A DNA stretch of 64,000 nucleotides from Balneola sp. GTDB taxonomy: Bacteria; Bacteroidota; Rhodothermia; Balneolales; Balneolaceae. The notes under the pieces were generated by a model. The model saw nothing but the letters and a program-made list of their open reading frames with translations. It had not been told where the DNA came from and made no database searches. The stretch spans positions 64,837 to 128,836 of the forward strand of contig PBJO01000003.1 of NCBI GenBank assembly GCA_002720745.1, given 5' to 3'. The position numbers and the translations under genes are program-made. Of the stretch, positions 1 through 64,000 are shown piece by piece. Within the stretch, counting starts at the first letter, position 1; the number at the start of each line of letters is the position of its first letter.

Positions 1-199
1 AGTTTAATTAACTTAATATTTAATCTTTTTAATCTATATTATAAATTATATCTAATCCAACTATTTAGTATATATTGAATTCAATCACTTAATCTACCTA
101 CACTACATTATATTACATTAAACCAGAAGTAATAAATATATTAAGCAACATCATAACTACTTTAAATAATAAATACTTCTTCGCATCTACTTTCTTAAA
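1..199. other. No gene recognised at the left edge
   Basis: The first 199 bases contain many stops in all frames and no ORF longer than about 15 codons that looks meaningful. Composition is the same G-poor, AT-rich type as the ORF-bearing part to the right. I see no RNA gene, repeat array or hairpin here. Confidence 0.5.
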
Positions 200-262
200 T
201 TACCTAAAATAGTTTTTTATAATTCTTATCCAATCCTTACATCTTTCTATATATCTTTCCAT
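200..262 (-). CDS. Tiny basic ORF (20 aa)
   Basis: A 20-residue ORF, MERYIERCKDWIRIIKNYFR, rich in Arg/Lys and aromatic residues. It starts two bases after the stop of the 27-aa ORF upstream, and a purine-rich GGAGAGGAA stretch precedes its ATG, so it could be translationally coupled. Small basic proteins occur in ssDNA phages as DNA-condensing or lysis peptides, but there is no sequence signature here to claim either. It may be a chance ORF. Confidence 0.25.
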   Translation of the reverse strand: MERYIERCKDWIRIIKNYFR

Positions 263-264
263 AA

Positions 265-348
265 TTATAATTCCTCTCCTACTTCTTCAAGCAATTCATC
301 TAAATCAAGATCATAATCCATTATATCAATATCTATAATATCAATCAT
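265..348 (-). CDS. Tiny acidic ORF (27 aa)
   Basis: A 27-residue ORF that begins MIDIIDIDIMDYDLDLDELL and ends EEVGEEL; almost half of its residues are Asp or Glu. It lies between the 163-aa ORF and the 20-aa ORF in the same orientation and composition. Its periodic Ile/Asp/Leu pattern suggests an acidic helix or strand rather than noise, but no family is recognised. No clear ribosome binding site precedes it. Confidence 0.28.
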   Translation of the reverse strand: MIDIIDIDIMDYDLDLDELLEEVGEEL

Positions 349-432
349 TGCATTAACCTATTAATTAATATTAAAACATAATAATCCAAATAAATCATTT
401 ATATATTTACTTTCTCCTCATTTCTATTCCGC

Positions 433-924
433 TTAATTACTTCTCTTTTTGTCACCCTTATCAAGTGTCAATATAGTTTCTCCACTATCAACACTTATTA
501 TATCTTTACCTTTCACATAAACACACTCTTTACTCCCGCCACTTTTAAAATCTTTTTCATCACATTCATTAATTCCAGCTCTTAATCTACCTATATAATC
601 TTTTACTTCATTTTTATTATCATTTACATAAATCATTTTGTCAACTTCTTGTACACCAAAATAATATTTTCTATTTCTTTCACCTCTAACATAAAACTCT
701 CTTACTCTATTCATAGTTCCTGGCTCGATTATAACTTCTTTACTCCAGCATTTCCCTTTATTACTGCTATCTAAACCTTCTCTGTCTAATATTCCAAATT
801 GTTTATCACAAAACTCAATTAATTTTTCTTTAATACTCTTTACAACCCTCTCCTTCTTTTCTCTCACTTTTATAATCTTCTCTTCTCTTACATCAAAACC
901 TAAGCTTGCTAAAAAATCACTCAT
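433..924 (-). CDS. Unrecognised 163-aa protein of the G-poor segment
   Basis: A charged protein of 163 residues, rich in Lys, Glu and Asp, with no signal peptide or membrane segment. Residues about 15-45 form a Lys/Glu-rich amphipathic helix (EEKIIKVREKKERVVKSIKE), followed by a mixed region with aromatic strands (EFYVRGERNRKYYFGVQEV) and a hydrophilic, Gly/Asp-rich tail. I do not recognise the family. It sits 29 bases downstream of the Rep-like ORF on the same strand, so the two probably share a transcript. Codon use is extremely A/T-ended like its neighbours. A structural, scaffolding or DNA-binding role in a small phage or plasmid is possible but not shown by any motif. Confidence 0.55.
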   Translation of the reverse strand: MSDFLASLGFDVREEKIIKVREKKERVVKSIKEKLIEFCDKQFGILDREGLDSSNKGKCWSKEVIIEPGTMNRVREFYVRGERNRKYYFGVQEVDKMIYVNDNKNEVKDYIGRLRAGINECDEKDFKSGGSKECVYVKGKDIISVDSGETILTLDKGDKKRSN

Positions 925-953
925 TTAAAGAACCTTTATTTAAAATTTTTACT

Positions 954-1376
954 TTAATTTAGATTACTAATTATATCATAATCAAACAAGTCATTTTTAT
1001 AATTGTCTTCAATTATATATAAATTATAATCCCCTTTATCTCTATCAAATTTATCTAACCAATAAATACCACCACCACTACTCCAATATTTATTAAATAA
1101 GTTATCCACTTTACTATTACTCAATTCACATATCATTAAACCATGTACATATATCTTACCATTCTTTCCATACTCCATTACATATATTCCATCAATTAAA
1201 CACTCTTTTTTTAATTTTCTCCATAATTTCTTCACTAAATTCCTACAATTGTTAAAATTTCTTACATCATATTTAAAACTTAAACCAAAACAATAATCCC
1301 AATCTCTACCATACATATTAATACTATAATTACTTACTAATTCTTCTAATCCATCTTTAAATCGGCTTATATCCAT
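954..1376 (-). CDS. Rolling-circle replication initiator-like protein, degenerate HUH motif
   Basis: A 140-residue protein whose layout matches small HUH-type replication initiators. CFGLSF (29-34) stands where motif I (FLTLTF-like) is expected. A basic helix with VKKLWRKLKKE follows at 48-58. Then comes VMEYGKNGKIYVHGLMI (66-82), the position of the HUH metal-binding motif, with E68 upstream. A Trp-Gly-rich turn (W98, GGG 101-103) leads to DYNLYIIEDNYKN (116-128), the position of the catalytic-tyrosine motif. The first His of HUH is replaced: the sequence reads Y76-V77-H78. The protein is shorter than most Reps. AAGGAG lies 9 bases before the ATG and supports this start. Tandem repeats and a hairpin sit just upstream. 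The family call is inference from pattern only; an inactive relic is equally possible. Confidence 0.42.
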   Translation of the reverse strand: MDISRFKDGLEELVSNYSINMYGRDWDYCFGLSFKYDVRNFNNCRNLVKKLWRKLKKECLIDGIYVMEYGKNGKIYVHGLMICELSNSKVDNLFNKYWSSGGGIYWLDKFDRDKGDYNLYIIEDNYKNDLFDYDIISNLN

Positions 1377-1411
1377 TTCTATTAACTCCTTATATCTATA
1401 CTATGCAATCT

Positions 1412-1439
1412 TATAATTCAAATAATATAATTCAAATAA
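1412..1439. repeat. Two abutting perfect 14-bp direct repeats (iteron-like)
   Basis: TATAATTCAAATAA occurs at 1412-1425 and again, without gap or mismatch, at 1426-1439. The pair lies 36-63 bases upstream of the start of the Rep-like gene. In rolling-circle replicons the initiator binds tandem iterons next to the nick-site hairpin, so placement and size fit. In DNA this AT-rich a short tandem duplication could also arise by slippage. Confidence 0.6.
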
Positions 1440-1450
1440 ATAACCTTATC

Positions 1451-1474
1451 TAGTACTCATACATTTTAGTACTA
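1451..1474. other. Perfect 7-bp inverted repeat, candidate nick-site hairpin
   Basis: TAGTACT (1451-1457) and AGTACTA (1468-1474) are perfect reverse complements around a 10-base loop, CATACATTTT. The hairpin is 11 bases beyond the tandem repeats. Rolling-circle origins typically pair iterons with a hairpin carrying the nick site in its loop. No known nonanucleotide (such as the geminivirus TAATATTAC) is present, so the nick site is not identified. Confidence 0.45.
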
Positions 1475-1702
1475 TTTCAATCTCTCTCTCTTACTATTAA
1501 TTTAATTAGATATAGTTTTATTAAATTATTTAATCATATATACCAATCCCATTTCCATTATAATCCTACATATACCTAATAAAAACAGTTCTTTTCTTGT
1601 GCATTTCCATCACTTATTATTACTTCAAAATTACAACCCAATAAATAACACTTTGTTAGTATTCACTGCAACTTTGCACATTCTCAACTATCATTACAGT
1701 CT
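1475..1702. other. Intergenic stretch between G-poor segment and thiN
   Basis: Nothing coding is seen in these 228 bases. The first part keeps the G-poor composition; the last 60-100 bases become more mixed. A CAACTTTG at about 1668-1675 is one base off the Bacteroidetes -7 consensus TAnnTTTG, but no well-spaced -33 TTG accompanies it, so I do not call a promoter. Confidence 0.4.
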
Positions 1703-2323
1703 ATGCATGCATTAATTATTGCAGGAGGAATCCCTCCAAAGAAAAATCTATTAGAAAAAGAAATGGCTTTAGCCCAACTATACATAGGGGCGGATAGCGG
1801 TGGGTATGTCTATTTAGGATATGGACACAAACCTGATATTGTAGTCGGAGATCTTGATAGTTTTGTATATACACGCCACAAGGGTATAAAAGTATTGGAA
1901 TTACCCGATCAAGAAACCAATGATCTAGAAAAAAGTCTAGAGTATGCGCTCGAAAAAGGCGCTAAATCAGTGTGTATTCTTGGCGCTATAGGCAAACGTT
2001 TCGATCATAGCCTTAAAAACCTTTCTGTACTTCTTCGGTACTTAGACCGATTTGAGGACATACGATTTAAAGACAATTATGGAGAACTTTTCTTAGTACG
2101 CTCGCCATACACACCCAAGCAAGCTGTAGGTACTGGGATTTCTTTTTTCCCCGTTCTTGAACCTGTAAAAAATTTCTGTTCCAAAGGAGTAAAATATCCT
2201 TTAAATGATTCAGTACTTGCCATGGGAGTTCAGGACGGCACATCTAACGAAATCACATCCAAGAATGCTATCATTCATTTTGACGGTATCCTTGGGGTTT
2301 ATATTATTAAATCTATTCAATAA
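1703..2323 (+). CDS. thiN: Thiamine pyrophosphokinase
   Basis: Transfers pyrophosphate from ATP to thiamine, giving thiamine diphosphate in the cytoplasm. The family's hallmarks are all present: GADSG (29-33), VVGDLDS (47-53), DQETNDLEK (69-77) and GAIGKRFDH (about 94-102), which form the ATP and metal site, and a C-terminal DGTSNEI loop of the thiamine-binding domain. At 206 residues it is the usual length. It stands first in a + strand run, 14 bases ahead of the M24 aminopeptidase gene. It is also the first gene right of the compositionally odd left segment, and its own composition is normal for the window. Confidence 0.9.
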   Translation: MHALIIAGGIPPKKNLLEKEMALAQLYIGADSGGYVYLGYGHKPDIVVGDLDSFVYTRHKGIKVLELPDQETNDLEKSLEYALEKGAKSVCILGAIGKRFDHSLKNLSVLLRYLDRFEDIRFKDNYGELFLVRSPYTPKQAVGTGISFFPVLEPVKNFCSKGVKYPLNDSVLAMGVQDGTSNEITSKNAIIHFDGILGVYIIKSIQ

Positions 2324-2337
2324 AATATATCGTAGAT

Positions 2338-3672
2338 ATGCATCATAAACATCGCATCAAACTGTATTCTCTTTTTTCTCAAACTCAAGAATCAATCATC
2401 TTTTTAGAAGGTGCCAAGATTATGAACCGCTACCAAACCGATTATGAGTTTGCTTTTCGTCAGGAGTCTAATTTTTGGTATGTAAGCGGGGTTAACGAAC
2501 CAGATTGTGCTGCGATTCTAGACATTGATTCTAAGGAATTTCACTTATTTGTGCCAAAAAGAGACATGCAATATGCCGTTTGGTATGGCTATGTTAAAAG
2601 TCTGGATCAATACCGATCCAAATACTCCCCAGACCATGTGCATTATATAGATGAGCTACAAGAGGTAGTGAAAAAGTTAAACCCCTCCATAATTTTTTGC
2701 TTAAACGAATCTTCGCAGGAAAGGATTCATTCGCATAAACTCGAGGTAACAACTGATTCAGAGGCCTTGATTGAGGCTTTAAACGATGCCAGAGTCATCA
2801 AAACCGAAGAGGAACTGGAGTGCTTACGCAAAGCTAGCCAAGTAAACGATGAGGCTTATAAGCGAGTCATTGAATCATGGAAACCAGGCATGTATGAGTA
2901 TCAAGCAAAAGCGATCTTCACCAAAGTACAAATGTCTAATGGCCTTCAACAAGATGCATATAATGGGATTTATGCATCAGGACCCAATTCCGCCATTTTA
3001 CACTATGTTTCAAATAATCGACAAACCCAAGATGGAGAGCTTTTTCTAATTGATGCAGGTTTTGAATATGAGGGCTATGCGGCAGATTTTAGTCGTACAT
3101 TCCCCGTGAATGGACGATTCTCGGCTAATCAAGCAGAAGTATATGAGGTGGTTTTAACTGCTCAAAAACAAGTTATTGAAGCCATCAAACCTGGAGTACG
3201 AATGGAGGATTTACACATGATGTCTGCAAGCACCATGATGGAAGGTTTGCTCGACATGGGAATCGTTAAGGGTTCGCTGAATTCTGTCATGAAAGCTAAT
3301 ATTTTTGCCCTCTTTTTCCCACACGGATTAGGTCATTTTTTAGGTTTAGATACTCATGATGTTGGCGGATATCCAAAAGGGGTGGAACGGATTGATCGGC
3401 CTGGTATTTTTTACTTGCGAGCTCGGCGAGAATTAGAAGCCGGTATGGTAGTTACCATTGAACCGGGCATCTATTTTGTACCCTCGGTGTTAGAACCTGC
3501 GCTAAAGGATCCTTCTAAACAGATGTTTTTAAATGCTGAAAAGCTTTACGAATTCATGGACTTTGGAGGAATCCGTATAGAGGATGATATTGTAGTCACA
3601 GAAAACGGCTATGAAAATCTGACCCACATTGTCAAAGAACGAGACGAAATTGAACGACTTATGAATAACTAG
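2338..3672 (+). CDS. pepP: Xaa-Pro aminopeptidase, M24B family
   Basis: Cytoplasmic metallopeptidase that removes N-terminal residues preceding proline. The N-terminal aminopeptidase-P domain (about 1-165) contains SNFWYVSGV. The C-terminal pita-bread domain has the five dinuclear-metal ligands: the two Asp of LIDAGFEYEGYAADFSRT (about 239 and 250), His in FPHGLGHFLGLDTHDVGG (about 332), Glu in TIEPGIYF (about 375) and Glu in GIRIEDDIVV (about 415). The 444-residue length fits PepP. It follows thiN by 14 bases and probably shares its transcript. A well-formed promoter for dnaX overlaps its 3' end. Confidence 0.9.
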   Translation: MHHKHRIKLYSLFSQTQESIIFLEGAKIMNRYQTDYEFAFRQESNFWYVSGVNEPDCAAILDIDSKEFHLFVPKRDMQYAVWYGYVKSLDQYRSKYSPDHVHYIDELQEVVKKLNPSIIFCLNESSQERIHSHKLEVTTDSEALIEALNDARVIKTEEELECLRKASQVNDEAYKRVIESWKPGMYEYQAKAIFTKVQMSNGLQQDAYNGIYASGPNSAILHYVSNNRQTQDGELFLIDAGFEYEGYAADFSRTFPVNGRFSANQAEVYEVVLTAQKQVIEAIKPGVRMEDLHMMSASTMMEGLLDMGIVKGSLNSVMKANIFALFFPHGLGHFLGLDTHDVGGYPKGVERIDRPGIFYLRARRELEAGMVVTIEPGIYFVPSVLEPALKDPSKQMFLNAEKLYEFMDFGGIRIEDDIVVTENGYENLTHIVKERDEIERLMNN

Positions 3673-3677
3673 CTTTG
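3650..3677 (+). promoter_or_regulatory. Bacteroidetes-type promoter for dnaX
   Basis: TTG at 3650-3652, a 17-base spacer, then TAGCTTTG at 3670-3677, an exact match to the -7 consensus TAnnTTTG. The predicted transcript start lies about 30 bases before the dnaX ATG. The promoter overlaps the last codons of pepP, so dnaX could be read both from here and from thiN-pepP. Confidence 0.45.
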
Positions 3678-3714
3678 ACCTTCAAATCGTCCCGCTTTTT
3701 TGTACATTTACATT

Positions 3715-5637
3715 ATGTCAAATATTTACCGCGCCCTCACCAGAAAATACCGCCCACAAAGCTTTAAAGATATTGTTTCTCAAGAACATGTTAGTAATAC
3801 GCTTCTGAATGCTGTACAGAAAAATCGCCTCTCCCACGCCTATATGTTTTGTGGGCCTCGAGGAGTAGGAAAGACTACCATGGCCAGGGTACTGGCGCGC
3901 GTGATTAATGATATTAGTGATCAGATTGATGGAGAAGCACTAAACCAAACATTAAATATAATAGAAATCGATGCAGCATCGAATAATAAAGTAGAAGATG
4001 TTCATCATCTTCGCGAAAGCGTAAGGATTCCACCACAAAATGGCCGCTATAAGATTTTTATTGTGGACGAGGTTCATATGCTCTCAAAAGCAGCTTTTAA
4101 TGCTCTTTTGAAAACACTAGAAGAACCACCGGAACATGCTATTTTTATATTTGCAACGACCGAGCCGCATAAAGTACTTCCAACTATTTTATCTCGTGTT
4201 CAACGTTTCGATTTCAAGCGAATTTCCGTTGAGGAAATCGTGCATTGCCTCGAAAAAATAACCATTAATGAAGGTATTTCCATTGATCATGAATCACTAC
4301 ATGTTATTGCAAAAAAGGCCGATGGCGCATTACGTGATGCCCTTGGTTTATTAGATCAAGCTATTGCTTTTTGCGGCGACAATGTCACCCATAAAACACT
4401 ACTTAAAGCTTTAAATGTAGTTAGTTCGGACCGCTTGTTTGAATTTATGGAATGTGTGATCAAGCGAGATACATCCGCGGGACTTCATCTCATTAATATC
4501 CTACTTCAAGAGGGTTATGATATCCAAGAATTTTTGGCGGCACTGGTGGAGCACTTACGTAATCTATACATTGCTAAGCAAGGTGAGCAGATGGCCTTAA
4601 TTGAGGCATCTATGGATACCAAAGCTAAATACTTTGATGCTGCGTCAACACTGGACCAAACTGATATAATGAGGTACTTATACTTAGTCAGTGAGCAACA
4701 AGTTAAGATCAAAGAGTTAAGTCAACCTCGAATTGCTTTTGAACTTATGTTTTTGAAAATGGTTCATTTAGAAACACTTGATGGGTTAAAAAAACTTATT
4801 AAGAAAGTGGCAAGTCTGCCCATAAATGTTGGAGAGGTTGAAACAAATCAAACTGACAAGAACGAAGGTGAAGAAGCTGTTTTAGACGTTATGAAAAAAA
4901 AAGAAACTGAACATAACTCAAAAATTCAGGGAATTCAAGAATCAGAGGTTATGGCGGAGGCTGAGATTAAACATGAGATTGAAACGGTTAAAAAATCCTT
5001 ATCGAAACGCTCTAAAGTAAAACACATACTAGATGATGTGGATCTAGGTACTCCTTCACTAGGAAGTTCTTCAGATCCAAAAACTGTCAGCAGCACAATA
5101 ATATCTGCCAACCATAATGAACAGGACCAACCGCATAGACGCTCGAAAGAGCTGATACAAACCGGACTTGAAGATACTACAGAATCAATACCCCCAAAAA
5201 AAATAAAAACAAAATCGAGCGGAAAAAACAAAAGCAATAAGGCCAAAAGTAAAGTAAAGGATAATCAAAATCGACTCAGTTTTGATGCAATAATGACAGA
5301 ATGGCCAATATTTTTAAAAGGCTTAAAAGGCAGGATACCTAAAATATTAGAGCTTCAAATTGAACGAGTAAAACCCATCGGGCTCTTGGATGATCAGTTA
5401 GTGTTGGAATGTAATAACCAGCTATCTAAGCAAATGCTGGATCAACAAGCTAGAGAGCTAAGTTTGCTGTTAAAAGAGCATCTCGGTGTTGTTGTACGAT
5501 TAAAAATAAATATTAACGCTAATAAAACTAATCAAGCAAAAGAAAAAAGTCCTTATGAATTTTTTAAAGAGTTAATTCAGAGGGATCCTATTCTCAAAGA
5601 TATAGTTGATAAGCTTGGAGCTGAACTAGAATATTAA
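3715..5637 (+). CDS. dnaX: DNA polymerase III subunits gamma/tau
   Basis: Clamp-loader ATPase that loads the sliding clamp; the long tau form also binds polymerase. From the ATG at 3715 it starts MSNIYRALTRKYRPQSF, typical of DnaX. An upstream TTG (3700) would add five residues that look untypical. Walker A is GPRGVGKTT (47-55), Walker B IVDEVHM, and sensor 1 IFATTEPHKV; SRVQRFDF follows. The Cys4 zinc module normally found between Walker A and B is absent, replaced by a short NDISDQIDGEALNQ segment. Domain III ends near residue 345, followed by a long Lys/Ser/Glu linker and a tau-type C-terminal domain. An A9 tract at 4894-4902, just after domain III, may generate gamma. It is followed by ybaB and recR, a conserved order. 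Confidence 0.93.
   Translation: MSNIYRALTRKYRPQSFKDIVSQEHVSNTLLNAVQKNRLSHAYMFCGPRGVGKTTMARVLARVINDISDQIDGEALNQTLNIIEIDAASNNKVEDVHHLRESVRIPPQNGRYKIFIVDEVHMLSKAAFNALLKTLEEPPEHAIFIFATTEPHKVLPTILSRVQRFDFKRISVEEIVHCLEKITINEGISIDHESLHVIAKKADGALRDALGLLDQAIAFCGDNVTHKTLLKALNVVSSDRLFEFMECVIKRDTSAGLHLINILLQEGYDIQEFLAALVEHLRNLYIAKQGEQMALIEASMDTKAKYFDAASTLDQTDIMRYLYLVSEQQVKIKELSQPRIAFELMFLKMVHLETLDGLKKLIKKVASLPINVGEVETNQTDKNEGEEAVLDVMKKKETEHNSKIQGIQESEVMAEAEIKHEIETVKKSLSKRSKVKHILDDVDLGTPSLGSSSDPKTVSSTIISANHNEQDQPHRRSKELIQTGLEDTTESIPPKKIKTKSSGKNKSNKAKSKVKDNQNRLSFDAIMTEWPIFLKGLKGRIPKILELQIERVKPIGLLDDQLVLECNNQLSKQMLDQQARELSLLLKEHLGVVVRLKININANKTNQAKEKSPYEFFKELIQRDPILKDIVDKLGAELEY
4891..4910 (+). other. Candidate dnaX slippage site producing gamma
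   Basis: The reading frame here is ATG AAA AAA AAA GAA, so nine A residues (4894-4902) sit in frame. A -1 slip gives AGA AAC then TGA at 4908-4910. The product would be 398 residues, ending right after domain III, much as E. coli gamma (431 aa) does. Thermus dnaX is known to use an A9 tract by transcriptional slippage, and E. coli uses A AAA AAG by ribosomal frameshift. No strong downstream hairpin is visible, which would favour transcriptional slippage. A second run of eight A is at 5196-5203. Confidence 0.45.
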
Positions 5638-5660
5638 CAAAGTATTTAAATATATAATTT

Positions 5661-6008
5661 ATGAATAATTTTAATATGGCCGAGATGTTCAGTAAAATGC
5701 AGGAGATGCAAGAAAAAGTGAAAGAGAGCCAGGCTAAATTGGAGCAGATTCAAGTAGAGGCTGAGGTTGGTGGTGGTATGGTCACCGTTCGAGCCAACGG
5801 GCACCGAAAAATTATGCAACTTGAAATTGATGAGAGTTTATTGAACGAGGCAGATAAAGAAATGCTTGAAGATTTAGTCATTGCTGGGGTTAATCAAGCT
5901 CTTGTTAAAGCTGAAGAAGCGGCACAGACCGAAATACAAAACACCTACAAAGGGATGATACCTGGCGGAGGTATTCCTGGTTTTGATTTGTCAAAATTTG
6001 GCCTCTAA
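5661..6008 (+). CDS. ybaB: YbaB/EbfC nucleoid-associated protein
   Basis: A 115-residue dimeric DNA-binding protein of the YbaB/EbfC family. A Lys/Gln/Glu-rich helix (MQEMQEKVKESQAKLEQ, about 13-29) precedes the central sheet with GGGMVTVRANGHRKIMQLEI. The family's DLVIAGVNQAL helix follows (about 70-80), and the Gly-rich MIPGGGIPGF tail ends it. It lies between dnaX and recR, 23 bases after dnaX, as in most bacteria. The role is nucleoid organisation, possibly linked to RecR-dependent repair. Confidence 0.93.
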   Translation: MNNFNMAEMFSKMQEMQEKVKESQAKLEQIQVEAEVGGGMVTVRANGHRKIMQLEIDESLLNEADKEMLEDLVIAGVNQALVKAEEAAQTEIQNTYKGMIPGGGIPGFDLSKFGL

Positions 6009-6058
6009 TTTCCAACCAATTTAAGAATACCTAGAATTTCATCTTATTTTCATCATCT

Positions 6059-6658
6059 GTGCAACTTATATCCGAACACCTAGAAAAAGCCATAGAACAG
6101 CTTTCCAAACTTCCTGGAACAGGTAGAAAGTCTGCTCAACGAATAGCTATTCATTTACTTAAACAAAATAAACAATATGCCCAGAATCTAGCACAAGCTA
6201 TTTTGGATCTAACCACAAAAGTATCCAATTGTTCAATTTGTGGGTCTATCAGTGATAGTGATCCTTGCTCTATTTGTTCTTCGCCCAGACGTGAAATTAG
6301 AACTCTATGTGTAGTAGAAGAGTTTAATGATGTATATTTAATTGAACGAACCAATGAATTTCAGGGTCGTTACCATGTACTAGGCGGTATCATTTCACCT
6401 ATGGATAATGTGGGGCCTGATCAACTCCGAATTAAAGAGCTCTTGAAACGAGTGAGCGAAGAATCCATAGGAGAAGTTATTTTAGCACTTAATCCAGACG
6501 CCGAAGGTGAAGCCACCTCATATTATATAAACAAACTCCTAATGCCTTATGAGGTTCAAGTCACTAGGATTGCCTATGGTATACCAATGGGTACAGAATT
6601 AGAGTATATTGATGAAGAAACCTTGGGGCGCGCTTTTAGCTCAAGAACATCTTTATAA
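6059..6658 (+). CDS. recR: Recombination mediator RecR
   Basis: Ring-forming partner of RecF/RecO that helps load RecA at gapped DNA. The start is GTG at 6059; the next residues (QLISEHLEKAIEQLSKLPG) align with the usual N terminus, so GTG is preferred over any later ATG. A helix-hairpin-helix (LPGTGRKSAQRIAIHLL, 18-34), Cys4 zinc finger (C58, C61, C70, C73) and Toprim domain (TLCVVEEFNDVYLIERT, then YHVLGGIISPMDNVGP) are complete. At 199 residues it has the normal length. It lies 50 bases after ybaB; the M1 peptidase gene follows closely. Confidence 0.95.
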   Translation: MQLISEHLEKAIEQLSKLPGTGRKSAQRIAIHLLKQNKQYAQNLAQAILDLTTKVSNCSICGSISDSDPCSICSSPRREIRTLCVVEEFNDVYLIERTNEFQGRYHVLGGIISPMDNVGPDQLRIKELLKRVSEESIGEVILALNPDAEGEATSYYINKLLMPYEVQVTRIAYGIPMGTELEYIDEETLGRAFSSRTSL

Positions 6659-6706
6659 ATCGTCAAAATGTCCTATCGATTCCTCAATATTAAATCCAGA
6701 CATTCT

Positions 6707-8620
6707 ATGAATAAGCGAATTCTAACCTCTATTTCTTTGCTATGTATAAGTTGTGCCTATCTTTTTGCTCAAGAAACCTCTACTCCTAGTGTAAAAAGCG
6801 CTTATACAGCTGGTTATTGGCAGCAAGAAATCGACTATACTATGAATATTGTAGTAGATGCTCACGCCCATCAGTTCACAGGAGAGCAGCATATTATTTA
6901 TACAAATAATTCTCCAGATGTAATTGATCGAGTATTCTACCACCTTTATTTTAACGCATTCCAACCAGGTAGCATGATGGATGTTCGATCTCGTACTATT
7001 GAAGATCCAGATAGTCGCATTCGCGACAGGATTTTCAATCTTAAAGAAAATGAAATCGGGTATCATGAGGTTCAAAGTCTACGCCAAGATGGGCAAGAAT
7101 TACGTTTTAATGTGGAAGGCACCATCCTCCAAGCACCTTTAGCTCGTCCACTATTACCGGGTGAGCAGACAATACTTGAAATGGATTTTGAGTCACAGGT
7201 TCCATTACAAATTCGCCGAAGTGGATGGAATAATTCAGAAGGTGTTGAATTTTCCATGAGTCAGTGGTACCCTAAATTAGCCGAATATGATTATAGAGGC
7301 TGGCATCCCAATCCCTATATTGGGCGAGAATTCCATGGTATTTTTGGACGATTCGATGTTAAAATTACAATCGATAAAGACTATGTTGTGGGTGGTACTG
7401 GGGTATTACAAAATCCAAATCAAGTAGGATATGGTTATGAAGATGAAGGAATTCAGGTGAATCATGATACCGATGAGTTAACTTGGCATTTTTTAGCTGA
7501 TGAAGTATTAGATTTTTTCTGGGGTGCAGATCCTGACTTTATCCACGTCAAAGCTCAAGTTCCAAATGGCCCAATGTTGCACTTCCTATATCAAGACCCC
7601 ATACTTGCTGTGAATAAAACAGCGGAAGAGAACGAGAAATATCTAGAGTACTGGAAACATCTTCCCAAATTAATTGTTCAAGCCTTTGAGTATGCAAATA
7701 CTCACTTTGGCACGTATCCTTATCCACAATTCACCACTATACAAGGAGGTGATGGTGGAATGGAATATCCAATGGGGACCTTAATCACTGGTGCTAGAAA
7801 TTTACAAAGCCTTGTTGGGGTAACAGTTCATGAACTCTACCATAGTTGGTATCAAAACGTATTAGCAACAAACGAAGCATTATATGCCTGGATGGATGAA
7901 GGCTTTACTAGCTTTGCAAGTTCTGAAACCATGCAATATTTATTTGGGAGTGCTGATAATCCCCATTCGGGATCAATGAGAGGATATCAACAATTAGTAG
8001 ACTCCGGAAAAGAAGAGCCTATGGCCACTCATGCCGACCATTATCATACCAATTTTGCATATGGTCGTGCTGCCTATTCAAAAGGGGCCGTTTACTTGAA
8101 TCAGATTCGTTACATAATAGGTGAACAAGCTTTTCGATCAGGTATGCTAAGGTATCATGAGGAATGGAAATTAAAACATCCAACCGATCTCGATTTTATT
8201 CGACTTATGGAAAAAGAATCGGGGATGATTCTAGATTGGTTCCATGAATACTTTGTTCATACTACTAAAACAATTGATTATGGAATAACATCAGTAAAGG
8301 GTGTTGAGAGCCAACCAGGAGTCACACAAATACATTTAGAGCGAACGGGTCTCATGCCAGCGCCACTTGATATTTGGGTTGAATATACAGACGAGTCGAA
8401 AGAAGAATTTTATATCCCCATGCGAATAATGAGAGGCGAGAAACCTGCAGAACATGACGGTAAACGGGTTATTATGTCGGATTGGCCTTGGGTAGAACCT
8501 ACCTACTCATTTATCATTTCCGTGCCCATAGAAAACATCCGGTCTATCAGTATTGATCCAACTGAGCGACTAGCCGATATTAACACAACAAATAATGTAA
8601 TTTTGTTAAACCCAAATTAA
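6707..8620 (+). CDS. Secreted M1-family metallopeptidase
   Basis: Zinc aminopeptidase-like enzyme, exported. The ATG at 6707 gives a clean signal peptide (MNKRILTSISLLCISCAYLFAQ); an upstream ATG at 6668 adds 13 polar residues and is less likely. The zinc site is HELYH (H375, E376, H379) plus E398 in MDEGFTSF, and the substrate-binding GGMEYPMG motif, a GAMEN variant, lies just upstream. The N-terminal beta domain (about 30-230) and a C-terminal beta region are present, but the large ERAP-type helical domain is missing. This is the compact form common in Bacteroidetes. Probable role is peptide breakdown in the periplasm or outside the cell. Confidence 0.88.
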   Translation: MNKRILTSISLLCISCAYLFAQETSTPSVKSAYTAGYWQQEIDYTMNIVVDAHAHQFTGEQHIIYTNNSPDVIDRVFYHLYFNAFQPGSMMDVRSRTIEDPDSRIRDRIFNLKENEIGYHEVQSLRQDGQELRFNVEGTILQAPLARPLLPGEQTILEMDFESQVPLQIRRSGWNNSEGVEFSMSQWYPKLAEYDYRGWHPNPYIGREFHGIFGRFDVKITIDKDYVVGGTGVLQNPNQVGYGYEDEGIQVNHDTDELTWHFLADEVLDFFWGADPDFIHVKAQVPNGPMLHFLYQDPILAVNKTAEENEKYLEYWKHLPKLIVQAFEYANTHFGTYPYPQFTTIQGGDGGMEYPMGTLITGARNLQSLVGVTVHELYHSWYQNVLATNEALYAWMDEGFTSFASSETMQYLFGSADNPHSGSMRGYQQLVDSGKEEPMATHADHYHTNFAYGRAAYSKGAVYLNQIRYIIGEQAFRSGMLRYHEEWKLKHPTDLDFIRLMEKESGMILDWFHEYFVHTTKTIDYGITSVKGVESQPGVTQIHLERTGLMPAPLDIWVEYTDESKEEFYIPMRIMRGEKPAEHDGKRVIMSDWPWVEPTYSFIISVPIENIRSISIDPTERLADINTTNNVILLNPN

Positions 8621-8701
8621 TAGTCTTTTTAGCTAATTAATCACTTGGAGTTTTCGACTTACTGAATCACTTCGCCTAGTAATTCAAGTGGATCACTGAT
8701 T

Positions 8702-9271
8702 CTATTTAAATAAATTTCCTTGGTCTTGATGTCGGCGTTGAGCCTCTTCTATTTTAGGGACCTCGGTTTTTGGTGTATGATCAATCATTTCAGGTAAAAA
8801 TCGCTTTCCATACATTCTTCGAGCTATACCGTGTAAGGCTCGTTCACCTCTAGGAGTTATACGCAAATAACCACTATCGTCTTCCACTAAAAAACCAAAT
8901 CCCCTAAGATCATTCACAATAAGATATGATAATTTGTCTACTACACGGGAATGACGCTCTATATATTCGCGGTGGGGTGGTTCATCTTCGCTACTGTATA
9001 CCGATCCTAATACTCTGAATTCGGTTTCTGTTATAGGATACCCCTCACTTCCCTTGGTAATAAGTTCATCCCAAATTTTTTGAGAATAATATAACCCAAA
9101 CCAAAATTTTCCCTCTTTAAGTATCTCATGGCTCAATGCGCAAGAAAAATAATTGCTCGGCGTTGATTTACGAGGCTCTCCTCTACTCCGGTACATACTT
9201 ACCATAGTAGCCAAATCAAGCTCCCCAATATTAATTGGATATGTAAAATGAAAATTGCTTCTTTTTTGCAT
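8702..9271 (-). CDS. Conserved-looking protein of unknown function, winged-helix-like C terminus
   Basis: I do not recognise the family. From the ATG at 9271 it has 189 residues (MQKRSNFHFTYP...). The ORF extends upstream to 9376, but those 35 residues look like non-coding translation. The middle part (KFWFGLYYSQKIWDELITKG) is followed by a helical stretch (RHSRVVDKLSYLIVNDLRGFGF), then LVEDDSGYLRITPRGERAL, which resembles the helix plus wing of a winged-helix fold. The last residues, QGNLFK, resemble a sliding-clamp-binding motif (QxxLF). It is a single minus-strand gene, tail to tail with the M1 peptidase gene and next to a decayed region. A DNA-related role is speculative. Confidence 0.6.
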   Translation of the reverse strand: MQKRSNFHFTYPINIGELDLATMVSMYRSRGEPRKSTPSNYFSCALSHEILKEGKFWFGLYYSQKIWDELITKGSEGYPITETEFRVLGSVYSSEDEPPHREYIERHSRVVDKLSYLIVNDLRGFGFLVEDDSGYLRITPRGERALHGIARRMYGKRFLPEMIDHTPKTEVPKIEEAQRRHQDQGNLFK

Positions 9272-9588
9272 GGTAGCTGAAAGTGATTTTATAGTAGTAA
9301 AATACCTTTCGAATAGACACGTGTCAATGGGTGATTTATACAGATATGACAAGTAAAGGAGATTTAAGACGCTCAACCATCCGTTTCAATCTTGATACAA
9401 AGATTCCCTAATATGCTGCTATTGATTCTGTTTTATCACTTATTAATATAAATAAAATCAAAAATGAAGCACAAAACATAAGAATATATATCGTACTAGG
9501 GATGTGGTAAAATGGGAGTACAGATACCTCCGCTAATGAGAGACAGGGTATGTCTGCAACAGAAGACAACTCTACATGAACCTGCTGA

Positions 9589-10155
9589 GTATATCCTGAT
9601 ACACTATGGGATAATAAGAGCGGAGACTTTGTTGAAGAGCTTTTCTTTGAAGGTAGCATATAAGGCAACGGTACATACACATTAAAGGATACAGACAACT
9701 TTTTAACGCTCTTTAATCAATGGCGAGATGTTAGCATGCCTAATTATGGAATTATACTAATTGGAAACGAAGATTCTTTAAATCGATCTTCCAAAAGCTT
9801 TGCTTCTAGAGAGTTTAGTAACAGCACAAACAGACCGGCTTTAAAAGTCTATAAAACCTATAATAATGGAAGTAATAATATAATTACAAAAGCTTTATTT
9901 AGTCTTGCTTCAAACTATACTAATCCGTTTAACCCATCGTATAACCTTAGTTTCACGCTCTATAAATGACATTTCGTAAAGCTGACCACTTATAATCAAT
10001 TAGATATACCTATTGAAGTATTACTGCAGGGACACCGGGATGCCGGCTCACTTATCATTACTTTTGACGCGACAATCATACCTGGCAGGCTTTACTTTTA
10101 TCAGCTTCAAACACAAAGCAGTGCAATAACTCGCAGTATGAGTCTTATTAAATAG
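9589..10155 (+). pseudogene. Remnant of a secreted T9SS protein (DNRLRE-type domain plus C-terminal sorting domain)
   Basis: One reading frame holds two recognisable pieces interrupted by stops. Positions about 9670-9860 encode FNQWRDVSMPNYGIILIG and FASREFSNSTNRPALKVY, the end of a DNRLRE/CBM96-type cell-surface domain. Positions about 9916-10152 encode NYTNPFNPSYNLSFTLYK, then after a TGA (9967-9969) IPIEVLLQGHRDAG, FDATIIPGRLYFYQLQ and a final MSLIK. That is a type-A T9SS sorting domain from start to end. In-frame stops at 9577, 9586, 9661 and 9967 show it is dead. Bases 9272-9588 show only faint traces of the same gene. It ends one base before the topA stop codon. Confidence 0.75.
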
Positions 10156-10156
10156 A

Positions 10157-12697
10157 TTACTTTTTTGCATTAATTAATTCAATTGCTTGCTCTATAGTTA
10201 TGTCTTCAGGTTGCTTTCCTTTGGGCAAGCCTATATTCTTTTTCCCATATTTAATGTAAGGCCCATACCTGCCATTCATTATTTTAATGGGGTTATCAGT
10301 GTCAGGAAAATTACCTAAATCATAAAGTTCTGAGCTACTTCTCCTAGCCGATTTTTGACTTAGTAACTCAACCGCTCTGTCTAACTCTACCGTAAGAACA
10401 TTGTCGTCCTTAGTTAGTGACTTAAAACTTCCATCATGTACGATATAGGGGCCATATCGGCCAACACCTGCCTTTATCACTTTTCCATCTTCAGGGTGTT
10501 CACCCAACATACGAGGCAAAGCAAGTAACCTTAACGCTAAACTAATATCAACCTCTTCGGGACTCATTCCCTTTAAAAGAGAGACACGCTTGGGTTTTTT
10601 ATTCTCCTCAGTCAGTTCACCTAATTGAACATAGGGGCCATAACGTCCTGATAATACAAATACGGGCAGACCGGTATCTTGATCGATCCCAACGGGTTTA
10701 TCTTCTTCAGTTGACCGCTGGATAAGTTCTTCGAGCTTACTCGCAGTTAAATCACTCGGATCCATATCCAATGGTAATGATGTGGTGATGTCCTCACCGT
10801 CTTTTTGCATTTTCGCATAAGGCCCAAAACGTCCAATGGCTACATTAATTCCTTCTAAATCCACCAAAGGTAAATCCAATAATCTAGCTTTTTGTGGGTC
10901 AATTTCATCTTCTTGAGAGTCAACTTTTGTCTTTAGCCCATTAACGCCTTTGTAGTAGTCATCTAGATAAGCAACCGGGTCTTGCTTTCCGTTGGCCACC
11001 TCATCTAACTTATCTTCCAAATTGGAAGTAAAGTCACTATCTACCAAATCTGGAAAATGTTTCTCTAACAAAGCTGTTACAGCAAAAGCAGTAAAACTTG
11101 GCACTAATGCTTTACTTTCTTTTTTTGTATACCCACGATCTTGGATAGTTGATATAATAGCCGCATAGGTACTCGGTCTACCAACACCACTTTTTTCAAG
11201 TTCTTTTACAAGAGTGGCCTCGGTATAACGCGCTGGTGGTTTCGTTTCGTGCTCACTGAAAGCTAAATCTTGTAATTCGGTACGATCACCCTCCTTTAGA
11301 CTAGGTAAAAATTGCTCCTGATTCTCAAGCGCCGCATCCGGGTCATCACTTCCTTCAACATACGCACGAAAAAACCCAGGAAATAAGATTTTCTTACCAC
11401 TAGAACGGAAACTAGCCGTTGCGTCGGCAGAAGCTGCTTCAATACTGACATTAGTAAACTCTAATTTCGCCTCAGCCATCTGAGTAGCGATAGTTCTTTT
11501 CCAAATTAGGTCATATAATTTCAGCTCTCTATCATCTAAACCCGAATGCTCGGGCATAACAAAGCGAGATCCTGACGGACGAATAGCCTCATGGGCTTCC
11601 TGTGCACTTTTTCCTTTTGAAGTGTAATTGCGCACTTGCTCGAATAAATACTCTTTTCCATACTGATCAGAAATACCCTCTCTCGCCGCTTCTATTGCTT
11701 GACTAGATAATCTGGTAGAATCAGTTCGCATATAAGTAATAAATCCTTTCTCATAAAGTTTTTGTGCTATACTCATCGTATCGCGCGCCGAAAAACCAAA
11801 CTTTCTATTGGCTTCTTGCTGCAATGTTGATGTTATAAATGGTGGCGCTGGATTCCTTTTTTGCACTTTCACCTCTAATTTACTCACCCTCCAATCAGCC
11901 TTCTTTAATTGGTTTACTAGTGCGTCAGCTCCTTCTTCATCCAGCAATACAACAGAACCTGGTTTTTTAATCCGACCCGTATTTTCATCAAAATCCTTAC
12001 CGCTGGCAACTCTTTTACTACCAACATAAGTCAAATCTGCTTTAAACTGACTATTATCACCTTCTTTTTGAATCATTGCTTGAAGATCATAATAGGTTCC
12101 CTTTCGAAATTTCATACGTTCTCTCTCTCTCTGAACAATGAACCCTACTGCCACAGATTGTACTCGACCAGCAGAAAGTCCAGGAGCAATTTTTTTCCAT
12201 AATAAGGGCGATACTGTATATCCTGCTAAGCGATCTAATATTCGTCTGGTTTCTTGTGCATATACCAAATTCATGTCAATATCACGGGTATTATCCAGCG
12301 CGCTCTGAACGGCTTCCTTAGTAATTTCTCTAAAAACCATTCTCTTTACAGGTACTTTTGGCTTCAACACTTTTAATAAATGCCAAGAAATAGCCTCGCC
12401 TTCCCGATCTTCATCCGTTGCCAATATGAGTTCATCAACTCCTTTCAATTTATCCTTTAGACGTTTAACGATTTTTTTCTTATCTGGCGGAGTGACATAA
12501 ATAGCAAAGTATCGGTCATCTGGATTAATACCCAAACTAGACCAACTCTCTTTTTTGTACTTAGCTGGCACCAGTTTAGCCGAAGATGGTAGATCTCTTA
12601 TATGCCCCATGGATGAATCTACTTCATAGCCCTCAGGCAAATACTTACTTATGGTCTTTGTTTTTGTTGGTGATTCTACTATTACAAGTCGTTTCAT
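10157..12697 (-). CDS. topA: DNA topoisomerase I (type IA)
   Basis: Relaxes negatively supercoiled DNA through a 5'-phosphotyrosine link. The Toprim domain opens with RLVIVESPTKTKTISKYL and has DEDREGEAISWHL. The catalytic tyrosine lies in GFITYMRTDSTRLS (about residue 322). The C-terminal third has no Cys4 zinc fingers but four topo-C repeats built around GR(F/Y)GPY (about 615, 675, 740 and 815), as usual in Bacteroidetes-type enzymes. Length 846 residues is typical. It lies alone on the minus strand, 73 bases downstream of the peroxiredoxin gene, with the T9SS relic tail to tail. Confidence 0.95.
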   Translation of the reverse strand: MKRLVIVESPTKTKTISKYLPEGYEVDSSMGHIRDLPSSAKLVPAKYKKESWSSLGINPDDRYFAIYVTPPDKKKIVKRLKDKLKGVDELILATDEDREGEAISWHLLKVLKPKVPVKRMVFREITKEAVQSALDNTRDIDMNLVYAQETRRILDRLAGYTVSPLLWKKIAPGLSAGRVQSVAVGFIVQRERERMKFRKGTYYDLQAMIQKEGDNSQFKADLTYVGSKRVASGKDFDENTGRIKKPGSVVLLDEEGADALVNQLKKADWRVSKLEVKVQKRNPAPPFITSTLQQEANRKFGFSARDTMSIAQKLYEKGFITYMRTDSTRLSSQAIEAAREGISDQYGKEYLFEQVRNYTSKGKSAQEAHEAIRPSGSRFVMPEHSGLDDRELKLYDLIWKRTIATQMAEAKLEFTNVSIEAASADATASFRSSGKKILFPGFFRAYVEGSDDPDAALENQEQFLPSLKEGDRTELQDLAFSEHETKPPARYTEATLVKELEKSGVGRPSTYAAIISTIQDRGYTKKESKALVPSFTAFAVTALLEKHFPDLVDSDFTSNLEDKLDEVANGKQDPVAYLDDYYKGVNGLKTKVDSQEDEIDPQKARLLDLPLVDLEGINVAIGRFGPYAKMQKDGEDITTSLPLDMDPSDLTASKLEELIQRSTEEDKPVGIDQDTGLPVFVLSGRYGPYVQLGELTEENKKPKRVSLLKGMSPEEVDISLALRLLALPRMLGEHPEDGKVIKAGVGRYGPYIVHDGSFKSLTKDDNVLTVELDRAVELLSQKSARRSSSELYDLGNFPDTDNPIKIMNGRYGPYIKYGKKNIGLPKGKQPEDITIEQAIELINAKK

Positions 12698-12770
12698 ATG
12701 CCTTATTAAATGGATATAAACAGGGATGAATTGTTGGACAATAATTAGTTTGCTAATCTTAAGGAATAGA

Positions 12771-13244
12771 TTATAAACTTTCTACCAGTTCTTTTAACTC
12801 CTCAGCATGCGCTTTAGTATTCACTTTTTCAATGACAGCCAAAATAGTACCATCTGTATCAATAACAAAGGCTGAACGAGAGGGGGCTTCATAAACTTTC
12901 CCATACATCTTTTTTTCTACCATTGAGTGGGTCGCCTTGGCAAATGCATGTTTAGGGTCAGATAACAAGCTAAATGAAATACCCTGTTTATCGGCATATT
13001 TTTTATGTGAGCCACAGGTATCTTTACTTAATGCCATCAATTGATATCCTCTTTCTGCAAACCAAGATGCATACTCAGCTAAACTTGCAGTCTGTTTGTC
13101 ACAGCTACCTGTGTTATTTTTCATATATACAGAAACAATTGTAGGGCGATCTAACAGTGTAGAAAAAAGCTGCTCAGTTTCTTGACCATCTTTCATTACT
13201 TTTATTAAAAAATCAATGTCTATTTTATTTCCAATCTCTATCAT
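12771..13244 (-). CDS. Peroxiredoxin, BCP/AhpC-TSA family, with atypical active site
   Basis: Thiol peroxidase fold of 157 residues. The peroxidatic Cys is C48 in YMKNNTGSC. The family motif PxxxTxxC keeps Thr (T45) and Cys but has Met (M41) in place of Pro. R in APSRSAFVID provides the conserved active-site Arg. A second Cys, C77 in KDTCGSHKKYADKQ, replaces the usual resolving region and could form the disulfide. SFSLLSDP and the Asp-rich loops match the BCP/PrxQ branch. GAGGA lies a few bases before the ATG. Probably reduces hydroperoxides in the cytoplasm, but the altered motif makes its activity uncertain. Confidence 0.75.
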   Translation of the reverse strand: MIEIGNKIDIDFLIKVMKDGQETEQLFSTLLDRPTIVSVYMKNNTGSCDKQTASLAEYASWFAERGYQLMALSKDTCGSHKKYADKQGISFSLLSDPKHAFAKATHSMVEKKMYGKVYEAPSRSAFVIDTDGTILAVIEKVNTKAHAEELKELVESL

Positions 13245-13441
13245 TTATTATTTCCTCTTTAATCTATTTTATAGTTATTATAACATGTTGAACTGCAATA
13301 TTTTGCTCGCTTAGTTGAAAAGTCCTCAAACTCACTTTGAACCTTAGCATAGTTACAATAACGGTTTATACTACTTCATTCGTTCACCTAGTAGCATCTG
13401 CTTTTTTAGACACTTTTCTGCACTTAGTCATAACCAATTTA

Positions 13442-14005
13442 TTAACCACGTAAATGCAAGAGATATTTAGCGGTGGTTGCGGCGACAAGAGAGTGATGTA
13501 TAACTCCCGATTCTACATTATCTAAAAATTGTGTTATGGGCATCAAATGGACATGTATACGCTCATTTCCATCTAGTTTTTGCTCGGCTACTTTTTCACA
13601 GTTTAATGCTAAAAAACTATGGGTATAATTATCCTGCATTGCTGGATTTGAACTTACTTTCCCTAGTGTAACCCACTCTTCAGAAACATAACCACTTTCT
13701 TCAAGTAATTCCCGCTTAGAAGTTTCTAATGGAAGTTCCCCAGGTTCACATACTCCTCCAGGCAACTCCAAGGTAGGGGCTTGTATTCCGTACCGAAACT
13801 GTTCGACAAGAATTACTTTTTGATCTTTTGTAAGCGCCATAACATTAATCCAATCTTGAGCTTTTAATACTGAAAAACTCGCGCGATGCTGCTCCGAACT
13901 CAATACCATATCCCGCTGTACTAATTCAAATATATTAGTAACCGCAAGTGTGCATTCTTGTTCGGTAGCCCAAGATTCAATAGTAAATAAGAAATTGGTA
14001 TTCAT
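13442..14005 (-). CDS. Nudix hydrolase, ADP-ribose pyrophosphatase-like
   Basis: Hydrolyses a nucleoside diphosphate linked to another group; ADP-ribose is the likeliest substrate. The Nudix box is intact: G84, five residues, E90, seven residues, then R98-E-L-L-E-E-S-G105. Upstream, ILVEQFRYGIQAPTLELPGG is the usual lead of the ADP-ribose pyrophosphatase subgroup. A Pro-rich specificity signal after the box is less clear (SSNPAMQDNYTHSF). Length 187 residues is normal. It is read away from the amn gene, which starts 111 bases to its right on the other strand; the shared function with amn, turnover of adenine nucleotides, may be coincidental. Confidence 0.82.
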   Translation of the reverse strand: MNTNFLFTIESWATEQECTLAVTNIFELVQRDMVLSSEQHRASFSVLKAQDWINVMALTKDQKVILVEQFRYGIQAPTLELPGGVCEPGELPLETSKRELLEESGYVSEEWVTLGKVSSNPAMQDNYTHSFLALNCEKVAEQKLDGNERIHVHLMPITQFLDNVESGVIHHSLVAATTAKYLLHLRG

Positions 14006-14095
14006 AATTGTGTAATTAAAAAAAGAATTGTGAAAAATTAGTCTGGGAGAAAACTACGGTATTTTCGCATGTATCACTGCGTTATCTCCTCAGAT

Positions 14096-14103
14096 TAAAT
14101 TTG
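14096..14103 (+). promoter_or_regulatory. Possible -7 box of the amn promoter
   Basis: TAAATTTG is an exact match to the Bacteroidetes -7 consensus TAnnTTTG. It lies only 13 bases before the ATG at 14117, so the 5' leader would be very short. That favours the ATG at 14129 as the true start or a near-leaderless mRNA. No good TTG is present at -33, so the call is tentative. Confidence 0.28.
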
Positions 14104-14116
14104 TTTATATTGCTGC

Positions 14117-15280
14117 ATGAAAAAAATCATGTCCATAACTACTGATTCATTTACAAAAAGAGATGTTGAATTGCTTTGCAAGCGTATGGAACAATTGTTT
14201 GACGAAGGATTTTATCCCCATTTAGAAATTTACCGAGAGTATTCCAAATACAATCCAAGGCTTAACGGTGAAATGGCCCATCCAAAAGTGTTTTACTGGT
14301 ACTTAATCCGTGAACTATACCGTCTTCTTAAAAAAGGTGCTTCTGTACAATTAAATAAAAAAAGAGCTCGTATTGCACTTGATGACCCTACTTTGTTGTC
14401 GCATATGGATGAAGAAGAATGGGATTTTACTAAAAAGAAATTGTTTTTATTTTCCCCTGAGCGCGTAGACCTCTCTATTAACAGGTTACTACATTACACT
14501 GGAACTCTGCCAGAACTTTTTCAGCGGTATATTCTCTTCACCAATTACAATATGCATGTAAAAGTCTTTACAGAGAAATTTCCTGATGCTGTTTTGCCAA
14601 AAAGTGAATCAGTACAAATGCCCACTTACCACTGGGTACAACCCAACAATACGGGTATAAGCTTGGTCAATATTGGTGTTGGACCCTCTAATGCCAAAAC
14701 CATCACAGATCATGTCGCCGTTTTACGACCCGACGCCATGATCATGGTTGGGCATTGTGGAGGTCTACGAAATCATCAACATATTGGGGATTTTGTATTA
14801 GCTAGCGGATACTATCGTGATGACCGCGTTCTGGACGATATTTTTCCAATCGCAAATCCTGTTATTCCCAATTATCTTCTCAATAGCTATTTAAAACAGG
14901 CGTTAGACAAGCACGGGATTGAACACCGTATAGGGACAGTATTCACGACCACTAACAGAAACTGGGAATTTTCCGCAAACGAAACAGTTCAAAAAATTCA
15001 TCAAAGCCGTAGCATTGCCATAGATATGGAATCTGCCACTGTTGCAACCAATGGTTTTAGATACCGTGTCCCTCATGCTACATTACTCAGCATAAGCGAC
15101 AAGCCATTACACGGAAAACCCAAGCTTAGCCAGCAAGCTCAAGAGTTTTACAATCGCTCCAAAAAACTTCACCTAGAACTAGTTCTCGAAACCATTGACG
15201 CAGTTAAACTAAATTATCCAGAGGGACTCCCCAACTCGAGTATTCGATCCATAAATGAACCTCTAATGGATGGAATTTAA
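14117..15280 (+). CDS. amn: AMP nucleosidase
   Basis: Cleaves AMP to adenine and ribose 5-phosphate, adjusting adenylate pools. The N-terminal AMP-nucleosidase domain (about 1-160) contains YREYSKYNPRLNGEMAHPKVFYWY. The C-terminal nucleoside-phosphorylase fold has VGHCGGLRNHQHIGDFVLA, FTTTNRNWE and AIDMESATVATNGF, with the conserved DMES glutamate, followed by SISDKPLHGKPK. At 387 residues it is shorter than E. coli Amn (484) but contains both domains. Two ATGs are possible, at 14117 and 14129. It converges with the TonB-receptor gene; a small AT-rich hairpin separates them. Confidence 0.88.
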   Translation: MKKIMSITTDSFTKRDVELLCKRMEQLFDEGFYPHLEIYREYSKYNPRLNGEMAHPKVFYWYLIRELYRLLKKGASVQLNKKRARIALDDPTLLSHMDEEEWDFTKKKLFLFSPERVDLSINRLLHYTGTLPELFQRYILFTNYNMHVKVFTEKFPDAVLPKSESVQMPTYHWVQPNNTGISLVNIGVGPSNAKTITDHVAVLRPDAMIMVGHCGGLRNHQHIGDFVLASGYYRDDRVLDDIFPIANPVIPNYLLNSYLKQALDKHGIEHRIGTVFTTTNRNWEFSANETVQKIHQSRSIAIDMESATVATNGFRYRVPHATLLSISDKPLHGKPKLSQQAQEFYNRSKKLHLELVLETIDAVKLNYPEGLPNSSIRSINEPLMDGI

Positions 15281-15284
15281 TTAG

Positions 15285-15307
15285 TTTTTAAGCATGGATC
15301 TTAAAAA
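15285..15307. terminator. Weak bidirectional hairpin between amn and the receptor gene
   Basis: TTTTTAAG and CTTAAAAA pair perfectly over 8 bases around the loop CATGGAT, leaving T-rich flanks on both strands. It lies five bases after the amn stop and about 25 bases past the stop of the convergent receptor gene. With one G-C pair it is weak as an intrinsic terminator. Confidence 0.35.
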
Positions 15308-15331
15308 AGTATATAAAAAGATTTGATAGGG

Positions 15332-17875
15332 TTAAAAACGAAGACTTAATCCAATTTGAATACTGCGACCGGCTGCTGAAATACCTGAACCATACGGACG
15401 ATAGCGCTGATCGCTAAGATTTTCTCCTTTAAATAATAGCTGTCCCCGTTCAGCAAACTCCCATTGACCAACTAGATTCCATATATGCCAAGATGGGACA
15501 TAGGGTAAACCCTGGGTATCAAGCGCATAAATTTCTATTTTTCCACGTTCTGTTGCCGCCATTTGATCATATGCCATAGCACCCTGAAAACGATGTACAA
15601 GGCTCACAGACCATCTATCATATTCATAACTAAGACTATTCTCCCCAAATAATGGAGCCACATGTCTAGATGGGCTAAATGAACCATTGTTTAGCTCTTC
15701 CTCTCCTTTTTGTAGGTTTATTCGTGTGTTTAGAATCCATCGAATACTCAGTTGAGCATCCAAACTCCATTGTAAGCCATACACTTGAGCAAAGGCCGCA
15801 TTTTGTATTGCCTGTATCCTACTATTGATACCATTATAAAGCATGGTAGTTTGTCCATTAAATGAATAATCTCTACGTACCATTGCATCTTCCAAATGAG
15901 TCCAATACGCATTCATTTCAAGCCTGAGCCCACTCAGCACCCTATGAACTATACCTAGATCTATATTCCAAGCATATTCAGCTTTGAGCTTCGGGTTTGG
16001 CACCGTTACCGCTCCTGGCTCTGAATCAAATACCTTTCCCATATCATCCACATTCGGGGATCGAAAGGCGGTTCCCATATTTAGCTTAAACACCCAATCA
16101 TTGTTCGGCCGGCTTATGAGCCCAAGGGATCCCACCAGGGCTTGATCGCTAAGGTTCACTGCATCGATTAACTTTATATCTAGACGATCTGAGTCTCCAA
16201 ATTGTGCGTTAATGTAATAGGTGTTATACCGTAAGCCGGCTTGTAATTTGGTAGTCGTATTTATTTGGATGTCTGAATGAAAGAAATACGCTGAAGATGT
16301 CCAGGTTGCATTAGGATATCTAGCCAAACCAGGTTTGGATTTTTCTACGAAAAGTTGCTGTATAACCCCATCAGAATTCACCTTGTTTTGTACCCATTCC
16401 ACACCATAACTAAGTAGTATATACTCATTTAACCATTTAAGGGCATCTATATGAATGGAACTTGCATGGACTAGTTCGTCTTGCTGTTCAACAAATAGCC
16501 CTCCAAAATTTCTACTTATTCTACTTTCCCAAAAATGTTGCCTGGCCCCTTTTATAACTAATTGATCATAAATAGTCTCATTCATACCACCTCTCATTTT
16601 TAGCGCTAATAAATGCATCTTCCATCCCTGAGGACCATAATCCCATTGTGCATACCACGGTAATCCATCTCGCAAACGAAGGTGACGATCATATCGCCCA
16701 TAATTCGAAGTTTCTGAAAATTGAAAAGTATACTGTACATCCATTTGATCCAATGGTTGCCAACGAATTTTTTGCAAAGTATTCCATTGATCATAACCTG
16801 AAGGAATTTGTAGTAAAGGATCGCTCTGCTCAACTATTTCGTCAGGAACTTGGCCATTAATAAGAGGTTGAAAGGTACCTTGCCAATCATCTACATAATA
16901 ATTTTTTACATAATCTTCAGGACCATTCGAACCTTGCCTAAGGTGGCCATACTGCCATCGGCTTATGCTTCCCAACCATGCCCACTTATTCCATCCTAGC
17001 TGTACATTTAGATGTCCAGTGCGTTCATTATTAGCCGATGTACCTCGAATTACAGCTTTCCCGCTGGCAATGGGATTAAATATATTTCTTACGCTATCCA
17101 AAGCAAATTCCGGGGTTAATGTCTCAAAACTCATTACCCCACCAATGGCATCACTTCCATACATTACCGAACTAGGACCAAATAGTATTTCGGAACGTTG
17201 CATGGAAAAAGGATCCAGATTAATGACATTCTGTATGTTACCGCTTCTAAAAATAGCCGTATTCATACGAATTCCATCTACACTATACAGTAGACGATTA
17301 GTTGCAAAGCCACGAATCATTGGACTACCACCCCCTTGCTGGCTTTTTTGAATGAAAACCTTACCGCTTAGCCCTAGCGCATCTGCCATTGTTTGTGGCT
17401 GACGGCGGCGTAGTACTTCCGGCTCTATGACTGAAATAGCCTGCGAGACCGAAGTATAATTTTGTCTCCATCGGGTGGCTGAAACGACTATATTTTCTAG
17501 TTGAAAAATTTCTGGCTCCATATATAAGGTGTCATCCAGCGCACTTAATTCTTGGTAACTCAATATCTTTTTTCGATATCCTAAAGCCTGAATTTCAATT
17601 TTATCTTGACCTTTAAAACGATCAATTCGAACACGCCCTTTCACATTGCTAATTTCAAAAATTGCTGCTTTTTTGCTCCAAAATATAACTCCAATTATGG
17701 GAGCTTCATCTTTAGTGTCAAGCACTAACAATACGATAGGCTCATCCTCTTGAGGCATAGGGTATACAGCGTAGATTGCCGAACTAAGTATTAAACTAGA
17801 GATGAGTGTTAAAAAAAAACTCGATCGTTTAAAAACACGCCTTAAAATTCGAAATATGATGTATGGTTGTATCAT
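15332..17875 (-). CDS. TonB-dependent outer-membrane receptor, heme/hemoglobin type
   Basis: Outer-membrane active-transport channel of 847 residues. After a signal peptide (cleavage near AIYAVYP) comes a carboxypeptidase-like beta domain (about 45-120), then a TonB-box-like segment ENIVVSATR and a plug. The plug carries GGGSPMIRGFATNRLLYSVD and GIRMNTAIFRSGNIQNV, then ILFGPSSVMYGSDAIGGVMSF, which resembles hemoglobin/heme receptors (HmuR-like) more than SusC. The barrel ends in the aromatic IGLSLRF, as outer-membrane barrels do. No hemophore or heme ABC genes are adjacent, so the substrate is not certain. The energising TonB-ExbB-ExbD genes are 9 kb upstream on the same strand. Confidence 0.85.
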   Translation of the reverse strand: MIQPYIIFRILRRVFKRSSFFLTLISSLILSSAIYAVYPMPQEDEPIVLLVLDTKDEAPIIGVIFWSKKAAIFEISNVKGRVRIDRFKGQDKIEIQALGYRKKILSYQELSALDDTLYMEPEIFQLENIVVSATRWRQNYTSVSQAISVIEPEVLRRRQPQTMADALGLSGKVFIQKSQQGGGSPMIRGFATNRLLYSVDGIRMNTAIFRSGNIQNVINLDPFSMQRSEILFGPSSVMYGSDAIGGVMSFETLTPEFALDSVRNIFNPIASGKAVIRGTSANNERTGHLNVQLGWNKWAWLGSISRWQYGHLRQGSNGPEDYVKNYYVDDWQGTFQPLINGQVPDEIVEQSDPLLQIPSGYDQWNTLQKIRWQPLDQMDVQYTFQFSETSNYGRYDRHLRLRDGLPWYAQWDYGPQGWKMHLLALKMRGGMNETIYDQLVIKGARQHFWESRISRNFGGLFVEQQDELVHASSIHIDALKWLNEYILLSYGVEWVQNKVNSDGVIQQLFVEKSKPGLARYPNATWTSSAYFFHSDIQINTTTKLQAGLRYNTYYINAQFGDSDRLDIKLIDAVNLSDQALVGSLGLISRPNNDWVFKLNMGTAFRSPNVDDMGKVFDSEPGAVTVPNPKLKAEYAWNIDLGIVHRVLSGLRLEMNAYWTHLEDAMVRRDYSFNGQTTMLYNGINSRIQAIQNAAFAQVYGLQWSLDAQLSIRWILNTRINLQKGEEELNNGSFSPSRHVAPLFGENSLSYEYDRWSVSLVHRFQGAMAYDQMAATERGKIEIYALDTQGLPYVPSWHIWNLVGQWEFAERGQLLFKGENLSDQRYRPYGSGISAAGRSIQIGLSLRF

Positions 17876-17919
17876 TATCCCGAAATATAACAGTTATACA
17901 AACGAGGATGAGGTTTCAA

Positions 17920-18639
17920 TTAATTTTTTACTTCCCCTAACAAATACGCTTTTCTGAGGGGCTCATTCAGTTTCTCAATAGCATATCTAAGCATTGTTCT
18001 TGGCATAATAGTATAGTAATTATTAAGAAATTCTAACAAAACTCCCTCCTCTATTTTACCTACTTCTCGTAGCATCCAGCCTACAGCCTTATGAATGAGG
18101 TCATGAGAATGATTTAATAGTCGTTGCCCCATCCAAAGTGTACTACTGAAGTCTCCCCTTTTAATAAACCGATAAGTACTTACCACTGCAATACGTACCT
18201 CCCATAAATTCTGCGAAACTACCCATTCCTTGAGAAGGCTTCGGTCTTTATCCCAGAACCAATCGCCCAAAATCTTGTACGCTGAAATATCTACTAAGTC
18301 CCAATTGTTTATGTGATACCTATAATCTATATACAACTGCACCCACTTTTCTTTTTCTTTGTCACTCTTAGCCGATTCATACCAATGTATCAAAATAAAA
18401 AGCGCAGTTAAACGCACCTCATGAACAGGGTGTTCAATGAGTAGCGGCCACTGATCAGGGGAGAAATCCCGCCTAACTTTTTTCGCAATTGCGCGTTGAG
18501 ATGGCACCTGAATACCCCAAAAAATATCTCCCTCTCCATATTGCCCTTTTCCGGTTTTAAAGAAACCTTGCATACGCTTTGCATGCTCCTCGTTAGTTTC
18601 TTGTCTTAGCAGTTCTATTACGCACTCATTAGAAATCAT
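17920..18639 (-). CDS. DNA alkylation repair protein, AlkD-like HEAT-repeat glycosylase
   Basis: HEAT-repeat DNA glycosylase family that removes 3-methyladenine and 7-methylguanine. The family's key segments are present: NNWDLVDISAYKILGDW (about 112-128, holding the Trp and Asp that contact the lesion), NLWEVRIAVVSTYRFI (about 144-159, with the conserved Arg) and HKAVGWMLREVGK (about 186-198). Length 239 residues fits. Its start overlaps the end of the small HMA gene by 11 bases, so it is probably co-translated with the copper-export genes. That pairing is unusual for AlkD. Confidence 0.85.
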   Translation of the reverse strand: MISNECVIELLRQETNEEHAKRMQGFFKTGKGQYGEGDIFWGIQVPSQRAIAKKVRRDFSPDQWPLLIEHPVHEVRLTALFILIHWYESAKSDKEKEKWVQLYIDYRYHINNWDLVDISAYKILGDWFWDKDRSLLKEWVVSQNLWEVRIAVVSTYRFIKRGDFSSTLWMGQRLLNHSHDLIHKAVGWMLREVGKIEEGVLLEFLNNYYTIMPRTMLRYAIEKLNEPLRKAYLLGEVKN

Positions 18640-18874
18640 CGTTAGAACCTGGGTTAGATGAATTTTGTTGGTCTTCTAACAGGTACCCAGCTTTAATTAC
18701 GGCTTCTTGAATCTGATCGGCGCTTAGTTCATTACTTTGTACACTTAGGATTTTTTGTGGATTTTCTATATCTACTTCCCATTTTGTAACCACTTCAAGC
18801 TCATCTAAAAATGGTTGAACTTTAGACACACACCCATTGCAAGCTAAGTTTGATGTAAATGTTAAAATCTTCAA
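18629..18874 (-). CDS. Small heavy-metal-associated (HMA) domain protein
   Basis: An 81-residue protein with one ferredoxin-like HMA fold. The metal-binding loop is CNGCV (C13 and C16) in place of the usual GMTCxxC, and the ending includes AVIKAGY, the conserved end of the fold. A short Asn/Ser-rich tail follows. It lies 15 bases downstream of copA in the same direction, so it is likely a copper chaperone or copper sensor domain working with CopA. The absence of the Met before the motif leaves some doubt about metal preference. Confidence 0.75.
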   Translation of the reverse strand: MKILTFTSNLACNGCVSKVQPFLDELEVVTKWEVDIENPQKILSVQSNELSADQIQEAVIKAGYLLEDQQNSSNPGSNDDF

Positions 18875-18889
18875 ATATACTCCCTGGGT

Positions 18890-21193
18890 TTAAAGTGGTT
18901 TAGTTTTTAATAGAAGGCTGTTCATTACCACCGATACTGAACTAAATGCCATAGCAGCACCTGCTATCATAGGATCTAGCAAGAAACCATTGAATGGATA
19001 AAGTGCTCCGGCGGCTATAGGAATTCCAACGACATTATAAATAAATGCCCAAAAAAGGTTCTGACGAATTCCACGAACGGTCAGATGAGAAAGCTTAAAT
19101 GCCTTAGCTACCAATGCCGGGTCAGAGGAAATCAAGGTCACTTTTGCCACATCCATCGCAATATCTGAACTCTTTCCCATGGCCACACTCACATCGGCAG
19201 CGGCTAGCGCTTCGGAATCATTAATCCCATCACCTACCATAGCTACGATATGTTCTTCTGCCTGTAAGGCTCGTATTTTCTGTGCTTTTTGCTCTGGTAA
19301 CATCTGGGCCCAAACCTCAACAATTCCAAGCTTTTTTGCCACCGCTTCGACCGTTATAGTACTATCACCAGATAAAATGATGACCCGTAAACCCTGGCGA
19401 AATAAAGCATCAATACCACTTTTAGCCGTTGTCTTAAGTGGATCAGATAGAGCAAAAAAAGCGCGTATTTCTTCGTTCATTACAAATGCAATCACCGTTT
19501 TAGCCTGGCTTTCCCATTGCCTAAACAGATCTGCCTGAGTGGTTAGTATTTTGGTATTCCAGCTATTTTTGTATTGATCTTGCAAATAGGAAAGACTACC
19601 TAACACGTAGCTATTGCCCTCCTGATCTTCTGCCTGCACCCCCTTCCCCGTGATACTTTCGAAACGAATCACGCTAATGTTATCTTCACTAGCAGTATAA
19701 TCGGACTCAAAATAAGCCAAAAAAGCTTCTGCTAAAGGATGTTCTGATTGGTGTTCAATAGCCCAAATTATTGCTGCTATACTCGATTGTTCTTTTTCTA
19801 ACCCGTCTAAGAACCACCTTTCATTTGTTACGGCTGGTTGGCCTTGAGTAAGTGTTCCCGTCTTATCTATGACAACCGTGTCTACTTTGTGTGCAAGCTC
19901 CAGACTTTGAGCATCCTTTATTAAAATTTGATGCTCTGCACCCTTACCAATGCCCACCATTATGGCCGTAGGTGTAGCTAAACCCAATGCGCATGGACAG
20001 GCAATGACCAGCACCGCCACCGCAGCTAAAAAAGCCTGGGTAACCATAGCCTGTCCACCAATTACAATCCATGTGACCAAACTCAACACCGCAATTCCCA
20101 AAACAACGGGTACAAATATCCCCGCAATCCGATCTGCTAATTTTTGAACCGGAGCCTTACTTCCTTGCGCCTGCTGAACACGCGAAATTATTTGAGATAA
20201 ATATGTTTGCTTGCCTACTTTTTCAGCGATAAAATAAAAACTTCCCTTCTGGTTAATCGTGCCGGCTAAGACTCGTTCTTCCTTCTTTTTTAAGACCCCT
20301 ATAGGCTCACCCGTAATCATACTCTCATCAACATACGATTCCCCAAAAATGACTTTTCCGTCTACAGGTACATATTCTCCAGGTCGGACGATAATAATCT
20401 GTCCCTCTTTCACCCATTTTAATGGAACTACTTGCTCTTCACCTTGCTTAACGTCAAAATTATTGGATATTAACGAATTATCTACACCATTCTTAGCCAT
20501 CCATAGGTGTACATTTTTAGGCTGAAGACCCATGAGTTTTTTTAGAGCAGTAGATGTATTAAGTTTAGCGTGTTCTTCGAGCCATTTTCCAAGTGATACA
20601 AAGGCTATAATGACAACTGCAGCCTCATAATATACATGAACCTCGTACCCTCTGGATAAGAGTACTTGAGGAAATAAGGTATTAAAGAAGCTAAACAAAA
20701 AAGCGATACCCGTACTGAGAGCCACCAAAGTATCCATGTTTGATTGGCTATGTCTAGCTTGTTTCCATGCATTCACATAAAAATGGCGCCCAAAATAAAA
20801 CAATACTGGTATTGATAGCGCCAATGAAATCCATTGCCCAGATTTCCATTCATTAAAACCCATGCCAATAATAACTACTGGTATACTAATAAAAACAGAA
20901 GCAATCGTTCGAATTTTTACCTGTTGGTAATACTTGGCTTGTGCTTTTTTTTGGGACTCTGCAAGTTCATCTCCCGTGTGATCGTCGGACCAAAGAAGTC
21001 CATATCCCACTTTATTTAAAGCTTCATGAAGGTTTTTTGGTGATAAGGTCTCCTCGTATTCTACCCATACCAGCTCAGTGGCAAAATTAACCTCTGCTTG
21101 CTGAACCCCCTTTGTGCGCGATAAAATACTCTCGACACTGGAGGCACAAGCTGCGCAGTTCATACCAGTTACAGGGAATACTTCTTTGACCAT
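18890..21193 (-). CDS. copA: Copper-translocating P1B-type ATPase
   Basis: Inner-membrane pump that exports Cu(I) with ATP. The N-terminal HMA domain has GMNCAACASSVE (C12 and C15 of the CxxC). Two helices lead to four central ones, and the membrane metal site is CPCALGLATP (about 400). The actuator has MITGEPIGV, the phosphorylation site is DKTGTLTQG (about 441), the HP motif is SEHPLAEA, and the hinge is GDGINDSEAL. Length 767 residues is normal for the single-HMA form. It is followed by the small HMA protein and alkD, an apparent operon. Confidence 0.93.
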   Translation of the reverse strand: MVKEVFPVTGMNCAACASSVESILSRTKGVQQAEVNFATELVWVEYEETLSPKNLHEALNKVGYGLLWSDDHTGDELAESQKKAQAKYYQQVKIRTIASVFISIPVVIIGMGFNEWKSGQWISLALSIPVLFYFGRHFYVNAWKQARHSQSNMDTLVALSTGIAFLFSFFNTLFPQVLLSRGYEVHVYYEAAVVIIAFVSLGKWLEEHAKLNTSTALKKLMGLQPKNVHLWMAKNGVDNSLISNNFDVKQGEEQVVPLKWVKEGQIIIVRPGEYVPVDGKVIFGESYVDESMITGEPIGVLKKKEERVLAGTINQKGSFYFIAEKVGKQTYLSQIISRVQQAQGSKAPVQKLADRIAGIFVPVVLGIAVLSLVTWIVIGGQAMVTQAFLAAVAVLVIACPCALGLATPTAIMVGIGKGAEHQILIKDAQSLELAHKVDTVVIDKTGTLTQGQPAVTNERWFLDGLEKEQSSIAAIIWAIEHQSEHPLAEAFLAYFESDYTASEDNISVIRFESITGKGVQAEDQEGNSYVLGSLSYLQDQYKNSWNTKILTTQADLFRQWESQAKTVIAFVMNEEIRAFFALSDPLKTTAKSGIDALFRQGLRVIILSGDSTITVEAVAKKLGIVEVWAQMLPEQKAQKIRALQAEEHIVAMVGDGINDSEALAAADVSVAMGKSSDIAMDVAKVTLISSDPALVAKAFKLSHLTVRGIRQNLFWAFIYNVVGIPIAAGALYPFNGFLLDPMIAGAAMAFSSVSVVMNSLLLKTKPL

Positions 21194-21215
21194 ACCCTGT
21201 AAGGTACAAATCTAC

Positions 21216-24200
21216 TTAATCATTATTTATTAGCATGACTGGATTTTCAATCTCCTCTAAGATATCGGTATACTCTCCATCCCATATCTTTTGAAGCCGT
21301 ATAAGATGCACATCTGTTTTTGAAGCCAGGTCTTCATAGACAGCATACTGTTGAGCCGTAGGCCGGCCATAACCAGTAGCAATTGTATTTTTGAGCGCCG
21401 CTAACTTATTGTTCAAGCGTATTGGAAAATTCAACACATCCTGCGTTGCTTCCGCTTTGGTTTGAACCAATGCCACCTCTATTTCCGTCATGGCTTTCAT
21501 CATTGATTGTGCACGCTCAAGAAGAATCTTAGATGTTTCGTCTGTTCCCAAGATTCCCATTTGCTCACGGAATTCCTCACGAACCGATCGAATCTTATTG
21601 ATTGCTTTATGTGTGGAGTCTAACTTGGCATTTATAGTTTGAACTAGCTCAAACTGTTCTACCAAATCTTCCTGAGAAATTTGTTCTAAACGTGGATCTT
21701 TTTTGACTTCAAATTCTTGCTCACTCACAAGCTCATCGCCCACATACATGCGCACTGTATACGTTCCGGGCAAAGCACGTGGGCCAGCAGTTGAGCCTGC
21801 CCATAGTATTTGACGTCCATCAATATTAGTTACACCAGGATAATCTAAACCCCAAGCATAAGAATGTAATCCAGCTTTGTTACCAAGTGTACCTCTAGGG
21901 ATTTGCTGTTCATCCTCATGGAACAGAGTAGATTCTCTTGCAGGTCTCCCGCTCACGTCTTCTTTGCTAGAATAGCTCTGCACAACTTGTTCCCGCATAT
22001 CCACAAATTCTAACTTAATTTCTTGATCTTCATCTTCCGCTAAATAGTAGTAAACCAGCGCGCCTCCTTGTGGATTTTGCCCTGCTGTAGCACTAGAACC
22101 CCAAGATCGTCCCCCAAATAAATAAGGGTCTTCGGGATCGAATAGATATTGCTGATTAGCCAAAATATCATCCTGAAGTTGATGTAATACCGGTAGGTCA
22201 TCTAGAACCCAAAAAGAACGGCCTTGTGTAGCAACAATGAGGTCTTTATCACGCTTATGGACTGCTAAATCTGTAATAGGTACCGCGGGTAGGTTTAATT
22301 GTAATGGTTGCCACTGTTCTCCGGCATCAAATGACACATAAACCCCCGTCTCAGTTCCTGCATATAATAGTCCGGATCGATTGGGATCTTCTCTAATTAC
22401 TCTAGTAAAATCCATCGGAGGAATGCCTATAATAATTTTCGCCCAAGATTTTCCATAATTAGTTGTCTTATATAACATGGGACTAAAATCACCAAATTTA
22501 TACCTAGTAGCAGCTATATAGGCAGTCCCCACTGCATGGTGAGACGCATCAATAATGCTTATCATAGCCTCAGGCATATCTTTGGGTGTTACATTCTCCC
22601 AAGACTGACCATTATCTCTGCTCATATGTATGAGCCCGTCATCCGCTCCGGCCCAGAGTAACCCAGGCTCAATAGGGGATTCAACGAAAGAGAAAATAGT
22701 ATTATAGTATTCAACTGAGGTATCGTCTTTAGTGATTGGCCCGCCTGATTCATCCTGCTTTTTTGAGTCGTTTCGGGTCAAATCAGGGCTGATTGTCTCC
22801 CAACTCATTCCCTCATCGGTAGAACGATGCACATGCTGTGAAGTAGCATACAAAACATCTGGATTATGTGGTGAAATGACAATAGGGAAGGTCCATTGAA
22901 ATCGGTATTTAGCGTCTTTGGCACCACCACCCATAGGATTATCCGGCCAAACATCGATGCGATCACTAAGCCCTAATTCTGAATCATACTTATTGAGATA
23001 TCCACCATAACTACCCCCGAAAGTAACATTAGGATTCTCCGGATCAGGCGCTATGTAGCCGCTTTCACCACCGGCCACCGGCCACCAATCACGCTCCCCA
23101 ATACTACCACCGCTGGTCCGCGACCGTATGGCAAAGGTGCTATTATCCTGCTGAGCTCCATAAATCATATACGGAAATTGGTTATCCGTTACTACCTGAT
23201 AAATTTGGGCGGTTGCCGAGGTGTAATAAGAGGACCATCCTTCTCCACCATTGTACGTTACTTGCCCTCCTCCGTCATCTGCTACTATCATCCGCTCTGG
23301 ATTATTAGTTGCAATCCATAAATCATGATGATCGCCATGCGGAGTGCCAATCCGGTCAAAGTTTACGCCTCCATCTTTGGACTTCCAAAAGCCCACATTT
23401 AACACATATACCACATCTTCATTTACCGGATCGGCCACTACCTTAGAGTAATACCAGGCTCTTTGGCGTAAATTTCTATTCGCGCTAACCCTTCGCCAGT
23501 TATCTCCACCATCTTCAGACCTAAAAAGACCACCGCCAGTTGCATTTTCAACAATTGCAAAGACACGATTCGAATTTGCAGGAGACACAGAAACTCCAAT
23601 TTTACCAACTATGCCTTTAGGCATACCAGGGTTTTGAGTAATTTCTGTCCAACTCTCGCCACCGTCAACACTCTTATATAGACCACTTGCTTCGCCTCCT
23701 GAACTCATCTCCCAGGGACTTCTATAGGCCTCCCACATCGCTGCAAATAATATTCTTGGGTTATTCGGATCGACGGCAATATCTACTGCACCAGTCTTAG
23801 CATCTTTAAACAGTACTTTATTCCAAGTCTTTCCGCCATCCTTTGTTTTATATATCCCACGCTCAGAAGATTCAACTGGGCCAAATAATTTACCCATAGC
23901 TGCTACCCATGCTATGTCAGGGTTTTCTGGATGAATTTCAATATCTCCAATGAAGCGTGTTTCACCTAAACCTAACCAACTCCATGTTTTACCTGCATCC
24001 GTGGATCGGTATACCCCATCCCCAGCGCTCATGTTTCCTCGAATATCGGTTTCCCCCATTCCTACATAAATAACATTGGGATCTGAATCAGCCACATCAA
24101 TTGCTCCTACTGAGCCTGTTTTAAAAAAACCATCAGAAATATTATACCAAGTTGCGCCACCATTGTTTGTTTTGTATACCCCACCACCAGTAAAACCTGT

Positions 24201-24500
24201 GTAATAGATATAAGGCTGATCGTTATGACCTGCCACTGCCACCGAACGTCCTCCTCTAAATGGCCCTATATTTCTATAATTTAACCCCTCCAGTATTGTG
24301 GGGTAAACATTGGGATTTTCTATTTCCTGACCATGTCCAAAGATTACCTCAGACCCAGAAGAAGGTTTGGTGCGGTTTTGGGCGTTCGTATCTATAATGG
24401 AGAACGCAATCATCAACAAGATAAAAAAGGTCATTGAAATAGTTTTAGGCTTTATATTTCGGCCTAAATAAAGAGAACAGGCTACATTAGAAGAAGTCAT
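21216..24500 (-). CDS. Exported BNR/sortilin-like beta-propeller protein
   Basis: A 1,094-residue exported protein with many Asp-box repeats of the VPS10/sialidase type (SxDxGxTW), for example NNGGATWYNI, KDGGKTWNKV, VDGGESWTEI, DEGMSWETI and DAGEQWQPL over residues 70-720. These form one or two beta-propellers. The C-terminal 300 residues have a beta domain (GTYTVRMYVGDELV) and a helical stretch. The signal peptide can be read from either the first Met or Met23 (MTFFILLMIAFSIIDTNAQ). Such proteins are abundant in Bacteroidetes and are labelled glycosyl hydrolase, but no catalytic residues can be pointed to. Likely periplasmic or extracellular. It follows the S41 gene by 69 bases. Confidence 0.8.
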   Translation of the reverse strand: MTSSNVACSLYLGRNIKPKTISMTFFILLMIAFSIIDTNAQNRTKPSSGSEVIFGHGQEIENPNVYPTILEGLNYRNIGPFRGGRSVAVAGHNDQPYIYYTGFTGGGVYKTNNGGATWYNISDGFFKTGSVGAIDVADSDPNVIYVGMGETDIRGNMSAGDGVYRSTDAGKTWSWLGLGETRFIGDIEIHPENPDIAWVAAMGKLFGPVESSERGIYKTKDGGKTWNKVLFKDAKTGAVDIAVDPNNPRILFAAMWEAYRSPWEMSSGGEASGLYKSVDGGESWTEITQNPGMPKGIVGKIGVSVSPANSNRVFAIVENATGGGLFRSEDGGDNWRRVSANRNLRQRAWYYSKVVADPVNEDVVYVLNVGFWKSKDGGVNFDRIGTPHGDHHDLWIATNNPERMIVADDGGGQVTYNGGEGWSSYYTSATAQIYQVVTDNQFPYMIYGAQQDNSTFAIRSRTSGGSIGERDWWPVAGGESGYIAPDPENPNVTFGGSYGGYLNKYDSELGLSDRIDVWPDNPMGGGAKDAKYRFQWTFPIVISPHNPDVLYATSQHVHRSTDEGMSWETISPDLTRNDSKKQDESGGPITKDDTSVEYYNTIFSFVESPIEPGLLWAGADDGLIHMSRDNGQSWENVTPKDMPEAMISIIDASHHAVGTAYIAATRYKFGDFSPMLYKTTNYGKSWAKIIIGIPPMDFTRVIREDPNRSGLLYAGTETGVYVSFDAGEQWQPLQLNLPAVPITDLAVHKRDKDLIVATQGRSFWVLDDLPVLHQLQDDILANQQYLFDPEDPYLFGGRSWGSSATAGQNPQGGALVYYYLAEDEDQEIKLEFVDMREQVVQSYSSKEDVSGRPARESTLFHEDEQQIPRGTLGNKAGLHSYAWGLDYPGVTNIDGRQILWAGSTAGPRALPGTYTVRMYVGDELVSEQEFEVKKDPRLEQISQEDLVEQFELVQTINAKLDSTHKAINKIRSVREEFREQMGILGTDETSKILLERAQSMMKAMTEIEVALVQTKAEATQDVLNFPIRLNNKLAALKNTIATGYGRPTAQQYAVYEDLASKTDVHLIRLQKIWDGEYTDILEEIENPVMLINND

Positions 24501-24569
24501 CGTTTCGTAATTATTTCGTTAGTGGGTTAGTAATGACAAATACCGAAACCCTAGGCATATATGCAATAC

Positions 24570-25958
24570 CTAATCTTGAATGAACCATGCACTAGATTGA
24601 AGCTGATTAGATAGAGTAGGATACCAATTAACCGTTGAGGCAATGGTGGTGATGTAGGTATTTTCTGTTACCGACTGACCTAAAATGTCAGAAATGGCCG
24701 CTTTGAGTAATGGGTCTTCTGGATCACCGAGTGGCTTGGGTGATAGAATATTTTCAGATGCGGCTATCTGCGCTTCAAGACCATCTATAAAGTCCGTTTC
24801 CTGATTTGCATTTGAATACTTCAATGTTACTGGCAAAATTGCATAGTATAAAGGAGGGCTTTGAAAGGTACCGGTGATTACAAAAGAACCATAATATTTA
24901 CCAAATGTATTGGATCCTACGGTAATTACCTCCATGTACGGCTTTAATCCATTTATGAGAAGCTCACTAGCCGAGGCAGTTTCATTAGTAGTTAGCACAT
25001 AAATCCGTTCTAAACCCATACTGACAGGACCCTCTTGAAAGCGAAGAAATAGATTCTCAGAATCTGTACCCTCCGATGTTCGATAAAAGTTCTCCAAAAA
25101 GGAGTTGTATTCAAACTCAACAAAGATTTCTTCATTTTGCGCAGCTTCTAATGGAACTAATGCGTTTGCAAACTGAGAAGCAGCCGTAATTCTCCCCCCT
25201 GGATTATATCGTAAGTCAATGACCAGTTCGTCAACTTCTTGAGCCTTCAATTCGGCCAATCGCTCATTGAGCCTATACATAAATACGTCAGCAATACCAT
25301 CAATAAACTGCGCATAAAAAAGATATCCAATGCGTTTCCCTCCAGTTTCAATAACTTTTGTAGTGATCACTGGGTCTAATTGTAAAATTTCTTTCTGCAC
25401 ACTTACTATACTATCTAAGTCCGTGACATTCATCTGTTGAGTTCCTTCATCTAAAGAATAGCTACCCAATCCATAGGCCACTGTCCCATTAATTTGTAAT
25501 AATTCTTGATAATTCGAAGAACTAAGGGTTTGCCCATTCACGCTTAAAATTATATTACCTCGTTTCAAACCTGCTTGCTGAGCTGGAGAATTTGGATACA
25601 CATATTTCACCACCATAAATAATTGGTCTCGATCACTAAATGATAGAATAGCAGGGCTAACTCCCGATGAATATTGAGCTCCATTTAGTTCATTCAGTAG
25701 CGTCTCTGCATCGTCTGTTATATAGGAAAACTCATCTGTTTCATAAAGGATATCCTTAAAAAATTGTCCAGGTGTTAAATTTCCAGGCGCCATACGAGGA
25801 ACCACAAAGTTCCAATAATAATAATTAGACATCTGATCTCGTATCCAAGAATTCACTTTTAAATATTCACTACCCGCGCCTGTTGGATCATCACTACATT
25901 GAACAAAAAAACCTAGGCTAAAATATAAACTTAAAAAAAAGAGAAGGAACCTTTTCAT
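24570..25958 (-). CDS. S41-family C-terminal-processing-type protease, lipoprotein
   Basis: Serine protease of the CtpA/Tsp superfamily, anchored as a lipoprotein: the signal ends in a lipobox, GFFVQC, at Cys21. A PDZ domain lies at about 110-150 (NSPAQQAGLKRGNIILSVNG). The protease core has LVIDLRYNPGGRITAASQFA. The nucleophile Ser is in NETASASELLING (about 328) and the general-base Lys in GSNTFGKYYGS (about 353), the spacing usual for S41. Length 462 is typical for the Bacteroidetes envelope form. It directly follows the tonB gene (36 bases), suggesting an envelope role linked to the transport module. Confidence 0.87.
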   Translation of the reverse strand: MKRFLLFFLSLYFSLGFFVQCSDDPTGAGSEYLKVNSWIRDQMSNYYYWNFVVPRMAPGNLTPGQFFKDILYETDEFSYITDDAETLLNELNGAQYSSGVSPAILSFSDRDQLFMVVKYVYPNSPAQQAGLKRGNIILSVNGQTLSSSNYQELLQINGTVAYGLGSYSLDEGTQQMNVTDLDSIVSVQKEILQLDPVITTKVIETGGKRIGYLFYAQFIDGIADVFMYRLNERLAELKAQEVDELVIDLRYNPGGRITAASQFANALVPLEAAQNEEIFVEFEYNSFLENFYRTSEGTDSENLFLRFQEGPVSMGLERIYVLTTNETASASELLINGLKPYMEVITVGSNTFGKYYGSFVITGTFQSPPLYYAILPVTLKYSNANQETDFIDGLEAQIAASENILSPKPLGDPEDPLLKAAISDILGQSVTENTYITTIASTVNWYPTLSNQLQSSAWFIQD

Positions 25959-25994
25959 GTTGTCGTCGTGTGCTTTTGGGATAATGAGTGCTAC

Positions 25995-26816
25995 TTAACT
26001 AAATACAAATCGAAAGGTAATGGTACCCCATTGTGGTTGCTGAGGAACACCACTAGGTAAACGTGAGAAGCGCCAAGATCTCAGAATGCTTTCTACCTCG
26101 GTTTCTAACTCTGCATTCATTTTTTTAATTGGGATGATTCGACCAACTGTTCCATTAGGACGCACTTGGAAACGCACTGTGATAACAGCCTGAGTATTGG
26201 CCACATTTTCAGGTAAAGGCTGAAACATGGGAGCACGATCAACATCTCCCTCCCACTTTAATTCATAAGGCGCGGTTTCATCAGAATCTGTACCGGAACC
26301 CTGATCAGAATCTGTTGCACCTCGATTCCCATCCGAATCTCCACTTTCCTCCGCTCCCTCATTTTGACCTTCATCCATTTGAGCTTGAGGGGGAATCTCA
26401 ATCTCTTCCTCGGCCACTTCTGAAGCATTCTGTGATGGATCCAAGACCTGTGTTTCTGGTGTTTGAACCGCCTCTTCAATGACCTCTTCTATTTCATCAG
26501 GTAAATCTACTGGCTTGGTATTTTCAAAGGCTGGTGATTCGGGGGTACTTTCGGGTTCAGGTGCATCTTCCACCGGTTCTTCAGTCGGGGTTTTCGAAGG
26601 GTTTTGGCGGGTTGCTACTTGCTCATTTTGCTGCTCTGAAAACTCAGAAAATTGGCCTGATTGAAATTCTCCGAATTCAACTTCAATAAATGATGGTCGC
26701 ATTCCCTCATCCATATCTATGCTATACCATACAGAAAATAGAAATAAAAGCAACGTGGTAATACTACTAACGGCTAATCCCCTACGCTCATCGATATTTA
26801 GGGAGTCAGATTGCAT
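25995..26816 (-). CDS. tonB: TonB-family energy transducer
   Basis: Links the ExbB/ExbD motor in the inner membrane to outer-membrane receptors. One N-terminal transmembrane helix (about 14-33, VSSITTLLLFLFSVWYSI) is followed by a long Glu/Pro/Ser-rich periplasmic linker (about 45-185) instead of the usual Lys-Pro repeats. The C-terminal TonB fold (about 195-273) includes AVITVRFQVRPNGTVGRI and LRSWRFSRLP. It starts immediately after the exbD stop codon. The highly acidic spacer is an odd detail, since most TonB spacers are Pro/Lys rich; this form occurs in Bacteroidetes relatives. Confidence 0.85.
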   Translation of the reverse strand: MQSDSLNIDERRGLAVSSITTLLLFLFSVWYSIDMDEGMRPSFIEVEFGEFQSGQFSEFSEQQNEQVATRQNPSKTPTEEPVEDAPEPESTPESPAFENTKPVDLPDEIEEVIEEAVQTPETQVLDPSQNASEVAEEEIEIPPQAQMDEGQNEGAEESGDSDGNRGATDSDQGSGTDSDETAPYELKWEGDVDRAPMFQPLPENVANTQAVITVRFQVRPNGTVGRIIPIKKMNAELETEVESILRSWRFSRLPSGVPQQPQWGTITFRFVFS

Positions 26817-27233
26817 CTAATATGAACTTTGTTCAGTCGCCATAACCAATTTTAGTTCTAGGGCTTTCCCAATATTCAGTACCTTTATTGCATCATCAAC
26901 TTTAGCATTTTTATCAGCTCGCAAGACGATCATACCTTCAGGCTTAGTGTTGTGAGATTCACGAATAACTAATGCTAATTCTCCTTGAGCTGTCAAATTA
27001 CCATCGACATAAAATTGTCCGTCTTTCGTAATTGCGACAGATATATAGTCTTGCTGGGTGACCGATGAGGTTTCGGCTTTGGGGATGTTTACCTGTATTC
27101 CAAAGTTACTCACAAACGATGAAGTCAGTAGAAAGAATATGAGTAATAAAAGTACAATATCCGTTAAAGAAGACTGTGAAAATAGCGTAAGAGGCGCTAA
27201 GCGTTTGTCATCACGACGAAAATTTCTAGCCAT
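26817..27233 (-). CDS. exbD: Biopolymer transport protein ExbD/TolR
   Basis: Proton-channel partner of ExbB. One transmembrane helix (about 20-40, LTDIVLLLLIFFLLTSSFV) carries the essential Asp (D25) at its start. The periplasmic domain has NIPKAETSSVTQQDYISVAI and IVLRADKNAKVDDAIKVL, the ExbD/TolR fold. Length 138 is standard. It lies eight bases after exbB and abuts tonB, forming a three-gene motor cluster. Confidence 0.92.
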   Translation of the reverse strand: MARNFRRDDKRLAPLTLFSQSSLTDIVLLLLIFFLLTSSFVSNFGIQVNIPKAETSSVTQQDYISVAITKDGQFYVDGNLTAQGELALVIRESHNTKPEGMIVLRADKNAKVDDAIKVLNIGKALELKLVMATEQSSY

Positions 27234-27241
27234 AATACTTT

Positions 27242-27976
27242 TTAGTTATTGGTGGATGGGGTTTGTAGTAGGTCGACAAAATCGACAGAGGCATTCTCGA
27301 GTTCAAAAATAGACCTGTTTATTTTACCCAATAAAAAATTATAAAAACCGAAAGCAATTAGACCAACCATAAGACCTGCAGCAGTCGTGATCAAGGCTTC
27401 CCAAATACCCCCTGCTAAAACGCTTGGATTCACATTTCCCTGCAGGGATTGTATATCCATAAAAGCTTCAATCATGCCTGTAACAGTTCCCGTAAAGCCC
27501 AACAGGGGAGCTACCCCCGCTATGGTGGCCAGCCAATTCATTTTCTTTTCCAAAAAGAAAATTTCTTTCTTACCAGCATTATCAATCGCATCTTCTATAT
27601 CGCGTATCGGACGGCCCAATCGCTTAATACCAGCTTTAATAATTCGAGCTAAAGGTTTATCAAAGTTATCACAATATTGCATAGCTTGGTCCAGTTTTCC
27701 AGATTTAAGCATTGATTCAATCGTTGCCAAAAGAGCGTCTGTATCTGTCTTTGTTCTTCCAAGGGCGCTCCAGCGTTCTGCAATTACATAAATAGCCAAA
27801 AAGAACAAGACAAAAATTGGAATCATTAGTACCCCACCTTCAACCATTAGATCGAAAAAGCTAATACTTTCTGATTCTATTATACTGCTCAATGAGTCCG
27901 CCATCGCACTATCTTGCATTTGTAAAGCGAAAGTTATAATTAATAAATTTGCAAATAAAGTCATAAGTAATGCCAT
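27242..27976 (-). CDS. exbB: MotA/TolQ/ExbB proton channel protein
   Basis: Inner-membrane proton channel that powers TonB. Three transmembrane helices are visible: FFDLMVEGGVLMIPIFVLFFLAIYVI (about 38-63), the WLATIAGVAPLLGFTGTVTGMIEAF helix (about 147-171) and AGGIWEALITTAAGLMVGLIAFGFYNFLL (about 185-213). The middle segment with GVAPLLGFTGTVTGM is the family signature. Its start codon shares one base with the stop of the SPOR gene. An extra hydrophobic N-terminal stretch (about 1-20) could be a signal-like segment. Confidence 0.92.
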   Translation of the reverse strand: MALLMTLFANLLIITFALQMQDSAMADSLSSIIESESISFFDLMVEGGVLMIPIFVLFFLAIYVIAERWSALGRTKTDTDALLATIESMLKSGKLDQAMQYCDNFDKPLARIIKAGIKRLGRPIRDIEDAIDNAGKKEIFFLEKKMNWLATIAGVAPLLGFTGTVTGMIEAFMDIQSLQGNVNPSVLAGGIWEALITTAAGLMVGLIAFGFYNFLLGKINRSIFELENASVDFVDLLQTPSTNN

Positions 27977-29304
27977 TAGATTTTGGTAATAAAGTAATCC
28001 TCAATAAGTTCTTTGGAAAGTTCTTTAGCCTCTTCAAAGGCCTGTTCAACCGTCGCAAACTGCCCTATACTGACGCGCCACATTAATCCAAAACGACTCG
28101 AATTTACGGGTGAAAGTAAACTTCGGTATCCAGCAGAACGATATTGTTCATATTTTTCCATTGCACTTTGACGATTTGAAAGCGAAAAAAGCACCAAAGT
28201 GTAACCATCATTAGCCTGGGTATCAACCTCTCCCATTAGTCCATATCTTGGCTGATCTGCTGGAATTTCTATGGAATTTTGTGCCATAATTAGTATACTC
28301 ACTACCGAATCGACATTCATTTCTGAAGTGCTCTTTTCTTGACTAAATAAACTTTCTTCATTTATAACCATAGAATTTGAGTCTTCTGCTTTTGTGTCAC
28401 TCTTCATACCATCTACAACAATTGAGCGTTGCTGCTCTTCTTGAATGAAACTGGTATTACCAACCAATATAGCAGGTTTATCTAGTATAGGTTTTAGATA
28501 AAATTGCCATCCCGCAATCACGGCGGAAATAAAAACAACTCCCATTCCTATATATAAAGGAGTGCGGTTGGGGGAGTATGTTTTCTTGGAGCTTCGTAAT
28601 GAGGCTTTTCGTTTGGTAATTCGAGCTTTGGCTTTTTCGTCGAGTTCAGGTTGTTGATCGAATCTAAGCCCATCGTTTGGCTCTAGAACTTCTTGAACAA
28701 CTCCATCATCTTCATCGATTTCGGATTCTTCATTAAACTCAAGGGCTTGATCGACCTGGTACTGATGCTCTATATCAAGCTCACTATTCGACTTGGGTTT
28801 TTCCTTAGGCTCAGATTTTTGATCAAAATCCTGTTCTATTTCTTCATCAGATTTTATATCCTTGCCGGGCTGGGCTTGTTGATCAAATTCAAGTTCTTCT
28901 TCGAGTGCTGATTCTTGCTCTTTCATAAATATGTTATCGACTTCAGGCTCATCATCAATCACAATTTCTTCAGTTCCCGGCTCTTCATTAGCTAAAGTTT
29001 CAGTCTCAACAGAGTCATCGGGGTCGGATTCTTCCTCTATAGCCACGTTAAAATCGTCTGATATAACAATAGCCTGCATACCCACATACTTGAAATTAAT
29101 TTCGATAGCGAAGGAAGGATCTAACTCCAAAAAAATCCCAGATATATCCTTTTTTAATACTCCGATGCCGGTCAGTTGAGCTTTATTGGTTTTGTTTAAC
29201 TCATTGATTAAATGAAAAGAAAATTCACTTAATAATTTTTGAGACTCCTCCTCAGATATAGATAACTCTTGCGCAGCATATTGTATGAAATCTAATTGCT
29301 TCAT
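27976..29304 (-). CDS. HU-like/SPOR-domain membrane protein
   Basis: A 442-residue protein with three parts. Residues 1-80 form an HU-like domain of the CCDC81-type found in Bacteroidetes (FIQYAAQELSISEEESQKLL and GIGVLKKDISG). A long acidic, low-complexity linker (about 85-245) holds repeated FDQQ/FDQK and EFNEE-like blocks. One transmembrane helix lies at about 258-276 (PLYIGMGVVFISAVIAGWQF), and a SPOR domain follows at about 360-442 (YTLVLFSLSNRQSAMEKYEQ and WRVSIGQFATVEQAFEEAKE). SPOR domains bind denuded peptidoglycan at division sites. It overlaps the preceding HU gene by four bases (ATGA) and is followed at once by exbB. Confidence 0.8.
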   Translation of the reverse strand: MKQLDFIQYAAQELSISEEESQKLLSEFSFHLINELNKTNKAQLTGIGVLKKDISGIFLELDPSFAIEINFKYVGMQAIVISDDFNVAIEEESDPDDSVETETLANEEPGTEEIVIDDEPEVDNIFMKEQESALEEELEFDQQAQPGKDIKSDEEIEQDFDQKSEPKEKPKSNSELDIEHQYQVDQALEFNEESEIDEDDGVVQEVLEPNDGLRFDQQPELDEKAKARITKRKASLRSSKKTYSPNRTPLYIGMGVVFISAVIAGWQFYLKPILDKPAILVGNTSFIQEEQQRSIVVDGMKSDTKAEDSNSMVINEESLFSQEKSTSEMNVDSVVSILIMAQNSIEIPADQPRYGLMGEVDTQANDGYTLVLFSLSNRQSAMEKYEQYRSAGYRSLLSPVNSSRFGLMWRVSIGQFATVEQAFEEAKELSKELIEDYFITKI

Positions 29305-29510
29305 CCGATTTCCCCTAATTCATCAGAACTAAATTGTATGGTATCATTAGGGGGATGAGCAACCTTTCTCCCTTTTTCATCACGCGAAAAGTGCTGCGAC
29401 TCATGGATCGGAGTGAATGTTCCTATTCCTTCTAGATGAACTGATTCACCTGCCAATAATTGCTCTTTAATAAGCGCTGAAATTTTTTCTATTTGTTTTT
29501 GATCCATCAT
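29301..29510 (-). CDS. Small HU-like domain protein
   Basis: A 69-residue protein resembling the second half of an HU/IHF subunit. ISALIKEQLLAGESVHLEGI corresponds to the helix and first strand, GIGTFTPIHESQHFSRDEKG to the beta arm base, and PPNDTIQFSSDELG to the closing strand. HU proteins usually have about 90 residues, so this is short. Its stop overlaps the start of the HU/SPOR gene (ATGA), and I infer the two act together. It may function in protein contacts rather than DNA binding. Alternative: a truncated HU gene retained for translational coupling. Confidence 0.65.
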   Translation of the reverse strand: MMDQKQIEKISALIKEQLLAGESVHLEGIGTFTPIHESQHFSRDEKGRKVAHPPNDTIQFSSDELGEIG

Positions 29511-29518
29511 GGCTAATA

Positions 29519-31303
29519 CTAAAACTCAAAGCTTATACCACCATATAAATGCAATGGTGCTTCCTGAAAACCCTGCCACCACTCATAACGCTGTGAAAGA
29601 AGATTGTTTAACCTTAAATATGCGCCTAGGTGTTCATTAAATGAGTATCGCAGCTCAGAGTGTACTAAAATAAAGCCATCTACTTTCCGAGATCTCATTG
29701 TTGTTCTAGGTCCTATCATCATCGTACTTGCCCCAAGAAGTAACTTGGGAGTGATTGTATAACTTAGACTACCTTCAATTTTGATTTTTTCTTCATAGGG
29801 AATGTCTTCATTAGTAATTAATCGTGGATTTCTGAGGCTTATTTCTGTCACACCCTTAAGATCCCCATTTAACCATTCAACCGTGCTACCCAAATAAAAC
29901 TTAGTCACTTTGGCATCGGCATAATTCAAATTATAAAATAATTTTTGCGTATTTGCAGTTGGATTATCCGGATTTATAGCTTCCAACTGTTCTAGCTGAG
30001 CATAACCAAGGCGGTTAATTTGCTCCCATTGAAGTCCGGAATATATTCTACTATTTTGCATGAAATTCCAAAATACTTCAACTGATACACCTAGGTGGTA
30101 AGAATGTTGTAACCGGGTAGATGGGGTTAAAAACCGGTTATACCCTTGCCACTCCATTAAAGAGGGATTCTTCAATTTACCTGACAACCTCGCAAACCCA
30201 CCCAACTGATCATTGTAATTGTAACTGATATTCACATCAGGTTCTAAGTAGAAACTACTATTGATCGTATCATCTGCATATGCCAATGAGGTCTCCAGAT
30301 CCACTGCCCAGGTGTAATCAATCAATCGGGAATATCCACCCCCAGCCCTAATAAGGTACAGCAAATTCGCGCTTCCATCTGCCTTATTCGAATGTACATC
30401 TACGCCCGATCGAAGAATCAAATATTCACGAACTTGTTGGCCCGGCCAGCTTCTGTTTAGTTCTGCCACTATAAATGAGGATGATCCTTTATCCTGAATT
30501 GCCGAAACAACTGAATTCAATTCGCTTTCAAAGAGGCCCATCTGAATAGCATAACTATTTTTATAGAAGGAATTTTTATGCTCATCTAGGCGAGCAGACC
30601 AAATTATACCTTGGTTGATTTTCTTTGGAACTCCCTCTAACAGATTTTGCATCTCATCACTGAGAACATACATTCGATTGAAGTCATTATTTAGGTTTAT
30701 TTGACTTGTTAAGGCTTTGCTTTCCGATAGTTTTTTCGAATAATTTATATTGACCTCTAAGTTTCTATATCCACTAGCATCATATAAATGACCCGATGAT
30801 GACTCAAGGGTAGTGCCTACTCCTATTAAACCATCCTCAGTAGGTGAATAATAGTTTACTCTAAGCTCGGGACTCACAAACCATCCCATTCCGAGTTGGC
30901 TGGTCACTTTTGGGCGCCGTGGAGTTATCCAAACTATCTTATTCGGTTCTTGAGGTCTATCCAAAGCAGTAATGGATATTCCCGAAACAGCTGCTTCGCG
31001 TGACTCCAAAAACGGCATTCGATTTGGATCAATTTGAAATACTCTAGGCCTTGGAGTAAAGCCCAAAATTGGTTGGCGCCTTAAACCAGGAAAGTTAGCT
31101 TTGAATTCACTTCTAATTTCAATGTCTTGTGGATTAATTTCCGGTAGCAATGTATTCTGTACTCCTTGTGCAAATATATCGGCGCTCATCAACCAGATAA
31201 GCAGAGCTGTTGCAAACCCATAAAAGGTGGAAGTGGTACTAGCTAATGTTAAACCAGTCATTTCTATTTGTACTGAATGTGAAACAATTGAACTGTTATT
31301 CAT
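29519..31303 (-). CDS. Outer-membrane beta-barrel protein (TonB-receptor-like)
   Basis: An exported protein ending in a barrel: repeated alternating aromatic strands run from about residue 140 to the C-terminal GGISFEF, an outer-membrane barrel end. The ORF is open up to 31348, but that overlaps the upstream gene; the ATG at 31303 avoids the overlap, and one at 31261 gives a shorter, cleaner signal (ALLIWLMSADIFAQ). A short N-terminal region with LLPEINPQDIEIRSEFKANF precedes the barrel, but no complete TonB plug is seen. It is the first of a block that continues with HU, SPOR, ExbB, ExbD and TonB, so it may be a partner barrel for that motor. Substrate unknown. Confidence 0.7.
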   Translation of the reverse strand: MNNSSIVSHSVQIEMTGLTLASTTSTFYGFATALLIWLMSADIFAQGVQNTLLPEINPQDIEIRSEFKANFPGLRRQPILGFTPRPRVFQIDPNRMPFLESREAAVSGISITALDRPQEPNKIVWITPRRPKVTSQLGMGWFVSPELRVNYYSPTEDGLIGVGTTLESSSGHLYDASGYRNLEVNINYSKKLSESKALTSQINLNNDFNRMYVLSDEMQNLLEGVPKKINQGIIWSARLDEHKNSFYKNSYAIQMGLFESELNSVVSAIQDKGSSSFIVAELNRSWPGQQVREYLILRSGVDVHSNKADGSANLLYLIRAGGGYSRLIDYTWAVDLETSLAYADDTINSSFYLEPDVNISYNYNDQLGGFARLSGKLKNPSLMEWQGYNRFLTPSTRLQHSYHLGVSVEVFWNFMQNSRIYSGLQWEQINRLGYAQLEQLEAINPDNPTANTQKLFYNLNYADAKVTKFYLGSTVEWLNGDLKGVTEISLRNPRLITNEDIPYEEKIKIEGSLSYTITPKLLLGASTMMIGPRTTMRSRKVDGFILVHSELRYSFNEHLGAYLRLNNLLSQRYEWWQGFQEAPLHLYGGISFEF

Positions 31304-31322
31304 AGTGCTAAAGGTACACTTT

Positions 31323-32345
31323 TTAAACATTTGGGGCAGTAGGCTCACGCTGTAACAAAAGGAACTTATCTATCGCTAAGGCAGCGGGGGCAATAAGTAT
31401 AACCATGGCCATGGTTGCAGCATGTGTAATAGTAGCAAAAGCCAAGCCTGTAGGATCTGGAACCATATACAAAATGCCCAAACTGTAACTAATAAAATAA
31501 TGATAACTTCCTATACCGCCTGGGCTTGGAATGGATAATGCTACTGCTGAGGCCACTGTTAAAATAGCGGCATCTGCCCAACCTAAATCAAATCGCAAGT
31601 GTAGATCAAACATCCAAAGCGGGATATACATCATGGCAATGTATCCAATCCAGATAAGGGCGGTATAGCCCACAAACAAAAGAGGTTGTTGTAATTTTTT
31701 TATACTCAATAAGCCTTCTACAAACTGAGCTATTATTTCTTTTATATTGAATAACCATATAGATTTATGGCTTGTTTTACTCAGTCTTTTAAAGATAAAA
31801 TATCCCAAAAAAATTAGCCCTATTCCAAGTATTATTAATGGCCACATATTCAAAAAAAGGGCAGAATATACTTGACTATTGGCTAAGTCTACTCCAAATA
31901 GTCGACTTAGTGTATCTACATCAGATAACAAAAAATAGGCCACTAATCCCATGATAATAAGCATGGATATAACATCAATAAAGCGCTCGAGAACAATGGT
32001 TCCTACAAGCTTTGAATTGCTTTCACCTAGCTGTTTAGCAACATACATAGGGCGAGATATTTCACCTAATCTAGGAAAAGGGATGTTGATTAAATACCCA
32101 AACATTACCCCTGCAAAAAGGGTGGTACGATGAGCATCAAGTGTAGTCCCCCCTAGTAAAAGTCTCCAGCGCTCTGCTCGAATGTAGTGAGAAAAAGTCA
32201 GTGCCATACTAAAGGGGATTAACCATGACCAACTCATGCCTCTTGTTGCTTTTCTAAGTTCTTGAAAAGACACATCTGAAAAAGATAGCCACAAGAAGAA
32301 TGCTGCTAAAATAATACCAACAATATATTTTACAACTTTATTCAT
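31323..32345 (-). CDS. Lysylphosphatidylglycerol-synthase-TM-like (UPF0104/AglD-type) membrane protein
   Basis: A 340-residue inner-membrane protein with about eight helices. The family signature HYIRAERWRLLLGG lies at about 53-66, and GYLINIPFPRLGEISRPMYV at about 89-108. The C-terminal PSPGGIGSYHYFISYSLG is the other conserved block. Proteins of this family sit in lipid or polysaccharide translocation pathways as flippase-like units. It overlaps the LolA-like gene by eight bases and precedes the barrel gene. Confidence 0.82.
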   Translation of the reverse strand: MNKVVKYIVGIILAAFFLWLSFSDVSFQELRKATRGMSWSWLIPFSMALTFSHYIRAERWRLLLGGTTLDAHRTTLFAGVMFGYLINIPFPRLGEISRPMYVAKQLGESNSKLVGTIVLERFIDVISMLIIMGLVAYFLLSDVDTLSRLFGVDLANSQVYSALFLNMWPLIILGIGLIFLGYFIFKRLSKTSHKSIWLFNIKEIIAQFVEGLLSIKKLQQPLLFVGYTALIWIGYIAMMYIPLWMFDLHLRFDLGWADAAILTVASAVALSIPSPGGIGSYHYFISYSLGILYMVPDPTGLAFATITHAATMAMVILIAPAALAIDKFLLLQREPTAPNV

Positions 32346-32967
32346 AACGCATATCGATTATTTCGGCACCTTCCGGGATAATTAGTTCAAATAAAATATT
32401 GCTAGAAGGGAGGTACTTAACTGCAGAAAAATCAGTTTGCATTCGATTAGCTCCCATATCTAAGGCTGATAAATCAACTGGCTTAAGATCAGAATTGATA
32501 CGAATACTCATCTGCTCAAAGGTGCTGAAAGAATCTGAGCTTTGAAGATTGAATTCCTGAGTATTGTGCCGACACTTAATATCAACCAGTTGATAGGTAT
32601 TTCCTAGCCCTCCAATAATTTTTGATGGAGCAAAATCATCAAGTTCCGAATCATACTCACTGATAATGACCCTATTTCTACCGCGATCAAGCACCTTGGA
32701 TAGTTCTCCATTTACCACAATGATCTGTCCAACTGTCTCTATTCTGTATTGTTGCCATCCTAGCCATATACTGCCTTCATTCCTTGATATTTCCTGAGTA
32801 TATGCGTCGAGAAATTCATGATTAAATTGAGCAGATAAAATCGCTCCATTCCTTAATTTATCTTGGATTAAATTAAGATAATTCTCCTGGGCAAGGAGAG
32901 GTTCTCCTAGAAAAAGCGCCACGATTAGGCTTAACCAACACCTTATCGATCGACTAAAATAACCCAT
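32338..32967 (-). CDS. LolA-like outer-membrane lipoprotein carrier
   Basis: Periplasmic protein of the LolA family, which carries lipoproteins to the outer membrane. The ATG at 32967 gives MGYFSRSIRCWLSLIVALFL and a cleavage site near LAQ. Two earlier ATGs (32997 and 32988) overlap the end of ftsK. The body has the LolA layout: AQFNHEFLDAYTQEISRNEG, IWLGWQQYRIET and a middle strand with NRVIISEYDSELDDFAPS. The C-terminal half is mostly beta (FNLQSSDSFSTFEQMSIRI). Sequence similarity to LolA is moderate, so another LolA-fold protein is possible. ftsK followed by lolA is a known gene order. Confidence 0.72.
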   Translation of the reverse strand: MGYFSRSIRCWLSLIVALFLGEPLLAQENYLNLIQDKLRNGAILSAQFNHEFLDAYTQEISRNEGSIWLGWQQYRIETVGQIIVVNGELSKVLDRGRNRVIISEYDSELDDFAPSKIIGGLGNTYQLVDIKCRHNTQEFNLQSSDSFSTFEQMSIRINSDLKPVDLSALDMGANRMQTDFSAVKYLPSSNILFELIIPEGAEIIDMRYE

Positions 32968-32977
32968 TAATGATCGC

Positions 32978-35515
32978 TTAAAGATCATTGAGCCCATCCA
33001 ATATTTCTTGGAGCTCTTCGTCGGTTTCCACTAAAACATCTCGAGCTGTACTACCTTGATAAGGTCCAACTACACCCGCGTTAAAGAGTTGATCGATTAT
33101 TCGTCCAGCCCGGTTATACCCTATTTTTAGCTTGCGCTGAAGCAGCGAAACCGACCCTTGTTGGTGTAAAATGACTACTCTTGCAGCCGTTTCGAACATA
33201 TCATCAATATCTTCTAATGGATCAGGAACCCCACTAGAGCTTTCATCATGCACGATTGGAAGATAAAATGGCTCTTTGTATCCAGCTTGGGAGCCTATAA
33301 AACCATTTATTCTCTCAACTTCTTCTGTTGATACGAAAACATTTTGTATGCGGGTCATACCGGCACCATTGGTAAATAACATATCGCCCATCCCTACTAG
33401 TTGATCAGCACCCCCTACATCTAATATAGTTCTGGAATCCACCTTCGATGCAACCTGATAAGCCAAACGAGCTGGAAAGTTTGCTTTAATAGTCCCTGTG
33501 ATTACGTTTACCGACGGTCGTTGCGTAGCCACTACAAGATGAATTCCCACCGCACGCGCTAATTGAGCAATTCGTGCAATTGGTTCTTCAATTTGCTTCC
33601 CGGCAGTCATCATCAAATCAGCAAGTTCATCGATGATAACTACAATATATGGTAAGTGTCGATGCCCTAATTCTGCCTCGAGCCCTTCCTCTTTAAATTT
33701 CTTATTATATGCTTTTATATCCCGTACCATAGCCATTTTTAGTAAATCATAACGTTCATCCATTTCCTTGGTAACACTATTCAACGTTTCAAGCGCCTTA
33801 GAAGTATCCGTTATTATTGGCTCATCGGAGTCCGGTAACATAGCTAAAAAGTGATTCTGAATATTTCTGTAAAGAGATAATTCGATCTTCTTCGGATCAA
33901 TCATGACAAACTTTAAATTATCTGGATGACATTTGTATAACAAACAAGTAATAATCGTATTGATACCCACCGACTTACCAGAACCCGTAGCGCCTGCAAC
34001 CAACAAATGAGGCATCTTAGCTAAATCCATCATAAAAACCTCATTTTCAATGGTCTTACCAAAGGCAACGGGCAAGGCCATATCGGTCTCTACAAATTTA
34101 CGCGTTTTAATCACCTGCTTAATGTAAACCGTCTCGCGGGTGGTATTTGGGACCTCAATTCCCACCGCAGACTTACCAGGAATAGGGGCCAAAATCCTAA
34201 GTCCTTTAGCCGCAGTTGCCATTTTTAAATCATTAGCATAACTCTCAATCTTACTAATCTTAACATCTGGAGCAGGCTGTAGTTCATACAAAGTCACCGT
34301 TGGGCCAACAATCGCATTTATGCCTAAAATATCAATTCTATGCTGACTCAATTTCTCCATAATAATACGCTTGTTCTCCTGAATTTCCTCCAAATCAACC
34401 TCGTTTCCCTCATTTGGTGGAGTGTTTAGCAGATCAACGGTTGGAAATTGATACCGGATGACCGGCGCTTGCTTAGCTTTTTCTCTATTCTGACGATCTA
34501 ACTCTTTATCATCGGCTTGTTCCTCCTCTTCCCCAACAAAAACAGAAACTTCAACTTCATCCATCCCTGAGTTTGCTTGCAGACTCTCATTTTCGTCACT
34601 TTTTACCAAATCTACTCTGGGGCGCAAATCCACATTTGACTCCTCTGCACGCTGCTGTTCCAGTCGCTTTTCGTCTTCAAACTTTGATCGCTCAATAATT
34701 TCATCAATATCAACCTGCTCTTTCTCCTTACGAGTTATTGGGGTTGAGACCATTTTTCCATTCTTAATAAAAGATTTAATTTCAGACTGTTTTCTATCAT
34801 TAATACGATCTAATTCCGCCTTCTTTTTGGCTATACGCCCCTTCCTTTCATCTTTTTTCTTCTGCTTTAGGGCTTCTTTCTCAATTTTTTTATCCTGCCG
34901 TCTCTCTCTAAAACCATTCCACTTATGTTTTATGTTGTCTATAGTTTTTTGTAAATCACGATCAACAAATAATAATGCATTTATACCCATAAAAACCAAC
35001 AATATAAACAACGAGGCAATGCCGGTGATATTTTGTAAAATAACAGAGAGTTGGAGCCCTGCTGAACCACTCCAATAGGCCTGCTGAGGAAAATTCCAAT
35101 TGGAATGGGTCCAACCCAAAAATGTTGAAATCAATATCATTGCCCATAAACTAAGGGCAATTGTTTGATATTTTTCTTGGGGTGATCGCTGCCTAAACAC
35201 ATGCCATCCGATATAACCTAAAACGATAGAAAATATGATACTTGAATATCCAAAGGATATATATATAAGAAGATAGGACAACTTAGCTCCCAAGGGACCC
35301 AACCAATTCTGTATCATCCGGGCAGAAGCATCCGACTTATAAATATCGGTAATTGTTACCTTCTGAAGGTACTGATCGTCCTCTGGTGTATATGAAAGAA
35401 TACAAAATCCAATCAATACAGCAATAGCAATTAGTGAAATCCCAATAATTTCAACTTTTCTGGCACTAGAGCTAGAACTCCCGCTTACTGAATTATTATT
35501 GGTTTTTTTTGCCAT
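32978..35515 (-). CDS. ftsK: FtsK/SpoIIIE DNA translocase
   Basis: Septum-located motor that pumps chromosome DNA toward the dif site during division. Four transmembrane helices occupy about residues 22-190. A charged Lys/Glu/Arg linker runs to about 340. The motor has Walker A GATGSGKSVGI (about 508), Walker B VIIDELADLMMTAGK and the YVASKVDSRTILDVGGAD block. The winged-helix gamma domain at the end (about 780-845) includes VSLLQRKLKIGYNRAGRI. Length 845 is normal. It lies between comB and the LolA-like gene in an apparent operon beginning with gcvT. Confidence 0.95.
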   Translation of the reverse strand: MAKKTNNNSVSGSSSSSARKVEIIGISLIAIAVLIGFCILSYTPEDDQYLQKVTITDIYKSDASARMIQNWLGPLGAKLSYLLIYISFGYSSIIFSIVLGYIGWHVFRQRSPQEKYQTIALSLWAMILISTFLGWTHSNWNFPQQAYWSGSAGLQLSVILQNITGIASLFILLVFMGINALLFVDRDLQKTIDNIKHKWNGFRERRQDKKIEKEALKQKKKDERKGRIAKKKAELDRINDRKQSEIKSFIKNGKMVSTPITRKEKEQVDIDEIIERSKFEDEKRLEQQRAEESNVDLRPRVDLVKSDENESLQANSGMDEVEVSVFVGEEEEQADDKELDRQNREKAKQAPVIRYQFPTVDLLNTPPNEGNEVDLEEIQENKRIIMEKLSQHRIDILGINAIVGPTVTLYELQPAPDVKISKIESYANDLKMATAAKGLRILAPIPGKSAVGIEVPNTTRETVYIKQVIKTRKFVETDMALPVAFGKTIENEVFMMDLAKMPHLLVAGATGSGKSVGINTIITCLLYKCHPDNLKFVMIDPKKIELSLYRNIQNHFLAMLPDSDEPIITDTSKALETLNSVTKEMDERYDLLKMAMVRDIKAYNKKFKEEGLEAELGHRHLPYIVVIIDELADLMMTAGKQIEEPIARIAQLARAVGIHLVVATQRPSVNVITGTIKANFPARLAYQVASKVDSRTILDVGGADQLVGMGDMLFTNGAGMTRIQNVFVSTEEVERINGFIGSQAGYKEPFYLPIVHDESSSGVPDPLEDIDDMFETAARVVILHQQGSVSLLQRKLKIGYNRAGRIIDQLFNAGVVGPYQGSTARDVLVETDEELQEILDGLNDL

Positions 35516-35523
35516 TCGTCTGC

Positions 35524-36261
35524 TTAATCATGGTTTATTATGATGATCCCATCTTTCATTACGGGTAAGACTTCATGAGTATTCAATTTCGAACAAAAAT
35601 TTATATCATCTTCCGTTACTAAATCTTTTAATCGATTCGCATGATCGCTATGAAAAATAGTATCTACTACCGAGTCTCCATATTGTTGAAAAAGTGCAAA
35701 AGAAATTTTGGCTCCATCTTTTAATATTTGAGGTTGCTTACCCGCCCCTAATGCATCCAAGATTGTACCTGCACATAAGGTGTCCTCTAATGACTGTTTT
35801 CCTCTCCAACCAGAGCAAATAAGCGCCACCTCATCAGGACATTCTTGAATCATGTGGACAATAGAACTCATATTTAAAAAGGTACCAATATATATTTGCT
35901 TGGCCAAAGCAGCTTTTTTTATAGCTTTAGTCCCATTAGTCGTATTAAAAATTAAGGTTTTTCCTTGTACCAGATCTGCAGTATACTCTAAGGGAGAATT
36001 TCCTAAATGGTAGGCATTTATCTTGATACCATCCTGCTCTCCACACAACAAGAAATCCCCTGCCTCCATAGTTTGTGCAATACGAGCTGCTGCTGATAAG
36101 TCTTCTACTGGAATCACTTTATTCGCTCCATTTTGAAGTGCTTGAATCATAGAAGAACTTGCTCTAAGCACGTCAATAATGACCACCGTTTTACCGCGAA
36201 CATCTTCTTCTTGAAATCCGTGTACTGAAAAGTACACATCTATTTTGGCTAAATCTGACAT
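35524..36261 (-). CDS. comB: 2-phosphosulfolactate phosphatase
   Basis: Removes phosphate from 2-phosphosulfolactate, the second step of the ComA/ComB pathway known from coenzyme M biosynthesis and spore sulfolactate. The family signatures are present: VVIIDVLRASSSMIQAL (about 26-42), GEQDGIKINAYHLGNSPLEY, NTTNGTKAI (about 105-113) and ICSGWRGKQSLEDTLCAG. Length 245 is standard. It lies 19 bases after gcvT and 8 bases before ftsK. Its partner comA is about 20 kb away on the other strand. The likely product is sulfolactate or a sulfonate derived from it; coenzyme M itself is not implied. Confidence 0.9.
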   Translation of the reverse strand: MSDLAKIDVYFSVHGFQEEDVRGKTVVIIDVLRASSSMIQALQNGANKVIPVEDLSAAARIAQTMEAGDFLLCGEQDGIKINAYHLGNSPLEYTADLVQGKTLIFNTTNGTKAIKKAALAKQIYIGTFLNMSSIVHMIQECPDEVALICSGWRGKQSLEDTLCAGTILDALGAGKQPQILKDGAKISFALFQQYGDSVVDTIFHSDHANRLKDLVTEDDINFCSKLNTHEVLPVMKDGIIIINHD

Positions 36262-36280
36262 ATATTCACACCTTTATGCC

Positions 36281-37378
36281 CTATAAAAAAGGGAGGGAAG
36301 TTACCATAATTGGAACTTCTTTATTTCTTATTTGAATAACTATAGGTTCATTTGATGCCAAAGCATCAGTTTGTAGATAGGCCATGCCTATACCTTTTTC
36401 TAATGAAATTGACATTCCACCGCTGGTAACCTTGCCAATAATATTGAATTGAGCGTCTAACAAGTCATAATCTTTACGAGGTATGGCTTTTTCTTGATCG
36501 ATAACAAACCCAACTAACTTTTTTTCAACCCCTTTTTCTTTTATTTTAGCGAGTGCCTGTGAACCAACAAATAGCCCTTTTGAAAATTTAGTAATCCACC
36601 CTAAGCGAGCCTGAAGTGGGTGGGTTTTTTCTGTAATTTCATTCCCATATAGTGCATAGCCTTTCTCTAAACGAAGGGTATCACGAGCCCCTAAACCACA
36701 GAGTTCTAAACCGTATGTTGCACCCTTTACAATAAATGCCTCAAACACCTTTTGTACGTCATAATTTGCTCGATTAAAGTAAAGCTCAAATCCCTTTTCA
36801 CCCGTATATCCAGTGGCACTAATCAAACTAGGCACCTCACTCACCTTGCCATGTTCAAATGCATAAAACGGTATTTGTTCAATATCGGTATCAGTAAGCT
36901 CCGACAAAAGTTCAGCTGATTTAGGGCCTTGCAGCGCAAGTAGCACATAATCATCAGATACATTTTCCAACTCTGCACCCATGGTATTTTGAGAAAGCAA
37001 CCAATCCCAATCCTTATCAATATTGGCGCCATTAACTACCATCATATATTCTTCGGAAGCCAATCGGTAGATAATCAAATCATCTACTATACCCCCATCT
37101 TCATAACACATACAACTATACTGCGCCTTGCCAATAGTTAAAATCGATACATCATTAACTGTAACCCACTGGAGTAGCTCCAACGCCTTAGGACCTCGTA
37201 CCAAAAACTCGCCCATATGTGATACATCAAAAAGGCCTACATTTCCTCGTACAGCACGATGCTCTACTTTTATTCCATGATATTGAATGGGCATTTCAAA
37301 TCCGGCAAAAGGAACCATTTTAGCTCCTGCTTCAAGATGTTGAGAATAAAAAGGTGTTCGTTTTAAGCGATCAGACAT
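36281..37378 (-). CDS. gcvT: Glycine-cleavage system T protein (aminomethyltransferase)
   Basis: Transfers the aminomethyl carbon from lipoyl-H protein to tetrahydrofolate, releasing ammonia. Typical segments are GLFDVSHMGEF (about 47-57), KAQYSCMCYEDGGIVDDLI (about 84-102), GLGARDTLRLEKGYALYGNE (about 228-247) and the C-terminal GKVTSGGMSISLEKGIGMAY. The folate-site Asp in DDLI is retained. Length 365 is usual. No gcvH or gcvP is nearby. It is the first gene of a long minus-strand block continuing with comB and ftsK. Confidence 0.95.
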   Translation of the reverse strand: MSDRLKRTPFYSQHLEAGAKMVPFAGFEMPIQYHGIKVEHRAVRGNVGLFDVSHMGEFLVRGPKALELLQWVTVNDVSILTIGKAQYSCMCYEDGGIVDDLIIYRLASEEYMMVVNGANIDKDWDWLLSQNTMGAELENVSDDYVLLALQGPKSAELLSELTDTDIEQIPFYAFEHGKVSEVPSLISATGYTGEKGFELYFNRANYDVQKVFEAFIVKGATYGLELCGLGARDTLRLEKGYALYGNEITEKTHPLQARLGWITKFSKGLFVGSQALAKIKEKGVEKKLVGFVIDQEKAIPRKDYDLLDAQFNIIGKVTSGGMSISLEKGIGMAYLQTDALASNEPIVIQIRNKEVPIMVTSLPFL

Positions 37379-37569
37379 AAAATATGATTTAGCTGTAAAT
37401 TACAGAGCCTCTTATATACTTCTTTATGGGCTAAATGAACGGGATGAATTTAGTGATTTTTTACATAAGGTATGTGTTTAGCTTAGAATGATATAGCCTC
37501 ATATTAGGTTATTATCATGTAATGCCATATCGCCATATCGCGATTGTAATTGAAGTACATATCTATTCT

Positions 37570-38205
37570 ATGAAACATTTAAATATAGACCACCTATCTC
37601 AACTACCTAGCCGAAAAAGAGCCCATCTCATAAACAGTGTCGTAGGGTATAAATCTATTCATCTCATCGGTACCTACTTCGAAGGATGGAGTAACCTATG
37701 CATCGTCTCCACTCTTACGCATCTAGGTAGCAATCCTGCGCTCGTAGGATTTATACTTCGCCCAACTACCGTGCCTCGTCACACCTATGATATAGTACAA
37801 AAAAATCCCTACTTCACTGTAAATAATGTCACTGAAGAACTGCTTGAGGGTGGACATCAATCCTCGGCTAATTATGATGAACAGATAAGTGAATTTAGTG
37901 AAGTAGGCTTGAGAGAAGAATGGAAAAATGATTTTAAAGCGCCTTTCGTACAAAATAGTCCAATTCAACTTGGCTGTATATGGATTCGTGAAATGCCTAT
38001 TATCGAAAATGGATGCCGTTTTTTAATTGGGAAAATTGAAGAAATATATATTCAAGATGCGCTCATGACTGAAGATTCTGACGGGTTTTTATCACTCGAA
38101 ACGGCTGGTTTAATCTGTGGTTCTGGTATGGATGGCTATTATCGCCCTAATTTTTTGCATCGCCGAAATTATGCCCAACCCAATATCCCTCCCCATATAA
38201 TCTAA
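37570..38205 (+). CDS. Flavin-reductase-like FMN-binding protein
   Basis: FMN-binding split-barrel protein of the flavin reductase family. The ATG at 37570 gives MKHLNIDHLSQLPSRKRAHL; an upstream ATG at 37522 adds 16 residues that look non-coding. Conserved parts are GTYFEGWSNLCIVSTLTHLG (FMN phosphate loop), PALVGFILRPTTVPRHTYDI and NPYFTVNNV. Length is about 211 residues. It is transcribed away from gcvT with about 190 bases between. Its partner or substrate is not evident from the neighbours; the family includes reductases that supply reduced flavin and heme-associated proteins. Confidence 0.8.
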   Translation: MKHLNIDHLSQLPSRKRAHLINSVVGYKSIHLIGTYFEGWSNLCIVSTLTHLGSNPALVGFILRPTTVPRHTYDIVQKNPYFTVNNVTEELLEGGHQSSANYDEQISEFSEVGLREEWKNDFKAPFVQNSPIQLGCIWIREMPIIENGCRFLIGKIEEIYIQDALMTEDSDGFLSLETAGLICGSGMDGYYRPNFLHRRNYAQPNIPPHII

Positions 38206-38368
38206 TCCCAATTACATAGAACTTTGGATAGATCCAGTATTGGAATAATATCCAACTACCGAAAATATCATCACAAGCATTTCTGCAACCATGCTAAAAG
38301 TTCTGTATTTTTATTCCGTTTAAGAGTGATTACCTATACCCTTCAACACCATAGAAAAAAACTGTAAA

Positions 38369-39496
38369 ATGACCATCCAAAAAGAGCAAATAAAAACCGC
38401 ACTAGCTCATGTTCTTCATCCTGAAAAGAAAATGGATATCATATCCTTAGATATGATTCAAGATATAATAGTTCATGAAAAATACGTTTCATTTACACTC
38501 GAGATGCCCGCTAAAAACAATCCGCTTGCTCAAGAACTATCTCAGCGCTGCGAAGGTGCTATACACAAATTCATTGATCGTGACGCGGTGATTGATATTC
38601 AAATCGGTATTAATGTATCCCAACAAAAGCAAACCCCGTCACCTAGGCCAGAGCCCACTACGTCACCACTATCCAGAGTCAAAAATATTATTGCAGTAGC
38701 ATCTGGAAAAGGGGGCGTCGGCAAATCAACAATTGCCGTCAACTTAGCTGCTTCCTTAGTCAGAAATGGCGCCAAAGTTGGCCTGATGGATGCTGACATA
38801 TACGGACCTAGCATACCAACCATGTTTAATTTGTTTGAACGACCAGACGTTACCGTCCAAAAAAAATTAATCCCTTTAGAAAAATATGGCATTAAATTAG
38901 TATCTATGGGATTTCTAGTTGATGTAAACCAGGCCATGGTGTGGAGGGGGCCCATGGTTACCAGTGCTATTAAGCAATTCATGAATGACGTAGAATGGGG
39001 TGAACTAGATTTCATGATCTTGGATCTCCCTCCAGGAACTGGGGATATACAATTAACCATCGTACAATCCGTTCCGTTATCGGGCGCCGTAATTGTTTCT
39101 ACCCCTCAAAATGTGGCTCTTGATGACGTAAGGAAAGGGGTGACAATGTTCCATAAAGTAAATGTTCCTGTATTAGGAGTCATTGAAAACATGGCCTACT
39201 TTTGCCCGCCTGATGCCCCTGACAAGAAATACTACATCTTTGGACAAGGTGGGGCTAGCCGGCTAGCAGATGAATTAGCCGTACCTGTATTAGGAGAAAT
39301 ACCCCTCGAGCAACCCATACGTGAGTCTAGTGATAATGGTAAGCCCATCGTTTTGGCAGATCATGAGTCCTCTACAGCTGCAAGTTTTTTGGCCTGTAGT
39401 GCTAATATGCTGCAGCAATTAGCTATTCGTGCAGCCCAAACGCCAAAAGATCTTTCTATTTCTTTTACGGAAAAATCCCCATCTGCTCATATATAA
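38369..39496 (+). CDS. apbC: Mrp/NBP35-family Fe-S cluster carrier ATPase
   Basis: Cytoplasmic P-loop ATPase that delivers Fe-S clusters. An N-terminal MIP18/DUF59 domain (about 1-80) is followed by the ATPase: GKGGVGKST (about 112-120), MDADIYGPSIPTMFNL, LDLPPGTGDIQLTIVQSVPL and GVIENMAYF. The C-terminal cysteine motif (CxxC) of many Mrp proteins is reduced to one Cys in YFCPPDAPDKKYYIFGQGG, a form typical of Bacteroidetes relatives. Length 375 residues. Its last 32 bases overlap the end of the convergent glutamate dehydrogenase gene. Confidence 0.9.
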   Translation: MTIQKEQIKTALAHVLHPEKKMDIISLDMIQDIIVHEKYVSFTLEMPAKNNPLAQELSQRCEGAIHKFIDRDAVIDIQIGINVSQQKQTPSPRPEPTTSPLSRVKNIIAVASGKGGVGKSTIAVNLAASLVRNGAKVGLMDADIYGPSIPTMFNLFERPDVTVQKKLIPLEKYGIKLVSMGFLVDVNQAMVWRGPMVTSAIKQFMNDVEWGELDFMILDLPPGTGDIQLTIVQSVPLSGAVIVSTPQNVALDDVRKGVTMFHKVNVPVLGVIENMAYFCPPDAPDKKYYIFGQGGASRLADELAVPVLGEIPLEQPIRESSDNGKPIVLADHESSTAASFLACSANMLQQLAIRAAQTPKDLSISFTEKSPSAHI

Positions 39497-40871
39497 TACC
39501 GATTTTATTAATCGCATTCACAAAGGTGGCTGTACGGAGGTCATCGAGGTTATTCTCTTCGCGAATACTAGTAATCTGATTATAAGCGGTAATCATACTT
39601 TCTTCTAAGCCAGAATCTACCAAATCATATTCATCGGCGCCGCGAGTAAGAACGTTTCGTTCGGCCTCACCAAATGATTTACCCGCCAATTGTTCAATCT
39701 CTGAAACAATTCGAATCAAGCTAGCCTCATCAAAACGTTTATTAAGTCTTCCATAGCGTACATGTTGAATATTTTTTAGCCACTCGAAGTACGAGACAAT
39801 TACCCCGCCCGCATTCAGATAGGAGTCTGGAATAATTAAGCATCCCCGCTCTTTTAGATACTCATGTGCATCGGCAGTGGTAGGTCCATTAGCTGCTTCA
39901 GCAATAATCTTGGCTTTTATGCTAGGTGCGTTTTCTATGGTTATTTGACTTTCAAGCGCCGCTGGAATAATAATATCGCACTCTTGTTCAAAGATAGCCA
40001 GCTTACCTTCGATTATTGTAGAATTACCAAATCCAATAACACTACCAGTTTCCTTGCGATAGTCCATAAGTGCTTTCAAATCTATGCCTTTGGGATCATA
40101 TATGGTACCTTCCATTTCAGCTACACCTACCAATTTCGCCCCAGCCTGGGTCATATACAATGAAGAGTGATAACCAACATTTCCCAAACCTTGCACCACA
40201 AATGTTTTACCCTCTACACCAGTGCTCAAATCGAGCTTATCCATATCTGCTTTTTGGTTACATGCCTCGCGAATACCAAAATAAACACCACGCCCTGTGG
40301 CTTCGGTACGCCCACGAATACCCCCTTGCTGTATAGGTTTCCCAGTCACGCATGCCTCGGCATTCAAATCATCACTCATCTGCCGATAGGTGTCCAAAAT
40401 CCAGCCCATCTCACGCGCCGATGTTCCATAATCCGGTGCGGGCACATCCATGGCAGGTCCTATGAACCCTTTCTTAATTAGTTCAAAGGTATAACGTCGA
40501 GTAATTTTTTCTAACTCTCTGTCTGAATATTCGCGTGTACTAATCTTTATCCCGCCTTTAGCACCTCCAAAAGGAACATCAACGATGGCACACTTATAGG
40601 TCATCAGTGCCGCTAAAGCCATGGTTTCGTCAGCATCCACCTTATGCGAGTATCGAATCCCACCCTTGGTTGGCAATTTATGATGCGAATGCTCCACTCG
40701 CCAACCCTCAATTACCTGAATACTCCCATCATCACGTTTAATCGGAAAAACCACCTTATATACTGTATTACACACCTTAATTTGATTCAAAATACCTTTA
40801 TCGAATCGAGTAAAAGGAGCAGCTTTGTCAAAATTATAATTGACTTGTTCGTAAAACTTATAGTTCTTCAT
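39465..40871 (-). CDS. gdhA: Glutamate dehydrogenase
   Basis: Interconverts glutamate and 2-oxoglutarate plus ammonia. The ATG at 40871 begins MKNYKFYEQVNYNFDKAAPF; the ORF reaches 40964, but the extra 31 residues are atypical. Substrate and catalytic segments are KLPTKGGIRYSHKVDADETM and VPFGGAKGGIKI, with the active-site Lys. The Rossmann motif is VVQGLGNVGYHSSLYM. EAANGPTTADAHEYLKERG and PDSYLNAGGVIVSYFEW are typical of the hexameric Glu/Leu dehydrogenase family. Length 468 is a little above the usual 415-450. The cofactor, NAD or NADP, cannot be judged with confidence. Confidence 0.92.
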   Translation of the reverse strand: MKNYKFYEQVNYNFDKAAPFTRFDKGILNQIKVCNTVYKVVFPIKRDDGSIQVIEGWRVEHSHHKLPTKGGIRYSHKVDADETMALAALMTYKCAIVDVPFGGAKGGIKISTREYSDRELEKITRRYTFELIKKGFIGPAMDVPAPDYGTSAREMGWILDTYRQMSDDLNAEACVTGKPIQQGGIRGRTEATGRGVYFGIREACNQKADMDKLDLSTGVEGKTFVVQGLGNVGYHSSLYMTQAGAKLVGVAEMEGTIYDPKGIDLKALMDYRKETGSVIGFGNSTIIEGKLAIFEQECDIIIPAALESQITIENAPSIKAKIIAEAANGPTTADAHEYLKERGCLIIPDSYLNAGGVIVSYFEWLKNIQHVRYGRLNKRFDEASLIRIVSEIEQLAGKSFGEAERNVLTRGADEYDLVDSGLEESMITAYNQITSIREENNLDDLRTATFVNAINKIGIIYEQMGIFP

Positions 40872-41074
40872 GTAGACAATTGAGTTTTTTTGGGTTGACG
40901 AGTTAGGTTGATGTGTTATCAATTTACACTCAATAATACACTGTGTAGTATCTACTAAAATCAAACCATTTATCAGCCTAATAGTCGGGAGATTCTAAGA
41001 CATTTACAATAAAAAAGCGCTTTTCCCTGTAATTGTGGAATAAATATAATTAAGTAGCCCAACTATCAATAAAC

Positions 41075-42178
41075 ATGAATCCCTTAAAAGAAAAAAATAA
41101 TGCTGTAAGAAAAATTATTCATGTGGATATGGATGCATTTTATGCAGCTGTTGAACAGCGTGATCATCCCGAGTGGCATGGTAAACCGGTGATTGTTGGG
41201 GGCCGACCCAGTGGTCGAGGGGTCGTTTCTACCGCGAGTTATGAAGCGCGTGTATTTGGAGTCCATTCGGCCATGCCAACTTCACAGGCCTATCGGCTAT
41301 GCCCACATGGAATTTTTGTATCTGCACGCTTTGACGCTTATAAAGAAGCCTCTGCCTTAATCAGAAATATATTTTATGAATATACTGACCTAGTCGAACC
41401 CTTGTCTCTGGACGAGGCTTATTTGGATGTAACCGTAAACCACGTTGAAAATCCATCGGCTACTCTAATTGCTCAGGAAATCAAAGAAAAAATTTATAAA
41501 CGTACCAGTCTAACTGCATCTGCCGGGGTTGGGCCTAATAAATTTGTTGCTAAAGTAGCTTCAGATATGAACAAACCAGATGGATTAACCGTTATTCCTC
41601 CTGAAATAATGGAGTGTTTCTTGGAGGAATTAAGTATTAATAAATTTTATGGTGTTGGGAAGGCTACCCTTCAAAAAATGCATAGCCTTGGGATACATTG
41701 TGGATCTGACTTAAAAAAATGGGACCTCTTTGACTTAATCCAAATTTTTGGCAAATCAGGACAATACTATTACCGAATGGCTAGAGGATTGGATACCAGA
41801 CCTGTTGAATCGCATCGAATACGTAAATCATACGGAAAGGAACGCACATTCCGTAAGGATATCAGTGAGCGAGAATACATACTACGATTCATTGAAGGAC
41901 TTTCTGCTACGATATCAGAGGGTATGCGGACTATACCAGCCGCAGGTAAAACCGTTACCCTTAAGTTGAGATACGATAATTTTGAGACCATTTCACGCAG
42001 CCTTAGCATATCTCATTATACCAATGATGCTTCAGAAATAAGCTTAATAACCCAAGAGCTCCTAAAAAATACCGAATTTGGTGACAGGCCAATTCGTTTA
42101 CTTGGTATCAGTATTTCTAATTTAGACATTAATGAAGAGGATCAGGCCCCGCAACTACAACTCTCCCTTGACAATTAA
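41075..42178 (+). CDS. dinB: DNA polymerase IV (Y family)
   Basis: Error-prone lesion-bypass polymerase. Catalytic carboxylates lie in HVDMDAFYAAVEQ (D18 and D20) and SLDEAYLDVT (about 113-114). The fingers contain YEARVFGVHSAMPTSQAYRL, and a thumb helix-hairpin-helix lies in FYGVGKATLQKMHSLGI. The little-finger domain starts at about 240 (SYGKERTFRKDI). The C terminus LQLSLDN fits a sliding-clamp binding peptide (QLxL). Length 367 is typical. It is divergent from gdhA with about 200 bases between and convergent with mscS. Confidence 0.94.
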   Translation: MNPLKEKNNAVRKIIHVDMDAFYAAVEQRDHPEWHGKPVIVGGRPSGRGVVSTASYEARVFGVHSAMPTSQAYRLCPHGIFVSARFDAYKEASALIRNIFYEYTDLVEPLSLDEAYLDVTVNHVENPSATLIAQEIKEKIYKRTSLTASAGVGPNKFVAKVASDMNKPDGLTVIPPEIMECFLEELSINKFYGVGKATLQKMHSLGIHCGSDLKKWDLFDLIQIFGKSGQYYYRMARGLDTRPVESHRIRKSYGKERTFRKDISEREYILRFIEGLSATISEGMRTIPAAGKTVTLKLRYDNFETISRSLSISHYTNDASEISLITQELLKNTEFGDRPIRLLGISISNLDINEEDQAPQLQLSLDN

Positions 42179-42218
42179 GAATAAATGATGGTTTAACGCT
42201 AATAACATAAGTTACCTC

Positions 42219-43262
42219 CTATTCAGATAAAGGACTTGTTCCAGACTTTATATGAATATCATGTTGAGGGAAAGGGATATCAATTCCACGCTCATTAAAT
42301 TTTCGTATAATGGCTTGATTCAATTCATTTTGTATGGTGTATCTGTTCTTTACATTTGGAATCCATACTATCAGCTTCATATTCCAAGCAGAATCTCCGA
42401 AAGAACGCAGATGAATATCATGCTTTCGTCTTTTCATTACAGAGGTACTCTCGTTTGCTACTTCATCCAGTGCTTGCAATACCAAGTCTAAATCGGAGTC
42501 ATAAGCCACCCCAATGTCAACAGTCAACTTAAAGGTAGGATCACCGTGAGAATAATTTATCACATCTTTACTAACAAAATCCGAATTTGGCACAATAATG
42601 GAGATATTTTCCAATGTTTTTACCTTGGTAGCTCGAATATTAATTTCTTCAATATCGCCCTCAATTCCGTTAACAACCACCCGGTCACCTACACTTATAG
42701 GTCGCTCAAACAGAACAATGAGCCCCGAAATAAAGTTAGAGGTAATGTTCTGAAGGCCAAAACCTATACCCACTGATAAGAAACCAAAAATCACTGCTAA
42801 GCCTGTGAAATCAACACCCAAGAACTGAAAAGAGACTAATATTCCAATAACCACCACAGAATATTGTGACATTCGGGCTAGAGTGTACTGCAAACCCTCA
42901 TCTTGAACAAATCGAGGCAAAATTCGATCGCGTAAAATCTTTTTCAGATAAGAGGCACCCATAACAAAAATTGTTAATAGTAGAATGAAAACCACTAAAG
43001 ACATAAGGGTTACAGATGTATTCGCCAGACTAAAAAGAGGAATATTTAATAGGCTTTTAATAGAAACCAACCATTCCCACCAACCTTCTGTTTTATCTAT
43101 GGATTTTGACACTCCCTCCGCTATATTATCTTCAAATATAAATTCATCTATCTGAGGGGAGTTTAGTCCTACACCAGGAGCTACACTATCATATGGAGCA
43201 ACTTGCTGTATGGATGCGATAAATAAATCAACCACATTCAGTATAAATGAATTACCAAACAT
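42219..43262 (-). CDS. mscS: MscS-family mechanosensitive channel
   Basis: Small-conductance mechanosensitive channel that releases solutes on osmotic downshock. After a soluble N-terminal region (about 1-75), helices run at about 78-105, 125-145 and 148-178; the last has GFLSVGIGFGLQNITSNFIS, the pore-lining TM3 with its Gly/Ala-rich face. The beta domain includes ERPISVGDRVVVNGIEGDIE, the MscS signature, and the C-terminal alpha/beta domain has RKFNERGIDIPFPQHDIH. Length 347 fits. It starts 24 bases after glgP and may be co-transcribed with it. Confidence 0.92.
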   Translation of the reverse strand: MFGNSFILNVVDLFIASIQQVAPYDSVAPGVGLNSPQIDEFIFEDNIAEGVSKSIDKTEGWWEWLVSIKSLLNIPLFSLANTSVTLMSLVVFILLLTIFVMGASYLKKILRDRILPRFVQDEGLQYTLARMSQYSVVVIGILVSFQFLGVDFTGLAVIFGFLSVGIGFGLQNITSNFISGLIVLFERPISVGDRVVVNGIEGDIEEINIRATKVKTLENISIIVPNSDFVSKDVINYSHGDPTFKLTVDIGVAYDSDLDLVLQALDEVANESTSVMKRRKHDIHLRSFGDSAWNMKLIVWIPNVKNRYTIQNELNQAIIRKFNERGIDIPFPQHDIHIKSGTSPLSE

Positions 43263-43286
43263 ACCCTATCCTCCAAAACTGGTGGT

Positions 43287-45830
43287 TTAGGACTCGAGTG
43301 TTACTTCTTCGGATTTCCAAATTTCATCATTGTAATCTTTTATAGTACGATCGGAGGAGAATTTACCAATTCGAGCTACGTTATAAATAGCTTTCTTAGA
43401 CCATTCCTTTTGGTTTTTATACACCTCCTCTAACTCTTCTTGCTTTTTCACATAAGCTTCATAGTCAGCTAAGACCATGAAATAATCTCCTTGCTCTAAT
43501 AAAGCTTGTATAATTGGTTGAAAAAAGTCAGGTTGTTCAGGCGAGAAAAATCCATCTCTAATTTGATCTAAAGCGCGCTTTAATTCGGGGTTAGATTGGT
43601 AGTACAAATAGGGATTGTACCCTTGTCGTCGTAATTCATCTACCTGTTCTACAGTGAGTCCAAATATAAAAATATTCTCGTCACCAACTTCCTCCTTTAT
43701 TTCTACATTAGCACCATCCAGAGTTCCAATGGTAAGTGCACCATTCAAAGCAAACTTCATATTTCCTGTCCCAGAAGCCTCCATTCCCGCTGTTGATATC
43801 TGCTCTGATACATCTGCAGCGGGAATCATAGACTCTGCTAAGGTAACTCGATAATTATCAAGAAATATACATTTCAATCGGTCCGCTGTTTCTGGGTCAT
43901 CATTAATTTTGGCGCCAATGGCATTAATTAACTTTATGTGTAATTTGGCCATAGTATAACCCGGAGCCGCTTTACCACCAAAAATAACGGTCCTGGGCAC
44001 GGTTTCTAAGGAACTATTATCCTTCAGTCGATTGTATAAAGTAACAACATGAAGCGCCGCCATTAACTGGCGTTTGTATTCATGAATACGTTTAATCTGT
44101 ATGTCGAACATACTGTTTGGATCTACTGTTATGCCCTGATGTTGCTTAATATAATCCGCTAATACTTTTTTGTTATTCAGTTTAATTTGATTGAAGCGTT
44201 CCTGGAATTTCGCATCTTCAGCAAATGGCTCCAACTTTTTTAACTTATCTAAATCGGTAATCCAATCATTTCCAATTTTTTCCGTGATTAACGCAGATAA
44301 TTCTAAATTACACTGTTTAAGCCATCTTCTAGGTGTTATTCCGTTGGTCTTATTGGTAAATTTATTAGGATATAATTCAGTAAACTCACGGAACATGGTC
44401 TCCACTAACAAGCGAGAGTGTAAGGCCGCAACGCCATTCACTTTAGTTGAACCCACAATACCCAAATGCGCCATATGTACCACCGGATTTTCACCATCAC
44501 TCACAATACTCAACCGCGACATTTTCGCATGATCTTCCCCATACCTCGCCTTAATTTTATTCATAAATCGGCGGTTAATCTCATATATAATATTCAAGTG
44601 ACGAGGCAACAAATGTTGCATCAGTGATACAGGCCACTTTTCCAAGGCCTCTGGCAAAAGAGTATGATTGGTGTACGCAATCGTTTTTACGGTAATATCC
44701 CACGCCTTTTCCCATGGCATATTCACCTCATCGACTAAAATCCGCATTAATTCAGGAATCGCAAGGTTAGGATGCGTGTCATTACACTGTATAGCTACTT
44801 TCTTTGGAAATTTTTCCCAGTCATCCGTCTGAGTTTTAAACCGACGAATAATATCCCTCATAGATGCAGCCACTAAAAAATATTCTTGCTTGAGTCGTAA
44901 TTCCTGCCCAACAAAAACTTTATCATTTGGGTACAAAACTCGCGTGATATTTTGCTCCAATTGATTATCTCGTACAGCATCTATATACTGTCCTTGGTTA
45001 AAGCTCTTTAAATCTAATGCAGTATCCGACTCAGCTTTCCATAATCGCAATTGATTGACCACATTATTGTTATAACCAGGTATAGGTGTATCGTAAGCAA
45101 CAGCTAACACCTTACTGGTCTGGTCCCAACTATACCTTATGTCACCGTCACCTGAACTGTGCATACCTTGATGACCATAAAACTGGACAGGATATTGAAT
45201 TTTAGGGCGTACAATATCCCAGGGATTTCCATATCTCAACCATAAGTCAGGCTTTTCGACTTGGAATCCATCTACAACTCTCTGGTAAAAAATTCCATAA
45301 TCGTAGCGAAGGCCATAGCCTATAGCTGGAATACCAAGAGTCGCCATAGAATCCAAAAAACACGCCGCTAAACGGCCCAAACCTCCATTACCAAGACCAG
45401 CATCCCATTCAGAATTACGTATAGTATCATAATCTAAACCCAAGTCAGTGCAAGCTTCTGCTACCTCCTGCTGCACATCAAAATTCACAACAATATTGTC
45501 CAATAAGCGTCCAATAAGATACTCCATAGACAAATAATACACCCTCTTCACGCCTTTTTTATGGTAATGAGTTTGTGTGGATAGCCATTTGTCATGTAGG
45601 CGGTCCATAAGAGTAAGTACCACGCTTCTGTATTCATCCCAAGGCGTTCGGGAAAACTCATCCTTAGCCAAAGTATGTCGCAAGTGTAGCTTAATATCTT
45701 CGCGCAACGAGTCTCGATCTAGTCCTGATCTGGTGGTATATTCTTGCTTCTTTGTACTTTCGGGGACCGCCTTAATCGTTTTATTTTCCGTTTTCTTAGT
45801 TAATGAATTAGTATACTTCGCTTTATTCAT
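43287..45830 (-). CDS. glgP: Glycogen/maltodextrin phosphorylase
   Basis: Releases glucose 1-phosphate from glycogen using pyridoxal phosphate. GLGNGGLGRLAACFLDSMAT (about 139-158) and GYGLRYDYGIF are family blocks. The PLP-binding lysine is in EASGTGNMKFALNGALTIGT (about 690). An N-terminal extension of about 40 basic residues precedes the enzyme core. Length 847 residues is in the GT35 range. A 13-bp palindrome, AGTAAG-C-CTTACT, at 45840-45852 ends about ten bases from the start codon, where a repressor could act. The other glycogen genes, glgB and malQ, lie about 8 kb to the right. Confidence 0.95.
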   Translation of the reverse strand: MNKAKYTNSLTKKTENKTIKAVPESTKKQEYTTRSGLDRDSLREDIKLHLRHTLAKDEFSRTPWDEYRSVVLTLMDRLHDKWLSTQTHYHKKGVKRVYYLSMEYLIGRLLDNIVVNFDVQQEVAEACTDLGLDYDTIRNSEWDAGLGNGGLGRLAACFLDSMATLGIPAIGYGLRYDYGIFYQRVVDGFQVEKPDLWLRYGNPWDIVRPKIQYPVQFYGHQGMHSSGDGDIRYSWDQTSKVLAVAYDTPIPGYNNNVVNQLRLWKAESDTALDLKSFNQGQYIDAVRDNQLEQNITRVLYPNDKVFVGQELRLKQEYFLVAASMRDIIRRFKTQTDDWEKFPKKVAIQCNDTHPNLAIPELMRILVDEVNMPWEKAWDITVKTIAYTNHTLLPEALEKWPVSLMQHLLPRHLNIIYEINRRFMNKIKARYGEDHAKMSRLSIVSDGENPVVHMAHLGIVGSTKVNGVAALHSRLLVETMFREFTELYPNKFTNKTNGITPRRWLKQCNLELSALITEKIGNDWITDLDKLKKLEPFAEDAKFQERFNQIKLNNKKVLADYIKQHQGITVDPNSMFDIQIKRIHEYKRQLMAALHVVTLYNRLKDNSSLETVPRTVIFGGKAAPGYTMAKLHIKLINAIGAKINDDPETADRLKCIFLDNYRVTLAESMIPAADVSEQISTAGMEASGTGNMKFALNGALTIGTLDGANVEIKEEVGDENIFIFGLTVEQVDELRRQGYNPYLYYQSNPELKRALDQIRDGFFSPEQPDFFQPIIQALLEQGDYFMVLADYEAYVKKQEELEEVYKNQKEWSKKAIYNVARIGKFSSDRTIKDYNDEIWKSEEVTLES

Positions 45831-45962
45831 AATCCTGTGAGTAAGCCTTACTATTAGATGAACTAATTTACTTGAAAAAAATCTTCTTTACCGAGCATTA
45901 TTAAAAGATTTTATATGCTAAAAACCCTCTACATTTATCATTTTTCGAGTTAATTAAATAGC

Positions 45963-46835
45963 TTATTTCAATTCATATACCCCAGTATCAGGTACAAATT
46001 TAGGGCGAGTCAAGTTAGCAGAATACCCTAAACGAACAAAAGTTTCATAGGCCTCGGTAGCTACAAAATCTTGATGAAATAGCCCAAATACACTAGAACC
46101 ACTCCCGCTCATACCAGCAAACTCAGCACCAAAGTCCATCATCTGATCTTTCATATTTCCAACTTGGGGGAAGCGTAGAATAACTCCTGGCTCAAGATCA
46201 TTGACCAAAAGAAAAGGCCATTCTTCAATCTCTTCCTCGGTAAGTACTTTCTTTAAATTAAAATCAGGTTCAGGATTTGGATATACTTGTTGATAGGCCT
46301 CTAGTGTAGAGCTAGCCTCATTTGGAAATACCGTAACAATCCATGCATCGGGTTGGATATCACAGATCTCAATCTCATGACCTAATCCCCGCCCAATACC
46401 TACACTATTATGGATAAAAAATGGGACATCAGCTCCGATCCTAAGGCCCACCTCGGCCAACTCAGCAGCGGCCAAACCCAAATTCGCCACCTTATTAACC
46501 ATCCTCAACACCGCTGCCGCATTCGCGCTCCCGCCACCAAGGCCAGCGCCGACCGGTACGCGCTTATCCACCGATATATGGTATTGATCACGTAGGCCGG
46601 CGTGCTCCTCTAGGAGCTGGAGAGCTTTCACGATTAGATTCGATTCGTCAACCGGAATCGATGGTTCACTCATATGAATCTCCATCTGCGCTACAGGCTT
46701 CATTTCTATTCGGTCACTCCATTCAATAAAACAGAAACCCGTTTCTAAGGCATGGTAACCATTGGGCAGGCGTTCCAAGACATGAAGCCCTAAATTTATT
46801 TTTGCATAAGATTGCGTGACCCATCGTGCACTCAT
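45963..46835 (-). CDS. ispE: 4-diphosphocytidyl-2-C-methyl-D-erythritol kinase
   Basis: Fourth step of the MEP isoprenoid pathway: phosphorylates CDP-ME at position 2. The ATG at 46835 overlaps the stop of the preceding gene as ATGA, a sign of translational coupling; an ATG at 46853 adds six odd residues. The GHMP ATP site is PVGAGLGGGSANAAAVLR (about 88-105), preceded by AKINLGLHVLERLPNGYH at the N terminus. The third motif is SGSGSSVFGLF (about 245-255). Length about 290 is normal. Confidence 0.94.
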   Translation of the reverse strand: MSARWVTQSYAKINLGLHVLERLPNGYHALETGFCFIEWSDRIEMKPVAQMEIHMSEPSIPVDESNLIVKALQLLEEHAGLRDQYHISVDKRVPVGAGLGGGSANAAAVLRMVNKVANLGLAAAELAEVGLRIGADVPFFIHNSVGIGRGLGHEIEICDIQPDAWIVTVFPNEASSTLEAYQQVYPNPEPDFNLKKVLTEEEIEEWPFLLVNDLEPGVILRFPQVGNMKDQMMDFGAEFAGMSGSGSSVFGLFHQDFVATEAYETFVRLGYSANLTRPKFVPDTGVYELK

Positions 46836-48268
46836 GCTTCCTGCCCTATCCAATATTGATGTTGACTCATCATATAAGAAAATGCCGCATCGTGTTCATT
46901 TGGAATCTCCCCATTTAAAATAGCTTCTTTAATATGATCTTTAATAATACCGATCTTTTTAGATGGAGGTATATCAAGAGCTTTCATAATCTCTTGACCT
47001 GTAAGCGGATTTTTCCAATTTCGAATGCGGTCCTTTTCCTCCACTTCGATAATTTTTTTCTCTACCCGTTCAAAGTTCTTCATGAATTTTTGAACTTTAA
47101 GCTCGTTTTTACTAGTGATATCTGCCCTACACAGTATCATTAGATCATCTATATCGTTATCTGCTTCAAAAATTAAACGCCGAACTGCGCTATCACTCAC
47201 ATGATCCGAAACAAGGGCTATCGGACGCAAATGCAAACGAACCAGCTTCTGCACATATCGCATACGCTCATCCATGGGTAAGCCTAAACGCCTAAAAATA
47301 TGTGGTGTCCACTTAGCGCCTAAGGAATCATGACCGTGAAACGTCCAGCCATGGTCTTCTTCGAACCTTTGGGTTGGTGGTTTGGCGATATCATGCATGA
47401 TAGCCGCCCATCGAAGCCATAATGAGTCGCTAACCAAGGCTACATTGTCAAGAACTTGCAAGGTATGCCAAAAGTTGTCTTTATGACGTAATCCCTTATG
47501 TTCTTTGACTCCTTGTAGCGCCACCATTTCAGGAAAAAGTTGAGCTAATAAGCTGGTGCTAAATAAAAGCGCAAAACCTACCGATGGTACAGGGCTTTTC
47601 ACTATTTTATTGAGCTCATCTAAAATACGTTCCTTGGACACAATCTCTAAACGACTAGCCATTTTTTGTATAGCCGCTTTCGTTTCAGGGCACAAGCTAA
47701 AATCTAATTGTGTGGCAAATCGGACGGCACGCATCATCCTGAGAGGATCATCATTAAAAGTTATTTCTGGCTCAATTGGCGTACGAATAAGGCCTTTTTT
47801 TAAATCTTTAAGACCGCCAAAAGGGTCATTGAGGACTCCTATCCGATCTTTGTTGAGCTTCCAATAAAGCGTGTTTATCGTAAAATCTCGCCTATATTGA
47901 TCATCTTCAAGGCTGCCGTCCTCGACCATTGGCTTTCTTGAATCTCTCCGGTAACTCTCTTTTCTGGCCCCAATAAATTCTAATCCAACAGACGGCGTCT
48001 TAACCTGAGCAGTACCAAATTGCTTGAAAAATGAAAAACTCGATTTCACACCTTTAGTTTGAAGAGACTTATGCACCCTTTCTGCAAGTGCAATCCCTGA
48101 GCCCAAAGTCACTATATCCATATCCGCATCATTTTGGATACGACTCAAATAAAAATCTCTAACATATCCTCCCACCAAAAAACTATCTTGGCGTAACTTA
48201 TGAGCCTGTAAGCTTATTTCCTTAAGGAGATCTTGATGCGTTCTAGGTATGTCATGAGGAAATTCCAT
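46832..48268 (-). CDS. cca: CCA-adding/poly(A) polymerase-type nucleotidyltransferase with HD domain
   Basis: Class II polymerase-beta-type nucleotidyltransferase that repairs tRNA 3' ends. From the ATG at 48268 the head domain has FLVGGYVRDFYL (31-42) and a DADMDIV metal motif (about 47-53). RRDFTINTLYW and RMMRAVRFATQLDF follow. A C-terminal HD hydrolase domain has HKDNFWHTLQVLD, HDIAKPPTQRFEED and FHGHDSLGAKW. An upstream TTG (48298) would add ten residues and is less likely. CCA-adding, A-adding and poly(A) activities cannot be separated by eye. It is coupled to ispE. Confidence 0.88.
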   Translation of the reverse strand: MEFPHDIPRTHQDLLKEISLQAHKLRQDSFLVGGYVRDFYLSRIQNDADMDIVTLGSGIALAERVHKSLQTKGVKSSFSFFKQFGTAQVKTPSVGLEFIGARKESYRRDSRKPMVEDGSLEDDQYRRDFTINTLYWKLNKDRIGVLNDPFGGLKDLKKGLIRTPIEPEITFNDDPLRMMRAVRFATQLDFSLCPETKAAIQKMASRLEIVSKERILDELNKIVKSPVPSVGFALLFSTSLLAQLFPEMVALQGVKEHKGLRHKDNFWHTLQVLDNVALVSDSLWLRWAAIMHDIAKPPTQRFEEDHGWTFHGHDSLGAKWTPHIFRRLGLPMDERMRYVQKLVRLHLRPIALVSDHVSDSAVRRLIFEADNDIDDLMILCRADITSKNELKVQKFMKNFERVEKKIIEVEEKDRIRNWKNPLTGQEIMKALDIPPSKKIGIIKDHIKEAILNGEIPNEHDAAFSYMMSQHQYWIGQEA

Positions 48269-48391
48269 ACTCAAAGATAAGGATGTTCGCCTTGTCAATC
48301 AGTCTTTTGTTAATCTACCTTCTTTTTTCCTATGACGTAGCTCTAATTTACCTTTTCATTAGTTTTACAGGTTATTTTGCACAATAAATAA

Positions 48392-49420
48392 CTATTTTTT
48401 AATATTATTTGTAGTAATTATTGAGTGATCACCCACGTGTATTTCTCCGTTTACTTTCGTGAGCTTTGTGTGTGCTCCTACGGTTGAACCAGCTAATGTA
48501 CACCCATCTAGGCTAGCTTGTTCTCGAATAATAGAGTGCGATAGTTGGCTATTTTTTATAACGCAACCTCTCTCAACACTTACGTTTGGTCCTATAATAA
48601 CTCCTTCTAGGGTTACATCCTTGGCCAAGTAAACCGGCGGAATTATCTTCGTTCCCTGCTTAGCAAAGGCCTCTATTTGTTCTGCTAAATTATAAGCTTC
48701 TTTTTCGACTATAACGCCAGTTGTTTCAAGCCAAGCGGATAGGGTTCCACAATCTAACCATTCATCTACCGTGGCTGTTTTAAATAATTTTCCATCATGG
48801 ATCATACGATCTAGAGCATCCGTTAAATAATACTCTCCACTGGGACCTTTAATATCATTGTCTAATACATATTGAAGCTCTACTTTTAACTTTGCTCCGT
48901 CTTTAAAATAGTAGACTCCAATGATGGCTAAATCCGAGATGAGCTCCGCTGGCTTTTCCACAAATCCAGTTATTTTTTCTCCCTCATAAACGGCCACTCC
49001 AAATCTAGAAGGGTCTTCTACTTTTTTAAGCCATATTACACTATCCGCCCCATCCACATTAAACATTTCTTTACTATCAAATAGGGTGTCAGCAAAGGCA
49101 ATAATCACCTCTCCATCCAAATCTTTTCGAGCACAATAAACGGCATGTGCAGTTCCAAGAGCTATTTCTTGCACTCTAAATATACATTTTGCGCCATGAC
49201 GCGCACTCATCTTCCTTAGAGGGTCCTTTGTAGAGTTCCCAAATTCAGGCCCTAAAATATATACAATCTCTTCAATATTTCGATCCATTGTTCGTATAAA
49301 TGTCTCTACTAATCGCTCAACTATCATCGTTCCAGCTACTGGTAATAATGGTTTTGGAACTGTATGTGAATGAGGGCGAACTCTTGTCCCGCGACCCGCC
49401 ATCGGAATAATTAATTTCAT
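48392..49420 (-). CDS. Sugar-phosphate nucleotidyltransferase with left-handed beta-helix
   Basis: Activates a sugar phosphate with NTP. The N terminus has MAGRGTRVRPHSHTVPKPLL, the G-x-G-T-R signature of the RmlA/GalU/GlmU group. ALGTAHAVYCARKDLDGEVI and FVEKPAEL are the sugar-binding parts, and YYLTDALDRMI and DEWLDCGTLSAWLETT are typical. The last 90 residues form hexapeptide repeats (VYLAKDVTLEGVIIGPNVSV). It is unlike GlgC. The exact sugar cannot be told; dTDP-glucose or UDP-GlcNAc are options. It is divergent from the Mur ligase gene, with 304 bases between. Confidence 0.8.
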   Translation of the reverse strand: MKLIIPMAGRGTRVRPHSHTVPKPLLPVAGTMIVERLVETFIRTMDRNIEEIVYILGPEFGNSTKDPLRKMSARHGAKCIFRVQEIALGTAHAVYCARKDLDGEVIIAFADTLFDSKEMFNVDGADSVIWLKKVEDPSRFGVAVYEGEKITGFVEKPAELISDLAIIGVYYFKDGAKLKVELQYVLDNDIKGPSGEYYLTDALDRMIHDGKLFKTATVDEWLDCGTLSAWLETTGVIVEKEAYNLAEQIEAFAKQGTKIIPPVYLAKDVTLEGVIIGPNVSVERGCVIKNSQLSHSIIREQASLDGCTLAGSTVGAHTKLTKVNGEIHVGDHSIITTNNIKK

Positions 49421-49724
49421 ATTACTCGTTTTTTTTAAATAATTATCTAAATATCAAACAAAACACTCGGCAAATACTATATTTTCAATTCAAATATACG
49501 GTCCTTTTTTTTGAATGCCCAAGTAATGAAGCTAATATGGACAGTAACGTACACTATGAGAAGTCACTTGTGTCAAAACGGTCCATTCAAATAGCTCAAA
49601 AAATTCAACTATTCTTAGCTATCTTTACCTTCGGAGCTTACAACAAGAATTACTTTATTTCGAAGTATAGGCTTCAGAAATAGTCCCTTTTTCTTGTGAA
49701 TAGTATTCCTTGATTACTTTATCC
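49421..49724. other. Intergenic region between divergent sugar-transferase and Mur-ligase genes
   Basis: A 304-base spacer that must hold promoters for both directions. I find no exact TAnnTTTG box and no strong inverted repeat. A 48-codon ORF (49537-49683, +) lies within it and is listed separately. Confidence 0.5.
49537..49683 (+). CDS. Possible small protein (48 aa)
   Basis: ATG at 49537 opens a 48-codon ORF ending in TAG at 49681-49683. The product starts MDSNVHYEKSLVSKRSIQ, has a hydrophobic middle (IQLFLAIFTFGAY) and ends in a basic tail. It stops 41 bases before the Mur-ligase ATG on the same strand. No clear ribosome binding site or known family is seen. It may be chance; it is listed because it almost fills the spacer. 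Confidence 0.2.
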   Translation: MDSNVHYEKSLVSKRSIQIAQKIQLFLAIFTFGAYNKNYFISKYRLQK

Positions 49725-51455
49725 ATGCTATATACCTATTACCTAGTTTTTTTAGACACTTTTGCAGTGATTTTTACCCTAATGATGCTACGAGTTCTCT
49801 ATTACAGATGGCTCTATTATTTACATGTTTTTCAGCAATTAGGATATAAAACCAATGAACTAATCGGATGGCTAAAAGATCATTGGGATGAAAAAGTGAT
49901 TCCTAGAAGCCTAGTTTATTTCTTGATAAGTACCATGCTGCTCATTTTTGGAACCGAATTCCTTGAAATTCGACTAAATCTATCAGCTGAGGCTATTATC
50001 CTTTTTTCATGGGGTTTAGCCTACCTTAGTTCAACCAAAACCTTCCGTCCTAAAAAAGTAAAAAAACCACTGGTCTGGACTACTCGAGTAAAACGATTAT
50101 CACTCCCTTTTGGACTGTCTAGTCTACTTCTTCCTTTTCTTGCTATGTATTTAGGCTTCGGCGGCTGGTTAAACTCTGCCATTACGCACCCTCGATTGCA
50201 AGAAGCCGCTAGCATACAATTTGATGCCCCAAGTTTAGCCTTAGGCCTTGCCTTAGGATATATTTTTATTCCCCTTTTCTTACTCTTATCGGGGTACCTC
50301 ACTGCCCCAATTGAGGAGCAAATACAAAATGGATATAAACGCCAAGCTCGCAAAAAATTGGCCTCACTGACGCATCTAAAAGTGATTGCTATTACAGGAA
50401 GTTATGGAAAAACTAGCGTTAAATTTATGCTCAGAGATATACTAAAGGAGCGGTTTAGTGTGTGTATTACCCCTGGAAGTTTTAATACTCCCATGGGCAT
50501 ATGTAAAGTCATCAACAACGATTTGCAAGCGCATCACCAAATATTAGTTTTAGAGATGGGAGCACGTTATGCCGGTAATATTGGCGAACTCTGTGACATT
50601 GCCCAACCTGATATATCCATCGTTTCAAATGTCGGGTTTGCCCATTTAGAAACTTTTGGAAGCCAGAAAGTCATTGCCAAAGAAAAAGGCACCCTGGTGC
50701 AACGTTTGAAAAAAGGGGGCGTGGCCGTATTAAATGGTAACGACCCCATTGTATCAAAAATGGGCGAAGACCGCAGCGACATCTACCGAATTCAAGTTGG
50801 GCTTTCATCCTTAAATGAAACCAACTCTGAATTACATTTAAACGCTTCTGAAGTGGACTATTCTACCCAAGGAACTCGCTTTATACTCCATAAAAACTCG
50901 AGAGACACCCCAATAGAACCGTTGGATATTCAGTGCCCACTATTAGGCAAGCACAACGTACAAAATTTATTATTAGCCCTTGGTGTTGGCGACCACCTTG
51001 GTCTTAGAATGAATACAATGCAATTAGCCGCTTCTCAAATTGAACCGGTACAACATCGGTTAGAATTAAAAGAAGTAGGTGATTATTTCATGATCGATGA
51101 CGCATTTAACTCCAATCCAGTAGGAGCTAAAAACGCAGTAGAAATTCTAGGGGCTTTTCGGTCATCTCAGCGCTTTATTATTACTCCTGGGATAGTTGAA
51201 TTAGGGGATATAGAAGCAGAAGAAAATTATAAATTTGGAACTCACATTGCTGAGGCCAAATTAGATTATGCTTTTATAGTTGGTTTAAAGAGAGGAAAAG
51301 TAATTGAAAAAGGGTACTTAGAGGCTGGAGGAAACCCTAAACGCCTGGAACGGGTAAAGTCTCTTTTTGAAGCTAATGATAAACTCAAGCACCGCATTAG
51401 ATCTGGAGATGTAGTACTTTATGAAAATGATTTGCCCGATATTTATAACGAATAA
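49725..51455 (+). CDS. Membrane-anchored MurF-like Mur ligase
   Basis: ATP-dependent Mur ligase of the MurF branch with an unusual membrane domain. Start at ATG 49725. Residues 1-215 contain about five helices (YLVFLDTFAVIFTLMMLRVL, SLVYFLISTMLLIFGTEFL, FGLSSLLLPFLAMYLGFGG and LALGLALGYIFIPLFLLLSG). The ligase core follows: P-loop ITGSYGKTSVK (about 222-232), PGSFNTPMGICKVI, LEMGARYAGNIGEL, NVGFAHLETFGS, VLNGNDP and DDAFNSNPVGAKNAVEIL, which is MurF-like. The substrate may be lipid-linked or a non-standard peptide, since a normal soluble MurF is expected elsewhere in the genome. Confidence 0.8.
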   Translation: MLYTYYLVFLDTFAVIFTLMMLRVLYYRWLYYLHVFQQLGYKTNELIGWLKDHWDEKVIPRSLVYFLISTMLLIFGTEFLEIRLNLSAEAIILFSWGLAYLSSTKTFRPKKVKKPLVWTTRVKRLSLPFGLSSLLLPFLAMYLGFGGWLNSAITHPRLQEAASIQFDAPSLALGLALGYIFIPLFLLLSGYLTAPIEEQIQNGYKRQARKKLASLTHLKVIAITGSYGKTSVKFMLRDILKERFSVCITPGSFNTPMGICKVINNDLQAHHQILVLEMGARYAGNIGELCDIAQPDISIVSNVGFAHLETFGSQKVIAKEKGTLVQRLKKGGVAVLNGNDPIVSKMGEDRSDIYRIQVGLSSLNETNSELHLNASEVDYSTQGTRFILHKNSRDTPIEPLDIQCPLLGKHNVQNLLLALGVGDHLGLRMNTMQLAASQIEPVQHRLELKEVGDYFMIDDAFNSNPVGAKNAVEILGAFRSSQRFIITPGIVELGDIEAEENYKFGTHIAEAKLDYAFIVGLKRGKVIEKGYLEAGGNPKRLERVKSLFEANDKLKHRIRSGDVVLYENDLPDIYNE

Positions 51456-51463
51456 TCACCAAG

Positions 51464-51493
51464 AGGTAGCTGCGCTATCTGCTTTATTTTTTT
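51464..51493 (+). terminator. Intrinsic terminator of the Mur-ligase gene
   Basis: AGGTAGC (51464-51470) pairs with GCTATCT (51474-51480), seven pairs including one G-T, around a TGC loop, followed by GCTTTATTTTTTT. It starts nine bases after the stop codon. A weaker second hairpin, AGGCA/TGCCT with a T6 run (51509-51539), follows. Confidence 0.6.
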
Positions 51494-51566
51494 GATATGT
51501 TTTTTTGGAGGCACGTTTTATTCTCGTCCTGCCTTTTTTGCTAATTCAAAGCTTGTAAACTTGGTA

Positions 51567-52928
51567 TTATTCATACCGTATAACTCGCGTAGGATGCATC
51601 TTGGCTGCACTAAGGGCGGGCATCCAACTTGCTAAAACACTCAAACCAAGAGTCCCAATCATAATCAGCAAAACATCAATCCATTGTATATCTACCGGAT
51701 ATGCGTCAATTATAAATGCAGAGGATAACTTTAATAGTCCATATTTGCCTTGTAAATAACAAAAGCCTAAGCCTAATATTGCGCCCAAAAATGCCCCTAT
51801 AAACCCAATAAATAATCCTTGCTGAATAAATATTGCTTGCACTTGTTTGACCGTTAACCCCAAAGAGCGTAAAACGCCAATATCCCGCTTCTTTTGTATC
51901 ACAATCATACTTAAGGATCCTAAAATATTAAGTGCTGCAACCAAAATGATTATCATGAGTACTACAAATGCCCCCCACTTTTCTAAATCCATAACATCAT
52001 ATAGAGGTTTTTGTAAATCATACCATGTTTTTAAAACAATATCAGAGCTAAAAAGATCCTCCTTAATACTTTCCAGGCTTGCCTTAACCTCATCCGCTTG
52101 AAGTATGTTATCCAATGACAGATCCACACCAGAAATTTTATTCCTTGTCAGAAATAACCTGTGCGCCGCTGAAATATCTAGTAAAATAGGTGGTGGAGAC
52201 GAAATATATGGGAGTTCATAAACCCCCCTTACAGTAAAAATCATAGATCGCGGAATACTAATTTGGGTTAGCACTTTATGCATATGTCGCGCACTCAACA
52301 AAACCACTTCATCTCCTAGTTCTAGCTGTAAATCCGCGCGCAAATATTCTGGAATAAGTATACCAGGAAGGCCCTGTAAGGCATGTAAATTTTTAACGCC
52401 ACTTTTTAGAGGTAAGTTTTGTAAAAACCCTCGCCGATCATTTAAATCCGCACCCTTTTGGTCCATTTTTACAATAATAGCATCAACAGGAGTCGCTTTA
52501 TAAAAGTTTATAGATGCGGTGTTATCAATTTTATAGCTGCTAGATAAATTCGTCGGGATACCCTTAATTTGTATTACCTTATTTTCATAGGATTGCACTC
52601 CATCGGCGCTGCGGGTACGTAACATGGCTATGCCTTCCACAAAGGGGGTATACTCCACAATCCTAGGATCGTTCTGAAATTGCTTACCTAATTTATCATT
52701 CCATTCTAGTACCGGCCCACCTATACTTTCGACCCGTAGAGCTGGATCATATCCCAATAGAAAACCTTGAATAACTGTAAAAAACCCGTTGAAAATAGAT
52801 AAAACAATAATAAGTAAAGCAGCCCCAACTGTAATACCTGATATACTTATGTACGTAAGTACAGAAACCGAAGAAACATGTTTTTTTACAAACAAATATC
52901 GCCATGCAATACGTCCAGAAATATTCAT
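51567..52928 (-). CDS. LolC/LolE-type ABC transporter permease
   Basis: Inner-membrane permease of the MacB/FtsX-fold group that extracts lipoproteins. Four helices: one at about 22-48 after the elbow (ISISGITVGAALLIIVLSIF), then three near the C terminus (AFVVLMIIILVAALNILGSL, GLFIGFIGAFLGAILGLGFC and VLLIMIGTLGLSVLASWMPA). Between them lies a large periplasmic domain. The conserved KRDIGVLRSLGLTVKQVQAIF coupling region and PALSAAKMHPTRVIRYE end are present. Length 453 residues. No LolD ATPase gene is adjacent. It is divergent from glgB. Confidence 0.85.
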   Translation of the reverse strand: MNISGRIAWRYLFVKKHVSSVSVLTYISISGITVGAALLIIVLSIFNGFFTVIQGFLLGYDPALRVESIGGPVLEWNDKLGKQFQNDPRIVEYTPFVEGIAMLRTRSADGVQSYENKVIQIKGIPTNLSSSYKIDNTASINFYKATPVDAIIVKMDQKGADLNDRRGFLQNLPLKSGVKNLHALQGLPGILIPEYLRADLQLELGDEVVLLSARHMHKVLTQISIPRSMIFTVRGVYELPYISSPPPILLDISAAHRLFLTRNKISGVDLSLDNILQADEVKASLESIKEDLFSSDIVLKTWYDLQKPLYDVMDLEKWGAFVVLMIIILVAALNILGSLSMIVIQKKRDIGVLRSLGLTVKQVQAIFIQQGLFIGFIGAFLGAILGLGFCYLQGKYGLLKLSSAFIIDAYPVDIQWIDVLLIMIGTLGLSVLASWMPALSAAKMHPTRVIRYE

Positions 52929-53091
52929 GAGCCAAAATGGTTAAATAACAGATAAAGTAAAATAGAAAATGTTCCTTTTAAACACATAATTGAAGGTACT
53001 TAGAACATTATTTAACACCTAAATTCATATATTCTTATTTCTTTAAACTGCCTCTTTTTCGTTCTTTAGTAACCAATCTTTAGAAAATCAT

Positions 53092-55275
53092 TTGTTAACG
53101 CAGGAAATTATTCAATCCCTTGATGATGGATCGCATGGCGAGCCCTTTAGTATTTTGGGTCCTCATATCACCGAAATAAAAGGTAAAAAGAAGATAATTG
53201 TTAGGGCTTTTAGGCCAGATGCTAAAGAAGTTGAATTGATTATTTCACCGAAGATTCGCCATGTAATGACCCGCCTATCCGAGGGGGGGTTATTTGAATG
53301 GATATTTCTCAGAAGAAAAAAAATACCTGCATACCGCCTATCCATTACTCCATTTCAAGGCCAACCTTACTCCATTGATGACCCTTATCGGTTTCAACCC
53401 ATAATTGAAGAGCTTGATTTACATCTTTGGGGAGAGGGAAATCATGCCAAGTCCTATTCTTTTATGGGGGCGCATCCAAAAACAATAGATGGTGTTCAAG
53501 GAAGTCATTTTGTTGTGACTGCCCCTGATGCCACACGGGTTAGCGTCATAGGTTCATTCAATCAATGGGATGGTAGAGTTCACCGGATGAGAAAGTATCA
53601 TGACCAGGGCCTTTGGGAGCTTTTTATACCACATGTTAATTCAGGCGACTCCTATAAATTTGAAATTAAAAGTCCTCAACAGGATGCCCCTTTGAAAAAA
53701 GCCGATCCCTTCGCCTTTTTCTCGGAACTCAGGCCGCAGACTGCCTCCATTGTTCATGATTTAAATGGATACAAATGGAAGGATCAAAAATGGATTAAGC
53801 AGCGTCAAAGCCGGCATCATGAACAAGCTATTTCAGTATATGAATGCCATCTAGGATCCTGGAAACGAGACAGCGAAAATTTTTTATCGTATCGTGAACT
53901 TGCTAAACAACTTATCCCATATGTAAAAAGCCTCGGCTTTACTCATATTGAACTTATGCCTATTGCAGAACACCCCTATGATCCTTCCTGGGGGTATCAG
54001 CAAACAGGTTACTTTGCAGCTACCTCTCGTTTCGGAGCCCCAAAAGACTTTATGTTTTTTGTTGATCAGTGCCATGCATATAATATTGGAGTCATTATGG
54101 ATTGGGTGCCTGCTCATTTTGCTAAAGACGAACATGGACTCTACCGTTTTGACGGTACAGGGCTATTTGAACATGAAGACCCACGACAGGGAGAACATAA
54201 AGATTGGGGTACCGCTATTTTTAATTATGGGCGCATAGAGGTCCAAAATTTGCTGATTTCAAACGCCTTATTTTGGCTAGATTACTATCATATTGATGGC
54301 TTAAGGGTAGATGCTGTGGCTTCTATGCTCTATTTGGATTATTCCCGAGAAAAAGATGAATGGATACCAAATAAGTATGGGGGACGAGAAAATATTGAGG
54401 CTATTGAGTTCCTAAAAAAATTCAACTACTTCGTACATGAATATTTTCCTGGATGCCTAACTTTTGCTGAAGAATCTACCTCTTGGGGTGGAGTCACTTC
54501 ACCTGTCCAACAAGATGGACTAGGATTCGATTATAAATGGAACATGGGGTGGATGAATGATACACTAAGCTATATTGAAAAAGACCCCATCTACCGCCGG
54601 TATCATCAAGATGATCTTACATTTTCAATGGTCTATGCCTTTAGTGAAAAATTCATTTTACCTTTTTCACATGACGAAGTGGTGCATATGAAAAAATCTA
54701 TGCTATGTAAAATGCCCGGCAATGATTGGCAAAAATTTGCTAATCTGAGATTATTATATACTTATATGTATGCACATCCAGGAGCAAAGTTGCTATTTAT
54801 GGGTTCTGAGTTTGGACAGTGGCGTGAATGGAATGACGCTCATTCACTTGACTGGCATCTATGTGAATATACCCCCCACCAGCAACTACAAACCCTGATA
54901 AAGGATTTAAATCATCTCCACCAAAATCAAGCTTCACTGTTCGAACTTGATACAGATTGGAAAGGCTTTGAGTGGATTGATTTCCATGATGCGGACAATA
55001 GTTTAATTTCCTTTATCAGAAAAGCAAAAGATTTCGGCGACTTTGTGGTAGTTGTATTAAATTTCACACCCACTGCACATCTAAATTATCGTATAGGAGT
55101 CCCTATCACCGGTAGTTACGAAGTATTGTTCAATAGTGATTCAGAGTATTATGGCGGGAGTAACGTTGGAGTTAAAGAATACATTGCATCAACAGAGTCA
55201 TCGCACAATTTTTCTTCGTCAATATCGATCGACATTCCCCCATTGGCTGGTATCATATTAAAACTAAAGAACTAA
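53092..55275 (+). CDS. glgB: 1,4-alpha-glucan branching enzyme
   Basis: Forms alpha-1,6 branches in glycogen (GH13). TTG at 53092 is the only usable start after an in-frame stop at 53044; it gives LTQEIIQSLDDGSHGEPFSI, the usual GlgB beginning. Two N-terminal beta/CBM48 domains precede the barrel. The four GH13 regions are DWVPAHF, GLRVDAVAS (nucleophile Asp, about 406), FAEESTSW (acid Glu, about 460) and LPFSHDEVVH (Asp, about 527). Length 727 residues is typical. malQ follows after three bases. Confidence 0.95.
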   Translation: MLTQEIIQSLDDGSHGEPFSILGPHITEIKGKKKIIVRAFRPDAKEVELIISPKIRHVMTRLSEGGLFEWIFLRRKKIPAYRLSITPFQGQPYSIDDPYRFQPIIEELDLHLWGEGNHAKSYSFMGAHPKTIDGVQGSHFVVTAPDATRVSVIGSFNQWDGRVHRMRKYHDQGLWELFIPHVNSGDSYKFEIKSPQQDAPLKKADPFAFFSELRPQTASIVHDLNGYKWKDQKWIKQRQSRHHEQAISVYECHLGSWKRDSENFLSYRELAKQLIPYVKSLGFTHIELMPIAEHPYDPSWGYQQTGYFAATSRFGAPKDFMFFVDQCHAYNIGVIMDWVPAHFAKDEHGLYRFDGTGLFEHEDPRQGEHKDWGTAIFNYGRIEVQNLLISNALFWLDYYHIDGLRVDAVASMLYLDYSREKDEWIPNKYGGRENIEAIEFLKKFNYFVHEYFPGCLTFAEESTSWGGVTSPVQQDGLGFDYKWNMGWMNDTLSYIEKDPIYRRYHQDDLTFSMVYAFSEKFILPFSHDEVVHMKKSMLCKMPGNDWQKFANLRLLYTYMYAHPGAKLLFMGSEFGQWREWNDAHSLDWHLCEYTPHQQLQTLIKDLNHLHQNQASLFELDTDWKGFEWIDFHDADNSLISFIRKAKDFGDFVVVVLNFTPTAHLNYRIGVPITGSYEVLFNSDSEYYGGSNVGVKEYIASTESSHNFSSSISIDIPPLAGIILKLKN

Positions 55276-55278
55276 GTT

Positions 55279-56781
55279 ATGCGATTTCCACGATCCTGCG
55301 GCACCTTGGTGCATCCCACGTCTTTTCCTGGAAAATACGGCATTGGAGATTTTGGCTATGAAGCCCGGGAATTCCTAGATTTCCTAGAAGATACTCAACA
55401 AAGTATCTGGCAAGTGCTTCCTCTTACACCTACTGGGTATGGAAACTCACCCTATGCTTCCTATTCTGCTTTTGCTGGTAACCCTTATTTGATAAGTCCA
55501 GATATTCTTTTTGAAAAAGGACTCTTAACTGCTTCAAAAGCCCGTTCTCTCATTATTCCCTCAACCACTACTGTAGCCTATGAGCAAGCGGTTAAAAAAA
55601 AATCGGAGGCATTGAAATTAGCTTCGAGTTGTTTTTATGAAACCTTAGACGGTATTGAAAAAGAAAAATTTGAGCTATTCAAGCTGGAACATGCCCATTG
55701 GTTAGATGATTATGTATTGTTTATGGCCGTAGCTAAAAGTCACCAAATGCGTCCCTGGAATAGTTGGGATTCAGATATTGCTACATATAAAAAAGAAGCT
55801 ATTAATAAAGCAAAAAAGAACTATGCTCAAGAAATTAAACTAGAGTATTGGCTTCAATATGAGTTTTTAAATCAATGGATGGCTTTAAAAAAGTATGCCA
55901 ACACTAGAGGAATTCGTGTGATTGGTGACATCCCTATTTTTGTCGATCATAATAGCGCTGATGTGTGGGCCAATTCAAAGTATTTTGCTGTAGATAAAAA
56001 AGGAAATAGGACCTTGGTTTCTGGGGTTCCACCGGACTATTTCAGTGAGACAGGACAGCTTTGGGGGAACCCTCAGTATCAGTGGGGGGCTTTAGAAAAA
56101 GATGGTTACTCATGGTGGGTTAAACGATTTAAACATATGTTTTTGACTTGCGACGCAATCAGAGTAGATCACTTCAGAGGGTTTGATGCTTACTGGGAGA
56201 TACCCGCTTCCGAAAAAACTGCTGTAAATGGACATTGGGTTGAGGGCCCTGGTGAAAAATTTTTTGATACCATCTTAGAAGAATGCGGCGAACTACCTAT
56301 TATTGCGGAAGATTTAGGTTTTGTTACCGAAGGTGTAGAAAAGTTGCGCGATAAATATGCATTTCCTGGTATGAAGATTCTTCAATTTGCCTTTGACGCC
56401 GAATCTGACAATAGTTTTTTACCCCATAATTATCCTCAGAATTGCGTGGTATATAGCGGCACACATGACAATGACACCTCGAAAGGATGGTATGAGCAAG
56501 CCCCCGAGAGCGAACGCCATTTTGCCAGAACCTATAGCCAATCCGATGGAACACATATAAATTGGGCTTTTATTCGGCTTGGAATTCTTTCAGTAAGTGA
56601 TCAGGCCATCTTTCCCCTTCAAGACTTTATGGGCCTATCAAAAGAACACCGTATGAATTTTCCAGGAACTTCATCCGGTAATTGGCTTTGGAGATACACT
56701 ACAGAAATGCTACAAGAAATTGATCGTGATAAAATTAGCATTCTCCTTCAGTTAGGCAACCGGCATAACAGGAAGAAATAA
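55279..56781 (+). CDS. malQ: 4-alpha-glucanotransferase (amylomaltase)
   Basis: Transfers alpha-1,4-glucan segments between chains (GH77). Catalytic parts: IRVDHFRGFDAYWEIP (nucleophile Asp, about 297), IIAEDLGFVTEGVEKL (acid Glu, about 344) and YSGTHDNDTSKGW (Asp, about 397). The N terminus RSCGTLVHPTSFPGKYGIGD is the classical MalQ opening, and RVIGDIPIFVDHNSADVWAN follows later. Length 500 is normal. It is translated right after glgB and ended by a strong hairpin terminator. Confidence 0.95.
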   Translation: MRFPRSCGTLVHPTSFPGKYGIGDFGYEAREFLDFLEDTQQSIWQVLPLTPTGYGNSPYASYSAFAGNPYLISPDILFEKGLLTASKARSLIIPSTTTVAYEQAVKKKSEALKLASSCFYETLDGIEKEKFELFKLEHAHWLDDYVLFMAVAKSHQMRPWNSWDSDIATYKKEAINKAKKNYAQEIKLEYWLQYEFLNQWMALKKYANTRGIRVIGDIPIFVDHNSADVWANSKYFAVDKKGNRTLVSGVPPDYFSETGQLWGNPQYQWGALEKDGYSWWVKRFKHMFLTCDAIRVDHFRGFDAYWEIPASEKTAVNGHWVEGPGEKFFDTILEECGELPIIAEDLGFVTEGVEKLRDKYAFPGMKILQFAFDAESDNSFLPHNYPQNCVVYSGTHDNDTSKGWYEQAPESERHFARTYSQSDGTHINWAFIRLGILSVSDQAIFPLQDFMGLSKEHRMNFPGTSSGNWLWRYTTEMLQEIDRDKISILLQLGNRHNRKK

Positions 56782-56794
56782 ATGCTGAATAAAT

Positions 56795-56830
56795 AAAAAA
56801 GGTGTTTTTTCATTTAAAACCGCCTTTTTC
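56795..56830 (+). terminator. Intrinsic terminator after malQ
   Basis: AAAAAGGTGTTTT pairs with AAAACCGCCTTTTT (one G-T pair, one bulged C) around a short TTCATTT-type loop and ends in a T run. It lies 14 bases after the malQ stop. It separates the glgB-malQ operon from comA. Confidence 0.7.
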
Positions 56831-56862
56831 GTATATTCCTAAATTGCAATAAAAAAAACACT

Positions 56863-57681
56863 ATGTCGTTTTCATTGAAGAATCTACCTGAACGATCTGC
56901 AAAACCGAGAACTGAAGGTATAACCCTGGTACTGGACAAAGGATATGGCATTCGTCAAGTAGAAGATCTAGTTGATGTATGCTCAAAACATATTGACATA
57001 GTCAAACTTGGGTGGGGTACATCATATGTAACTCAAGGGTTAGAAGAAAAAATTAAGGTTTATCAAAATGCTGGAATACCCGTTTACTTTGGTGGTACTC
57101 TCTTCGAAGCATTTCTGATGCGTAACCAACTTTCCGATTACCGAAAATTGATGGAGCACTACGAAATTACACACTTAGAGGTTTCTAATGGTACTATCTT
57201 GTTGTCGGATGAAAAAAAACAGGCTATCATCAAAGAACTAAGTAGTGATTATACGGTTTATTCTGAGGTTGGTAGTAAGAACCCTAATGAAATCGTTCCT
57301 CCTTACAAATGGGTGCGAACTATTCAACAGGAACTAGAAGCTGGTTCCGAGAAAGTTATCTGCGAAGCTAGAGAAAGTGGTACTGTTGGAATGTTTCGCC
57401 CTAATGGTGAGATTCGATCTGGATTACTTGAAGAAATCACCGATCAAATACCTGTCAAATATTTGCTTTTTGAGGCACCCAAAAAAGAACAGCAAGTTTG
57501 GTTTATTCGTAAATATGGATCTAATGTCAACTTGGGAAATATCCAACCCGAAGAAGTGATTCCATTAGAAACATTACGATTAGGACTACGTGGAGATACT
57601 CTTTTAGATTTCTATTCATTAGAAGAAGGCAACGAATTGGATGAAGTGATTAAAGCGTCCGGATTGAACAATAATGAATAA
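56863..57681 (+). CDS. comA: Phosphosulfolactate synthase
   Basis: Adds sulfite to phosphoenolpyruvate, giving 2-phosphosulfolactate (TIM barrel). Signatures include GITLVLDKGYGIRQVEDLVD (about 19-38), HIDIVKLGWGTSYV (about 43-56), GIPVYFGGTLFEAFLM (about 71-86), LEVSNGTILLS and YTVYSEVGSKNP. The late ICEARESGTVGMF and LGNIQPEEVIPLETLRLGLR segments are also typical. Length 272 is standard. It begins a + strand run after the malQ terminator. Together with comB it makes sulfolactate; no comC or later coenzyme M genes are seen. Confidence 0.92.
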   Translation: MSFSLKNLPERSAKPRTEGITLVLDKGYGIRQVEDLVDVCSKHIDIVKLGWGTSYVTQGLEEKIKVYQNAGIPVYFGGTLFEAFLMRNQLSDYRKLMEHYEITHLEVSNGTILLSDEKKQAIIKELSSDYTVYSEVGSKNPNEIVPPYKWVRTIQQELEAGSEKVICEARESGTVGMFRPNGEIRSGLLEEITDQIPVKYLLFEAPKKEQQVWFIRKYGSNVNLGNIQPEEVIPLETLRLGLRGDTLLDFYSLEEGNELDEVIKASGLNNNE

Positions 57682-57690
57682 TAAACCATT

Positions 57691-58488
57691 ATGAAAATTT
57701 TATACGCAGCCGCTGAAATTTCACCTTTCGCACGCATGACTGTTACAGCGGATTTATTGCGTTTTTTACCTGCTTCGCTACAAGATAAGGGCTTTGAGAT
57801 TCGCATCTTGTTGCCAAAATATGGCACGATAAATGACCGTAGAAATCGTTTACATGAGGTTATACGGTTATCTGGAATAGAAGTTGAAGTAGGAGATGCC
57901 GCGGAAAGTATGAAAATCAAAGTAGCTAGTATTCCCAATGCAAAATTACAAGTCTATTTTTTAGACAACGATAAATATTTTAAAAGAAAAGGTCTTTTTA
58001 AAAACCCGAAAGACGAAAGCTTCTATCCAGATAATGCTGAGCGACTAGCCTTCTACAATAAAGGGGTGCTCGAAACAGTTATGAAATTAGGTTGGGAACC
58101 TGATATCATACATTGTCATGACTGGCCGGCAGGCCTTATTCCACTTCTGGTTAAAACTAAATATAAAGATGAGCCTATTTTTAAAAATTCAAAGATCATC
58201 TACAATTTACATCATCCAGAAAACGATGGAACTGCAGACACAGCCAAAATCCTAGAATTACTTGGTTTACCTGACGATGTTAACATCGCCAAACTAACTG
58301 ATCAGGGTAAAGTGGACTTATTGAAATTAGGACTCCTTTACAGTGATCATGTAGTCACTGGAAATTTCTTGAATGATGAATTTGATGACGTATTTAACAA
58401 GTTGAATGTTTCTCCTGTAAAAATTCAAGGTGCGCCTGAAGATGTGTCAATTAAATTTTCCGATTACTACAAAACCATCACGAAATAG
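57691..58488 (+). CDS. Half-length GT5 glycogen/starch-synthase-like protein
   Basis: The 265 residues match only the N-terminal Rossmann domain of GT5 glycogen synthases. MKILYAAAEISPFARMTVTA opens like GlgA, then EIRILLPKYG, DIIHCHDWPAGLIPLLVK and IIYNLHHPENDG. The ADP-glucose-binding KTGGL motif is absent (it reads RMTVTAD), and the whole C-terminal domain that closes the active site is missing, with no sign of a frameshift. A short form next to a DUF4270-type gene is known in Bacteroidetes. It is probably not a glycogen synthase; a binding or regulatory role linked to its lipoprotein neighbour is possible. Confidence 0.78.
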   Translation: MKILYAAAEISPFARMTVTADLLRFLPASLQDKGFEIRILLPKYGTINDRRNRLHEVIRLSGIEVEVGDAAESMKIKVASIPNAKLQVYFLDNDKYFKRKGLFKNPKDESFYPDNAERLAFYNKGVLETVMKLGWEPDIIHCHDWPAGLIPLLVKTKYKDEPIFKNSKIIYNLHHPENDGTADTAKILELLGLPDDVNIAKLTDQGKVDLLKLGLLYSDHVVTGNFLNDEFDDVFNKLNVSPVKIQGAPEDVSIKFSDYYKTITK

Positions 58489-58513
58489 GAATTAAAAAGA
58501 AGACTGTGATCAT

Positions 58514-59722
58514 ATGTATTTAACGAACAAAGCTGTCTCAGTAAGGTGGCTTATTTTTTTTATACTTGCTTTTTTTAGCATGACTGCATGTGATGAATCC
58601 AACACCGTTGCTATAGATTTTATTCAGGAGTCAGCTATAGAAATAGATACAGTCCTTATCAATCAAATAGATTTTATAGGTATTGATCCTTACCTAGGTC
58701 GATTAATGTACTCTGCATTTGGATCTTTTCAAGACCCTCTTTTTGGTAAACTAACCAGCACTCTCTATTTAAAACCCTCCATCAAAGCCTCAAGTAGCGA
58801 TACTGTGCTTGATGATATGAGCTTTGAAATGAAACTTCGTATAATGCAAGATGAAATTTACGGGGATACCAGTTCAACCGCCGTATTTGATGTGTATCGA
58901 ATTCAAAATAGTTGGCATGGACCTAGTTTTCGACAATCTAACGAAATTAATCTAGAATTTGAACGTGTTGGTGGTTTTAACGTTACCGACATAGATACGA
59001 ACGGTAACGTTCACATAGCCCTTGGCGGGAGTTGGGATACCTTTTATCGGGAATTATTTAATATTAACGATGATAGTACTCGATTAGCTAGGTATGCGAA
59101 AGAAGACTTTGGGCTGGCTATTGTTCCAAAAAATACAACTAATCAAATTCGATTTGCCACCTTAAGCACCAGCCGTTTATTGGTTATTGGACAAGAAGAT
59201 ACTAGTTCATATAGTATGCAAGATTGGGCCTATAAAATAGAAAGGGAAACTATTGAGCCTATTCCTAATCGTATGCTACTTCACAACACCTTTGAGAAGG
59301 TGTTAACAATAGATATAAAAAGTATAGGTGAGCAATTACCAAACAATAATTTTGTTCGAGCCGAACTGGTTTTGGAAGAAGATACAACACGGGCAAATAA
59401 TAGTTTATCCGAACATGAACAACGTTTAAATGTCCCTGGTTTTCGAATGAGTGAGGGCGATTTTATTGATTTAGCTTACCAATTTGGCTTTTCAGATGAA
59501 AATATCATCAATGGATATCCTTCAGAAGGGCGTTTCCGTTTTGATATTACTCGATTGCTTAATGATCAAATCTATAACAATAACCCAATTAAAGACTCCT
59601 ATATATATCCATTTGTTAATGCAGGCTATATAGGCTCCAACATTCTTTATGATAATAATGCCTCTTCTGATAAGCGGCCGCGACTAATTATTCATTCCAT
59701 AAAATCTGAGGTCCAAAAATAA
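58514..59722 (+). CDS. DUF4270-type lipoprotein
   Basis: An exported lipoprotein of 402 residues: a hydrophobic signal (VRWLIFFILAFFSMTAC) ends in a lipobox at Cys26. The mature part contains FGSFQDPLFGKLTSTLYLKP, typical of DUF4270 proteins, and a series of beta strands ending in RPRLIIH. DUF4270 has no known activity. It follows the half GT5 gene by 25 bases, as in many Bacteroidetes genomes, and is followed by a barrel gene. Likely located on the periplasmic or outer face of the outer membrane. Confidence 0.75.
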   Translation: MYLTNKAVSVRWLIFFILAFFSMTACDESNTVAIDFIQESAIEIDTVLINQIDFIGIDPYLGRLMYSAFGSFQDPLFGKLTSTLYLKPSIKASSSDTVLDDMSFEMKLRIMQDEIYGDTSSTAVFDVYRIQNSWHGPSFRQSNEINLEFERVGGFNVTDIDTNGNVHIALGGSWDTFYRELFNINDDSTRLARYAKEDFGLAIVPKNTTNQIRFATLSTSRLLVIGQEDTSSYSMQDWAYKIERETIEPIPNRMLLHNTFEKVLTIDIKSIGEQLPNNNFVRAELVLEEDTTRANNSLSEHEQRLNVPGFRMSEGDFIDLAYQFGFSDENIINGYPSEGRFRFDITRLLNDQIYNNNPIKDSYIYPFVNAGYIGSNILYDNNASSDKRPRLIIHSIKSEVQK

Positions 59723-59730
59723 TATATAAC

Positions 59731-61065
59731 ATGCGAACAATTTCGTGTATATTTTCATTTGTAGCTTCTTACAAAACACCATTACCGGGGCTATTACTAC
59801 TTTTTATCAGTTCCCCTCTCATCAAAGCTCAAGTTCAATCTAGTAATTTGTATTCTAGTGGGTCAATTTACTCAGCATATGGAATTGGTTATCCTGTTGA
59901 AATTGAAACCGGGTCTGCTAAGTCGCACGGTACATTTGGTATTACAAGCGTTAATCAAGAAGTTTCAGGCCTTACAAACCCTGCTTTTTGGTCACAAACC
60001 TATTATACCCAGGGAGCTTCAGGTCTAGGCCTACAAAACATCCAATTAAAAAATACCCGCACTACAGGTGTCTCTACCCTGTTTGATAAAGGATATCTTC
60101 AGTTATTATTACCTTTTAAGTCAAGTGAACTTGGAGTTTCTATTGGTTTATATCCAGTCACTCGTTCCAATCTAAAATTAATTAACAATAAAGAATTTTT
60201 GTCCTATGGAGATACTGTTGGATACAGTTCCGAACTACAACAAATAGGGGGGTTGAATAAATTCGAAGTAGGTTTTGGATGGAAAGTTAACGACCAAATT
60301 TCTATTGGCTATGCGCCTTCGGTAGCATTTTTCAGTTTGCAAACATCAGAAGAATTTTCTTTTAGTTCTTCGCTTTACTCACAGCAAATCCAAAAACTAA
60401 CCATTAGTGGCGCTGCATTTTCACAACGCCTTGGTTTAGGAGGTAGTTTTCGAAACATATTTAGAATACAGGATAAAATTTCAGTTGGTGCTACAGTTAA
60501 TATTCCTTTCAATATGACTCTAAGACAAAATTACACCACTGAGAAAGAAATTGAATCTGGTAGTAAAACGGTGGATTTATCCAACATATTGACTAGCAAA
60601 AAGGGAAAAATGGAACTCCCTCTAGAATATGCCGCTGGTATTGGCTATGCGCCTCATAATCGATTTAATATCAGTATAGAGGGACAATTTCAGCGGTGGT
60701 CAGACTATACCAATGATCTAGTTGGAAATGACGGCGCTATTATGGCTGACCGAATGCGATTAGGTTTTGGAGCGCAATTTCATCCATATAAAAAAGCACA
60801 AAATGGAGTTTTTTCCAGTTTTAAATATTCTGCTGGATTATCTTATGACAGTGGACATATAACAGTTGAAAAAGAAGAAATCAGAACGTTATGGCTTCAT
60901 ACTGGGTTAGGAATATTGTCTCGCAGTCCTTCATCTATTGATTTGAGCTTGCGATACGGATTCAGAGGAACCACTGATGGTAACCTAATTAAAGAGAATA
61001 TTTGGGCTATTGGGCTTGCAGTGAATCTTTCTGAAATCATGTTTTTACGACCTAAATTGCAATAA
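59731..61065 (+). CDS. Outer-membrane beta-barrel protein, FadL/PorV-like
   Basis: A 444-residue exported protein: hydrophobic signal ending near LIKAQVQ, then LYSSGSIYSAYGIGYPVE, a form seen in Bacteroidetes barrels of the OMPP1/FadL type. FGITSVNQEVSGLTNPAFWS resembles the early NPA block of that superfamily. Alternating aromatic strands continue to the end (NIWAIGLAVNLSEIMFLRPK). Its cargo is unknown. It starts eight bases after the DUF4270 gene and precedes the TPR gene, suggesting one envelope operon. Confidence 0.7.
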   Translation: MRTISCIFSFVASYKTPLPGLLLLFISSPLIKAQVQSSNLYSSGSIYSAYGIGYPVEIETGSAKSHGTFGITSVNQEVSGLTNPAFWSQTYYTQGASGLGLQNIQLKNTRTTGVSTLFDKGYLQLLLPFKSSELGVSIGLYPVTRSNLKLINNKEFLSYGDTVGYSSELQQIGGLNKFEVGFGWKVNDQISIGYAPSVAFFSLQTSEEFSFSSSLYSQQIQKLTISGAAFSQRLGLGGSFRNIFRIQDKISVGATVNIPFNMTLRQNYTTEKEIESGSKTVDLSNILTSKKGKMELPLEYAAGIGYAPHNRFNISIEGQFQRWSDYTNDLVGNDGAIMADRMRLGFGAQFHPYKKAQNGVFSSFKYSAGLSYDSGHITVEKEEIRTLWLHTGLGILSRSPSSIDLSLRYGFRGTTDGNLIKENIWAIGLAVNLSEIMFLRPKLQ

Positions 61066-61116
61066 AAATAAGCTGTTGTACACTGAACTTATTGACTTAA
61101 CTAACGAAATTGTATC

Positions 61117-62445
61117 ATGAAAGTTCCAGCAACCCTACTTGGGTTTTTACTGTTAATTACATCTGAAATAAAAGCGCAAGATTGCACTGTCACTCCTCCT
61201 TACGGGATGAACAAACTGGCTGCTTATTCCATATTCCAAGACAATTATAAAAATAAAGATTATCCGTTTGCCCTGATGTATGGACGATGGTTACTCTGCA
61301 GTAAAACCAAAGTATTAGAAGGATACTCGCGATTCAACTTAGCGAACCAATATCCAAAGTTCATTGACATTTATACACAGATTGGTTTAGAAGAACAAGA
61401 CCCGAGTATACGTGAGGCTTATATTGATACCGCATTAAGTCTTTTTGAAGAACAATTTACTTTTTTCACCGATGAGGAAGTAGATAAATATGAGCTCCAT
61501 CAGGACAGGGGCCGATATCTTCTAAAACATTATCAATATATCGAAGGCGGCCTTGATAAGGCTTATAGTGATTTCAAAGCTATGTTTGATATGGATGTAG
61601 AGAAAACTACTTTGCTAGGAGAGGGTTATTACGTTCGCGTGGTTATTGACGATCTTGTACGAAATAATGAAAAAGATATAGTCATAAACATGATTGAAAA
61701 AGCAAAACTTTATGCAGGTTTGGAGTTAAGCACTTATTTTGATGAAACTCAAGAATCACTATTTAATACACCAGAAGAGCGGCTCGAATTTTGTGGTGCC
61801 AAGTTAAACGAAAATCCAGAATCGATTAAAGACCTTAAATGTGTTGCAAAAGCACAAGAAGATCTTAATATGACAGAAGAGTTCCTCCAAACTACCCTGC
61901 TAATTCACAAATTAGATCCAACTTTTGCAAGTGCTAAAGCACTTGCAGAAACTGAGAGAGGAAATGCTTCTTATAACAAAGCTGCAGATTATTTCAAACA
62001 AGCTTTAGAAATGGCTTATAATGACAATGACAAAAAGGATATGAATCTAGAACTAGCCGATGTTTACTCAAGTACAGGACAATTGTCAATCTCCAAAGAG
62101 TATATTCAAGAGGCATTAACAATAGATGATTCTTTGGGGCGTGCATACATTAAATTGGCCTCTATTTATGGGCAGGCCGTAAGTTCATGTACTGCGAATC
62201 GTAAACTGGAGGCAAGAGATAAGGTTGTATACTGGATTGTTGTAGATTATTTAAATCGGGCAAAATCGGTAGATGCTAGCGTGACTAATACTGTGAATTC
62301 CCAGTTAGCAACATACCAAGCCGTGACACCATCTACCGAAGACAAGTTCTTTACTTTAGGGTACGAACAAGGTCAAAAAGTGAGGGTAAATGGTGCCTTG
62401 GGCAATTGCTACAACTGGATTAATGAATCTACAATAGTTCGATAA
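61117..62445 (+). CDS. Exported tetratricopeptide-repeat protein
   Basis: A 442-residue protein with a signal peptide (MKVPATLLGFLLLITSEIKA) and helical TPR-type repeats. The clearest units are FASAKALAETERGNASYNKA plus ADYFKQALEMAYN (about 265-305) and NLELADVYSSTGQLSISKEY plus LGRAYIKLASIYGQ (about 310-350). The N-terminal half is also helical (KDYPFALMYGRWLLCSK). Six Cys are scattered through it, so disulfides in the periplasm are possible. It follows the barrel gene by 51 bases and probably helps assemble or regulate it. No known family beyond TPR is recognised. Confidence 0.7.
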   Translation: MKVPATLLGFLLLITSEIKAQDCTVTPPYGMNKLAAYSIFQDNYKNKDYPFALMYGRWLLCSKTKVLEGYSRFNLANQYPKFIDIYTQIGLEEQDPSIREAYIDTALSLFEEQFTFFTDEEVDKYELHQDRGRYLLKHYQYIEGGLDKAYSDFKAMFDMDVEKTTLLGEGYYVRVVIDDLVRNNEKDIVINMIEKAKLYAGLELSTYFDETQESLFNTPEERLEFCGAKLNENPESIKDLKCVAKAQEDLNMTEEFLQTTLLIHKLDPTFASAKALAETERGNASYNKAADYFKQALEMAYNDNDKKDMNLELADVYSSTGQLSISKEYIQEALTIDDSLGRAYIKLASIYGQAVSSCTANRKLEARDKVVYWIVVDYLNRAKSVDASVTNTVNSQLATYQAVTPSTEDKFFTLGYEQGQKVRVNGALGNCYNWINESTIVR

Positions 62446-62682
62446 ACTTCTTGAAATGCAATAATTTATAGTTTAACGTATTAATTTTACGTCGAATTGA
62501 TTTGTAATGGGGTAAAACATTTGTATCTTTCCAAAACTTATTCCTTAATTGGTGATCTACTCTGAGCCACCATTCTTATATAAGCTCCTCCCTTCAGTTT
62601 AACATTCACTTACGAAGAGTACATTGATAACCCTCTTTTGACGGTTTAGCTTGGAGCATCGACATACACTGAATAATTATTA
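62446..62682. other. Leader region upstream of rho
   Basis: The 237-base spacer is AT-rich. AACATTTG at about 62517-62524 is one base from the -7 consensus TAnnTTTG, with a TTG 16 bases before it, so it may hold the rho promoter. rho genes are often autoregulated through long leaders; no hairpin with a T run is visible here. Confidence 0.3.
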
Positions 62683-63924
62683 ATGGCTAGAAATAAAAAT
62701 AACTACAATAAAAATAACCGCAACAAAAATAAGCGGAATAAAAATCGGAATAAGAAAAATAACGGTAAGTCCAATCATGTTTTTATTCCTAAGTTTCATT
62801 GGAACCAAAACCAAGGTATTGCGGGCCGCTTTGCTGGGGTTTTAGAAATTAATGAAAAAGGGTGGGGACTGATAAGAAAACTAAATCATGAATTCAGTTA
62901 TCATCCTAAAGATCCTTTTTTAAAGCCTGATGAAGTTAAAGACTTAGATTTACGCCAGGGTCTTATTATAGAGGGAGAATTTGAGGAAGATCTTCAAGGT
63001 AACCGACATGTGGCCAGCGTGGACAATATTAACCACCAAAGTTTAGAAGCTTGGGCGAAATGCTCAAAGTTTGAACGGCAAACTCCTATTATGCCTGTAG
63101 ATTGGATTCGTTTAGGTGACCGAGCACAAGATACCGAAATGCGGGTAATAGATTTAGTGGCACCAATCGGCAAGGGTCAAAGAGCCTTAATAGTTGCACC
63201 TCCTCGTACTGGAAAAACGGTTTTATTAAAACAAATAGCTGACTCCATTGCCCACCATCATCCAGATATACACTTAAGTATCCTTCTGGTAGACGAGCGC
63301 CCTGAGGAAGTGACCGATTTTATCCGGTCTTCAAATGCTGAAATTTTTGCCTCTTCCAATGATCGTAAAACTCAAAGTCATATACGTATTACCGAGATGA
63401 CTCTAGGATATGCCAAAAGAAAGGCCGAAATGGGTCAAGATGCGGTCATATTAATTGATTCTCTAACAAGACTAGGGAGGGCCTACAATGCTATTCAAAG
63501 TAATAGTGGTCGTACATTATCCGGAGGTTTAGATATTCGAGCCCTAGAAATTCCTAAAAAAATATTTGGTTCTGCACGAAAAATTGAAAGTGGGGGTTCT
63601 TTAACTATTATTGCTACTTGTCTAGTTGAAACGAACTCGAGAATGGATGATTTAATCTTCGAAGAATTCAAAGGAACTGGGAATATGGAACTGGTATTGG
63701 ATAGAGAATTAGCGAATGACCGTATTTATCCAGCCATTAACATCACTTCCTCTGGAACTAGAAATGAAGCTAAATTCATAACGGACTCCTTAGAAGAGCG
63801 AAATATGGTACGCAGATATCTACTAAAAAAATCTCCTAAAGAATCCATGTTAGGGCTTCTCAAAGTGCTAAAAAATACGGAGAGTAATCAGGAGCTACTA
63901 AACCAAATCGCTGCGATTTCGTAG
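62683..63924 (+). CDS. rho: Transcription termination factor Rho
   Basis: Hexameric RNA helicase that ends transcription. The N terminus (1-32) is a nearly pure Asn/Lys/Arg tail ([19 protein letters not shown]) in place of the helical Rho_N domain. The RNA-binding OSB domain follows (about 45-118, [20 protein letters not shown]). The ATPase has Walker [12 protein letters not shown] (about 172-182), Walker [16 protein letters not shown], the Q loop [10 protein letters not shown] and [16 protein letters not shown] at the R loop. The catalytic Glu is in [10 protein letters not shown]. At 413 residues it is near the 419 of E. coli despite lacking Rho_N, because of the tail. The gene is complete, ending 76 bases before the window edge. 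Confidence 0.93.
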
Positions 63925-64000
63925 ATTTTTTGTAAATATTATCACTGGTTATGTCTATCATTAAATACATCAATTGTGTTAATCTACTCAATTGGTTGAT

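Follow-up and report, generated by a model that had tools for sequence, protein, structure and literature searches.

The window, the whole 64,000-nucleotide stretch of Balneola sp. DNA analyzed here (G000:C6:64837-128836, from genome G000), begins inside an AT-rich insertion that ends just ahead of thiN. The right 1,655 bp of this 2,280-bp insert (insert A; G000:C6:64212-66491) occupy positions 1 to 1655, as delimited by composition and empty sister sites, and the remainder lies left of the window. A flanking direct repeat, TTAGTAT, follows at 1656 to 1662; its left copy (L003:18205-18211) is outside the window, a single copy is present at empty sites, and the 2,280 bp between the two copies have sharp junctions when aligned with four of five empty sites. 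Those sites were found in five sister genomes (G001, G002, G003, G004, and G005), where the start of a gene joining DHH, DHHA1, trypsin-like, and PDZ domains (the domain scan covered two sister genomes), past which the left border of the insert lies, directly adjoins thiN. Occupancy was uncallable in G008, whose contig begins 27 bases before thiN, and in G007, where thiN was not found. One further genome, G006, carries the right part of insert A, with an N gap between the Rep-like gene and thiN and the contig end within the insert.

Four frames, all on the minus strand, are conserved between G000 and G006. The ORF at 954 to 1376 has an ATG start and encodes a 140-aa Rep-like protein, whereas reading the plus strand from 954 meets many stops. 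Its partner, ORF2 (433 to 924; ORF call and G006 alignment), encodes 163 aa of no known family and is followed by two tiny conserved peptides: ORF3 (265 to 348; translation and alignment with L008), a strongly acidic peptide of 27 aa (MIDIIDIDIMDYDLDLDELLEEVGEEL), and ORF4 (200 to 262; by eye from the L008 alignment and the sequence), a peptide of 20 aa (MERYIERCKDWIRIIKNYFR). ORF2 was seen solely beside the Rep gene in G000 and G006 (2 of 92 genomes of the bacterial family; 85% identity) and had no match in viral contigs or phages; its structure model, built from two sequences, was uninformative (pLDDT 40.5).

No recognized integrase or capsid gene was found in insert A by family scans of Rep and ORF2. 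A Phage_F search of nine genomes of the genus was likewise empty, yet its control also matched nowhere. The DNA of window positions 1 to 1640 had no second copy in the genome, merely short chance-like matches; Rfam gave no match in window positions 1 to 2400, and no tRNA was found at L003:15000-20000. A dif-like attachment site at the insert ends was considered but found no support: against a 28-base dif consensus, the best match at both empty sites was 18 of 28, equaled or bettered by 23 and 26 of 300 shuffles and thus no better than chance. The left part of the insert holds a hairpin of A+T only (L003:18308-18344; 12-bp arms with 13 nt between them), a possible candidate for the origin.

Motifs and predicted fold of the Rep-like protein

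The first-pass annotation had described the gene as Rep-like with a Tyr in place of the first His of the HUH motif, and every residue that it quoted (FGLSF, Glu, YVH, W, GGG, and DYNLYIIED) is present in the minus-strand ORF. In order, the protein carries F30-G-L-S-F34, a basic helix (41-58), E68, G73-K-I-Y76-V-H78-G-L-M81, W98, G101-G-G103, and D116-Y-N-L-Y120-I-I-E-D124. The position of HUH motif II is taken by Y76-V-H78, and Y120 is the candidate nucleophile. Motif I, UUTU-like and on a hydrophobic strand, is present as F30-G-L-S-F34 on the first strand, aligned to the canonical F-T-G-T-F with Ser for Thr. Passages of PMC6668415 treat both His residues of HUH as the superfamily signature and as metal ligands; it is because this defining motif II fails that the lineage is set apart from canonical HUH enzymes.

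Among Pfam matches up to E 1 there was a single one, to PF23343 (REP_ORF2-G2P; residues 43-101, E 0.0049), and at 17.6 bits it lies below the cut-off of 27.8; Y1_Tnp, the IS200/IS605 or REP-associated transposase family, was absent at the same limit. NCBIfam returned unrelated enzymes alone, far under their cut-offs. A sequence search of PDB chains matched no Rep, either for the window family or for the canonical set described below, and direct searches with the window Rep matched nothing in phages, plasmids, or viral contigs (the last searched with the single sequence and with the alignment).

An AlphaFold2 model built from three sequences (pLDDT 64, pTM 0.62) places a strand at 27-34, a helix at 41-58, strands at 61-69 and 75-83, a helix at 87-101, and a strand at 103-109. 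This beta-alpha-beta-beta-alpha-beta core has the HUH order, with YVH on the predicted third strand; residues 115-130, Y120 included, are modeled at pLDDT under 50. Foldseek against viral models gave 56 matches at E<=0.001, and among the 50 listed 11 were named, 10 of them as replication proteins (NS1 being that of parvoviruses) and one as "uncharacterized". Against the PDB, no match reached E<=0.001; ranks 1, 2, 4, and 6 were Rep domains of circoviruses and nanoviruses (6h8o, 7kij, and 7kii), among other ferredoxin-like proteins. The best Z score belonged to the SIRV1 ORF119 Rep (2x3g; 9.8 over 110 residues), with ribosomal protein S6 at 9.6 in effect a tie and other ferredoxin-like folds, ACT-like domains too, tying as well. 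The modeled fold is consistent with a Rep and is no proof of one.

The viral proteins brought up by these searches resemble the window Rep in different respects. Those of nanoviruses and circoviruses are among the top PDB fold matches but belong to eukaryotic viruses; nanovirus-type Reps can carry a changed second His (HUQ), whereas the window lineage is changed at the first. The SIRV1 protein shares the minimal single-domain architecture, but it is 10% identical and comes from an archaeal linear virus; PMC4187194 describes it as a Rep whose catalytic residue is a Tyr. The Rep-domain fold is also that of the replication initiators of inoviruses and of microviruses (VP4), but there was no direct match in the phage collection, the window protein is shorter (140 aa versus 252 and 258 aa in two inovirus records), and insert A has no recognized structural gene.

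Relatives with and without the first histidine

Proteins with Y-x-H at motif II were found at four places, the window among them, which are spread over two insertion sites and three genomes of a single genus. The A members are those of the window and of G006 (Balneolaceae bacterium UBA2956), and the B members are those of contig C24 of G000 and of G008 (uncultured Balneola sp. AG-896-M03, like UBA2956 named in a public collection and of the same genus; the "AG-896" style of name presumably denotes single-cell genomes). These three genomes are the only ones in which the family was detected, whether among the 92 genomes of the bacterial family or the 244 of the class. The A and B proteins are paralogues with 31% identity, and the PF23343 score was 19.2 bits for the G006 protein, with no match at E<=0.1 for either B member. 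Motif II is Y-V-H in the window and G006 and Y-L-H in both B members, so that none has the HUH consensus. All four keep Y76, H78, Y120, and an acid ahead of motif II (E68 in the window, D in the B members). Motif III, Y-x-x-K, has its Tyr in all four and its Lys in three, the window having E123; its alignment to the canonical set is a reading by eye that differs by one column from that of MAFFT, and as the B members have two adjacent Tyr there, their Y120 equivalent hinges on that one-column choice. The first-pass annotation had asked whether relatives keep Y76 and Y117/Y120; Y76 and Y120 are kept, but Y117 is not, being His in G006. The family is not a product of chance, given four places in three genomes, invariant Y76, H78, and Y120, and selection on the genes (below); these four sequences amount to two by descent.

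The B insertion sits in the spacer between the divergent genes moxR and uppP in G000 and G008. Four sister genomes (G001, G002, G003, and G005) have this spacer without an insert; no uppP turned up in G004 or G006, and in G007 the gene is fragmented. Since insertions A and B each have empty sister sites, the family entered at least twice. Beyond the Rep frame, insert B holds little that is recognizable. Three candidate features were examined there and set aside: a perfect 10-bp inverted repeat upstream of Rep B (L004:4584-4647) as an origin, its second arm being changed in G008; a possible ORF2 remnant in G008, a frame of 52 aa lying downstream of Rep B, which proved not to be one; and an ACTTT-like repeat, which is too diverged to be called a target duplication.

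Among relatives whose HxH is intact, the nearest that were found belong to other Balneolaceae. When 394 genomes of the phylum were searched with a five-row profile, one of its rows being the G018 Rep, 6 gave a match: G000, G018, G048 (at two places), G070, G013 (a broken copy), and, weakly, G208 (E 4.1e-5; motif HFH). The Reps of G018, G048, and G070 read KVHLHGLL at motif II and YCCKYVTK at motif III; by PF23343 score, the proteins of G018 and G048 exceed the cut-off and the one of G070 falls short of it (22.4 bits). In hhalign, the window family and this canonical HLHG set aligned over 95 columns (E 3.4e-6, probability 88%, with few sequences on each side), and the single-sequence match between the window Rep and the G018 Rep had an E value of 4.7e-4. 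The predicted fold, the subthreshold PF23343 match, and this profile-profile likeness together support the description of the window protein as Rep-like with Tyr for the first His of HUH. Across 25 distinct PF23343 places (14 in one scan and 11 more in the other; motifs read by eye or pattern rather than from a profile alignment), 22 have His first, three of these (L068, L071, and L073) in broken frames, 2 have Tyr (the window and G006), and 1 (L086), cut by its contig, is unreadable.

The PF23343-type mini-Reps carried by integrative elements of Balneolaceae (G018, G048 twice, and G070) share with the window Rep motif I as W-D-Y-x-F, the Glu, the spacing of motif II, the Trp, the motif III Tyr, and a length of 130-140 aa. 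They differ in having H-L-H-G, Y-x-x-K-Y-x-x-K, an ordinary base composition, and an integrase alongside, whereas the window lineage has Y-x-H and, in insert A, a 2.28-kb element without an integrase. The canonical relative had no match in viral contigs or plasmids. The G018 Rep matched five records of microvirus VP4 or inovirus replication initiators (E 1e-4 to 8e-3), two of which were checked as Inoviridae.

Four Balneolaceae places share an element front around the canonical HUH Rep, behind which the genes vary. This front comprises a tyrosine-recombinase-like protein of 412-432 aa, a 249-323-aa protein, a protein of about 91-95 aa (HTH_17 in L010), the 130-aa HUH Rep, and two small zinc-type frames (subthreshold matches in L010). 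The four are L010:4734-8695, L047:4061-7977, L048:4028-7759, and L049:3937-7756; a fifth locus, L050:6901-7453, has a broken Rep. In four of these five loci PADLOC-named defense genes lie behind the front: a reverse transcriptase in L010 (RT; best RT_VI), HEC-01A/B in L047, a type III methyltransferase in L049, and Dsr1 in L050. That scan covered these four, L048 being left out.

Selection, cytosine depletion, and a possible route to tyrosine

Rep A, ORF2, and Rep B are maintained by purifying selection. Between G000 and G006, Rep A has a dN of 0.111 and a dS of 0.416 (NG86), with a dN/dS of 0.27 by NG86, 0.39 by YN00, and 0.16 by ML, and ORF2 has a dN of 0.071 and a dS of 0.602, for a ratio of about 0.12. 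In the flanking genes thiN, pepP, and dnaX the ratios are 0.13, 0.16, and 0.26, with dS from 0.34 to 0.35; the dS of the insert is above that of its flanks, and the insert therefore changes somewhat faster at silent sites. The Rep B pair has a dN of 0.039, a dS of 0.300, and a ratio of 0.13 (NG86), beside 0.05 for moxR and 0.14 for uppP. Neutral evolution was simulated conditional on the count of differences, with a spectrum from the A-insert alignment (coding and noncoding) that was used for B too. As few amino acid changes as observed arose in 1 of 2,000 runs for Rep A (where the count was equaled) and in none of 2,000 for ORF2 or for Rep B, and at least one stop was gained in 1,974, 1,959, and 1,727 runs, respectively, whereas the observed genes have none.

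The plus-strand GC skew of insert A, -0.6 to -0.88, corresponds to a sense (minus) strand of 42% A, 35% T, 19.8% G, and 3.3% C; in 121 slices of equal length taken elsewhere in the window, the share of C or G never falls below 15.2%. C occurs 8 times in the 420 nt of the window Rep, where only three codons start with it; one of these is the sole His codon of the gene, that of H78 (CAT). At the first-His position the codon is TAT in A, TAC in B, and CAT in the three canonical genes compared. As TAT is one C-to-T step from the canonical CAT, a simple mutational route (CAY to TAY) leads to the Tyr. At third codon positions the skew of A is strong (0.47 to 0.88) and that of B is weak (0.07 to 0.29), with positions 1 and 2 of B still skewed; the weaker third-position skew is as expected for a longer chromosomal residence of B. 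Two facts speak against an account by loss of C. The excess on the sense strand of insert A is of A too, not of T alone. Two inoviruses whose Rep is related to that of G018 have 21 and 23% C and hence no shortage of it, so a Rep of that type does not entail the skew.

A proposed retained function and competing readings

We favor, at a probability of a little under 60%, the reading that the gene encodes the HUH-fold Rep of an integrated mini-replicon, which lost its first His under strand-specific C depletion and has retained a function. The small Rep would be the replication initiator of an element with a past or present single-stranded phase, and long phases of this kind may have caused the loss of C on one strand. 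Alongside this loss, one C-to-T change would have turned the first His (CAY) into Tyr (TAY), either once before the A-B split or twice in parallel, while selection presumably held the second His, the motif III Y120, and the acid ahead of motif II (E68; D in B). The origin is most likely still recognized. Nicking may persist as well, with E68, H78, and perhaps the hydroxyl of Y76 placed around a metal ion and Y120 as the nucleophile; altered metal chemistry in a divergent lineage, one of the two options in the first-pass annotation, is thus possible. The kept residues (E68 or D, Y76, H78, and Y120) would fit a Rep that cleaves its origin by means of a metal site that is weaker or of another kind and would also fit one that only binds, and we place more weight on Rep function having been kept in this broad sense. 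The fully specified version, an active "YUH" Rep nickase that came about through C loss on a mini-replicon which moved at least two times in this form and perhaps still cycles through ssDNA, we hold to be doubtful.

Parts of this picture have precedents. Passages of PMC6668415 cover HUH Reps, HUH elements integrated in bacteria (a Bacteroidetes group among them), and HUH domains without any of the motifs, and microvirus-like proviruses of Bacteroidetes (BMV) are the subject of PMC3091885. From what the latter source describes, BMV resemble insert A in their ssDNA-type Rep, intergenic integration, and short flanking direct repeats but differ in a size of about 6 kb, capsid genes, and dif-like ends, whereas insert A measures 2.28 kb, with no recognized capsid gene and no dif match beyond chance. 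Narrow queries of the open-access literature found no report of a Rep family with Tyr for the first His (YUH).

The competing reading with the best prospects, unlikely in our judgment but with an appreciable chance, is that of an HUH fold that no longer nicks and is retained to bind DNA, at an element site or at divergent host promoters, as a regulator, in copy control, or in interference with related replicons. In its favor, the metal motif is broken in all four members while the gene is nonetheless under selection, the canonical second Tyr of motif III is missing (in the window the Lys too), both insertions lie between divergent host genes, and inactivated HUH domains serve in origin binding in polyoma- and papillomaviruses, according to a passage of PMC6668415. 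Set against this are Y120, H78, and the acid ahead of motif II, which are invariant at 31% identity and not obviously needed for pure binding, and the CAY codon of H78, held despite C depletion.

That the protein is no Rep at all, but an unrelated ferredoxin-like (RRM-like) protein with a chance likeness of motifs, appears improbable. The tie in Z of ribosomal protein S6 and ACT-like domains with the SIRV1 Rep would suit such a protein, as would a PDB that gives neither a fold match at E<=0.001 nor a Rep by sequence and an NCBIfam scan that returns only unrelated enzymes far under cut-off; the motifs, however, come in order at the correct positions of the fold, nearly every named viral model among the matches listed is a Rep, and the family has a profile match to the canonical Balneolaceae Reps, with E 4.7e-4 for the G018 Rep as a single sequence.

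The other option of the first-pass annotation, a decayed Rep left by a dead insertion, has very little to recommend it: motif II and parts of motif III are indeed lost, and insert B offers little besides its Rep frame, but there is no stop or frameshift, the count of amino acid changes is lower than in 1,999 of the 2,000 neutral runs of Rep A and lower than in every run of ORF2 and of Rep B (2,000 each), and the Tyr is common to two separate insertions, so that purifying selection and conservation across both sites speak against it. To an artifact of assembly or binning, with a free phage or plasmid contig misjoined to the chromosome, we give next to no credence, since the ambiguous bases that the left of insert A shares with the neighboring gene, the N gap and contig end in G006, and the G008 contig start 27 bases before thiN are outweighed by the same gene order beside thiN in two genomes, the moxR and uppP flanks of B in two, the sharp junctions against empty sites, and a G000-G006 nucleotide identity of 86-87% in the insert genes versus 87-90% in the flanks.

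A lineage that has lost its first His, while the second, the acid, and the Tyr were kept under selection, offers a natural experiment on the ligands that the site requires. The case also links a change in the active site to base composition: with C at 3% of the strand, His codons come at a cost, and positions that stay CAY accordingly mark selective need. Should strand-specific C loss be the driver, similar "broken" motifs may have been misfiled as dead in other skewed replicons.

Assemblies are uneven around the insert: N are scattered through the left part of insert A in G000 and the adjoining gene (L003:17932-18836), G006 has its N gap and contig end at L008:7194-7507, and the G008 contig starts at L038:1. 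Copies in other forms or a mixture of strains could account for this. The adjoining gene itself is a frame of about 750 aa in which a DHH-DHHA1 phosphoesterase and an HtrA-like (trypsin-PDZ) protease are fused, separated by a stretch that is hydrophobic and lipobox-like; it lies left of the window at L003:15881-18136 and occurs in at least four genomes of the genus (also L029:9172-11436, L030:725-2989, and L032:1014-3278; domains scanned in two).
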